DNA of 37,663 nt from a virus. This document shows positions 1-37,663 of this stretch, piece after piece. The translations under genes were made by a program, and so were the position numbers. The stretch spans positions 1 to 37,663 of IMG/VR virus record IMGVR_UViG_3300032081_000968; one strand, written 5' to 3'. The notes beneath the pieces were generated by a model that made no database searches, was not told where the DNA came from, and worked only from the letters and a program-made list of their open reading frames with translations. The stretch's first letter is position 1. The number at the start of each line of letters is the position of its first letter.

Positions 1-91
1 TTTTTTTAATTGAGTCCTTCTTAAACTCTCACAAGTTTGTGATAAAGCTTTTTTATAAACGCGACAAAATTCACTTTCTTCATCATCAAAA
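1..91. repeat. 91-bp direct terminal repeat, left copy
   Basis: Bases 1-91 are identical to 37573-37663. Joining the two copies closes the sequence into a circle of 37,572 bp and restores an uninterrupted terS reading frame. The repeat lies inside that coding sequence, so it is more likely the overlap left by assembling a circular or circularly permuted genome than a biological terminal repeat. The odd length of 91 would also fit a de Bruijn k-mer overlap. Confidence 0.95.
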
Positions 92-225
92 TATCTTTGT
101 ATAGTCCTAACACTTACACCAAACCAGCCAGCAATTTCTTGTTGGGTAGCAGCAAGAGAACCAAAGATTTGAATTTGCTTTATAACCTCTGGATCTTCTA
201 AATTAACAGACTTTGGACGAGCCAT
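1..225 (-). CDS. terS: Terminase small subunit, N-terminal part (gene crosses the window ends)
   Basis: This is the first part of a 123-residue protein that starts at 225, runs off base 1 and continues from 37572 down to the stop at 37426. The N-terminus MARPKSV leads into a helix-turn-helix (QEIAGWFGVSVRTIQRYF, about residues 29-46). A basic helical segment and the motif SAMLVWLGKQLL near residues 81-92 follow. This architecture is typical of phage small terminases that recognise DNA and start headful packaging with TerL. A good promoter lies just upstream at 283-311. The gene is far from terL, separated from it by a lipoprotein gene and the Pse operon. Confidence 0.85.
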   Translation of the reverse strand, partial: MARPKSVNLEDPEVIKQIQIFGSLAATQQEIAGWFGVSVRTIQRYFDDEESEFCRVYKKALSQTCESLRRTQLKK

Positions 226-282
226 ACATTCATTCATTTATGATAAATACTTCTTATATTTTATAAAATAACTTATAACTTT

Positions 283-311
283 ATATTAACGAGTAACTTT
301 TTACCTGTCAA
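283..311 (-). promoter_or_regulatory. Sigma-70-like promoter for terS
   Basis: On the minus strand, TTGACA (306-311) and TAATAT (283-288) are separated by exactly 17 bases. The predicted start falls about 50 bases before the terS ATG. It sits immediately downstream of a terminator-like hairpin, which suggests that terS is transcribed independently of the genes to its right. Confidence 0.7.
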
Positions 312-320
312 CTAAATTAA

Positions 321-360
321 ATAAAAAGATAAAAGAGAGACCGTTTAAAGTCCCTCTTTT
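321..360 (-). terminator. Rho-independent terminator ending the leftward replication-gene operon
   Basis: On the minus strand, AAAAGAG (354-360) pairs with CTCTTTT (331-337). The stem extends by two more pairs past one mismatch around a 10-base loop, and it is followed by ATCTTTTTATTT. The stop codon of the preceding gene (345-347) lies in the loop. The terS promoter begins a few bases later. Confidence 0.65.
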
Positions 361-623
361 AGGTAAGAAGGCAAGGGTTGTTTGTTGTTTTTTTTATAGT
401 TATTCATAAAACTATAAAGTAAATTAATCGTTCTTGTGTTTATGCCTTTCTTATTTCTAAGTCTTTGCATAACTTTTTCATGTGTTTTTGCTTTTTTCAT
501 AAAAGTTGTATATGACATTTTATTTTTTTTTAAAAACTCATCTACATCCTTTAAAACAAAACTTTCTATACTTGAATCTTTCATAAGCAAATAATTACCA
601 TGTAACTTTTCAATAGTCAACAT
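345..623 (-). CDS. Small HTH-like phage protein
   Basis: The product is 92 residues. Residues 25-75 look like a compact all-helical DNA-binding fold (SYTTFMKKAKTHEKVMQRL followed by TRTINLLYSF), similar in spacing to phage repressor-type helix-turn-helix domains, but I cannot name the family. It is the last gene before the terminator at 321-360, and the 48-residue gene upstream ends 5 bases before its start. A regulatory role is inferred from the fold alone. Confidence 0.6.
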   Translation of the reverse strand: MLTIEKLHGNYLLMKDSSIESFVLKDVDEFLKKNKMSYTTFMKKAKTHEKVMQRLRNKKGINTRTINLLYSFMNNYKKNNKQPLPSYLKEGL

Positions 624-628
624 AAAAA

Positions 629-775
629 TTAATAACCTTCTTCACTAACTAAACAATAAAAACCCTTGTTAGAATTTTTTAGCAAAGTTTTAATCTCCTC
701 AAGAGCAACTAACTCATCATCATATTGCTCACTCTCACTGTCACCAGTAACAATTGTAAAAACCTTTCTTTCCAT
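629..775 (-). CDS. Small hypothetical protein, 48 aa
   Basis: The reading frame encodes 48 residues beginning MERKVFTIVTG and ending SEEGY. It is acidic in the middle (DSESEQYDDE) and has one cysteine near the end. It fills the gap between the peptidase gene and the HTH-like gene with only 14 and 5 bases between them, as expected in an operon. No function is recognised. Confidence 0.5.
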   Translation of the reverse strand: MERKVFTIVTGDSESEQYDDELVALEEIKTLLKNSNKGFYCLVSEEGY

Positions 776-789
776 AAAATAAACCTAAA

Positions 790-1302
790 TTAAAAATACA
801 CACCATCAACTTTGTAAATAGTTAAAAACCTTGGAAAATTTTTAGTTAAAACAAATGGTTTAATTCTATTAACATCATAAACATAATACTTATCTTTCTT
901 TTTTTCAAGCGCGACAGCATGATAAGATTTTAAAGAATTATCATAATAAACACCAATAGCTAAATCTTTAAAATCAGTGTATTTTTTAAGAACCGAAATG
1001 TAATAGATAGCAAAGTCTTCGCAGTCTCCACCGCCATCTTTTACAAATTCAAAAGGAGTTTTCCAGTAATCATTTTTATCAGCTATGTATTCAAACTTAG
1101 AACTTTGATACCATTTTAAGCCTTTAAAATCTTTTATATCGTCAATTACGTTATGCCATTTATTAAAGTTTTTAGTCTCAAATTTAACTCTGTTTTCAGT
1201 TAAATCACCTAAGTATTCAGCTGCATTTACTACATTGCTAAAGTTGAGACTAAAAAACCCGTATAAAAATAAAATCAATAATTTTTTCATTTTAAAAATC
1301 AT
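790..1302 (-). CDS. Secreted transglutaminase-like cysteine peptidase (LapG/BTLCP type)
   Basis: The product is 170 residues with a clear signal peptide (basic MKK, hydrophobic stretch to about residue 25, VNA cleavage site). The mature part carries the three elements of the bacterial transglutaminase-like cysteine peptidase family: Cys94 in GGGDCEDFAIY, His128 in SYHAVAL and Asp143 in YVYDVN. The best-known member, LapG, cleaves surface adhesins in the periplasm of proteobacteria. The start at 1302 is supported by an upstream relic that keeps an equivalent MVLKMKE beginning; an alternative start is 1290. The gene has its own promoter at 1416-1444. Its target in this phage is unknown. Cleavage of a host envelope protein is inferred. 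Confidence 0.8.
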   Translation of the reverse strand: MIFKMKKLLILFLYGFFSLNFSNVVNAAEYLGDLTENRVKFETKNFNKWHNVIDDIKDFKGLKWYQSSKFEYIADKNDYWKTPFEFVKDGGGDCEDFAIYYISVLKKYTDFKDLAIGVYYDNSLKSYHAVALEKKKDKYYVYDVNRIKPFVLTKNFPRFLTIYKVDGVYF

Positions 1303-1310
1303 GTTTGAAA

Positions 1311-1379
1311 CTATTTAACACCCTGTAAAAAAATAAACTCAATAATTTTTTCCAATAATTCTTTCATTTTTAAAACCAT
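1311..1379 (-). pseudogene. Relic of a duplicated 5' end of the peptidase gene
   Basis: A 22-codon frame begins MVLKMKELL and ends at 1311, just before the peptidase start. Its leader and first codons closely resemble the leader and MIFKMKKLL start of the adjacent gene, including a shared AATTATTG block and a later TTATTGA-TTTATTTTT block. I read this as an abortive tandem duplication. The short peptide could still be translated, but nothing suggests a function. Confidence 0.45.
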
Positions 1380-1415
1380 CTTTAAAGATATTTACAACTA
1401 AAAATTATATTTAAT

Positions 1416-1444
1416 ATATTAACAATTAAAAAACAAAATGTAAA
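1416..1444 (-). promoter_or_regulatory. Promoter for the peptidase and downstream genes
   Basis: On the minus strand, TTTACA (1439-1444) and TAATAT (1416-1421) are separated by 17 bases. The perfect palindrome ATCTTTAAAGAT (1378-1389) lies in the predicted leader and could be a regulator site, though in such AT-rich DNA it could be chance. Confidence 0.55.
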
Positions 1445-1456
1445 GCAAAAAGTTTC

Positions 1457-1786
1457 CTAAAACTTTCCTAGTATCTGAAATTTTTCAAAATCTTTCATAT
1501 ATTCCCATTCCTCATCAATGCGATCTTCTGGCTGCTTTTTACTAATCGAAGTGTAAACAGCTCTATCAAAAGCTGGCTTATTACCCCTTTCAATCAAATT
1601 AATAATATCTGCTGGTGTTGGAAATTGTTTATTACTTTTCATCCAAGCAAGGAAAGCACCTTTAATTTGCTCAGCAGTGTAATCATGTAAGCACATGTTG
1701 AACATCTGCAACGCATCGGTCAATTGCTCTTCATCTTTACCATAAGTAGGAAAAACAGCACAACAACCATAAAATACTTTAGTCAT
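1457..1786 (-). CDS. Helicase-loader-like phage replication protein
   Basis: The product is 109 residues. The start at 1786 is chosen because ATG overlaps the last codons of the upstream initiator gene (AATGACTAA) and follows AAGGAG. Longer frames upstream only shadow that gene. Residues 20-70 (alternating helices, then FPTPADIINLIERG) resemble the small G39P-type replisome organiser/helicase loader proteins found beside phage initiators. Overlap with the initiator implies translational coupling. The assignment rests on position and general pattern, so it is tentative. Confidence 0.6.
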   Translation of the reverse strand: MTKVFYGCCAVFPTYGKDEEQLTDALQMFNMCLHDYTAEQIKGAFLAWMKSNKQFPTPADIINLIERGNKPAFDRAVYTSISKKQPEDRIDEEWEYMKDFEKFQILGKF

Positions 1787-2483
1787 TAACTCCTTTGCTT
1801 GCTGACAATTCCCAAGGATCAAACTTTTGCGGTTCGTTTGCGTAACTTCGCAATGAGTCTTTAAGTCCACTTGCTTTTGTCGATTGCTTGTAGATGGGGT
1901 ATTCATCTTCCCATCCCTTAGCATTGAGCCATGTGCTAGCGTGCTTGATGTATCTTGGCTCTGTCTTATTTGCTCTGCATTGGGCTTGGTACCTATCAAG
2001 ACCTGAGATAATTTTTTCATGGCTTACACCCTCCTTAATTAATTTATTATAAACTTTTAGTGCAGATTGCTTGTTTCCAATTTTTCCGTAACGCTCCCAA
2101 AAATCATCAAAACGATTTTTGTTCACCTCTATGATACTTTCTGTCTCTGTCTCTGTCTCTGTCTCTGTCTCTTGCCTAGCACTTTGCTTGCAGTCTGCTA
2201 GCGCATTGCTATCATCAATTAAAAAACCCTTATCTATCAACTCCTTAAGATTGATTTTACCTTTAATGCCTGTTTGATTTTTTATAAATTCTGGGTCTGC
2301 TGGTATTTTGTTTTCAAGCTGGCTTGCTAGCAACCAGATAAGAATTAGGTGCAACTTGCTAGCATCTTGCAAGCAATTAAATTCATAATCACGTAACAAA
2401 TCACGGTGCAATTTTATCCAAGGTGGACACCTATCTTTGTAATGTTGAAAATCTTGCCAGTTTTTCACTCTTAAATACTTCAT
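1779..2483 (-). CDS. Phage replication initiator-like protein (O/DnaD-like)
   Basis: The product is 234 residues, starting at 2483 after GAGG. The N-terminal 75 residues (YLRVKNWQDFQHYKDR, CPPWIKLHRDLL, then a helical segment) match the winged-helix domain of phage replication-initiator proteins. A Thr-Glu dipeptide linker (about residues 106-116), encoded by a hexamer repeat, joins a C-terminal domain beginning FDDFWERYGK, which is common in phage replisome organisers. It would bind the phage origin and, with the overlapping loader gene, recruit the host helicase. No polymerase gene is present, in keeping with use of the host replisome. Confidence 0.75.
   Translation of the reverse strand: MKYLRVKNWQDFQHYKDRCPPWIKLHRDLLRDYEFNCLQDASKLHLILIWLLASQLENKIPADPEFIKNQTGIKGKINLKELIDKGFLIDDSNALADCKQSARQETETETETETESIIEVNKNRFDDFWERYGKIGNKQSALKVYNKLIKEGVSHEKIISGLDRYQAQCRANKTEPRYIKHASTWLNAKGWEDEYPIYKQSTKASGLKDSLRSYANEPQKFDPWELSASKGVND
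2141..2173. repeat. In-frame hexamer microsatellite (CTGTCT)n
   Basis: About five and a half perfect copies of CTGTCT encode the Glu-Thr linker of the replication initiator. Because the unit is six bases, slippage would change linker length without breaking the frame. Confidence 0.9.
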
Positions 2484-2485
2484 AA

Positions 2486-2845
2486 TCAACCTCTACCTAT
2501 TTTATTAATTTCCACATAGATTTTACCACCCTCACAAAGCTCCCCCCATGCTGAGTAACGACTTTTTACTTGACTATCATCAAGCCAGACACCAGCACCA
2601 GTTAGCGCATCCCACAGCGCCTTACCATCAAAGTTGTCCAAATCCCTTTTCCTTTTATCTGGAGGACACAACAACACAGCAATGTGTATATCACCCTTAA
2701 TTGCCTGAGAATCGCTTAAAATACTTTTAACTAATTTTTTATACGCTCTACCTTTTTTACTAATTAAAACTCTGTTATTTCCTAGGTTTCGATAGTAAGT
2801 GTTAACGCTTGGAGGAAAAGGTAACTCAAAACTCAACCTAGACAT
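2486..2845 (-). CDS. rusA: RusA-family Holliday junction resolvase
   Basis: The product is 119 residues from the ATG at 2845, which overlaps the end of the repressor gene (TATGTCTAG). It shows the RusA layout: FELPFPPSVNTYYR at the N-terminus, then PPDKRKRDLDNFDGKALWDAL and GVWLDDSQV. Asp68, Asp70 and Asp89/90 correspond to the metal-binding acidic residues of the family. RusA cuts four-way junctions and would resolve recombination intermediates before packaging. A longer in-frame start at 2890 is unlikely because it would run deep into the upstream gene. Confidence 0.9.
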   Translation of the reverse strand: MSRLSFELPFPPSVNTYYRNLGNNRVLISKKGRAYKKLVKSILSDSQAIKGDIHIAVLLCPPDKRKRDLDNFDGKALWDALTGAGVWLDDSQVKSRYSAWGELCEGGKIYVEINKIGRG

Positions 2846-3059
2846 ACTTAGACCAATCTTGAATTTTGACAACTTTTGTGACAACCTCAAGTTGTTTAGC
2901 TAATCTTATACTTGGTCTCTCCTTTTTGCCATTTAAAAGGTCAGATATATAAGACTTTGAACAACCTACCTGCTCCGCCAAAAAGGTCTGAGTCCATCCA
3001 TTTTTTTTGGATTTTTGCTTGTTAATATATTCTATTAACTTTTTTCTTGCTAAAAGCAT
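2838..3059 (-). CDS. Cro/CI-type (XRE) helix-turn-helix regulator
   Basis: The product is 73 residues. Residues 22-60 form a classic XRE helix-turn-helix (WTQTFLAEQVGCSKSYISDL followed by LNGKKERPSIRLAKQL). It is the first gene of the leftward replication operon and is transcribed away from the early rightward operon. It is therefore well placed to control both promoters in 3100-3199, as Cro or CI would. No integrase is present, so a lysogeny role is not established. Confidence 0.85.
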   Translation of the reverse strand: MLLARKKLIEYINKQKSKKNGWTQTFLAEQVGCSKSYISDLLNGKKERPSIRLAKQLEVVTKVVKIQDWSKYV

Positions 3060-3099
3060 TTATTTACTCAACTATTTAAATTAAAAGTTACATTATTCA

Positions 3100-3127
3100 T
3101 GTATATATAATTTATTAACTATGTCAA
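3100..3127 (-). promoter_or_regulatory. Leftward promoter for the repressor/replication operon
   Basis: On the minus strand, TTGACA (3122-3127) is followed after 16 bases by TATACA (3100-3105). The -10 box is imperfect (4 of 6). It is the best candidate in the 200-base divergent region and is placed about 40 bases upstream of the repressor start. Confidence 0.5.
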
Positions 3128-3170
3128 TTATTAAAATTAGCTATAATTGAACTTTTTTATAAAAAAACTA

Positions 3171-3199
3171 TTGACAGTTGTTAACTCGTGGCTTACAGT
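3171..3199 (+). promoter_or_regulatory. Rightward early promoter
   Basis: TTGACA (3171-3176) and TACAGT (3194-3199) are separated by exactly 17 bases and lie about 60 bases upstream of the first rightward gene. The imperfect dyad CAGT-N6-ACTG (3196-3209) overlaps the -10 and start region and could be an operator for the adjacent XRE regulator. The GTTAAC palindrome (3180-3185) lies in the spacer. Confidence 0.7.
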
Positions 3200-3258
3200 A
3201 TGTTCACTGGTAGCTGATTTTCTACTCAGGGTTTGTAACTAAATATAAGGTGAGAATT

Positions 3259-3501
3259 ATGAAAAAGTTATATATACATATATGGTCTTTTGAAGATAAA
3301 GATTTTATACATGAGCATGATATAGCATATGATACAGATCAGGCTATTGATGATTATTATCATCAATTAGGCATTCTTGGTGATTATGTTAAAACTTTAG
3401 TTATACATTTAAATTCAGATAAAGTTGAGTCTATTAATATAGAAGCTTATCTTCAAAATAAGATTGATGAGCAAGCTTTAGAAATAGAAACTGGAGTGTA
3501 A
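3259..3501 (+). CDS. Small early protein, 80 aa
   Basis: This is the first gene of the rightward operon, starting at ATG 3259 after AAGGTGAG. An upstream GTG at 3250 would overlap that ribosome site. The product begins MKKLYIHIWSFEDKDF, is acidic overall and ends with a helical segment. No family is recognised. Position right after the early promoter suggests an early host-takeover or regulatory role, which is inference only. Confidence 0.65.
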   Translation: MKKLYIHIWSFEDKDFIHEHDIAYDTDQAIDDYYHQLGILGDYVKTLVIHLNSDKVESINIEAYLQNKIDEQALEIETGV

Positions 3502-3503
3502 AA

Positions 3504-3659
3504 ATGCTTTTAGTAAAAGTTATAAATTTGTATAGAGGTGTTATAAATGATCCTAGATGCAAATTACAAATAGAAAAGCAGTTAGAAATAACTTCTTATA
3601 TCGAATTTCTTAACAAGTTTGTTTTTAAAGGTGAGGATTGTAATGTCAATACAAAATAA
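3504..3659 (+). CDS. Small hypothetical protein, 51 aa
   Basis: The frame encodes MLLVKVINLYRG and further mixed alpha/beta-like sequence ending NVNTK. It starts 2 bases after the previous stop and overlaps the next gene by 17 bases, as in a tight operon. It contains AAGGTGAG near its end, which serves as the ribosome site of the next gene. No function is recognised. Confidence 0.5.
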   Translation: MLLVKVINLYRGVINDPRCKLQIEKQLEITSYIEFLNKFVFKGEDCNVNTK

Positions 3660-3801
3660 ATTAGGCTTAACTGCTAATAAAGAAAGAATATTTTTAGAAT
3701 ATGCAAAAGATCTAGAAATAATTTTTGATCAATTGAATAAAGACTTAGATAAAACTTATGAAGATTTTAAAAAAAAGATGGAGTATTTGAAAAATGCTTA
3801 A
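3643..3801 (+). CDS. Small coiled-coil protein, 52 aa
   Basis: ATG 3643 is preferred over the upstream TTG 3619 because AAGGTGAG lies about 9 bases before it. The product is mostly one long charged helix (residues 15-50, LEIIFDQLNKDLDKTYEDF) that probably forms a coiled coil. No function is recognised. Confidence 0.55.
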   Translation: MSIQNKLGLTANKERIFLEYAKDLEIIFDQLNKDLDKTYEDFKKKMEYLKNA

Positions 3802-3889
3802 AATAAAAGATAATTTTTTAACATTTTATTTACTAACATTAATAATTTGTTCACATACTTTAGATTTAATTTTTGATATAGGTTATTAA
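3794..3889 (+). CDS. Possible 31-aa membrane peptide
   Basis: The frame starts at ATG 3794, overlapping the previous stop (ATGCTTAA), and encodes MLKIKDNFLTFYLLTLIICS followed by HTLDLIFDIGY. Residues 8-20 are hydrophobic and could span a membrane. It fits exactly between two neighbours. Small size keeps confidence low. Confidence 0.4.
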   Translation: MLKIKDNFLTFYLLTLIICSHTLDLIFDIGY

Positions 3890-3890
3890 T

Positions 3891-4016
3891 ATGAGTGATT
3901 ATTATGATTGCGAGTTTGATTACTTAGCTAATCAAGAAGCTTTACAGAGACTTGATTATGAATTAACTGGTGAATTATGGCAAATACAAAACAAGGAGAA
4001 AAACAATGAAACGTAA
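3891..4016 (+). CDS. Small acidic protein, 41 aa
   Basis: The frame begins MSDYYDCEFDYLANQEAL and runs into the start of the Sak4-like gene, overlapping it by 11 bases. Its last codons contain the AAGGAG ribosome site of that gene, so translation is probably coupled. It is rich in Asp, Glu and Tyr. No family is recognised. Confidence 0.5.
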   Translation: MSDYYDCEFDYLANQEALQRLDYELTGELWQIQNKEKNNET

Positions 4017-4884
4017 ACCAGAATTAAAAGCTATAGACCCAAAAGCAGCACAGCCAAGCAAACCAAAGATACTAGTCTATGGTAAGCCTGGGGTTGGCAA
4101 AACATGGGCTAGCCTTGACTTTCCTAACGTGTACTATATAGATACTGAGGGTGGAGCAGATTTAAGCCATTATACTGATAAACTTAAAGCTAGCGGTGGC
4201 GTGTATTATGGAATAAAGCAAGGAAGTCTTGACCTTGAAAATATAATTAATCAAGTAGAGGCATTAGCTACACAGCAGCATGACTATAAAACTATTGTCA
4301 TTGACTCTATTACAGAACCATACAATCTAGTTATTGCGGAAGAATCAGAAAAGCTAGGCAGTGATGATGTATTTTCAGCATCTAAGAAGCCAGCAATTAA
4401 ACTGATAAGACGCCTTATCAAATGGCTTAAGCGTGTGGATATGAACGTAATACTTATTGCACATGAGAAAGCAGAGTGGAAAGATCAGAAGCAAGTAGGT
4501 GATACCTTTGATTGCTGGGAAAAGTTAGAGTATCAACTACACCTATGCCTTAATGTTGTGAAGCTTGGCAGTGAACGTCTTGCTAAAGTGCGTAAATCTA
4601 GGCTTACAGGTTTTCCTGAAAGTAGCACAATCCCTTGGTCTTACAAAGACTTTGCAAAAGCTTATGGAGAAGACATTATAGAAAAAAAGGTGCAACAGAT
4701 TATCTTGGCTACTGATGAGCAAGTAACTGAACTGCAAACGTTACTCGATCAGGTTAAATTGCCTGATGGCTGGCTTGATAAATGCCTAAAGAAAGAGTGC
4801 GCAGATGAGATTGAGGAAATGTCAACAGACTCTATTCAGAAAGTAATAGATTACATTAAATCTAAATTTTTACTAACTAATTAA
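4006..4884 (+). CDS. Sak4-like RecA-fold ATPase (phage AAA_24 family)
   Basis: The product is 292 residues from ATG 4006, preceded by AAGGAG. It has Walker A GKPGVGKT (26-33), Walker B TIVIDS (96-101) and VDMNVILIAHE near 145-155, the layout of phage AAA_24 / Sak4 proteins. These are RecA-like ATPases that work with the phage SSB in single-strand annealing recombination. The C-terminal 80 residues form a helical tail. The SSB-like gene at 5713 is next but one, as in other Sak4 loci, here with a lipoprotein gene inserted between them. Confidence 0.85.
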   Translation: MKRKPELKAIDPKAAQPSKPKILVYGKPGVGKTWASLDFPNVYYIDTEGGADLSHYTDKLKASGGVYYGIKQGSLDLENIINQVEALATQQHDYKTIVIDSITEPYNLVIAEESEKLGSDDVFSASKKPAIKLIRRLIKWLKRVDMNVILIAHEKAEWKDQKQVGDTFDCWEKLEYQLHLCLNVVKLGSERLAKVRKSRLTGFPESSTIPWSYKDFAKAYGEDIIEKKVQQIILATDEQVTELQTLLDQVKLPDGWLDKCLKKECADEIEEMSTDSIQKVIDYIKSKFLLTN

Positions 4885-4897
4885 GGGATGCTAAGCT

Positions 4898-5695
4898 ATG
4901 AATAATTTAACTAAATTAACAACCGTAGCACTCGTAAGTTATTCACTTATGGGCTGCTCACCTACTCCCGTAGACGCTGGAACTGAAGGCGTAGTTATAA
5001 AAAAACCTTGGATATTTGGGCATGGCGGTGTATCTGATGAGCCAATTCAAACGGGGTTGTCTTGGACAGCATGGTCTACACAAGTTCAACTTTATAATGT
5101 TAAGCCTGTCAAGCGACAAGAACATTTTATCGATTTGACAGCTAGTGATAATGTAGCTATAGACTTTATTGCTTACATTACCACGCAAATCAATAGGGGT
5201 AGCACACCAAAACTACATGAGAACTTTGGCACTGAATGGTACGAGAATAACCTGAGCGATGTCTTTAGAAAAGTTGTAAGAAACGAGGCTAGAGCTAGAA
5301 CATCTATAGAGCTACGCACTAACGAGAAGAGTATAGACGAGTTGCAAAACAAAGTGCTTGATATTACAACTGCATACATTCAAAAAGCTGGCTTGCCAAT
5401 AAAAGTCACTAAAGTAGTTATAGGTAAGGTTGTACCACCTGAGGAAGTACTCAGGGAAGCCGAAAGAACAGCTGCACAAAAGCAGCGATTAAAAACACAA
5501 GAGATGATACAGAAAGCCGAAGTTGCTAGAAAAGGAGCGGAAACCGCAAGAGCTTTAGCAGACAAGGCTTACATAGATGAGTTGGGCGTTACTGGCGATC
5601 AATACATTCGTCTTAAAGAGCTTGATATTATTGAGCAGAAAAAAGATGTTAGTGTGTACATGGGAATGTCCCCAGTACCTTTTAAACAATTTTAA
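4898..5695 (+). CDS. SPFH/band-7 (prohibitin-like) lipoprotein
   Basis: The product is 265 residues. The signal sequence ends in the lipobox LMGC, with Cys20 the likely lipidated residue. Residues 25-185 match the SPFH/band-7 fold: an N-terminal TEGVVIKK strand, the VARNEARART-like helix and PPEEVLREAERTAAQKQR leading into a long helical region to about 225. SPFH proteins form oligomeric membrane scaffolds that regulate proteases and channels. Most have a transmembrane anchor, so a lipid anchor is unusual. It lies between the Sak4-like and SSB-like genes in the early operon. A role in envelope protection, superinfection exclusion or lysis timing is possible but not shown. Confidence 0.8.
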   Translation: MNNLTKLTTVALVSYSLMGCSPTPVDAGTEGVVIKKPWIFGHGGVSDEPIQTGLSWTAWSTQVQLYNVKPVKRQEHFIDLTASDNVAIDFIAYITTQINRGSTPKLHENFGTEWYENNLSDVFRKVVRNEARARTSIELRTNEKSIDELQNKVLDITTAYIQKAGLPIKVTKVVIGKVVPPEEVLREAERTAAQKQRLKTQEMIQKAEVARKGAETARALADKAYIDELGVTGDQYIRLKELDIIEQKKDVSVYMGMSPVPFKQF

Positions 5696-5712
5696 TTATG
5701 GAGATTATTACT

Positions 5713-6171
5713 ATGCAATTCACACCTAAAACAGAAAAAGAAATCATTGAAGCTAATTTGTGGCCTGAAGGTGAATATAGCTTTCAAATAGCCAGAGCCA
5801 TAGACTCTGTGAGCAAAAACGGCAACGAAATGATTAAGCTTACCCTTAATGTTTATAATAATGAGGGTAGAAGTCAGATCATTTATGACTATTTAATGGA
5901 AGTTATGGAATTTAAATTACGTCACTGTGCAGAAGCTTGTGGACTTATTAAAAAATATGAAACAGGTAAGCTTGATGCGATAGATTTTGAGGGCAAAACT
6001 GGCACTGTTAAAATTGCGATTCAAAAAGACAAATCAGGCCAGTACCCCGACAAAAACGCAGTTAAAGATTATGTTGTAGAAAGTAAATTAACAACAGCTC
6101 AAGAAAAACATACAAAAGACAAAGGTAACGCTTATGTGTCTGATGATTTAGATGATGAAATACCTTTTTAA
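5713..6171 (+). CDS. ssb: Single-stranded DNA-binding protein (DUF669-like, SSB-type tail)
   Basis: The product is 152 residues from ATG 5713, with GGAG 9 bases upstream. An in-frame ATG at 5698 has no ribosome site. The N-terminus PEGEYSFQIARAIDSVSKNG and the following beta-rich segment match the DUF669 family of phage proteins. The C-terminus DDLDDEIPF is almost the acidic tip of bacterial SSB, which recruits repair and replication partners. It should coat phage single strands and cooperate with the Sak4-like ATPase upstream. Confidence 0.85.
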   Translation: MQFTPKTEKEIIEANLWPEGEYSFQIARAIDSVSKNGNEMIKLTLNVYNNEGRSQIIYDYLMEVMEFKLRHCAEACGLIKKYETGKLDAIDFEGKTGTVKIAIQKDKSGQYPDKNAVKDYVVESKLTTAQEKHTKDKGNAYVSDDLDDEIPF

Positions 6172-6174
6172 TTG

Positions 6175-6203
6175 TTGACTTAGGTAAAAAATTACCATAT
6201 ATT
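6175..6203 (+). promoter_or_regulatory. Promoter ahead of the Gly-rich gene array
   Basis: TTGACT (6175-6180) and TATATT (6198-6203) are separated by exactly 17 bases. It starts right after the ssb stop and is the only good internal promoter of the rightward operon. The array may therefore be expressed independently of the recombination genes. Confidence 0.65.
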
Positions 6204-6251
6204 CTGTATATATTTATATATAATATATTAACACATTAAAAAGTTTTAAAA

Positions 6252-6434
6252 ATGAAATATAAATCTAATAAATTTATTACTATGAAGGCGTGGCTTTTTT
6301 ATATTTCTGCGTCTTTATTGTATAGTGTTACAAACTATGGATTTACTTTTAAGGCTTTGTTTGTGGTTTGGCTTTTTCAAATTGTGATGATATTAGTTTT
6401 ACTAATTGTTTTTATTTTAATTGATAATAAATAA
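6252..6434 (+). CDS. Small membrane protein, 60 aa
   Basis: The product has two hydrophobic segments, about residues 12-28 (AWLFYISASLLYSV) and 34-56 (ALFVVWLFQIVMILVLLIVF), separated by a short turn and preceded by a basic N-terminus. This predicts a two-span inner-membrane protein. It is the first gene after the 6175 promoter. No family is recognised. A holin-like or exclusion role is possible but unsupported. Confidence 0.6.
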   Translation: MKYKSNKFITMKAWLFYISASLLYSVTNYGFTFKALFVVWLFQIVMILVLLIVFILIDNK

Positions 6435-6458
6435 ATTTAAAAGAACAGGAAAAAGACT

Positions 6459-6752
6459 ATGAACAAAATTAAAGATTTCTATTTTAATGCCTATGGCTTT
6501 GGCTATGGCTATGGCAGAGGCAAAGGTTGGGGTGGTCTCCTTGGTGATGGCGATGGCTGGGGCAATTTCTCTGGCTCTGGCTCTCACTTTGGCTCTGGTG
6601 ATGGCTGGGGCGTCTTCTATGGCTATGGCTATGGCTATAGCTTTGACGATGGCGATGGCTATGGCAGTGGTGGTGGTGGTGGCAATCGCTGGAGCGATGA
6701 CGATGCCACGGCTTTTGGCGATTCTGATGGCTCTTGCTATGAACATTGGTGA
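6459..6752 (+). CDS. Gly-rich array protein, unit A (97 aa)
   Basis: The protein begins MNKIKDFYFNAYG and then alternates Gly with Tyr, Phe, Trp, Asp or Ser (GYGYGRGKGWGG and so on). It ends in the acidic module WSDDDATAFGDSDGSCYEHW shared with unit E. A ribosome site (CAGGAAAAAG) precedes ATG 6459. Compared with unit E, a TGG codon has become TGA, so this copy stops earlier. Low-complexity Gly-aromatic sequence of this type is expected to be disordered or to self-associate. Function is unknown. Confidence 0.7.
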   Translation: MNKIKDFYFNAYGFGYGYGRGKGWGGLLGDGDGWGNFSGSGSHFGSGDGWGVFYGYGYGYSFDDGDGYGSGGGGGNRWSDDDATAFGDSDGSCYEHW

Positions 6753-6776
6753 TGTATTTACTACTTATCACTAAAT

Positions 6777-6801
6777 TTAACTTAACTTAACTTAACTTAA
6801 C
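6777..6801. repeat. Five tandem TTAAC pentamers
   Basis: Five perfect TTAAC copies, followed by a partial one, lead into the TAACTAAAGGAAC ribosome-binding module of the next gene. The same TAACTAA words occur less regularly before other units, for example at 8198-8220. Confidence 0.9.
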
Positions 6802-6818
6802 TAACTAAAGGAACTATT

Positions 6819-7208
6819 ATGACTATTAACATTAATGATCTAACTATTGGAGAAGCAAGAGAACTTGCTAACTTACTTGGCTATGAAAATACATCTTCTA
6901 ATTTATATAGTCGATTTATTGGCAAATATGTTATTTGCCGTACTCGAAATGAGGGTGTAAACGCTGGAAAAGTAATAGCAGCTGATGAAACAGGTGTAAT
7001 ACTAGAAGACGCAAGACGTTTATATTATCACAGACCTATTGACAGCTCTGTTAGTTGGTATGAGGGTGTTGCAAAATATGGTATATCTAAAGATTCTAAA
7101 CTTGCGACAGCAATAGAGAAATTAATTGTTGAAGATTATTCTCTTACTTTGTGTACTGCTAAGGCTGAAAAGTCTATTCGAGAAGCGAAAGACAATGAAC
7201 AAAGTTAG
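6819..7208 (+). CDS. DUF6948-like phage protein
   Basis: The product is 129 residues starting after AAAGGAAC. It opens with INDLTIGEARELANLLG, followed by a beta-rich part (GKYVICRTRNEGVNAGKV, LEDARRLYYHR) and a C-terminal segment with LCTAKAEKSIREA. This order matches the DUF6948 family of small phage proteins of unknown function. Its last 14 bases overlap the start of unit B, so the two are probably co-translated. I recall Gly-rich GYGDG-type proteins near such genes in other phages, which would make this a functional pair, but I could not verify that here. Confidence 0.7.
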   Translation: MTININDLTIGEARELANLLGYENTSSNLYSRFIGKYVICRTRNEGVNAGKVIAADETGVILEDARRLYYHRPIDSSVSWYEGVAKYGISKDSKLATAIEKLIVEDYSLTLCTAKAEKSIREAKDNEQS

Positions 7209-7503
7209 AGATTTGTATTTTAATGCCTATGGCTGTGGAGGTTCCCGTGGTTATGGCAATGGTCGTGGCTGGGGTTTCACTTACTATGGCGATGGCAATG
7301 TTTATGGCTTTAGCGATGGTCGTGGCTTTGGCTCTGGCTCTGGTTCTGGCGAAGGCGAAGTCGAGGGCTGGGGCTTTGGTTTTGGCCATGGCGAAGTCGA
7401 AGGCTGGGAAAATGTCTGTGGCTCTGGTGAAGTCTATGGCGATGGCTGGAACAGTGCCTCTGCTTATAATTTTGGCGATTTCTGTTTCTATAGCTATGAA
7501 TAG
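7195..7503 (+). CDS. Gly-rich array protein, unit B (102 aa, ends at an amber codon)
   Basis: It begins MNKVRDLYFNAYG and overlaps the end of the DUF6948-like gene. The core has the module GWGFTYYGDGNVYGFSDGRG and two GEVEGW motifs. The frame closes at TAG 7501-7503, but the same frame continues GWGNGSNNS to a TAA at 7531-7533, and this tail resembles the natural ends of other units. The amber codon is therefore either a recent nonsense mutation or a readthrough site. Function is unknown. Confidence 0.65.
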   Translation: MNKVRDLYFNAYGCGGSRGYGNGRGWGFTYYGDGNVYGFSDGRGFGSGSGSGEGEVEGWGFGFGHGEVEGWENVCGSGEVYGDGWNSASAYNFGDFCFYSYE

Positions 7504-7567
7504 GGCTGGGGCAATGGCTCTAACAACTCTTAACTAAAGGTGTTAATTATAACCGAGGAAAAAGAAA

Positions 7568-7849
7568 ATGAGCAAAGTTAGAGATTTATGTTTTAATAGC
7601 TATGGCTTTGGTTATGGCGATGGCGGGGGCAATTTCTCTGGCTCTGGCTTTGGCGATGGCTGGGGCTGGGGTTTCACTTACCATGACGATGGCAATGTTT
7701 ATGGCTTTAGCGATGGTCGTGGCAATGGCAAAGGCGATGGCGAAGTCGTAGGCTGGAGTTTTGGCTTTGGCGAAGGCGATAGAGATGGCGATGGCTTTGG
7801 CTTTGGCTCTGGTAATAGCAGTGGCGATGGCCATGGCTCTGACTACTAA
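7568..7849 (+). CDS. Gly-rich array protein, unit C (93 aa)
   Basis: It begins MSKVRDLCFNSYG, contains GNFSGSG (shared with unit A) and GWGFTYHDDGNVYGFSDGRG (shared with B and F), then GEVVGWSFGFGEG, and ends GHGSDY. A GAGGAAAAAG ribosome site precedes the ATG. The leader upstream keeps the TAACTAAAGG module, but its mini-ORF start has changed from ATG to ATA. Function is unknown. Confidence 0.7.
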   Translation: MSKVRDLCFNSYGFGYGDGGGNFSGSGFGDGWGWGFTYHDDGNVYGFSDGRGNGKGDGEVVGWSFGFGEGDRDGDGFGFGSGNSSGDGHGSDY

Positions 7850-7870
7850 TCATAACCGAGGAAGAAGACA

Positions 7871-8191
7871 ATGAACAAAGTTAGAGATTTGTATTTTAAT
7901 GTGGATGGCATTAGCTTTAGCAGGAGCGATAGTGATTGCGAGGGCGTTGTCTCTGGTTCTAGCTGTAATTATGGATTTATCTCTGGTCAAGTAATAACGG
8001 TAGATGAAATGTTAACGCTAATGTTTATGTTTTTGGTTCTAGTGACGGCTTTAGTTATGGCTATACGGATAGCGATAGCTAAGTGTAACAAAAATAAGCA
8101 ATTACACCTACGGAAAATAAAGACAATAAGCAAAGTTAGAGATTTGCATTTTGATGTGTATGATAAAGATTCTGACAGTGGTGATTGCTAA
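7871..8191 (+). pseudogene. Gly-rich array unit D: frameshifted hybrid of two decayed copies
   Basis: The frame opens MNKVRDLYFNVDG but is degenerate, and near 8010 it leaves the family frame. There it reads a hydrophobic stretch (MLTLMFMFLVLVTALVMAI), while the neighbouring frame still reads NVYVFGSSDGFSYGYTDSDS to a TAA. After that, the start of a further copy is fused in frame as ISKVRDLHFDVYD, its ATG changed to ATA. The 106-residue product would therefore be an accidental fusion with a membrane-like segment. I call it a pseudogene, but the frame is open and may be expressed. Confidence 0.65.
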
Positions 8192-8230
8192 CTGTAACTA
8201 AACTAAATTAACTAACTAAAAGAACTAATC

Positions 8231-8251
8231 ATGACCGAGGAAAAAAAATGA
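8231..8251 (+). promoter_or_regulatory. Mini-leader ORF MTEEKK coupled to unit E
   Basis: ATGACCGAGG begins a six-codon frame ending TGA that overlaps the ATG of unit E (ATGA). The GAGGAAAA inside the leader is the ribosome site for unit E. The same leader precedes unit F, which argues for selection or recent duplication. Confidence 0.55.
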
Positions 8252-8478
8252 ACAAAGTTAGAGATTTCTATTTTGATTGCCATGGCGATGGAGAAGTCGA
8301 TGGTTTTGGCAACAACAATGGCAGTAGCTCTGGCTATGGCTTTGGCAGTAGCTCTGGCAGTAGCTCTGGTTTTGGCTATGGTTTTGGCGAAGGAGGCTAT
8401 GACTGGAGCGATGACGATGTCACGGCTTTTGGCAATTCTGATGGCTCTTGCTATGACCGTTGGTGGCGTATTTACTGA
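8248..8478 (+). CDS. Gly-rich array protein, unit E (76 aa)
   Basis: It begins MNKVRDFYFDCHG and has a Ser-Gly core (GSSSGYGFGSSSGSSSG) with FG and YG dipeptides. It ends with the module WSDDDVTAFGNSDGSCYDRW shared with unit A, plus WRIY. Start at 8248 overlaps the leader stop as ATGA. Function is unknown. Confidence 0.7.
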   Translation: MNKVRDFYFDCHGDGEVDGFGNNNGSSSGYGFGSSSGSSSGFGYGFGEGGYDWSDDDVTAFGNSDGSCYDRWWRIY

Positions 8479-8513
8479 TTATCACTAACTTGCGATAACT
8501 AAAGGTGTTAATT

Positions 8514-8534
8514 ATGACTGAGGAAAAAAAATGA
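8514..8534 (+). promoter_or_regulatory. Mini-leader ORF MTEEKK coupled to unit F
   Basis: A six-codon frame with the same peptide as at 8231 starts after AACTAAAGGTG and ends in TGA overlapping the ATG of unit F. It provides the GAGGAAAA ribosome site for that unit. Confidence 0.55.
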
Positions 8535-8755
8535 ACAAAGTTAAAGATTTGCGTTTTAATGCATATGGCTATTTCGGTGGCGATGGTCGTGGCGATGGCT
8601 GTGGCTGGGGTTTCACTTACCATGACGATGGCAATGTTTATGGCTTTAGCGATGGTCGTGGCGATGGTCGTGGCGATGGCGAAGTCGTAGGCTGGAGTTT
8701 TGGCTTTGGCGAGGGCTATAGCGGAGGCTCTGGCTTTGGCTCTGACAACTCTTAA
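8531..8755 (+). CDS. Gly-rich array protein, unit F (74 aa)
   Basis: It begins MNKVKDLRFNAYG, followed by GWGFTYHDDGNVYGFSDGRG and GEVVGWSFGFGEG, and ends GFGSDNS. It is the shortest and cleanest unit and is closest to unit C. The downstream TAACTAAAGGCG module leads straight into the nonapeptide-repeat gene. Function is unknown. Confidence 0.7.
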   Translation: MNKVKDLRFNAYGYFGGDGRGDGCGWGFTYHDDGNVYGFSDGRGDGRGDGEVVGWSFGFGEGYSGGSGFGSDNS

Positions 8756-8770
8756 CTAAAGGCGTTAATT

Positions 8771-9805
8771 ATGACAAACAAACAACAAAAAAACAAAGCT
8801 AAATTGATAATAGATGAGTTAAAAGATGTTTTTGATCTAGCAACAGGCTCTTTTAATGAGTTCTATGAAAAAGCAGATAATAGCTCTTCTGGTTATAGAA
8901 GCACAGCTGTGTCTTCTGGTGATTATAGCAAAGCTGCGTCTTCCGGTGATAGAAGCAAAGCTGCGTCTTCTGGTAATTGTAGCAAAGCTGCTTCTTCTGG
9001 TAGGGGTAGCAAAGCAGCGTCTTCCGGTGAGTATAGCAATGCTGCTGCTTCTGGTAAAGGTAGCAATGCTGCGTCTTCTGGTTATGAAAGCAAAGCTACT
9101 TCTTCTGGTTTTGATAGCAAAACTGCGTCTTCCGGTGATAGAAGTACAGCAGCGTCTTCTGGCAAATATAGCAAAGCTGCATCTTCTGGTGAATATAGCA
9201 AAGCTACGTCTTCTGGGGATAAGAGCATATGTGCTGCAATCGGCTATAGAGCTGCTGTTAAAGGCGACTTAGGAAATTTGATAATGGCTTCGGAGTGCAT
9301 TTTTAAAAATGGTGAATATACACCTATAGGGGGCAAAGCTGACATAGTTGACGGAAAAAAACTTAAAGCTAATTGCTGGTACATTGTGGAAAATGGAAAC
9401 TGGGTAGAAGTGGACTTTACAGACAATCTATTTTCATATGTTATATCTACGAAAAATAACATTAAAAAAGTAAAGACTGAATCTGGTGAAGTTTTATTTG
9501 TTGTTAGTGACGATCAAGGCAATTCAGCACACGGTAAAACTATTAAAGAAGCTCAAGAAGATTTGATTTATAAAGTCAACGTTGACCTTAATGGGGAAGT
9601 TCCAGAATCAGCTACAGGTGCAGAGTGGGTAAGTATATATCGTGCTATAACAGGTGCTTGCTCTGCTGGTATTAAAGAATTTGTTAAAGAAATAGATAAG
9701 GATATTAACGATATATATACTGTTAAAGATATAAAAAATTTGGTAAAAGGACGCTTTGGTGAAGATGAATTTCTTAATGCCATAAATAAAAATAAAGGAA
9801 ATTAA
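8771..9805 (+). CDS. Nonapeptide-repeat protein with C-terminal phage domain
   Basis: The product is 344 residues. Residues 1-37 are helical. Residues 38-154 are 13 nine-residue repeats of consensus A-S-S-G-x-x-S-K-A, with a decayed fourteenth. The remainder is a mixed domain whose later part (SAHGKTIKEAQEDL, YRAITGACSAG, VKGRFGEDEFLNAI) I recognise from proteins of gut and Firmicute phages that also carry SG-x-x-S-x-A repeats. The regular Gly, Ser and Ala spacing suggests a beta-solenoid, like the YadA head. It uses the same ribosome-site module as the Gly-rich units. Function is unknown, and binding or scaffolding is inferred. Confidence 0.75.
   Translation: MTNKQQKNKAKLIIDELKDVFDLATGSFNEFYEKADNSSSGYRSTAVSSGDYSKAASSGDRSKAASSGNCSKAASSGRGSKAASSGEYSNAAASGKGSNAASSGYESKATSSGFDSKTASSGDRSTAASSGKYSKAASSGEYSKATSSGDKSICAAIGYRAAVKGDLGNLIMASECIFKNGEYTPIGGKADIVDGKKLKANCWYIVENGNWVEVDFTDNLFSYVISTKNNIKKVKTESGEVLFVVSDDQGNSAHGKTIKEAQEDLIYKVNVDLNGEVPESATGAEWVSIYRAITGACSAGIKEFVKEIDKDINDIYTVKDIKNLVKGRFGEDEFLNAINKNKGN
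8882..9232 (+). repeat. Thirteen 27-bp coding repeats
   Basis: Units of 27 bases (GCGTCTTCTGGTGATAGAAG-type) encode the nonapeptide array. Positions 5 and 6 of the peptide vary most (DY, DR, NC, RG, EY, KG, YE, FD, KY, DK), while Gly, Ser and Ala positions are kept. Confidence 0.95.
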
Positions 9806-9806
9806 A

Positions 9807-10391
9807 ATGAATAAACTACAGAAAGGAAGGTTAGATATGACAGATAATAAAGGTGAAATATCAGACGGCTATCATACATTTAATGAACTATATGAACATC
9901 GTCATGTGTTATTTGCTAATGTTGTTAATCGCAGTAGCAAAGCATGGAAGTCAAAGCTGCATGATGACGGGACTATGTTTGATGGATGGTTCATAGTTGG
10001 TATGCCCACTAAAAACGGCGACATAACATATCACATTCCTTTAAAACATTGGGAGTTATTTCGATGCAAAGAACTTGGTAAAGCCCCTAAGTGGGATGGG
10101 CATACCAGTGATGATGTTATAAAGCGTTTAAAAATTATGGCATCCTCTTATGTGAGTCCTGTTACTCCAACGTGGCAACCTATAGAAACTGCGCCGAAGG
10201 ATGGAACAATGATTTTAGTTTGCTTGCCACGACAAATGAACTTAATAATTAGAAGTAGATATTGCAGAGTTCACAAATACTGGCTTTCTGATTATAAAGG
10301 AGAAGGTGGTATTTGTAAGCCACATTTTTACCACAAAGGTGATGTTTGGATGCCATTACCAGAAAAGCCCAAGCAGCAATCAACGTTATAA
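9807..10391 (+). CDS. Fusion of a phage WDGHTSDDV domain and a DUF551-like domain
   Basis: The product is 194 residues. Residues 19-110 (SDGYHTFNELYEHRHVLFA, GTMFDGWFIVGM, WDGHTSDDVIKRL) form a domain common in small phage proteins. Residues 120-190 (WQPIETAPKDGTMILVCLPR to DVWMPLPEKP) match DUF551, another frequent phage module. They are usually separate genes, so this is a natural fusion. An internal ATG at 9837 is an alternative start. The start at 9807 has AAAGGAAATTAAA upstream. Function is unknown. Confidence 0.7.
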   Translation: MNKLQKGRLDMTDNKGEISDGYHTFNELYEHRHVLFANVVNRSSKAWKSKLHDDGTMFDGWFIVGMPTKNGDITYHIPLKHWELFRCKELGKAPKWDGHTSDDVIKRLKIMASSYVSPVTPTWQPIETAPKDGTMILVCLPRQMNLIIRSRYCRVHKYWLSDYKGEGGICKPHFYHKGDVWMPLPEKPKQQSTL

Positions 10392-10403
10392 AAGGTAAGT
10401 GAT

Positions 10404-10622
10404 ATGAAAAGATTTCAAGATTTCAAGATATGGTTATCAATAGTTTTTGTCAGGTTAGCTATTAAAGTATATCCTCATAAGCCAGAAGTCGTAAAGTTTG
10501 ATCCAGAAGTCGTAAAGACTTATGGTGATGTGTTTATGGATATGGCAAGAGCGGGTCAGAGCATCACTAGGGTTGATGCGAAAGATTTTTATAAAGAGCC
10601 TAAAAAGGAGGCGAAGTCATGA
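10404..10622 (+). CDS. Small hypothetical protein with N-terminal hydrophobic helix
   Basis: The product is 72 residues. Residues 9-24 (IWLSIVFVRLAIKVY) are hydrophobic and may lie in or on the membrane. The rest is soluble and carries a repeated EVVK motif. AAAGGTAAGTG precedes the start, and the stop overlaps the next gene as ATGA. No family is recognised. Confidence 0.55.
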   Translation: MKRFQDFKIWLSIVFVRLAIKVYPHKPEVVKFDPEVVKTYGDVFMDMARAGQSITRVDAKDFYKEPKKEAKS

Positions 10623-10918
10623 CAAATGGACACGGTGGAGCTAGGAAGGGCGCAGGAAAGCCAAAAGGCACGACTAGTGAGTTAATCAAGCAAAACCAAG
10701 CTATTGTTAAGGAGGCGGGTGTTGTGGAGTTTTTAGTTGATGCGCTTAAGAGTGGCGTGATAGAAGGTAAGCCTCTTGAATTAAATAAGCGGATTGATAT
10801 AGCGCAGTTCTTAGCTAATAAGTTTATGCCAAGTCAAAAGGCTGTTGAAGTCACTGGCGAAAGTGGCGGTGATATTATTTTGAAAATGGTTAATTATGGA
10901 GATAGTAAGGATGAGTAA
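10619..10918 (+). CDS. GGARKGAGKPKG-type phage protein, terminase-small-subunit-like
   Basis: The product is 99 residues. The N-terminal GGARKGAGKPKG motif is a hallmark of small phage DNA-binding or TerS-like proteins. It is followed by helices and a segment FMPSQKAVEVTGESGG that resembles the C-terminal part of some small terminases. The true TerS is at 37426/225, so this may be an extra DNA-binding factor. It overlaps both neighbours by a few bases. Confidence 0.55.
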   Translation: MTNGHGGARKGAGKPKGTTSELIKQNQAIVKEAGVVEFLVDALKSGVIEGKPLELNKRIDIAQFLANKFMPSQKAVEVTGESGGDIILKMVNYGDSKDE

Positions 10919-11111
10919 AGGACAACTAAACGCACCAGACCCATTTTTAAATGGCCTTTTAAGAGCTTGTGACGTGCTAACTAAACAAATCAGTCTTCAT
11001 AGTTCATGGAATTGCAAGATGAACTGTATAGATGCTCTAATGCGCTTACAGGAGGAATACTTTTGTATGTCGGAAGAAAGGCAGAATCAGGAGGTTGAAA
11101 GGACGCTATGA
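10911..11111 (+). CDS. Small hypothetical protein, 66 aa
   Basis: Start at ATG 10911 overlaps the previous stop (ATGAGTAA). The product begins MSKGQLNAPDPFLNGLLRACD and is mainly helical with three cysteines. The stop overlaps the next gene as ATGA. No family is recognised. Confidence 0.5.
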   Translation: MSKGQLNAPDPFLNGLLRACDVLTKQISLHSSWNCKMNCIDALMRLQEEYFCMSEERQNQEVERTL

Positions 11112-11326
11112 AACTGTGCAAGAAACCTAGAATCTATAAAGGCAAGACGTACAAGGTTGGTGATGTGATTAACCCTGATTGTGGCTTTGAGCCTACAGAC
11201 TTTGTTATTGTTGGGTTTAAGGTTAGCAAGAGTCACACCCATATGTGGGGTTATCATACTGCATCTAAGATTAAATCTAGGTTTATACGTGGGTTTTGGC
11301 CTAACAAAGAGGTAGAATATGCCTAA
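11108..11326 (+). CDS. Small hypothetical protein, 72 aa
   Basis: The product is basic and beta-rich (KGKTYKVGDVINPDCGFEPT, DFVIVGFKVSKSHTH) and looks like a small barrel. It starts within an ATGA overlap and ends overlapping the next start by 8 bases. No function is recognised. Confidence 0.5.
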   Translation: MKLCKKPRIYKGKTYKVGDVINPDCGFEPTDFVIVGFKVSKSHTHMWGYHTASKIKSRFIRGFWPNKEVEYA

Positions 11327-11570
11327 ACGCTCATACACAAAACAAGTCTTTGGTCGTGACGGTGCGATTGTAGGACAAATATATGTACAAGTGGTTGACG
11401 GACAAAGTGAAGAAGACGTTTACCAGATGTCTTTATTTCCTGTGCGTGGCATAAGCAATGTAAAGAAGAATCTCAAGCTGCTTATTGCTAGCCTTGAGGG
11501 TTGGCAAGACAGAGAGCCACACAGTAATGATGTTATAACCCATGACGAGGACAGCGACAAATGGGAGTAG
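11319..11570 (+). CDS. Small hypothetical protein, 83 aa
   Basis: The product begins MPKRSYTKQVFGRDGAIVGQ and has an acidic C-terminus. It overlaps both neighbours by 8-10 bases, in the same compact string of small genes. No family is recognised. Confidence 0.5.
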   Translation: MPKRSYTKQVFGRDGAIVGQIYVQVVDGQSEEDVYQMSLFPVRGISNVKKNLKLLIASLEGWQDREPHSNDVITHDEDSDKWE

Positions 11571-12088
11571 TTTATATAGAAACCAATGACGAGAAAGAAT
11601 TACGCAAACAAGAAGAGATTGAGGTTGTGGAGCGTTGTATATTTCCAGAGATAATATATGGCATGTTTGAGCTTAACAACCAAGGCAAGCTAGACAACAC
11701 ATACAGCAAGCCAATGAAGAGGCTTAAGCAGTACATTGACAAAGAGGTTAATTCTAAAGGCTACATGCAAGCCCAGTTTAGACGTGCAAGAATATCAAAA
11801 TCATACAATGCTATTGTTGATTACGCTAAGAAGATGAAGCTTGACACACGCAAGGTTACCTTGATTGTAATGGAATTAGTGCCTTGGTTAGTTCACCATG
11901 AGGTGTTAGAGCTTGACGATGACATGATTGATTTTTTTTCTGATATGCAAGAAACAATTGAAGTAAGCAAAAACAAAATAAGTGACTTTTCTAAAATCGA
12001 AAAAAGCGCAGCAAAAAAAGCTTGGTCATTGCTAGAAGTATTACAAGACCTTGGTTATTTTGACTTTACTATAACAGAATTAAACTAA
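11561..12088 (+). CDS. Hypothetical protein, last gene of the rightward operon
   Basis: The product is 175 residues and largely helical and charged. A central segment (MKRLKQYIDKEV, YMQAQFRRARISKSYNAIVD) could bind nucleic acid. Its TAA stop shares bases with the TAG stop of the convergent holin-like gene, and no terminator separates the two operons. No family is recognised. Confidence 0.55.
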   Translation: MGVVYIETNDEKELRKQEEIEVVERCIFPEIIYGMFELNNQGKLDNTYSKPMKRLKQYIDKEVNSKGYMQAQFRRARISKSYNAIVDYAKKMKLDTRKVTLIVMELVPWLVHHEVLELDDDMIDFFSDMQETIEVSKNKISDFSKIEKSAAKKAWSLLEVLQDLGYFDFTITELN

Positions 12089-12267
12089 AAATCTTTGTTT
12101 CTATTTCTGCCAATATTCCCAGCTAAAATATTAAGAACTTTTAATATAGCATTGACAATTTTATCGTCTGTTTTAGTTGGTGTAATCATTGTTATGCCTG
12201 TAGCAGCTGTAACTACAGCCGTAACAGGTGCAATGTACTGAATAACATCATTTAATAAATCAAACAT
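12085..12267 (-). CDS. Holin-like small membrane protein
   Basis: ATG 12267 is chosen because AAGGAGAATT immediately precedes it. The product is 60 residues with one hydrophobic segment (IQYIAPVTAVVTAATGITMI, about residues 9-28), followed by a soluble tail ending NRNKDF. It is directly downstream of the M15 peptidase and the coiled-coil membrane protein, so a holin role in lysis is likely. Similar small proteins are common in marine phages, but holin function is inferred from size and place. Confidence 0.6.
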   Translation of the reverse strand: MFDLLNDVIQYIAPVTAVVTAATGITMITPTKTDDKIVNAILKVLNILAGNIGRNRNKDF

Positions 12268-12275
12268 AATTCTCC

Positions 12276-12665
12276 TTAATATGTCCATACACGAGGTCTT
12301 GGAAAACCTTCGTTGTGAGTTAAAATATCTAAATGCACAAACCTTTTATTGCCTTTTTGATTTATGCCTATACCCGTAAAAACCCCCATAGAAAAAACTT
12401 CACATAAAAGTCTATAAACGTTTTCTGGTGAAACAACTATATCACAAGCTTTGCCTGTAGTATGCGCCCCACGTAAGCCTGTTGTTGAAATGGCGTTGTT
12501 GTATGCAGGGGTTCTATAACCAGATGATACTACAAGTGGAAAGCCACAACGTTTTCTAAGTTCATCTAAATAAGCAATAAACTGCTTATCCATATTTTCT
12601 TCACCACTACCCTCTAAATCAAACTGATCAAACTCTTTGTAGTTAAAATATTTATAATCCGTCAT
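12276..12665 (-). CDS. Endolysin, M15-family peptidoglycan peptidase
   Basis: The product is 129 residues from ATG 12665, which overlaps the upstream stop as ATGA. It has the M15 signature: SSGYRTPAYN, then GAHTTGKACDI with zinc ligands His68 and Asp75, and FVHLD with His111. M15 enzymes cut the peptide side chains of peptidoglycan. No signal peptide is present, so release would depend on the neighbouring holin-like proteins. Confidence 0.88.
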   Translation of the reverse strand: MTDYKYFNYKEFDQFDLEGSGEENMDKQFIAYLDELRKRCGFPLVVSSGYRTPAYNNAISTTGLRGAHTTGKACDIVVSPENVYRLLCEVFSMGVFTGIGINQKGNKRFVHLDILTHNEGFPRPRVWTY

Positions 12666-13009
12666 TTTAAAAAACTCAATAAAATTGATATTAAAGTAAC
12701 AAAAAAACCAAAAGCAGCAAACCAACCAATTAATTTGTACTTAAAGTTTTGTATGCTATTTAATGTTATTGTAACAGATTCTACAACATTATTCAACTTT
12801 TCCAATGATTTATCTAAATTTTCAATTTTACTCTCTATATTTTTAAATAAAATTTTTCTTTCTTCAGATAAGCTTTTTATACCAGCAGTGTTTATATGAG
12901 TGTCATTAGCAATTTTATGCATTCTAGTCCTTAAAACATTTACTTCATTACTTAAATTGTCTGTTTTTTCTTGATATATTGCTATCATTTGTTCTTGTGT
13001 GTTTTGCAT
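12662..13009 (-). CDS. Coiled-coil protein with C-terminal membrane anchor (XhlA-like)
   Basis: The product is 115 residues. Residues 5-85 are helical with heptad-like leucine and isoleucine spacing (IESKIENLDKSLEKL, VVESVTITLNSI). Residues 92-114 (LIGWFAAFGFFVTLISILLSF) span the membrane. This matches the XhlA/holin-accessory pattern. It begins the lysis cassette and overlaps the endolysin gene by 4 bases. Confidence 0.65.
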   Translation of the reverse strand: MQNTQEQMIAIYQEKTDNLSNEVNVLRTRMHKIANDTHINTAGIKSLSEERKILFKNIESKIENLDKSLEKLNNVVESVTITLNSIQNFKYKLIGWFAAFGFFVTLISILLSFLK

Positions 13010-13028
13010 GTTAGAAACCTAAAAATAT

Positions 13029-14462
13029 TTATATATCCTCATACCATGTTAAACTTGCTGTAAAATCACCAGAAGAGCCACCAGTTCTAGTCGCAACTAT
13101 GGCAAAGTTCAACGATGGAGGCAATCTTATTTCTTCACTAGTTAAATCAACAATTTTATCACTATTAGGTGCTACTGTATATGAGCCTAAAATTCTACCA
13201 CTATTAATCGTTGCTGATGTAGTTGAAACGTCTGTTATTAAATTTGTGCCTAAATTGCTATAAATAAGCTCGACATTAAAGTCTTGTGATGCTCTTAATT
13301 CAACAACAACAGTCTTATTAGATTCATTTGCAAAAGTTAAAGTTATTGGCTCTATTTCAATTTGATTATTATAATTATTATACGTCTTTCTATTTCTTAT
13401 TGCTAATATATTTGTAGGATTAGTTGTTGATAATGTTTGCGTATTACTTGTAGAACGTGGATTTCTGGTTTTAGCTTGCACAGCTTGAGAAAAAACACCT
13501 ACAGAATGATAATATACATTTAAAATAGTTGTACTACCAAGTGATACAGCATAAGCCCCAGCCCTCAATGAAGGATTAGGGATTGACAACTCAGTCCCAG
13601 AATTTGGTTGTTTTATTCTATGAACAACTACAAAATTACCAGTTTCAGGATCTATTACAGAGTAATTAATCTCACCAAAACCCATATCTTGATAAGTAAT
13701 TTCATAAATATTACCTTTTGAAGGATCTAAAGTACTAAAAGTATTTTGATTCCAGCTACTTTGAGCTACAAAGTCACTAGTTTTAGCAACGCCAGCTTTA
13801 TTTTGCGCTATAGTACCTGTAGACGTAGCGTGACTATAAGTATAAGTTCCACTTTTCGCACCATCACTAAGAGCATTTATAATCACAGTGTTGTCAATAT
13901 TATCAGCACCCCAAACAGTTTGATTATCGTTTAACCAAGAAGAAATCTCGTATGCGTTATGGCTTGTCGTACCAGACGTTAAAGGAATTGTATAAGCAGT
14001 ACCATTTAAAGTTAAAGTTAAATCTGTACTTCCACCAGACGCACCAGTAACAGTTATCGTTCTTACTTCTGGTATACCTCCATAACGATGCCAAATTCCA
14101 AATGAAGTACCGTTATAACCAAAACTAACTTCATCACCTACGCTCAGTAATCCAATACCTTGCCAAGAATCAGCGACATTAGTAGCAAAATAACCAGAAA
14201 ATCTGGCATTGACACCATTACCTACTTTGTGATTCACGGCGCGGAAACTTTGTATGGCTGCAAAATCACCAGAAGAAGTAGACAATGCTATATTACATAT
14301 TCTATTGCTTGCAGTAACAGAACCAGAACCACTAGTAAAAGTTCTAAAATTTGCTGGTATTAAATCATATATAAAAGATCCTTCAATGAAAGGATAAGCA
14401 GACGTATTTAAATTTTCATTAAATGCCGTTAATTCTGTTCTTGGGTCTACAATGTAAGTCAT
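13029..14462 (-). CDS. Tail or virion appendage protein
   Basis: The product is 477 residues and rich in Ser, Thr, Asn and Gly with predicted beta structure throughout. It opens MTYIVDPRTELTAFNENL and contains an insert near residues 135-215 (TITVTGASGGSTDLTLTL, YEISSWLNDN) that looks like an immunoglobulin-like or fibre domain. It is located between the lysis genes and the tail-fibre genes, so it is probably a virion surface protein, possibly receptor-binding. Confidence 0.65.
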   Translation of the reverse strand: MTYIVDPRTELTAFNENLNTSAYPFIEGSFIYDLIPANFRTFTSGSGSVTASNRICNIALSTSSGDFAAIQSFRAVNHKVGNGVNARFSGYFATNVADSWQGIGLLSVGDEVSFGYNGTSFGIWHRYGGIPEVRTITVTGASGGSTDLTLTLNGTAYTIPLTSGTTSHNAYEISSWLNDNQTVWGADNIDNTVIINALSDGAKSGTYTYSHATSTGTIAQNKAGVAKTSDFVAQSSWNQNTFSTLDPSKGNIYEITYQDMGFGEINYSVIDPETGNFVVVHRIKQPNSGTELSIPNPSLRAGAYAVSLGSTTILNVYYHSVGVFSQAVQAKTRNPRSTSNTQTLSTTNPTNILAIRNRKTYNNYNNQIEIEPITLTFANESNKTVVVELRASQDFNVELIYSNLGTNLITDVSTTSATINSGRILGSYTVAPNSDKIVDLTSEEIRLPPSLNFAIVATRTGGSSGDFTASLTWYEDI

Positions 14463-14478
14463 TTTTTCAATTACTCCA

Positions 14479-14796
14479 TTAAAAAAACTCCCTTCTAGGG
14501 TTTTTTGGTGTTGGTATTACTAAACTATTAGGTACTTGCTTAAAAAACTTTTCTGTGCAACGTAAATTAGCATGGAACCCAGCTATTAGCGTAGGTGCTT
14601 TAGTAAGCTCTCCGTCAGTGTTATATTCAGCATCGTTTTTATGTAAATGACCAATTAAATCAAATGCAAAATCACTACCTGCTCGCCTCCAAGATTCATT
14701 GTTTTTTTTATTTTCAAAGCGCAAAAAAGGTAAGCCTTTAATTAAATTTTCTTCAGTTTCGGAACGCAAGTAAATATCTTTCATTTTTTTTGCCAT
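14479..14796 (-). CDS. Small hypothetical protein between tail genes, 105 aa
   Basis: ATG 14796 follows GGAGG at 11 bases, and an in-frame ATG further up lies on that ribosome site itself. The product begins MAKKMKDIYLRSETEENL and contains WRRAGSDFAFDLIGHLHKND and FHANLRC. No family is recognised. Position suggests a tail-fibre accessory or assembly protein. Confidence 0.55.
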   Translation of the reverse strand: MAKKMKDIYLRSETEENLIKGLPFLRFENKKNNESWRRAGSDFAFDLIGHLHKNDAEYNTDGELTKAPTLIAGFHANLRCTEKFFKQVPNSLVIPTPKNPRREFF

Positions 14797-14833
14797 AAGA
14801 TATATAACCTCCAAATTTTACTTTAGCTAACTG

Positions 14834-16108
14834 CTAAAAAATAGTATTAGTTATCGATTGTAATAAATTATTAGGTAAACGCTTAGGGTAGTAACCTAAT
14901 GTTTTAATAACACCCTCTAACTGATTATTGCTAGCAGAGTCCATTCCAATATCAAAATTAACTAGATTACTCGGAACAACAGCACTTAATTCAGTCTTAA
15001 CCGCACCTCCATTTGCACAAAATCCATAATCGTTAAGTTTATAACCAAATGCAAATTTCACAGTATCATTTGCTGATATTGTTTCTGTTAATGATACAAT
15101 TTCTGATGTGTCAACCCCGACAGCTCTAACTAATGTTCCTGCCCCCGAGGGCATTTCTACATCTATTCTAGCAGAAGAAGCGTTGTTATTAATAGAAAAA
15201 ACCCAAGTTCTACCTTGCGTGCCTGAAGATCTTTTAAATTGACCAAAGATAGTGCCTTCATCAGCATTAAACCAATTTTGAACTGTTAAATCAATAGATG
15301 TCACATCAGCAGATCTTGTTGTGGCGCTTCCAGCAGTTGGATTGTACGATGTAACATAAGAATTTTGTTCTAACTGAGTTCCAAATAAAACTCCAGTAGC
15401 ATCACTAGAGGAATCAGTTCCATCAATTGTTATTTGATCGTCAGAGCATGAAAGCAATTGTGTAACAGTAGAATTTGTATCTGTTGTAAAAACTACCCAC
15501 AAACGCGCATAATCACCGTAGTCCTCTAAGCCATAGTCATCTAAAGTAAATGTACTGACTTGCGTAGCACTAACTATAGAATCTGTCTGTTTATCATAAA
15601 TTATATCGACGCGAGCAGGAAATGAACCTTGAACCCTATGGCTAAAATATCGGCAAGTTCCTTCACTTTTATGGACAAATACAGAAGAAGTATATTGTAT
15701 GGCACTTGCATCTTTTGACACTACCCTCTGAATGTATGAGGCTGCGGTATCTCCTCTTTGAATTAAAGTAGCTGTAGCCCCCCCAAATGGATCAGTTTCC
15801 CCTTCTGTTGCAGTCATACTACCAGCCTTCGACCAAGCAGAATCAAAATCTTTACTAAAATCTTGTAAGTTAGTTCCAGAACTTTCAATCACAGCTCCCC
15901 TAAAATCAAAATCATTACTTAACTTACCTACTCGCAAAACATCATTAGCAGCAGTTTCTAAAAGATTGTTTTGATTAAAAAAAACAGCATTTGAAGCCCT
16001 AGTAAATGTTACATCATCTGAAGGGATGCCATTTTGAATAATATTTTGAAAAAAAATACCCCCAACACCTATTGCAGGTGTCATCCTACCACAATAACCA
16101 GAGCGCAT
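14834..16108 (-). CDS. Tail fibre/spike protein with carbohydrate-binding-like domains
   Basis: The product is 424 residues. The DDVTFTRASNAVFF motif near residue 32 and the later DFDSAWSKAGSMTATEG segment are typical of phage appendage proteins, followed by a jelly-roll (LamG/CBM-like) part around 60-230 and a second one around 270-420. These domains usually bind glycans, so this is a good candidate host-recognition protein. Confidence 0.7.
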   Translation of the reverse strand: MRSGYCGRMTPAIGVGGIFFQNIIQNGIPSDDVTFTRASNAVFFNQNNLLETAANDVLRVGKLSNDFDFRGAVIESSGTNLQDFSKDFDSAWSKAGSMTATEGETDPFGGATATLIQRGDTAASYIQRVVSKDASAIQYTSSVFVHKSEGTCRYFSHRVQGSFPARVDIIYDKQTDSIVSATQVSTFTLDDYGLEDYGDYARLWVVFTTDTNSTVTQLLSCSDDQITIDGTDSSSDATGVLFGTQLEQNSYVTSYNPTAGSATTRSADVTSIDLTVQNWFNADEGTIFGQFKRSSGTQGRTWVFSINNNASSARIDVEMPSGAGTLVRAVGVDTSEIVSLTETISANDTVKFAFGYKLNDYGFCANGGAVKTELSAVVPSNLVNFDIGMDSASNNQLEGVIKTLGYYPKRLPNNLLQSITNTIF

Positions 16109-16115
16109 AATATAC

Positions 16116-16196
16116 CTACTTTTTTTTGCTTTTTTTGTAATTTTTATTAAGTTTTTTTATAGTTTTTTTTGTAGTGTTTTTCATAGTTTTTTTCAT
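16116..16196 (-). CDS. 26-aa lysine-rich mini-protein
   Basis: ATG 16196 is preceded by AAAGGTAAATC. The frame encodes MKKTMKNTTKKTIKKLNKNY followed by six further residues ending KKK. About half the residues are Lys, and the rest are Thr, Asn and a few hydrophobics. It sits alone between two tail-fibre genes in a poly-A/T-rich gap. It could be a tiny DNA- or RNA-binding peptide or a by-product of base composition. Confidence 0.45.
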   Translation of the reverse strand: MKKTMKNTTKKTIKKLNKNYKKSKKK

Positions 16197-16211
16197 GATT
16201 TACCTTTAAAA

Positions 16212-17288
16212 TTAAATTGTACCAAAACCAATAATATTAACAATTTCTGGAGCAATTAACTGACCAGCTCCATTTGTCATAATCAAATCAACACTTGATG
16301 TAGTGTAATTATAAGGTGATATTTGACCATCATTTTGGTTTGCAATACCAGTATTTGCGTTGTTATATGAAGTAAAAATAGAATATGTACTTGCAGTAAA
16401 GCTATTACTAAAATTTATACGCAATAAGCCAGATCCTAAATAAGTTACACTACTTACATTTTGCGATGCTCTTAATGTCGGACTAGTACTACTAGCGTTA
16501 ATATTAGCATAAAATTTTGCTGCAAAAGGTGAATTTATAACAACATCAGAAGTCACAAATTTATTAGCAGTTTCTGATTCCATATTAACTTCAGATGCAG
16601 CAACACCAGAAAGATCAGCAGCGTTAATAGCTCTCCATGCAACATCACTACCACTTCTTGCTACAAATTGAGTAGTAGAGCCTATAGCTAATCTTTGAAC
16701 ACTACCAGCCGATGAGCCTGTTATAATATCGCCTCTAGTCGTTATAATATCTTCCTGTGCATCTATACCAGTTCTAAAACTAGATGCATTAGTACTGTCT
16801 AATATAGATGAAGTAAAAGTAGAAATTCCAGTTATTTCAGTTGAGCTAAATACGTCTTTAGCAACACTTCTAGCAGATGACGAACCGCTTACAATACCCA
16901 CAGATATAGAAGTTATAGTTTCATTTGCTAAACCAGTGCTACCATTATCCCAATCAATTGTAACTGTTGTATCACTAGAATAAGCAGAAGCACTTATATT
17001 TCCATATATAGTACCAACAGAAAGCCCTTCAGCCCTAACTTGTCTATTTACATTATAAATACTCGTTAAATCAGTACCAGCAAATTTTATTTGAGTGGAT
17101 GAAACATAAGTAGCTGAATCATTCCTGTCAATCCATTCCGCATCGGTTCTATACCAAGTTGCAACATCTGCCATTTGCTGTCTTGCTGAATCATTTACTT
17201 GTGCTGGAGCCATACCTTCAGCCCAGTTTACATTTGTTACACCACTGGCGTTGTTAGACGGTGATGTAGACCATTGAGACAGAGTCAC
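16212..17288 (-). CDS. Tail fibre protein
   Basis: The product is 358 residues. The N-terminus MTLSQWSTSPSNNASG with NWAEGMAPAQVNDSARQQMA is the standard start of many podovirus tail fibres and probably attaches to the tail. The rest is beta-rich and Ser/Thr/Asn-rich, with ITTRGDIITGSSAGSVQRLA mid-chain, common in fibre shafts. The start overlaps the upstream gene's stop by 4 bases. Confidence 0.8.
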   Translation of the reverse strand: MTLSQWSTSPSNNASGVTNVNWAEGMAPAQVNDSARQQMADVATWYRTDAEWIDRNDSATYVSSTQIKFAGTDLTSIYNVNRQVRAEGLSVGTIYGNISASAYSSDTTVTIDWDNGSTGLANETITSISVGIVSGSSSARSVAKDVFSSTEITGISTFTSSILDSTNASSFRTGIDAQEDIITTRGDIITGSSAGSVQRLAIGSTTQFVARSGSDVAWRAINAADLSGVAASEVNMESETANKFVTSDVVINSPFAAKFYANINASSTSPTLRASQNVSSVTYLGSGLLRINFSNSFTASTYSIFTSYNNANTGIANQNDGQISPYNYTTSSVDLIMTNGAGQLIAPEIVNIIGFGTI

Positions 17289-18832
17289 TTTGTACCTCCT
17301 TGTTGTAATGTTCTTCTTATAATTTCTGCAGACACATTTTGGGCTTTTCTCACTGCCAAGGCATCTGCTGCACTTCTAGAAGCTATAGAAGCAGCTGAAG
17401 AAGCAGCTGAAGCACCCAAACCTCCACCTGAGGCTGTTGTTATTATTGGCAACAATCTACTACCTAAAGTAACGCGTAGCAAATCTGATACTATACCTGT
17501 CTTTGCTGCTCTTTCCATTAATTTAATTTCTTTAGGCGTATAACCCCTCAAGTTTTTTTGATTTGTAAGTAATTTTTTGAAACCTGCTTTTATTGCTTTT
17601 GATGGATTGTCCGCGAATTCAGCACGATATAGAATATCTTCTATATCTTCTAGTCTTTTAGAAGCTGACCAAAGCGCTCTACCCTCTTTAAAAGCGTCAA
17701 ATCCTTCTTTTGTGCCAATAACGTCATTAAGGCTAGCATTTTCAATTGCATCTCTAAAAATCCCCTGTAATTCTAAAACTTTTTTTGCATCTTTTGTAAA
17801 TTTACCATTTTCTAAAAGCTTTTCTACAGTATCACCTAGACCCTCATCAATCTCCTGCGCTGCTTGCAGCGATATTGGCTTATCTTTTATAACCTGCAAT
17901 CTTTCTAAGGCATCTGTCAAACCAGTTTTACCATTAAACCCTTCTCCTAGTTCAGTTTGATCTCTTAAACTATTTCCTTTTTCTAAAATATTATTAGAAA
18001 CTTGAGGCTTTAACAGTCCTCCAACTTCATCAGCAAACTTATACTTATTTGAACTTAAAACTTTCAATTCATCAGATGTGATTAAAGGAACTTTTACTTT
18101 AACCTCTTTTTTGTTTTTTGGAATATTTTCTATAACACCATTAGTTAATTCTTTTAAATTATTTTTTGCATTATTAGCAGAATTTTTTATATTTTTAAGA
18201 CCAATTTTGTTTAAAGGCACAACAACAGAAATAATATTAAAGCCAGCTTCTAAATTCCTTGCGGCTCTAGGATTATTAGTAGCAAATTCTGCATAAGATT
18301 CAACTCCATTATTCAAAGCAGATATTACCTTTTGTGCTGGTTCGGTTTCTAGTAATCTTCTAAAATTATTTGATATATCTGCTCTTTCATTCTCTGGTAT
18401 TAAATCTTTATAAACATTTAAAGCAGATATAACTCCTTGTCCTGTAACATCTCCCAAAGCAGCAAATTGAGTACCTATAGTTTGAAAAACAGTTTCACCG
18501 CGTGTTTGTTTATCTAAATTACTAGCATTAAAGATATCAGCTAACTGCGCTCCTCTTTGACGTAAATCTTCAGCTGTTCTTTTTAAAAAACCTACATCTT
18601 GTTCAATTTTTTCAGGACTTATTTGGTTTGGCAAAGCTCCTAGCCTTTGCGGCACAGCAGGCAATTGCGAAAATTGATTAAATTCCTGTTGCGGTGTTTT
18701 ATCTAATTGCAAGTCTTGCACTTGAACAAAACCACGTTGCTGATTTGGTTGCTGCTGCGGAACCACTTGCTGATTTGGTTGCTGCTGTGGACTAACTTGG
18801 TCTAATTGTATATTTTGTACTTCTCTAAACAT
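17285..18832 (-). CDS. Internal virion/DNA-ejection protein, 515 aa
   Basis: The N-terminal 70 residues are Gln/Pro-rich with a direct repeat (QQQPNQQ twice). The middle is a long helical region with a hydrophobic patch near 195-210, and the C-terminus has a small-residue segment (ITTASGGGLGASAASSAA) typical of membrane-penetrating ejection proteins. It belongs to a run of three such genes between nozzle and fibre genes. Confidence 0.6.
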   Translation of the reverse strand: MFREVQNIQLDQVSPQQQPNQQVVPQQQPNQQRGFVQVQDLQLDKTPQQEFNQFSQLPAVPQRLGALPNQISPEKIEQDVGFLKRTAEDLRQRGAQLADIFNASNLDKQTRGETVFQTIGTQFAALGDVTGQGVISALNVYKDLIPENERADISNNFRRLLETEPAQKVISALNNGVESYAEFATNNPRAARNLEAGFNIISVVVPLNKIGLKNIKNSANNAKNNLKELTNGVIENIPKNKKEVKVKVPLITSDELKVLSSNKYKFADEVGGLLKPQVSNNILEKGNSLRDQTELGEGFNGKTGLTDALERLQVIKDKPISLQAAQEIDEGLGDTVEKLLENGKFTKDAKKVLELQGIFRDAIENASLNDVIGTKEGFDAFKEGRALWSASKRLEDIEDILYRAEFADNPSKAIKAGFKKLLTNQKNLRGYTPKEIKLMERAAKTGIVSDLLRVTLGSRLLPIITTASGGGLGASAASSAASIASRSAADALAVRKAQNVSAEIIRRTLQQGGTK

Positions 18833-18834
18833 AT

Positions 18835-19959
18835 TTACTCCGCTAAAAATCTACGACCGTCAGGCGTTTCATAAACTGGCTTACCATTAGAAGTCCCAAT
18901 TTGACGCGCTCCAGCAGGGAGAGTTAAAAACACGTTATCATTAGCCTTTAAACCAGCTTTTTTCCTTGAGTTGACTAGAGCTTTTTCTATTACAGATTTA
19001 AAATCATTTAAAGAATTTTTAAACTCTTCTTCTGTTTGATCTCTACTTAATCTTGCTACTGCTCCTGTGGCTTTTTGACCTTCTATTTCAGTAATTTGAC
19101 CGCCACCCTTTAACTTCTCAATAGCCTGTAAAAAAGCAGTTCCTTTAAGTTGATCCAATCTTGTAGTAAAATTAGCAGATTCAGTCCCTGGCAACACTTG
19201 CCCAAATAAAAGACCTCCTGTTAAACCTTTTGCCCCTACAGCTGCACTTAAACCTTCACTTTGTAATAATTCATCTATTTGTTGTATAGTACTTTGTGCT
19301 AAAGATTCAACCTCTGGTAAATTAAATAATGCTTCTGTCTGTTTTTCAGCTTTTATAGTAGCCTCTTTTTCAGCAAATTTCCTTAATCCAACAGCATCTG
19401 TCGCGCCCTCTAAAGGAGCAACACTTCCATCTTTATTTAAAAAAGTACCGTCTCGGAAACCACGTTGAAGCAAAAACAAGCCTTGTTCGGTTGTTAAAGG
19501 TTCTTGCCCTTGTTTCTGTCTATCATTGTTAATTCTATCAATTAATTCACCTGTTGCTCCACCAACACTACCTCTTTCGACCTCTGAAGTAATTCTTTGT
19601 GCATTTGCTAAATTTCTTTTTATATTGCTTGCTACTAATAATTGCGACAATCTTTCTTTTGCTAAATTAGCCTGTTGCTGCTGTTGTTGTTGTTGCGCTT
19701 GTGCAAAAGATTGACCTGCTTGACCTAAACCTTGTGCAATACTAGCACCTACAGACTGACCTTGCTGACTGCCACGGACAAGACTTTGACCAAATGAATT
19801 TAAAGCATTTAAAAAAGCTGGATTTTTAAATAAACTATTTGAGGTTTGACCTGATGTTTGCACTGCCTGTGGGCTTGGAGCGCCACCTGCAGCAGCTTGC
19901 GGATTACCTAATAAACCACCTGTCTGCTGCCCTAAAAGTGTACTAAATATGTTAGTCAT
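18835..19959 (-). CDS. Internal virion/ejection protein, 374 aa
   Basis: The N-terminus is rich in Gly, Ala and Gln, with a poly-Gln run near residue 90 (QAQQQQQQQQ). It is followed by helices and a globular part ending VYETPDGRRFLAE. Its composition and place between the other Gln-rich proteins suggest a DNA-ejection protein. The poly-Gln run is encoded by repeated TTG/CTG complement codons and may vary in length. Confidence 0.6.
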   Translation of the reverse strand: MTNIFSTLLGQQTGGLLGNPQAAAGGAPSPQAVQTSGQTSNSLFKNPAFLNALNSFGQSLVRGSQQGQSVGASIAQGLGQAGQSFAQAQQQQQQQQANLAKERLSQLLVASNIKRNLANAQRITSEVERGSVGGATGELIDRINNDRQKQGQEPLTTEQGLFLLQRGFRDGTFLNKDGSVAPLEGATDAVGLRKFAEKEATIKAEKQTEALFNLPEVESLAQSTIQQIDELLQSEGLSAAVGAKGLTGGLLFGQVLPGTESANFTTRLDQLKGTAFLQAIEKLKGGGQITEIEGQKATGAVARLSRDQTEEEFKNSLNDFKSVIEKALVNSRKKAGLKANDNVFLTLPAGARQIGTSNGKPVYETPDGRRFLAE

Positions 19960-20165
19960 TAAAAACCGCCTTTAAAACCACTTAAAAAATTAACACCTTG
20001 CGCACCACTATTTAAAAAAGGCAAAAACCTTAATAAATCTTGCTCTTGAAAGCCACCTGACTGACCTTGAAGCAAGGATAATAAAATAGGCTGAATCGGG
20101 GAAAAAGCAGTTGCAGGTGTCGCCCCAAAACTTCCACTTGATAAATTGCTTAATATTCCTGCCAT
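19959..20165 (-). CDS. Small virion-region protein, 68 aa
   Basis: The product is Gly/Ser/Phe/Leu-rich (MAGILSNLSSGSFGATPATA, PIQPILLSLLQGQSGG). It shares one base with each neighbour and is translated in the ejection-protein cluster. It may be a minor ejection or scaffold component. Confidence 0.5.
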   Translation of the reverse strand: MAGILSNLSSGSFGATPATAFSPIQPILLSLLQGQSGGFQEQDLLRFLPFLNSGAQGVNFLSGFKGGF

Positions 20166-21106
20166 TATAATAATCCTCCTAATAATCCAAAGCCACCACC
20201 AACTGCAGCACCTGTTGCTGTACCAACACCGGGTACAACTGACCCTATAGCTGCGCCTGTTGCAGCACCACTAGCTGCGCCACCTAACCCAGTTAAAAAT
20301 CTGTTTTGTTGCGGGGCGTTAGCTGTTAAAGTTGTTGTTGTGCCAGCAGCTGGAACAACTCCTTGCAGCTGAGCAATTAATGTATTTAACTGCTGTTCAT
20401 CCACAGTCTGACCAAAATTAAATCTATCAATTTGATCTTGCAATTGCTGTCTTTCAAGTTCTTCTCTTGTTATACCAACTTGTTGCAAGGCTTGAATGTT
20501 TGCAAAATCTTGGGCTGCTAATTGAGGAGCAATTTGTAATGCATTAAACTGTCTTGCTGCTTCATTTTCTGCTGATTGAAAAGCTAAACTACCAGTTTGC
20601 TCACCTAAAGTTCTACTAAAATCTCTTAATGCTCTTGACCTGAAAGCATCCTCAAGCCCTGAACCTGTACGACCCGATAACTCTAAATTAGATGTTAAAG
20701 ACGGGAGAACTTCTTCTTTAAACCGCTCAAAAATTGGATTAGTTGCTGTTTCTACTGCTCCAGCTAAAAAAGGATTTACTCCACGACCTTGTATAGTTTG
20801 TAAAGCTTGCTCTTGCGCAGCTGTCAACAAAGGACTTCCCTGCAAAGCTCTTTGCTCCTGCAATTGTAAAGCCTGTTCTGTTTGAGGAGAAAAATTAACA
20901 ACTGTAGATTCTGGAAAAAATTGTCTAGGATCACCCTGAAATTGCTCCACAGCTTGTTGAGCTGCTAATGTTAATGGCTCACGCAAAAAACTTGGTGGCT
21001 CTATTGTTTGCACGTTAGATCCTGATTGTTGCTGCCCACCACCAGCACCTAAAAAAGATCCAAAACCACTGCCACCACCGAGACTTAATCCTGCACCACC
21101 TACCAT
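20165..21106 (-). CDS. Internal virion/ejection protein with C-terminal glycine-zipper segment
   Basis: The product is 313 residues. A Gly-rich N-terminus is followed by long Gln-rich helices (about 45-245) and a C-terminal hydrophobic glycine zipper (SGAATGAAIGSVVPGVGTAT, GAAVGGGFGLLGGLL). This end resembles the membrane-inserting tails of P22-type and T7-type ejection proteins that form a channel through the host envelope. Confidence 0.65.
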   Translation of the reverse strand: MVGGAGLSLGGGSGFGSFLGAGGGQQQSGSNVQTIEPPSFLREPLTLAAQQAVEQFQGDPRQFFPESTVVNFSPQTEQALQLQEQRALQGSPLLTAAQEQALQTIQGRGVNPFLAGAVETATNPIFERFKEEVLPSLTSNLELSGRTGSGLEDAFRSRALRDFSRTLGEQTGSLAFQSAENEAARQFNALQIAPQLAAQDFANIQALQQVGITREELERQQLQDQIDRFNFGQTVDEQQLNTLIAQLQGVVPAAGTTTTLTANAPQQNRFLTGLGGAASGAATGAAIGSVVPGVGTATGAAVGGGFGLLGGLL

Positions 21107-21511
21107 CTAAATTTCCTTTCTCAAAAACGCCCAAGGCTCATAGTAATCTTTTAAAACTCTAGTCCAGCCAAGACGACCACGTAATTCAACGTATTTACAA
21201 TCATTTTCTTTAGCCCAATTCTCAATATGCTTGAGGATATCGCTAACCCAGTCTTTATATTTTGTGCCGCTGACCATGAATATTTCACATGTTTTGAAGA
21301 GGGGATATATCAATATATTAGTTAAACAGACCATTTGTACGTCTTGTTTCTTATCTACTGATATCCAGACTTGAAGCTCTTTATTTTTTAGCTTCTCATA
21401 TATATCTACTAAATTATAACCTATATCAAATTTTTTTAAAAGAATTTTTATATGTTTTTTTATTATATCCCAATTATCATCAATTTCGCTAGATTGAATA
21501 GTATAAATCAT
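21107..21511 (-). CDS. GNAT-like phage protein, 134 aa
   Basis: ATG 21511 overlaps the upstream stop as ATGA. The central and C-terminal part (EIFMVSGTKYKDWVSDILKH, CKYVELRGRLGWTRVLKDYY, EPWAFLRKEI) matches the small acetyltransferase-fold proteins found among structural genes of podoviruses. Canonical acetyl-CoA motifs are weak. Its function in virion production is unknown. Confidence 0.65.
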   Translation of the reverse strand: MIYTIQSSEIDDNWDIIKKHIKILLKKFDIGYNLVDIYEKLKNKELQVWISVDKKQDVQMVCLTNILIYPLFKTCEIFMVSGTKYKDWVSDILKHIENWAKENDCKYVELRGRLGWTRVLKDYYEPWAFLRKEI

Positions 21512-21894
21512 AATATATACCATTGAGTTGACCCAGCAGCTATAGTTAAAGATGTATACTGAGTATTAATTAATGTGCTTGTAGATCCGTCTAAGCGACC
21601 TTGTATGTCAACTACATTTGATGTATTGTCAATTTTTTTTATAGTATAGACTCTATCTTGATTAACATCAGGCGCTGTTAATGTAACTGTGGCGCTTCCT
21701 GTAGAAGCATCTACATAGTAAACAGTACTAAAATCATCTAATGTAAACGAGCCTGATTTTTCTTGTGATTTTATTTCTGTGTAAGGTCTATTTAAAATTT
21801 GAACTAAGTCATTTATTTTAGAAGATATTCTTCTTAAATCGTCTTTAATTAAATCTGGATTTTGTTTTACACCGACGATGGGTTGTATACGCAT
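21508..21894 (-). CDS. Small structural protein, 128 aa
   Basis: An N-terminal helix (DLIKDDLRRISSKINDLVQI) is followed by a beta-domain (SFTLDDFSTVYYVDASTGS to SLTIAAGSTQWYIL). This is the usual form of small tail-tip proteins in this position, next to the nozzle gene, with a one-base overlap. Confidence 0.55.
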   Translation of the reverse strand: MRIQPIVGVKQNPDLIKDDLRRISSKINDLVQILNRPYTEIKSQEKSGSFTLDDFSTVYYVDASTGSATVTLTAPDVNQDRVYTIKKIDNTSNVVDIQGRLDGSTSTLINTQYTSLTIAAGSTQWYIL

Positions 21895-23396
21895 TATAAA
21901 ATTCCTGAATTTCTATATCTATATCTAAAACCTTGCACCAACTCCCAAGTAGAATTTTCTGCTATTGTTAACTCGTATCTATGGTATCTATCATCAACCC
22001 TAAATGACATTTCGTTTGTTTGAGTATTGTATGAAGCAGAGCTTGAAACTGTTAATGTTCCATTTTGGTTTTTGCGACTTTTTATCACGCCTGTTATTGA
22101 CTCAGCATCTGTTACAGGCAATACAGAGCTAACAAAAGCACGACCACCAGCGTTTAAAGCTACTTCTGCGGATTCCAAAACTGCTTTGTTATTTTGTCCA
22201 TCAAAATACCCCAGTTTTAAATCTGTAGAAAAGCCAGCTAGAACAGGACTACCACCTTGCCACACCCTTGAATCCATTGAAAATGGCACTAAATCCAAAT
22301 TAGTACTTTGAGCTGATAATTGCTCTAAAGTTACACCTGAAGTAACTACAGTTTCTACTAAACCTAAAGATATATCACCTTGTGACCACCTGTTTTCGGC
22401 GTAATGAAAATTTATTACTTTATTTAAATTGCCTGTATTGTTAGTATTTGGGTAAGCCCAAGTTATTAATTTTTCAACTGGGTCTATTGCTGCCTTAACT
22501 CTATATAATAAATTAGTATCTAAATTTTCTAAAAAATATCTATCTACCTTATTATCACCTATAGCAATCGAACTTGTTCCATTAAAGGCAAAAAAACCAT
22601 TTTCATTTAAATAATAAACAAAAGTACCATCCGAAACTACTGAATTAACAGCGTTTGTACCTCTATTTTCTTCAGCTGTTGTAAATGTAAATATAGCTGG
22701 CGAACCTACGAATTCCATACGCACCAAACTTTTTTCTCTTACAATTAAAGCGTAATTTTGAGTTGTTACAATTCTTTGATTAAATCCGCCGTTTTCTTCT
22801 AAATCTTGGAAATCTGAAAGAGAAGCCGGATTGTCTGTAGGATTAGAAAATAAAGTAGGATTGTTTAAAGCACTCCACTGAACCCTATTAGGCCTTATAT
22901 TTCCATCATCAACATGGATGCCTATAAGGAAATTATTTAAAACAGTAATATCTTTAAACTTAGGCGCTGATGTAGAAAGATCACTAAAGCCAGTTGACGT
23001 GCCAGCAATGTAACTTTGCACATTATCAGCTAAGTTTGTTGCTATAACTCTATCACCAAAAGACGTAAATCTCCATTGCCCCTCAGTCTGCACATTGTAG
23101 TTTGTTGAAGCTTTTGTTACATTTTGCCAAGTCGAGCCAACCAAGCGAAATAAATCGCTTTCGTCTCCAGCAAAAGTATACGAAACTCCATCGCTAGCCA
23201 CAAACGAATAAGCACCATAAATTCTTGCGCTAGTTGAAATACTTGTGGTTAAAGAGCTAAACTTTTTAAAAGGTTTATAATTGTCCCCTTGAACTAAAAC
23301 ATTATTTATATTAATAGAACCTTCATTATTCAAATCTGGCTCATCTGGTATCCACTCCCCAAACCTAACTAAATTACTAATTCTTTGTCTTGTCAT
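21894..23396 (-). CDS. Tail nozzle/stabilisation protein (P22 gp10-like)
   Basis: The product is 500 residues and beta-rich throughout, with recurring aromatic-Gly strands (YGAYSFVASDG, YTFAGDESDLFRL, FVYYLNENGFFAFNG). It begins with DLNNEGSININNVLVQGDNY, which is characteristic of phage nozzle/stabilisation proteins. It follows the adaptor gene directly, as in SU10- and P22-like phages. Confidence 0.7.
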   Translation of the reverse strand: MTRQRISNLVRFGEWIPDEPDLNNEGSININNVLVQGDNYKPFKKFSSLTTSISTSARIYGAYSFVASDGVSYTFAGDESDLFRLVGSTWQNVTKASTNYNVQTEGQWRFTSFGDRVIATNLADNVQSYIAGTSTGFSDLSTSAPKFKDITVLNNFLIGIHVDDGNIRPNRVQWSALNNPTLFSNPTDNPASLSDFQDLEENGGFNQRIVTTQNYALIVREKSLVRMEFVGSPAIFTFTTAEENRGTNAVNSVVSDGTFVYYLNENGFFAFNGTSSIAIGDNKVDRYFLENLDTNLLYRVKAAIDPVEKLITWAYPNTNNTGNLNKVINFHYAENRWSQGDISLGLVETVVTSGVTLEQLSAQSTNLDLVPFSMDSRVWQGGSPVLAGFSTDLKLGYFDGQNNKAVLESAEVALNAGGRAFVSSVLPVTDAESITGVIKSRKNQNGTLTVSSSASYNTQTNEMSFRVDDRYHRYELTIAENSTWELVQGFRYRYRNSGIL

Positions 23397-23397
23397 T

Positions 23398-24030
23398 CTA
23401 AGGATTTCCTGTAGTTGTCATTACTCTTATTGCACTACCGCCGTATCTACGATCAAAATCATCAAGAAACATATCTCTAACTAGTTCATCGTAAATATTT
23501 TTTACATCATTTCTTTTTTCTATATCACTAATGTAATTTGATGCATGCTTTAAACTTCCATAAAGATATGCGTTGGGCGTCTCTTCTAAAAGCCAATTAC
23601 TCTGATTAGTTGAGCCTAAAGCTGGTAAAGATCTATAGTAAGTTAAAGTAAAAGAATAATCGCTATCTGGTCTAGGATTTAGTTCTATTTGAGAACTTGA
23701 AACTATTGAAAATAACTTTGGTCTACCTTGTCTATTTGCATCACCACCAGATATTTGATTTGCTAACTTTTCAGGAACAAATTGTATATCTCTTGGGTCA
23801 GTATTAAAAGCAAGATTATCTAACTTTCTATAGTCACTAGGAAGTGATAAATAACGCGATGTAGAGCTAGCTGTTAAAGTTGTTGATATTTTATTTTCTA
23901 ATTGCTTTAACTTTAGATTAAATTCAGATTCAAATAATCTAATAAAATTTGATGATTGAGTCTGTAGGTCATTTCTTCCCATCCAAGTACCAATCAAAGC
24001 GATTAAATCATCGTAGCTAGCTATTGCCAT
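23398..24030 (-). CDS. Head-tail adaptor protein (SU10 adaptor-like)
   Basis: The product is 210 residues. The segment SYDDLIALIGTWMGRNDL, FIRLFESEFNLKL, YLSLPSDYRKLDNLAF and TYYRSLPALGSTNQSNWLL closely follows the SU10-type adaptor family. The protein would sit below the portal and above the nozzle. It lies immediately upstream of the nozzle gene. Confidence 0.85.
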   Translation of the reverse strand: MAIASYDDLIALIGTWMGRNDLQTQSSNFIRLFESEFNLKLKQLENKISTTLTASSTSRYLSLPSDYRKLDNLAFNTDPRDIQFVPEKLANQISGGDANRQGRPKLFSIVSSSQIELNPRPDSDYSFTLTYYRSLPALGSTNQSNWLLEETPNAYLYGSLKHASNYISDIEKRNDVKNIYDELVRDMFLDDFDRRYGGSAIRVMTTTGNP

Positions 24031-24033
24031 TTT

Positions 24034-24399
24034 TTACTTCCTAGTGTTAAAGTATTCATTAGAGTTTTCATTCTCTCCAAAAGAAGACCATCTTAAATCA
24101 CAGTTAAAAAACTTGTTGTTTTTAAATTTTTTAGTAGTTAAAAAATTACAACCTTGCATAATTACATTTTTGAACGTGCAATTTTCTATAACGCTTCCAT
24201 CAAAAGACTTAGTTCTTATATCTAAACCCTCAATTTCAATATCTCTTAATTCACAATCAGTTATATTGACATTATTTTCTAAAAATAATCTTAGTCTATT
24301 TGAGTCATTGATTTTAAATAAAGGTTTTGCTTTTATTTTCTTTAACTCTTCAATTGAAGTGGTTTTTTCTATTTCTTTCATTTGTTTTTTTTTAGACAT
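24034..24399 (-). CDS. Degenerate pentapeptide-repeat protein
   Basis: The product is 121 residues. After a charged helical N-terminus, residues 42-112 show repeated five-residue coils with aliphatic or aromatic centres (NITDCELRDIEIEGLDIRTK and FKNVIMQGCNFL, KNNKFFNCDLRW). These are typical of a right-handed beta-helix. Pentapeptide-repeat proteins can mimic DNA or act as scaffolds. Its location in the head/decoration gene block suggests a virion or assembly role. Confidence 0.6.
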   Translation of the reverse strand: MSKKKQMKEIEKTTSIEELKKIKAKPLFKINDSNRLRLFLENNVNITDCELRDIEIEGLDIRTKSFDGSVIENCTFKNVIMQGCNFLTTKKFKNNKFFNCDLRWSSFGENENSNEYFNTRK

Positions 24400-24403
24400 T
24401 TTT

Positions 24404-24709
24404 TTACCTTAAGTTCATTTCTGTTGTTTTTAAATATGGATAATTTAACTCAATTTCTTTTACAAGAGCTTTAGAATCTTTCATATCAATACCTTTTTTA
24501 AGCATTTCTATGTAAATTACAGCAGGAATACTAGCATAATGCTTGAATTCTTCTTTACGCCATAAATTTCTATCATCGTTATTTCTTGCTTTTTTTGCAA
24601 AATCTAAATTAACATTAGTATCTTGAATATAATTAATAACCATACTTCCATCATCATCGAAATGATAATCTTGTCTTAATGTGCCATCATATTCACTAAA
24701 CTTAATCAT
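24404..24709 (-). CDS. Small head-region protein, 101 aa
   Basis: The product begins MIKFSEYDGTLRQDYHFDDD and continues FKHYASIPAVIYIEMLKKGI. Similar-sized proteins occur between decoration and adaptor genes in SU10-like phages. It overlaps the upstream gene by 4 bases (ATGA-type). No function is recognised. Confidence 0.55.
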   Translation of the reverse strand: MIKFSEYDGTLRQDYHFDDDGSMVINYIQDTNVNLDFAKKARNNDDRNLWRKEEFKHYASIPAVIYIEMLKKGIDMKDSKALVKEIELNYPYLKTTEMNLR

Positions 24710-25014
24710 TGCGTTACCTCCGTAATATTCACAGATCCACTTGAAGAATCAGCCAAAACAGAAAAATATCTTTTGTTACTATTAACGTATTCAACTAAAT
24801 TTGCTGGCAAATATCTAGAGTCTGACGCTCCAGTCGAAGAAGCAGAAACTGTAGAACTTCCTGCAGCAAAGTAAATAGGCACATCTGATACGATTCTATA
24901 TAAATCTATATGATCTGTAAATTGTGAAGATCTTACAGCAGCTGTGCTAGATACATCTAATTTTTGCGAATCAAGTAAACCGTATGATGTTTGTATAAAT
25001 TTTCTTGATGACAT
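24706..25014 (-). CDS. Small structural/decoration-like protein, 102 aa
   Basis: The product is Ser/Ala/Val-rich with beta character (SQFTDHIDLYRIVSDVPIYF, AAGSSTVSASSTGASDSRYL, KRYFSVLADSSSGSVNITEV). This composition is typical of virion decoration or head-completion proteins. It is linked to the next gene by a 4-base overlap. Confidence 0.55.
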   Translation of the reverse strand: MSSRKFIQTSYGLLDSQKLDVSSTAAVRSSQFTDHIDLYRIVSDVPIYFAAGSSTVSASSTGASDSRYLPANLVEYVNSNKRYFSVLADSSSGSVNITEVTQ

Positions 25015-25015
25015 T

Positions 25016-25858
25016 TTAACCCCAATTAATTTTAAAATAATTTAATAAATCGTTTGCGCCTTTCCAGTACGCTTTTTTATCGCATAATTCGTTAATATTT
25101 ACTTTAATTGCATATGCTTGATTTTTAGCATCTTCTATATGCTCTTTTTTGAAGTTATCTATTTTTTTTATAACTTCCTTATCTTTAATATCTTTTATGT
25201 TTTTTTCGTAAAAATCATTTATCGCTTGTATGTAACCATTTATTTGATTGACCTTACTTTTTGCTTCTTCAAGCTCTTTTTCAATTTCGTTTTGGTTACA
25301 ATTTATTTCTCTTCTTTTGTCTGGCATTTTCGCTATGATACTCGGTACTTTTTCAAAACCATATAAATGAGTAGCTTTTAACATTTCTGAACTCTCAGGT
25401 ATAGTAACCTTAATACCCTTACCTTGTGCAATACCGAGAAAATATTCACAAGATGGTCTTTGCTTAGCATATTCAGTATCTTGAGCCATATTAACACCAT
25501 AAATTGCTATTTCTTCTGGCTCTTGCTCAATAGCATACGCAATTAACCAAGATACGGTATTTGTAAAATATTTACCGTATTTATCAACTAATTCCTGATA
25601 CGGAAAAACTCCCGCATCAGGAAAATCTTTATATTTTTTATTCAACATTAATTTATCTTTTGCCGATTTTAAAAAATCAAAATAAGTTGGTTTATGCACT
25701 TGTTTTAAAACACTCATATCATGCATATCAAACCATCTATCCCATTTCGGGATGCCACTATAAGCACCATTTAAACCCCATATCTCCCAAGAATTATCTT
25801 TATATGGAGCGTCCATCATTGATGTAGTTGTTCCTATAATTGCTATTTTTTTCGACAT
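25016..25858 (-). CDS. Rossmann-like phage protein (DUF115/MptE-like guess)
   Basis: The product is 280 residues with AGGAGA before the start. It opens KKIAIIGTTTSMMDAPYKD, then WEIWGLNGAYSGIPKWDRWF and DMHDM, a pattern seen in phage head-cluster proteins. The GTTTSM loop and following fold resemble the MptE/DUF115 family, whose Maf members glycosylate flagellin with pseudaminic acid. That link is distant and unproven. Residues 195-265 form a coiled coil. It is placed between decoration genes, so it may be a virion-associated enzyme. Confidence 0.5.
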   Translation of the reverse strand: MSKKIAIIGTTTSMMDAPYKDNSWEIWGLNGAYSGIPKWDRWFDMHDMSVLKQVHKPTYFDFLKSAKDKLMLNKKYKDFPDAGVFPYQELVDKYGKYFTNTVSWLIAYAIEQEPEEIAIYGVNMAQDTEYAKQRPSCEYFLGIAQGKGIKVTIPESSEMLKATHLYGFEKVPSIIAKMPDKRREINCNQNEIEKELEEAKSKVNQINGYIQAINDFYEKNIKDIKDKEVIKKIDNFKKEHIEDAKNQAYAIKVNINELCDKKAYWKGANDLLNYFKINWG

Positions 25859-25870
25859 TAAATAAATCTC

Positions 25871-26263
25871 CTAAGTTGATAAAGTTACGCTATTGTTCGA
25901 AATGACAAGCCATTTTGAGTCACTTATACCCCTAAGTGAAACGCTATCATTTTGACCATTAAATAAAATCTTGGTTACTACATCAGTAGAGCCACTAACA
26001 GTTATACCAGAACTTGTAGAGCCTACAGCAACAGTGGCAATAGCCGTTGAATTAGCAGTTTTAACTATTTCTTTATAAGCCCCTTTAACAGGCGCATCTA
26101 AAGTAAATGTTTTAGCACCAGTAGCACTAATTGTAGATAAACCGTAATTTTTAAGATTTGATGAAGTTGATCCAGTTTCTACATAATTAAAGTTAACTAC
26201 AAATTTACCATCTTCGTTAACTAAACCTGCAGTTCCATCATCATTTTGCTTTATGTTTAACAT
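25871..26263 (-). CDS. Head decoration-like protein, 130 aa
   Basis: The product is beta-rich (FVVNFNYVETGSTSSNLKNY, ATVAVGSTSSGITVSGSTDV) with no predicted helix after the first residues. It directly follows the major capsid gene in the reading direction, behind a hairpin at 26284-26310, the usual position of a capsid decoration protein. Confidence 0.6.
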   Translation of the reverse strand: MLNIKQNDDGTAGLVNEDGKFVVNFNYVETGSTSSNLKNYGLSTISATGAKTFTLDAPVKGAYKEIVKTANSTAIATVAVGSTSSGITVSGSTDVVTKILFNGQNDSVSLRGISDSKWLVISNNSVTLST

Positions 26264-26283
26264 TTTATACCTCGTTTTTTTAA

Positions 26284-26310
26284 GGGAGTGGCTACATAAA
26301 AACCACTCCC
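26284..26310 (-). promoter_or_regulatory. Intercistronic hairpin after the major capsid gene
   Basis: GGGAGTGG (26284-26291) pairs perfectly with CCACTCCC (26303-26310) around an 11-base loop. On the transcribed strand it is followed by an A-run, not a U-run, so it is not a standard terminator. It could protect or process the capsid message, or attenuate downstream expression. Confidence 0.6.
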
Positions 26311-26324
26311 CACAGCGACAAAAA

Positions 26325-27263
26325 TTAACTTGTTGATAAGTCGGCTACAACGCCACTACCAGCTTCATTACGACTTTCTAAAGTCCATTCAGCCAAAACA
26401 AGGCGTTTATCAGAGTCACCAGTCTTTGCAAGGTCGTCTTCCATAAACGGACGTAACATACCCATAGCCCAAAGATCTGTTTGCAAAACAAACAAAGTTC
26501 TTTCTCTTTGGAATCTGTTAGGCATAACTTTTAAAGTACCGAAGTCCGAAACATAAACATCAATTGAAGTTACTAACTTCTGATCTTTAGAATCCTCAAA
26601 TCTTGTAGCATTACCTGCAAATTCTGAAAACTTTTGTTTGTTTACAGCACCAACTGTGATCATGTCTGGCTCACCACCGCTGTTAAAGCATTGTTGAAGC
26701 ACATCTTTAACAAGATTCTCTGTTAAATCTCTTTGAGTACCATCAGTAGCAGCAGCCGTAGTTGAACCATTAGCTCCTGAACTACCACGTGAAGTATTAG
26801 TTGTAATCCATGATTCTAGAGTTCTAGCTAAACTTGCTGATGTTGAATTACCAGTATTAATAGCTTGGTTTCTAGTCATTATAGCTTCAATATCTCTTTT
26901 AATTTCATTTGCAGCTTTAACAACTTGATAACTAAGCTCATCTTCTCGACCAGCAGGATCAACAGCACGCGAAGTACCAGAAACTACAATAGTTTTATCA
27001 GATATTTGAGTTCTGTTTTGTAATCTTGATGTAGCAGATATAGTGTTACCTGTTTTATCATCACCCTGAATTTTAGCATTTGAAGTAGAAACAGCTGCTA
27101 AAGTATCAGTTTGCCATTCATGAAGTGTGTTTGTAACGTTAACACGACCTATATTGTTCATAAACGGCGTTAAAGTTGGGCTGATATCATATATGATGTC
27201 AGTTAAATCTTCCCTAAGACCTCTTTGGTCAAAGGTGTCAAAAGTGTTTGTTGGTTGAGTCAT
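26325..27263 (-). CDS. Major capsid protein (SU10 major head protein-like)
   Basis: The product is 312 residues. The N-terminal run GLREDLTDIIYDISPTLTPF, NNIGRVNVTNTLHEWQTDTL and SRLQNRTQISDKTIVVSGTS is characteristic of the SU10_MHP (DUF5309-type) HK97-fold capsid family. DMITVGAVNKQKFSEF and FVLQTDLWAMGMLRPF follow in the expected order. GAGGAAAAAA gives a strong ribosome site. It follows the scaffold gene. Confidence 0.88.
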   Translation of the reverse strand: MTQPTNTFDTFDQRGLREDLTDIIYDISPTLTPFMNNIGRVNVTNTLHEWQTDTLAAVSTSNAKIQGDDKTGNTISATSRLQNRTQISDKTIVVSGTSRAVDPAGREDELSYQVVKAANEIKRDIEAIMTRNQAINTGNSTSASLARTLESWITTNTSRGSSGANGSTTAAATDGTQRDLTENLVKDVLQQCFNSGGEPDMITVGAVNKQKFSEFAGNATRFEDSKDQKLVTSIDVYVSDFGTLKVMPNRFQRERTLFVLQTDLWAMGMLRPFMEDDLAKTGDSDKRLVLAEWTLESRNEAGSGVVADLSTS

Positions 27264-27272
27264 TTTTTTCCT

Positions 27273-28277
27273 CTATTTTTTTCTTAATTCTCGTAATAAT
27301 TGGGCTGCATCCCTCATACTTCTTGAAGAAGAAAATTTTGACTTGGCTTGATCTAAGTTTTTATTAACTTTTTTAACACTACCACGCTTGTTACTTCTAA
27401 TAACATTAGGATTATTTGCTTTTTTTCTAGGCTTTTTAATTCCTTTGCTCATAATCTCATCATATCTACGTGCTTTCTCTGCAAGCTCTAATGCTCTAGC
27501 ATCTGCTGCATATTTCAACTCATCTTCTGAGTATCCATTATCTCTCAAATAACTAGTTAATTTTTTAACATTATCCGGCTTTACTAACTCAGGCATCTTA
27601 TTTCTTAATATTTCAGCTTGTTGATTAGCATATTTTGCAAAGCTTTCTTGTGCTTTTTGTTGTTTTTCTGCAAGCTCCCTTTCTTTTTGACTCTTAACTT
27701 CCTGCAAAAGCTCTTTTCTTTGCTCTTCTTGATCTTTTAGTCTATTGTATTGCTCTAGATCTCCTTCATCAAGAAGGTTTTGCAGCTCATCACGAGTCAC
27801 TAAGGGCTTATTATAAAAACTTTCTACTAATTCGGTTGCTTCAAGAAGTCCGTTTCTTTTCTCATCCAAATCTGCAGTTCTTTCTTGAACTTGTTTCTCT
27901 ACTTCGGTTTTTATACGATTCGACAATTCTTGTGTCTTTTTCGTATAGTCTATACCTTGAGATGCAAATTGTTTTAACTCTTCAAGAGTTAATTTTTTAG
28001 ATTCTCCGTTAGCTTTAATTTCAAAAAGCTCGGATTGTTTATTATCATCATCAGAATCATCAGAGTCGTCGTCATCAGAGTCATCGTCTTCCAAATCCTC
28101 GTCATTTTCTAGACTATCGTCATATTCTGGATCTTGATATTCTTGTTCTAACTCCTTTTCAGGTTCGTTAGATTCTAGGTTTTCTTCAACTTCCTGATTT
28201 TCAGGTGTAGTTGTTTTTGAATTTTTATATCTTTGCGCTGCTTCGCGTTCAGAATGAGTAGGCTCATATTCTTTCAT
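27273..28277 (-). CDS. Scaffolding-like protein
   Basis: The product is 334 residues with a very acidic, low-complexity stretch around 40-80 (many Asp/Glu-Asp pairs). Long helices follow (QEQRKELLQEVKSQKEREL), then a basic C-terminus (KGIKKPRKKANNPNVIRSNK). Acidic-helical-basic proteins directly upstream of the major capsid gene are typical scaffolds; the basic tail would contact the capsid protein. Confidence 0.75.
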   Translation of the reverse strand: MKEYEPTHSEREAAQRYKNSKTTTPENQEVEENLESNEPEKELEQEYQDPEYDDSLENDEDLEDDDSDDDDSDDSDDDNKQSELFEIKANGESKKLTLEELKQFASQGIDYTKKTQELSNRIKTEVEKQVQERTADLDEKRNGLLEATELVESFYNKPLVTRDELQNLLDEGDLEQYNRLKDQEEQRKELLQEVKSQKERELAEKQQKAQESFAKYANQQAEILRNKMPELVKPDNVKKLTSYLRDNGYSEDELKYAADARALELAEKARRYDEIMSKGIKKPRKKANNPNVIRSNKRGSVKKVNKNLDQAKSKFSSSRSMRDAAQLLRELRKK

Positions 28278-28283
28278 GTTATT

Positions 28284-28556
28284 TTAACCTTTTTTTAAAT
28301 GTTTTTGAAGACTTTTTTTATAAACTTCACCCTCTGCCAAATAACCTTTTAAAATAGCCTCTAACTTCTTTATTGATTTCATCATAAAAAAACAATTTTC
28401 TCTGTATTCTTTATCTTTAGGGTCTGCATTAGACCACAAAGAAAAACAGTCCTTTTCTAAAGTGCTTAAAGCTTCCTTGAAAGCTTCGTTTTGAAATAAA
28501 CTTGATGCAGATTCATATAACTTTTTTTCTTTTAAACTTGGATTAAAAATAGACAT
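28284..28556 (-). CDS. Small protein between portal and scaffold genes, 90 aa
   Basis: The start is ATG 28556, overlapping the portal stop as TGATG. A TTG three bases earlier is less likely. The product is helical and charged (LKEKKLYESASSLFQNEAFK, SIKKLEAILKGYLAEGEV). Small genes in this place are usual in SU10-like phages, but their function is not known to me. Confidence 0.6.
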   Translation of the reverse strand: MSIFNPSLKEKKLYESASSLFQNEAFKEALSTLEKDCFSLWSNADPKDKEYRENCFFMMKSIKKLEAILKGYLAEGEVYKKSLQKHLKKG

Positions 28557-30622
28557 CAATTACCTGTTGTTTTTATTCTTGCTTCAGTTAAATCAGTTAA
28601 ATTATCTTGCGTATTTTGCTTTTCAGCAGACTTAATTTTCATCTTTTCAATGTTTAATTTTTCTATTTGTAAAGCAATCTCTTGTTTCTTAAGCTCAACA
28701 TCACTAACATATTTTTGTTTTTCAAAATCCATACGCGCTGCTTTTTCGTTTGTATCTGCTACAACTTGCGCTTGCGCTATATCTAAAGTTCTATCTTGTG
28801 CAGTTTCTTGTGGTGGTGGTGGCTGATAATTTGCAGGATTAGAAAAGTATCTATCCTTATAATCTAAACCTGAAAGCTCTTGTAGATCTTGAATAGCATT
28901 GTAAACATTCTCTAAACCAAGTAACGCACCAACTCCCCCCTGAGCAGCGAAAACCTGTTGTTGTAAATTTAAAATACGCTCAAGTGCCATAACTTTTTCT
29001 TTTTTGTCAGAGTAACCTATACCAACCTTGACAACCAGATCACTTCTTGTTTTCCACTTTGTGGGATCAACAACAATAAACTCATTATTTAAGTCAAATA
29101 TTTTTTCATTTTCCTCGTTCTTTAATATAAGCGAATGAATGTGAGCCATTAAAGGCTTCATACCAACCTCAGCAAAAGTTCTAGCTATTAGCTTTATTCT
29201 AGATTGGGCAGCGTTCATAATTAAAGTACCGACTAAATTCGTGCTGTCAGAAAGTGCATTTGGATCTAAGCCTTGTGACGCTTCACTTACACCTGTTCTT
29301 TCTGATCTCATTTTATCTAGCAGTTCGAACATCGGAAACGATTGACTACCCGTAAAAGGAGTTTGTAGAACTCTTAACGAATCTATAGAATTCGACCTTA
29401 TAACACCACCAGACTGACTATCAATCAAATCAGCTATATCTACTTCACCCCTAACAATTTGATATCTAGGATCATTAGCAAGATACAAAGAATCTAAACT
29501 CTGTCTAATTAAAGTGGATCTTACTGTTTGTATATCTTTAATAATATCATAAATAGATAAACCATAGTGAGCATGTGGCATGATTATAGGAGTTATAGAA
29601 AAATACGGTATTGCGTCAACCTCATAGTTTTCTAATATTTCTCTATCTGCTGCAAGCTTAACAAATCTTAACTCTGATATACCATCACCATCAAAATCAG
29701 CACGCAAATAAATATCTGACACTTTAATTTTTCTTTGGCTTCCTTGGTCAGTATTTAAGTGATTGAACAAACCACCTTGCGTCTCAAATCTTTCTTGCGC
29801 TTCTCTATCTTCGTAATCGTTCGTTGAAGGTAAGTTTTTTACAATTTCCTCGTCATATCCTTCAGCAATTAAATCTGACTCAGTGACATTGTAACAATCT
29901 TCCCTAACGAAAGGACAATCTTTTAAATCAACAGAATCATAACCAGCATCAATAGACATAAATTCAGGAGCCACACATTGTATATTAACTTTTGATGTGT
30001 TACTAACTCTTTGAAAAGCTGCATTAAATGTCAAATTTGGATTTAATATATCTATTTCTCTATTAATTACAGATTCATTAAACTTTTCTAATTTTTTATA
30101 TTTTTTTAATTTTTCTTCACCTAAGTAAACCTCTAATTCTTTTAACTCTAATTCTTCATCATTTAATAACAAAGATAACTCTGCAAAGTTTTGGTTTTGG
30201 TATTCTTCATTAGTAGTATCTTCTGAATCTTGCCAATAAGCCTTAATATACCCGTTTTTCTGCAAAAGAGAATCTTTAAACCAAGTATAAGTATTTAAAT
30301 AACCATTATTTTGCTCATTGTAAACAAACTGAACATATTGACTTTCTTGCTTTGCTTGCTCTATATCTTCAGCATTTCTGGGCTTAAAGACAACTGGATT
30401 ACCATCTCCAATAAATAACTCTACTAACTGTGGCAATATCCACTCAATCGTATCTCGAACGTCGGAAGTAACAACTTTTGACTTACCATCAACCTCATTG
30501 CCAAAAAGATCTTGTTTATAAAACTTTAAAGCTTCTTCTCTCTCATCTTGAATAAATTCTGAGGCACTTTGAGATTCTCTGTACTTTTGATCAATTAAAT
30601 TAATTAGTTCATTTTCTTTCAT
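28556..30622 (-). CDS. Portal protein (P22-type)
   Basis: The product is 688 residues, the expected length for P22-like portals. It opens with a helical segment ASEFIQDEREEALKFYKQDL, then DVRDTIEWILPQLVELFIG and FVYNEQNNGYLNTYTWFKDS, all familiar from this family. The long helical C-terminus (650-688) is the barrel-like extension. The portal forms the dodecameric DNA gate and docks TerL. It is the first gene of the late leftward operon, with no Shine-Dalgarno before its ATG. Confidence 0.92.
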   Translation of the reverse strand: MKENELINLIDQKYRESQSASEFIQDEREEALKFYKQDLFGNEVDGKSKVVTSDVRDTIEWILPQLVELFIGDGNPVVFKPRNAEDIEQAKQESQYVQFVYNEQNNGYLNTYTWFKDSLLQKNGYIKAYWQDSEDTTNEEYQNQNFAELSLLLNDEELELKELEVYLGEEKLKKYKKLEKFNESVINREIDILNPNLTFNAAFQRVSNTSKVNIQCVAPEFMSIDAGYDSVDLKDCPFVREDCYNVTESDLIAEGYDEEIVKNLPSTNDYEDREAQERFETQGGLFNHLNTDQGSQRKIKVSDIYLRADFDGDGISELRFVKLAADREILENYEVDAIPYFSITPIIMPHAHYGLSIYDIIKDIQTVRSTLIRQSLDSLYLANDPRYQIVRGEVDIADLIDSQSGGVIRSNSIDSLRVLQTPFTGSQSFPMFELLDKMRSERTGVSEASQGLDPNALSDSTNLVGTLIMNAAQSRIKLIARTFAEVGMKPLMAHIHSLILKNEENEKIFDLNNEFIVVDPTKWKTRSDLVVKVGIGYSDKKEKVMALERILNLQQQVFAAQGGVGALLGLENVYNAIQDLQELSGLDYKDRYFSNPANYQPPPPQETAQDRTLDIAQAQVVADTNEKAARMDFEKQKYVSDVELKKQEIALQIEKLNIEKMKIKSAEKQNTQDNLTDLTEARIKTTGN

Positions 30623-30687
30623 ATTTGCAAATATTTAAAGTTATGGTATATATATTATCATAATTCTATTATTATGCAAATATGAAA
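30617..30687. promoter_or_regulatory. Divergent portal/terL region with 12-bp inverted repeat over both start codons
   Basis: TTTCATATTTGC (30617-30628) and GCAAATATGAAA (30676-30687) are perfect inverted copies, each containing a start codon. The 14-bp palindrome ATATTTGCAAATAT (30621-30634) overlaps the left arm. The 47 bases between are almost all A/T, with TATATAT-like -10 candidates on both strands. This must hold overlapping divergent late promoters, but no clear -35 box is visible. A shared regulator site is inferred. Confidence 0.6.
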
Positions 30688-32169
30688 TTAATTGAAAAAT
30701 TAAAAATAGATTTTCCCTTTTTTTGTGAACACTGTTTAAAAATAAAAACTAAAGATGCTACTTTAGAGCCTTTTGTGCTAAATGAAGCTCAGCAATATTT
30801 TTATAAAAAACTTAAGGAACAATTAACAAAAAAGGGTAAAGTAAGATTAGTCATTGTAAAAGGGAGACAACAAGGTTTATCTACCGTAATACAAGCTTTA
30901 TATTTTTGGAAAACAATATTTACACCAAATATTAACACTTTCATTTTAACTCATGAAGCAGAAGCAACTAAGAATTTGTTTACAATGACGAAAAGGTACT
31001 ATGATAATTTTCCTTACGAAATATCAACAAAAGAAGATAGTGCAAATTCTTTATATTTTGAGGGCTTGGAATCGGGCTATAAAGTTGGTACAGCAGGAAA
31101 TAAGTCCGTGGGACGATCGCAAACAATACAATTGTTTCATGGTTCGGAAGTTGCTTTTTGGCAACATGCAGACATGCATGGTGCGGGTATTATGCAAACT
31201 ATACCAAATAGCGATAATACTTATATCATCTTTGAATCAACAGCGTGTGGAATAGGCAACTTTTTTTATGATAAGTACAAAGAATCATTAACCAAAGATA
31301 GTGATTTTGATTTGGTTTTTGTACCGTGGTATTGGCAAAAGGAGTACAAAAGAGAAATGACAGAAGATTTTATTTTAACAGAAGAAGAGAAGCAATTAAA
31401 AAAAGTATATGGCATCACTGACGAACAAATAGCTTGGAGGCGTTATAAAATAAGAGAGCTTAACACTACAGGTGTTAAAGGCGAAGATAAATTTAAGGAA
31501 GAATATCCAATGAACCCTGACGAGGCGTTTATTGCTACAAACTTTAATGCTTATTTAGATGTAAACTTAATTAAAGATGCTATGGAAAAAGAGGAGCATG
31601 TTGAGCCGTACGGTGCAAGAATTATGGGTGTAGATCCTTCTGGTTCAGGAAAGGACAAAACAGGCTTTTGTATTCGTAAAGGTAGGGTTGTTGAAAAAAT
31701 ATTTGATTTAAACACGCAAGACGAAATGGAAGTTGTAGGCTTAGTTATGAAATACATTAACGATTATAGAATTGATTTCGTTTTTGTAGATAGCATTGGC
31801 ATTGGTAGTGGCATAATTTCTAGACTTAAAGAGTTAGAACATTCAGAAAAAATAATGAGAGTTAATAGCTCAGAAAACGCATTAAATAGAAATGACTATA
31901 GCAACTTAAGGGCTGAGATGTGGTCAAAATGTCGAGAATGGCTTGAAGATACACCATGTAAAATACCAAACGACCCAGAGCTTTTAAATCAAATGGTTAG
32001 CGTAGGGTATAAAGCTGACTCTAAAAATCGTTTATTAATGGAGAAGAAAGAAGACATTAAGAAAGAAGGAAGACCATCACCTGACAAAGCTGACGCATTA
32101 ATGTATACATTTGCTAGACCTGTATCATTAGTTGATAATAAACCAATTCCTGTTATTAAACGTATTTAA
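30682..32169 (+). CDS. terL: Terminase large subunit
   Basis: The product is 495 residues. The ATPase half has Walker A-like KGRQQGLST (about 60-68) and the region IQLFHGSEVAFW (near 150-160). The nuclease half has IMGVDPSGSGKDKTGF (Asp near 316), VFVDSIGIGSG and SPDKADALMY near 466. It packages DNA into the prohead through the portal. It is the only late gene on the plus strand, and its stop overlaps the stop of the convergent pseI by 4 bases. Confidence 0.95.
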   Translation: MKLIEKLKIDFPFFCEHCLKIKTKDATLEPFVLNEAQQYFYKKLKEQLTKKGKVRLVIVKGRQQGLSTVIQALYFWKTIFTPNINTFILTHEAEATKNLFTMTKRYYDNFPYEISTKEDSANSLYFEGLESGYKVGTAGNKSVGRSQTIQLFHGSEVAFWQHADMHGAGIMQTIPNSDNTYIIFESTACGIGNFFYDKYKESLTKDSDFDLVFVPWYWQKEYKREMTEDFILTEEEKQLKKVYGITDEQIAWRRYKIRELNTTGVKGEDKFKEEYPMNPDEAFIATNFNAYLDVNLIKDAMEKEEHVEPYGARIMGVDPSGSGKDKTGFCIRKGRVVEKIFDLNTQDEMEVVGLVMKYINDYRIDFVFVDSIGIGSGIISRLKELEHSEKIMRVNSSENALNRNDYSNLRAEMWSKCREWLEDTPCKIPNDPELLNQMVSVGYKADSKNRLLMEKKEDIKKEGRPSPDKADALMYTFARPVSLVDNKPIPVIKRI

Positions 32170-33203
32170 AGTTTTAATGGCTGACCAGATTCATAATCTT
32201 TTTTTGAAGCTGTGCCTAATATTGATTCATAATCATTTAAATTACGCCCTATATTCCCACGTAAAATCTTTATATTACTTTCTGTAAATATATCGCCTTT
32301 ACTAATCGTCTCAGTCACCCAAATTGATCTTTGCAAAACTCTGCATTTTAACAACTTATCTTTTTCATTTTTTTCTTTATAAGTCACATTATCAACTAAA
32401 TTCTGCAACTCAATACTATCTATAGAAAACTTTTCATCTAAAGTTGGGAACTTACTTGTTTTGATAACTGGCTTGCCATCAAATTTAAAATGTTTTTCAA
32501 TTACTCTTGCACCACTATAATAAGCACCCACTGCAAAATCTATACCAATAGAATGATCTGAATATCCATTGTAAGAAGTGCCAAACTTACTCCAAAAACT
32601 ATTCATTCTCTTAATATGGTAAATATTTTTTGGCGATGGATAGTCATTCACGCAGTAAAAAGGCACTACATAATTATCACAATTTAATAAAATATCATAT
32701 ATATGGTCTTCAATAATTCCATAAGGAAAAGATATTAATATTGGCTTACCTGTTTTTATAACTTTCTTAATCAACTGTGTATAATTAGATTCGCTTGCAG
32801 ATATTTTATAAGCCATGCAATCTAATTCTTCTAAAAAATCTACTGTCTTTAAATCAAACACTGAAGAAAAACAATCAATACCTAGTTCTTTAGACAGTTT
32901 AAAAGCATCCTTAAAGTAATCATAAAAAGTTTGTGCTTCTTCATATATTTTATATAAAGTTTTTTTATTCCACTCACTTAAACGAGGGCTTTTATTTTTA
33001 CAAGCCATTACGTCTGGAGTATACGCCTGTAATTTTACGGCATTTGCACCAGAAGCAGCAGCGTTGCGAATCAGCTGCATTAAATTTTGCCTATTGCCTC
33101 CATGATTACACGATATTTCAGCTATAACATATGCATTGTCTTGCTCAATTCCTAAATCTAAATTCTTTAAATGAGTTGTTAAATCAACCTTGTTATTTTT
33201 CAT
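32166..33203 (-). CDS. pseI: Pseudaminic acid synthase
   Basis: The product is 345 residues from ATG 33203. The GTG at 33215 is less likely. The NeuB-family barrel shows AEISCNHGG (28-36), KLQAYTPD (57-64), CFSSVF, CMAYKISASESNY and ARVIEKHFKFD. The C-terminal SAF domain (RSIWVTETISKGDIF) completes the fold. YTPD after K-Q, and the SKFPTLDEKFSID segment, resemble PseI more than sialic-acid synthase NeuB. It condenses the 6-deoxy-diacetamido sugar with phosphoenolpyruvate to give pseudaminic acid. It ends the Pse operon. Confidence 0.88.
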   Translation of the reverse strand: MKNNKVDLTTHLKNLDLGIEQDNAYVIAEISCNHGGNRQNLMQLIRNAAASGANAVKLQAYTPDVMACKNKSPRLSEWNKKTLYKIYEEAQTFYDYFKDAFKLSKELGIDCFSSVFDLKTVDFLEELDCMAYKISASESNYTQLIKKVIKTGKPILISFPYGIIEDHIYDILLNCDNYVVPFYCVNDYPSPKNIYHIKRMNSFWSKFGTSYNGYSDHSIGIDFAVGAYYSGARVIEKHFKFDGKPVIKTSKFPTLDEKFSIDSIELQNLVDNVTYKEKNEKDKLLKCRVLQRSIWVTETISKGDIFTESNIKILRGNIGRNLNDYESILGTASKKDYESGQPLKL

Positions 33204-33387
33204 CAACTTTGTCACAAATCATTTCCTCTACAATTTCGTTAATTTTCTTATCTTTACTATATATTTCTTTTAATAATATACTCGCTTCTTCTGGCGCATA
33301 CTTAAAAGCTAACCTTAGCACATCCATCCAATTTTTATTATTTTCAGACCTAATAACTTCTATTTTATCTATTAATTTATTATTCAT
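33193..33387 (-). CDS. Small Pse-operon protein, 64 aa
   Basis: ATG 33387 overlaps the acetyltransferase stop, and the 3' end overlaps pseI by 11 bases. The product MNNKLIDKIEVIRSENNKNW continues MDVLRLAFKYAPEEASILLK and is all helical. I have the impression that similar short proteins with NNKNWMD accompany nonulosonate genes in marine bacteria, but could not check it. Tight overlap on both sides implies a role linked to the pathway. Confidence 0.65.
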   Translation of the reverse strand: MNNKLIDKIEVIRSENNKNWMDVLRLAFKYAPEEASILLKEIYSKDKKINEIVEEMICDKVDEK

Positions 33388-33928
33388 TTGGATACCTATT
33401 GCTAAAATTACGAACATAAATGTCTAAATTACTATGTATTGCAATACTTGCAGCGTTGTTATATTCGACATGACCTATAATCATATAATCATTGCGGTAA
33501 TTATTTTTCTTTTTAAAATATTCTAACCCAAGTCTGCACAACGCTGTACCTAATTTAGGAAAATTATACTTTGTGTTGAATGTGTAAAAACTCCATTCAT
33601 AAAAAGTATTTATATTTTCTAAAAACTCATCTGGAATAGATCTAATAAATTCAGGATCATCAATAATCTTAAAATTTATATATCCTAAAGGCTGCTCTGG
33701 ATAATTATAAGAATATAAAATTAAAGTAGCACCACCATAAATATTTTCGATTTCGTTTTGTTTTTTTAGAAAATTTACATGCTGTGAAAACGTAGGAACC
33801 TCTTTAGACTTTAGAAACTTCATTACTCGTTCGCTAAATCTTTCGTCATAAAGTTTTTGTAATATTTCACAATCAAAGCAGTTATGACTCTTTAACTCCT
33901 TAAAATAAAACTCATCATTCATTCGCAT
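33380..33928 (-). CDS. pseH: PseH-like GNAT acetyltransferase
   Basis: ATG 33928 follows AGAGG at 7 bases. An ATG at 33949 would overlap the upstream gene. The product is 182 residues with a GNAT fold: LGYINFKIID, the strand TFYEWSFYTF (compare AEWGFY in PseH), then LGTALCRLGLEYF and VEYNNAASIAIHSNLD. PseH acetylates the 4-amino group of the PseC product using acetyl-CoA. Assignment is supported by the neighbours. The substrate cannot be proved from sequence. Confidence 0.75.
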   Translation of the reverse strand: MRMNDEFYFKELKSHNCFDCEILQKLYDERFSERVMKFLKSKEVPTFSQHVNFLKKQNEIENIYGGATLILYSYNYPEQPLGYINFKIIDDPEFIRSIPDEFLENINTFYEWSFYTFNTKYNFPKLGTALCRLGLEYFKKKNNYRNDYMIIGHVEYNNAASIAIHSNLDIYVRNFSNRYPNE

Positions 33929-33938
33929 TTTACTACCT

Positions 33939-34679
33939 CTAATGTGCATATTTAAGTATTTGTTTTAAATCTGCGTTCATAAAAGCTAATTCTATGTCAC
34001 TTAGTTTATTTATTAACTTAATATTTTTATTTAACTTACATTTTCTTTTAGCATATTTAGTAAAAATTTTCTTTATGTTTCTTAAATCATTTGGATAATC
34101 AACAGTCCATCTTAAATCTGATAAATTGTAATTGCATGACATATAATCCGAATTTGAAACTAGCTCTACTCCAAAATACTTTTTCATAAAAGGTGTAACG
34201 TGTTCTAGATCATATGTACAAATAGCCTCGTTATAAGTTACTTCTAAAGCTTTCATCGTAAATATTTCACAATCTAAGCCACGCGGATAAGATCTTTCTG
34301 GAAAAACATTTGATATAAAATCCCTCATTTCTTTCATATGAACTTTTAACATTTTTGTTGCTAATTTATGATCGAATAACGGACAGTCACTTGTAATTCT
34401 AATAATATTATCTGCATCATATAAAGTAGCTGTTTGATAATATCTTTCTAAAACGTCTATCTCTGAGCCAACAGTAAATTCAATACCATTATCTTTACAA
34501 AGTTTTTGAATGTTTTTACTATTTTCAGTAGTAGCTATCACCACCTTTTGCACACCTTTAATTTTTAAAGCTCTATAATAAACATGCTCTAAAACAGTAA
34601 ATACACCAATCTTTCGCAATACTTTTTTGGGAAATCTATTAGAGTTTTCTCTTGCTTGAATTATTACAATATTTCTCAT
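33939..34679 (-). CDS. Nonulosonate cytidylyltransferase-like protein (SpsF/PseF type)
   Basis: The product is 246 residues. IIQARENSNRFPKKVL (7-22) is the nucleotide-binding loop of the CMP-sugar synthetase family, followed by VVIATTENSKNI, GSEIDVLERYYQTA and IIRITSDCPLFD. The fit is closer to SpsF than to classical PseF/NeuA. SpsF-type genes occur in many Pse and legionaminic-acid clusters. It should activate the sugar with CTP. Its start shares one base with the pseC stop. Confidence 0.82.
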   Translation of the reverse strand: MRNIVIIQARENSNRFPKKVLRKIGVFTVLEHVYYRALKIKGVQKVVIATTENSKNIQKLCKDNGIEFTVGSEIDVLERYYQTATLYDADNIIRITSDCPLFDHKLATKMLKVHMKEMRDFISNVFPERSYPRGLDCEIFTMKALEVTYNEAICTYDLEHVTPFMKKYFGVELVSNSDYMSCNYNLSDLRWTVDYPNDLRNIKKIFTKYAKRKCKLNKNIKLINKLSDIELAFMNADLKQILKYAH

Positions 34680-35809
34680 TACATATGATCCTTAATTAAA
34701 TTAATTATTAAATCTTGTTCTTCAAAGGTTAAGCTCGGATATAAAGGCAATGTTAAACACCTTTCATAATAATTATCTGCATTTGGCGTTTGATAAGTGA
34801 TATCACTCTCAATGTAATAAGAATTTCTTGTAACAGGTCTATAATGGACATTAGTAACAATTTGATTGTCTTTTAACAATTCATATATTCTATATCGTTG
34901 CTGAGCATCCTTAAATAGAACAACATATAAATGCCATGCGTGGTAACAATCTACGTTAGTCTCTGGTAAAGATAAATAAGTATCAGAAAAAGCTTTAGTA
35001 TACCTTTCAGTTAACTCATTCCTTTTTTGCACAAATTTATCTAATTTTTTTAATTGGCTTATACCTAGAGCTGCTTGTATATCAGTTAATTTAAAGTTGA
35101 AACCTAACTCTTTTTGGTCGTATCTCCATTCATTTTTATACATAGAGATTCCGTTATTGCGTTTCCGCTTTAAAAGACTAGCTAAATAACCATCTTTTGT
35201 AGCAATTAATCCACCTTCCCCAGTGGTTATAACCTTAGTTGCATGAGTGCTAAACACGCATAGATCACTGTATTTACAACTACCAATATAATCATCTTTG
35301 TACTTACCACCTATCGCATGAGCAGCATCTTCTATAACCGCAAAACCATAAATTAAAGACAACTCATTTAACTTTTTCATATCACAACATTGTCCTGCAA
35401 AATGCGTAACTATAATAATATCTGGCAAATCATTAGGATCAGTTAAAGATAATTTATATTCTAGCAATTGCATGCTCATGTTGTAATCAACTAACGATAT
35501 ATCAACAAAGTCTACATTCTTTGTTAAATGCAAAGCTGCATTGCTGGTAGCAACAAAAGTATTTGGTGTAGTCCAAACGTTAATATTTTTTTTATGTATA
35601 AATGTAGTTAAAACTTCAACAGCAAGTATCAAACCGGATGTAGCACTATTAACAGCCACAACATGCTCGCAATTTAACTTACTTGCTACTGCTTTCTCAT
35701 ACTCAGGTACCTTATCACCTCCAGTAAGAAAACCACTTCTTAAAACATCTGTTACAGCCTTAATGTCATCTTCATCAATTTGATGCTTAGTATATTGTAT
35801 CGTCTTCAT
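34679..35809 (-). CDS. pseC: UDP-4-keto-6-deoxy-sugar aminotransferase
   Basis: The product is 376 residues of the DegT/DnrJ/EryC1 family. PLP-binding features are SATSGL (55-60), EDAAHAIGGKY (160-170) and Lys192 in STHATKVITTGEGG. RSGFLTGGDKVPEYE matches the family N-terminus. PseC makes UDP-4-amino-4,6-dideoxy-N-acetyl-altrosamine from the PseB product. It overlaps pseB by 23 bases, so translation is coupled. Confidence 0.9.
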   Translation of the reverse strand: MKTIQYTKHQIDEDDIKAVTDVLRSGFLTGGDKVPEYEKAVASKLNCEHVVAVNSATSGLILAVEVLTTFIHKKNINVWTTPNTFVATSNAALHLTKNVDFVDISLVDYNMSMQLLEYKLSLTDPNDLPDIIIVTHFAGQCCDMKKLNELSLIYGFAVIEDAAHAIGGKYKDDYIGSCKYSDLCVFSTHATKVITTGEGGLIATKDGYLASLLKRKRNNGISMYKNEWRYDQKELGFNFKLTDIQAALGISQLKKLDKFVQKRNELTERYTKAFSDTYLSLPETNVDCYHAWHLYVVLFKDAQQRYRIYELLKDNQIVTNVHYRPVTRNSYYIESDITYQTPNADNYYERCLTLPLYPSLTFEEQDLIINLIKDHM

Positions 35810-36776
35810 AAATCATCGCCTTTATTTCTTCCACAGTTAAAAAATCACTATTAGTCCCAGAGTTGTACTCAAAATTATCAGGCACAACAACACCTTCATA
35901 TTCTAAATCTTTATCAAACATGTTGATCGTAGGTTTAATAATAAAACTATCTTTACTTTCTAAAGTTAGTGAGCTTAGCTCTGCTGGACACATCACTTCA
36001 TCTATTTTCTCTCCAGACCTTAAACCAACAATATCATAAAGTCTACTTCCAGACATAGCTTCTACTAAATCTAATATTCTGATACTTGGAATTTTTGGTA
36101 CAAAAGTTTCAGCACCTTGCATTCGATAAAAAGCAAAATCAACAAAACTTAAAGCGTGATCCATAGTAATTATAAATCTTGTCATTTTTGGGTCAGTGAC
36201 AGGCAGTACACGCACACCATCACTCAACAACTTTTTAAAATAAGGTACAACAGAACCACGAGAATTTAAAACGTTACCATATCTAACAACACTAAATCTA
36301 GTACCACAATTACCAGAAATATTATTTGCAGCAATAAACAATTTATCGCTAACAAGTTTTGTAGCACCATATAAGTTTATAGGATTTACGGCTTTATCAG
36401 TACTTAAAGCTATAACTTTTTTAACGTTGTTTTTTATTGCTGCACTAATTACATTCTTTGCGCCGTTTACATTAGTATTTACGCACTCAGAAGGATTGTA
36501 TTCAGCAGTATCAACTTGCTTTAACGCAGCAGCATGAATAACATAATCTACACCTTTAAAAGCTTCATCTAACCTTGAAGAGTCCCTAACATCACCAATA
36601 AAAAAACGCAATCTAGAATCATCTAAAGACTTAGACATCGTATACTGTTTATATTCATCTCTAGAATAAATAATTACTTTTTTAGGATCATAAGTTAATA
36701 GAAGCTTAGCATAAGCATTACCAAAAGAACCAGAACCACCAGTTATCAAAATAATTTTATCTTTAAAAACATTCAT
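35787..36776 (-). CDS. pseB: UDP-N-acetylglucosamine 4,6-dehydratase (inverting)
   Basis: The product is 329 residues of the extended short-chain dehydrogenase family. GGSGSFG (13-19) binds NADP, with SRDE (38-41), GDVRD, AALKQV and STDKA (125-129) beside YGATK (136-140). RYGNVLNSRGSVVPYF then LRSGEK follow, all PseB hallmarks. It catalyses the first committed step toward pseudaminic acid. AAAGG precedes the ATG and a promoter lies at 36808-36836, making this the first gene of the operon. Confidence 0.93.
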   Translation of the reverse strand: MNVFKDKIILITGGSGSFGNAYAKLLLTYDPKKVIIYSRDEYKQYTMSKSLDDSRLRFFIGDVRDSSRLDEAFKGVDYVIHAAALKQVDTAEYNPSECVNTNVNGAKNVISAAIKNNVKKVIALSTDKAVNPINLYGATKLVSDKLFIAANNISGNCGTRFSVVRYGNVLNSRGSVVPYFKKLLSDGVRVLPVTDPKMTRFIITMDHALSFVDFAFYRMQGAETFVPKIPSIRILDLVEAMSGSRLYDIVGLRSGEKIDEVMCPAELSSLTLESKDSFIIKPTINMFDKDLEYEGVVVPDNFEYNSGTNSDFLTVEEIKAMIYEDDTIY

Positions 36777-36807
36777 GTCATACCTTTTTTTGTCTAATTG
36801 TTAAGGT

Positions 36808-36836
36808 AATTTATTACTGATAGTTAAAATAGTCAA
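36808..36836 (-). promoter_or_regulatory. Promoter of the Pse operon
   Basis: On the minus strand, TTGACT (36831-36836) and TAAATT (36808-36813) are separated by exactly 17 bases, about 30 bases upstream of the pseB start. It uses the same -35 hexamer as the promoter ahead of the Gly-rich array at 6175. The operon is therefore likely to be transcribed by host sigma-70 polymerase. Confidence 0.68.
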
Positions 36837-36882
36837 GATGTTTTTAAAGTGTATGGCAATCATAATCGCCGTTGCTTATTGA

Positions 36883-36945
36883 TTATAATAAAATTAATAA
36901 CAATAATAAAACTATAACAAAAATATCGAGATCTTGGTTTTGCAT
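36883..36945 (-). CDS. Possible 20-aa hydrophobic peptide
   Basis: The frame encodes MQNQDLDIFVIVLLLLLILL. It would be a single membrane helix after a short polar head. It lacks a ribosome site, and its composition could arise from AT-rich sequence, so it may be chance. It is upstream of pseB in the same direction. Confidence 0.2.
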   Translation of the reverse strand: MQNQDLDIFVIVLLLLLILL

Positions 36946-36980
36946 ATTAATATTTGTATTTGTATTTGTATTTAATTAGA

Positions 36981-37046
36981 AGCAGAGATGACAAAATAAT
37001 GGAATAAACAAGATAAAGTAAAAAGGAAAAAAGTGTCATCTCTGCT
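36981..37046. repeat. 13-bp perfect inverted repeat with 40-base loop
   Basis: AGCAGAGATGACA (36981-36993) is perfectly complementary to TGTCATCTCTGCT (37034-37046). The GC content of the arms is higher than the surroundings and the loop is A/T-rich. It sits downstream of the lipoprotein gene in the leftward transcript and upstream of the Pse promoter. It could end the terS transcript, form a stable small RNA or bind a dimeric protein. Confidence 0.75.
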
Positions 37047-37090
37047 ATTTTAACGGATCGTTTTTGTTGATCCTATATTACATTAAACTT

Positions 37091-37414
37091 TTAATAAAAG
37101 CAATTTAAAATTGAACCAGCTTTCGTACAAGTAACTAAACTTAAATTATTATTTGAATTACCAGAACCATGCTTAATAAAGTTATTATTATTATTTAACA
37201 AAGCTAAACTTGCATTACTTTCAATCGCATCTAATTGCTTCATAAGTATCATACATTGAGGCAACTCTGGCGCATCAGAGGCGAAACCATAATTAATACA
37301 ACTCTGCCTATAGCTATCAATTTTCTTAGCCTCAACAGCTTGTGCGTGTTGTTCCCATTGCTGACATGCAGGCAAAGACAAAATAAACAAACATAAAAAT
37401 AATCTCTTTAACAT
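37091..37414 (-). CDS. Small secreted lipoprotein
   Basis: The product is 107 residues. The signal peptide MLKRLFLCLFILSLPAC ends in the lipobox LPAC, with Cys17 the likely lipidated residue. The mature part (CINYGFASDAPELPQCMILM) has a cysteine pair spaced as in small proteobacterial lipoproteins, then an Asn-rich region (LLNNNNNF, SGNSNNN). It lies 11 bases downstream of terS and shares its transcript. A spanin (Rz1) role is conceivable but it is far from the lysis genes. Confidence 0.7.
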   Translation of the reverse strand: MLKRLFLCLFILSLPACQQWEQHAQAVEAKKIDSYRQSCINYGFASDAPELPQCMILMKQLDAIESNASLALLNNNNNFIKHGSGNSNNNLSLVTCTKAGSILNCFY

Positions 37415-37425
37415 AACTAACCCTT

Positions 37426-37663
37426 TTAATTTTCAATTTTCCTCGGTTCATCACTAACGTCTTTTACTAAATCATGCCAAGATTTAGTATCAGTGCTAAT
37501 TTCTCTTTTATCGTGCTGATTTAATAATTGCTTACCCAACCACACTAACATAGCACTATCACCACCTTGCGCTTTTTTTAATTGAGTCCTTCTTAAACTC
37601 TCACAAGTTTGTGATAAAGCTTTTTTATAAACGCGACAAAATTCACTTTCTTCATCATCAAAA
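37426..37663 (-). CDS. terS: Terminase small subunit, C-terminal part (gene crosses the window ends)
   Basis: This is the remainder of the 123-residue TerS whose start is at base 225. The segment encodes the end of the DNA-binding half and the C-terminal part ending SWHDLVKDVSDEPRKIEN, with TAA at 37426-37428. The last 91 bases duplicate 1-91. In the closed circle the gene is 372 bases and uninterrupted. Confidence 0.85.
   Translation of the reverse strand, partial: FDDEESEFCRVYKKALSQTCESLRRTQLKKAQGGDSAMLVWLGKQLLNQHDKREISTDTKSWHDLVKDVSDEPRKIEN
37573..37663. repeat. 91-bp direct terminal repeat, right copy
   Basis: This is identical to bases 1-91. See the left copy for the interpretation as a circular-genome assembly overlap. 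Confidence 0.95.

Follow-up and report, generated by a model that had tools for sequence, protein, structure and literature searches.

The window analysed here, a virus record, is 37,663 bases long, and an array of Gly-rich mini-protein genes spans its positions 6459-8755 (Table 1). Five units of the array are intact; another is frameshifted, and there is one relic that lacks a start codon. A preliminary description of this DNA had listed six units, and their placement was confirmed, with ATGs at 6459, 7195, 7568, 7871, 8248 and 8531, the open reading frame of unit 2 being extended further upstream, to a TTG, in the ORF list. The array is real, but the unit at 7871 is decayed and there is an additional start-less copy. 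The same coordinates also enclose a gene of the DUF6948 family, which was absent from that description.

Table 1. Features of the Gly-rich array and its partner gene in the window
Feature	Position	Strand	Description	Pfam E value
Unit 1	6459-6752	+	(Gly-X)-type mini-protein, 97 aa, module B; upstream of the DUF6948 gene	
DUF6948 gene	6819-7208	+	PF22253; predicted Sm/LSm-like beta barrel; between units 1 and 2	1.3e-12
Overlap	7195-7208	+	14 nt; start of unit 2 with end and stop of the DUF6948 gene (conserved -13 arrangement)	
Unit 2	7195-7503	+	102 aa, module A; head ATG at 7195	
Unit 3	7568-7849	+	93 aa, module A	
Unit 4	7871-8083	+	Frameshifted relic, head intact; Gly/Tyr tail NVNANVYVFGSSDGFSYGYTDSDS in other frame	
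Unit 4b	8126-8191	+	Short relic ISKVRDLHFDVYDKDSDSGDC; ATA in place of ATG	
Unit 5	8248-8478	+	76 aa, module B	
Unit 6	8531-8755	+	74 aa, module A	
Module A copies	7271-7326 (unit 2), 7668-7723 (unit 3), 8607-8662 (unit 6)	+	GFTYxxDGNVYGFSDGRG	
Module B copies	6691-6742 (unit 1), 8405-8456 (unit 5)	+	WSDDDxTAFGxSDGSCY	

The head pattern of the units has five matches in the window and none in 100 shuffles. The common 13-residue head described earlier thus recurs as a pattern, but in its exact form it is found in the unit at 7195 only, the remaining heads being off by 2-4 residues. In the bodies, Gly alternates with Tyr, Phe, Trp, Asp, Ser or Asn, more loosely than in the arrays that we found elsewhere. 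Gly makes up 22-33% of each unit, and GGC accounts for 74% of the Gly codons in the units as compared to 17% in the other genes of the window. Searches of Pfam and PHROGs with the array units gave nothing significant.

Two sequence modules are distributed among the units. The copies of module A in the units at 7195, 7568 and 8531 are identical at 54-56 of 56 nucleotides, and those of module B in the units at 6459 and 8248 at 50 of 52. This near-identity at the DNA level agrees with the earlier view of two modules shuffled between units, although module A lies mid-unit and is not C-terminal as had been thought. The near-identical modules, the duplicated 5' regions, the relics, and the occurrence of just one unit in the closest relative that we found (L020, which has AAA ATPase and SSB-like genes in common with the window) all point to duplication and recombination in this phage, and traces of duplication, exchange and decay are visible within the array at the level of its sequence.

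Two further features adjoin the units. A six-codon open reading frame (MTEEKK) occurs at 8230-8250 and again at 8513-8533 (+ strand), overlapping the starts of units 5 and 6 through an ATGA, and may be a leader or a leftover of the duplicated start region. Directly after the array, the gene at 8771-9805 (+ strand) encodes about a dozen 9-residue repeats (SKAASSGxx) followed by a non-repetitive C-terminus; it matches phrog_27197 and phrog_4433, both of unknown function, with YdhT below the cut-off.

The partner gene of the window scores 48.2 bits against the DUF6948 profile (curated cut-off 27) and is by this measure a member of PF22253, an entry that gives no function. An AF2 model of DUF6948, built with 65 relatives, reached a pLDDT of 91, and the listed PDB matches of this model in Foldseek were all Sm/LSm or Sm-containing spliceosomal chains, with a modest best E value of 2.7e-3 and a TM-score to target of up to 0.75. 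Independently of this model, the 65 members gave weak Pfam matches to SM-ATX (8 members), LSM12 (2) and LSM14 (1), all of them sub-threshold (best values 0.005, 0.013 and 0.045, respectively), and a PDB profile search with DUF6948 returned no sequence match. DUF6948 likely has an Sm-like fold. It resembles Sm/LSm/Hfq proteins in this predicted fold, but the Sm motif residues differ, and an invariant Arg and an ARRxW-type motif are its own. Since the mean net charge of DUF6948 is -0.6, which is not clearly basic, a simple charge attraction to an acidic repeat protein or to nucleic acid is not supported.

Relatives of the array were found by searching with the neighbouring DUF6948 gene rather than with the repeats. 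A direct tblastn of a unit against phages gave no match, as expected from low-complexity filtering, and a unit-based search of viral contigs retrieved no relatives. The DUF6948 search led to 78 distinct loci, with Pectobacterium, Vibrio, Iodobacter, Neisseria, Ningiella and Nitrosomonas-assigned contigs among the hosts and sources. In 73 of these loci a (Gly-X)n gene starts between -25 and +11 nucleotides of the DUF6948 stop, and in 68 its start overlaps DUF6948, most frequently at exactly -16 (44 loci) or -13 (16 loci), corresponding to overlaps of 17 or 14 nucleotides. The frame of the repeat gene relative to DUF6948 is the same in 67 loci. Four of the five loci with no repeat at the DUF6948 stop are contig ends, and in the fifth (L012) the repeat gene lies upstream. 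Such a fixed overlap suggests translational coupling, and judging from this gene arrangement the repeat gene is probably translated by coupling to DUF6948.

Two loci that match only the N-terminus of DUF6948 (L058 and L072) were left out of the 78. Both have, starting near position 4001, a DUF6948 gene cut down to its N-terminus, and after it a gene whose low-complexity repeat is of another kind, C-[YSFH]-[GD] (CYGCYGCSDCFDC...); it looks as though one type of repeat had taken the place of another.

The linkage also holds in the reverse direction. A scan of viral contigs that used only the DNA pattern (GGC K M T)n and took no account of DUF6948 yielded at least 120 stretches; for arrays with at least 450 bases upstream, we counted DUF6948 genes within 1.7 kb on the same strand. 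Among the matches listed, DUF6948 was near 56 of 59 arrays in which X mixes aromatic, acidic and small polar residues, as compared to 2 of 28 unmixed arrays (Fisher p about 1e-16). Two of the three exceptions proved to have DUF6948 by Pfam, raising the mixed count to 58 of 59 among the matches listed; the remaining one (L191) is an array that reaches a contig end. A two-gene cassette, consisting of DUF6948 and a (Gly-X)n mini-protein, is thus well supported. The array in the window appears to be an expanded, diversified copy of this widespread phage cassette, which seems to have gone undescribed: a search of the open-licence literature returned nothing on DUF6948 or its (Gly-X)n partners except a repeat table for one Iodobacter phage (see below). 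The duplication and recombination "within one phage" proposed before is supported here but is too narrow a frame, since the cassette is widespread and tied to DUF6948.

Many of the IMG/VR viral contigs retrieved by the scan begin or end inside such an array; these repeats therefore probably break metagenome assemblies and are under-reported.

We computed within-array diversity by codon position for 71 arrays beside DUF6948. Its median was 0 throughout the Gly codon and at X position 3; at X positions 1 and 2 it was about 0.5. The fixed bases depend on the phage: most arrays use GGC-NNT or GGC-NNC, and others GGA-NNC, GGT-NNT, GGT-NNC, GGG-NNT or GGG-NNC, so that the same peptide pattern is made from different DNA. 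Gly codon choice in the arrays is also strongly unlike that of other genes at the same loci. The use of GGA, GGT or GGG by other phages rules out that GGC codons serve as a translational sink.

At the protein level, aromatic, acidic and small polar residues (Tyr/Phe, Asp, Ser/Asn) are all present at X in 71 of 71 arrays, and Lys or Arg make up 1%. Ser, Tyr and Asp dominate, and Phe accounts for only 51 of about 2,300 X residues, which sets the arrays apart from FG nucleoporins, with FG, FxFG or GLFG as the dominant motif. Identical X neighbours are below random expectation (0.27 vs 0.32, p = 0.008). For a repeat unit, AF2 gave no fold (pLDDT 34 with 6 sequences, weak evidence by itself); in its low-complexity Gly/Tyr/Ser composition with no fold it resembles FUS- and silk-like proteins. 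That the cassette exists and is constrained at the protein level is nearly certain.

Within this constraint the repeat changes rapidly. In three of the seven Pectobacterium phages compared (Ymer, Abuela and Amona) the DUF6948 gene is identical at the DNA level; the repeat cores of Ymer and Abuela are the same, that of Amona is different, and that of Taid, with a DUF6948 gene 99.7% identical, is different again, all length differences among the seven cores being multiples of 6. In Neisseria prophages, 52 pairs have DUF6948 genes at least 99.5% identical and none of these has identical repeat DNA, although the repeats of L096 and L099 look identical as protein. The clearest case is a locus with five tandem units (L125), in which the head DNA is identical and the tails are at most one base apart, while the five cores all differ, in steps of 6. 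Draft genomes may contain misassembled repeats, a caveat to these comparisons, but such errors can hardly explain this locus. Tandem families like that of the window also occur at five further loci (L054, L154, L183, L191 and L222), and the longest internal repeats in arrays exceed those of shuffles, which fits block duplication.

The earlier observation of a conserved head with a variable body therefore extends to other phages. The head differs in other lineages (for example MEKI.EFL and MSYLDQP) and is thus lineage-specific. Its conservation is not fully explained as a by-product of the overlap with DUF6948, since non-overlapping units keep it as well. As for the "diversification under selection" that was suggested, composition and Gly alternation are indeed kept as order and length turn over, but selection for diversity itself does not follow from these comparisons.

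The company of the cassette points to early recombination or replication. A raw tally of the neighbours (136 proteins at 37 loci) had RecE/YqaJ exonucleases, RecT, Erf, AAA_24 and SSB as its most frequent families, and in the window itself an AAA_24 ATPase and an SSB-like protein are encoded upstream of the array. Between these two lies the gene of a protein that has a Band_7/SPFH domain and begins like a lipoprotein (4898-5695, + strand). Far from the array, the region 32166-36776 (- strand) likely represents a pseudaminic acid pathway in the phage genome; it encodes PseB above the NCBIfam cut-off, PseC just below it, a PseI-like synthase below cut-off, a cytidylyltransferase (PseF-like by position) and an unassigned protein resembling acetyltransferases.

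How might such a gene pair function? The first gene would encode a small Sm/LSm-like beta-barrel protein, and the second, overlapping its end, a protein in which a short head precedes a (Gly-X)n body that has Tyr/Phe, Asp and Ser/Asn at X. From its composition it is plausible that this body self-associates, either as a silk-like two-faced beta sheet or as a FUS-like gel, in which Tyr would act as the sticker and Asp would keep the protein soluble. A two-faced beta strand, as in silk, needs strict alternation with a free X face, and FUS-type gels use Tyr with Gly or Ser neighbours. DUF6948 would bind nucleic acid or the repeat protein, and early in infection the two may surround phage nucleic acid with a scaffold or condensate. 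In this phage, copies of the repeat gene have multiplied through duplication and module exchange. If, as we propose, the protein depends on composition and alternation alone, the order of its residues is unconstrained and can change rapidly, and constant composition with free order fits silk- and FUS-type materials. An Sm-like DUF6948 with a self-associating, silk- or FUS-like partner, acting as a scaffold early in infection, is therefore our working proposal, and it is a tentative one. Its broader form, in which many phages and prophages use an Sm-like protein to bring a self-assembling Gly-X repeat protein into a scaffold or condensate within the cell, with the repeat remade so quickly that its core differs between relatives whose neighbouring gene is identical, is somewhat more doubtful.

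The phage repeat resembles the (GX)n of silk fibroin and the [G/S]Y[G/S] domains of FUS-type proteins in its strict Gly alternation, Gly-flanked Tyr and Ser-richness, but is much shorter, is encoded by a separate gene, has Asp/Asn in place of Ala, is carried by phages and is hypervariable, and its assembly is putative. The variable regions of diversity-generating retroelements also show variation at two codon positions in a constant frame; phage arrays differ in that the change consists of re-ordering a small set of residues and altering the length, in 6-nucleotide steps. The gene families found included no reverse transcriptase.

A less probable reading is that the repeat serves in counter-defence or as a host-factor decoy, a multivalent bait that disables a host protein, with DUF6948 as its adaptor and turnover as the means to escape recognition. 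A small gene in the early region, rapid core turnover beside an invariant gene and patchy multi-copy expansions could all be accounted for in this way. However, composition is nearly equal across phages of very different hosts, which is unlike a specific arms-race binder, and residue order seems to be irrelevant, making such a role unlikely in our judgement.

A role in the virion or outside the cell, where a silk-like protein would coat, glue or pad the particle or the lysed cell surface, has still less in its favour. The strict (GX)n alternation would suit it, and in Pectobacterium phages the pair adjoins tail genes, albeit on the opposite strand. Yet the heads of arrays beside DUF6948 show no secretion signal, the most frequent company of the cassette is recombination genes, and in the window it sits in the early region; we hence consider this role quite improbable.

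The only earlier record of such an array that we found treated it as DNA. In Iodobacter phage phiPLPE, a GC-rich (KMGCCG)35 repeat was tabled as a DNA repeat, taken to be non-coding and speculatively put forward as an attachment site (PMC3391216). This repeat (46,046-46,255) coincides with a repeat ORF overlapping phiPLPE_84, and is an array of the same type as those described here. If the repeat were an attachment site, a hotspot of recombination or a signal for packaging, its place among recombination genes would make sense, and so might the many contigs that end in an array. But assembly breaks explain these ends; arrays in complete phages are internal, with phage genes on both sides; and the frame is open from a fixed overlapping start. 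Moreover, the arrays of different phages have no DNA in common, the bases at the fixed sites varying while the peptide stays the same. A function as a DNA element is thus very unlikely. Marginally harder still to credit is that the arrays are neutral simple-sequence junk staying open by chance downstream of DUF6948, for despite their turnover by block duplication and the decay of two of the seven copies in the window, all arrays keep three residue classes, one of which is lost after a median of 116 events in a crude neutral duplication/deletion simulation, unmixed runs elsewhere mostly lack DUF6948, and identical neighbours are avoided.

These results turn an unannotated low-complexity oddity, of a kind easily missed because low-complexity filters mask it, into a defined and widespread gene pair with a testable partner. 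Even if the proposed mechanism is wrong, a gene that reshuffles beside a 100% identical one provides a clean setting in which to study how repeats turn over and how composition is constrained. If the scaffold proposal is true, these phages would encode a material in which rapid variation is built in, amounting to a natural library of many (GX)n designs, and the cassette would represent a bacterial-virus counterpart to the Sm/low-complexity assemblies of eukaryotes.
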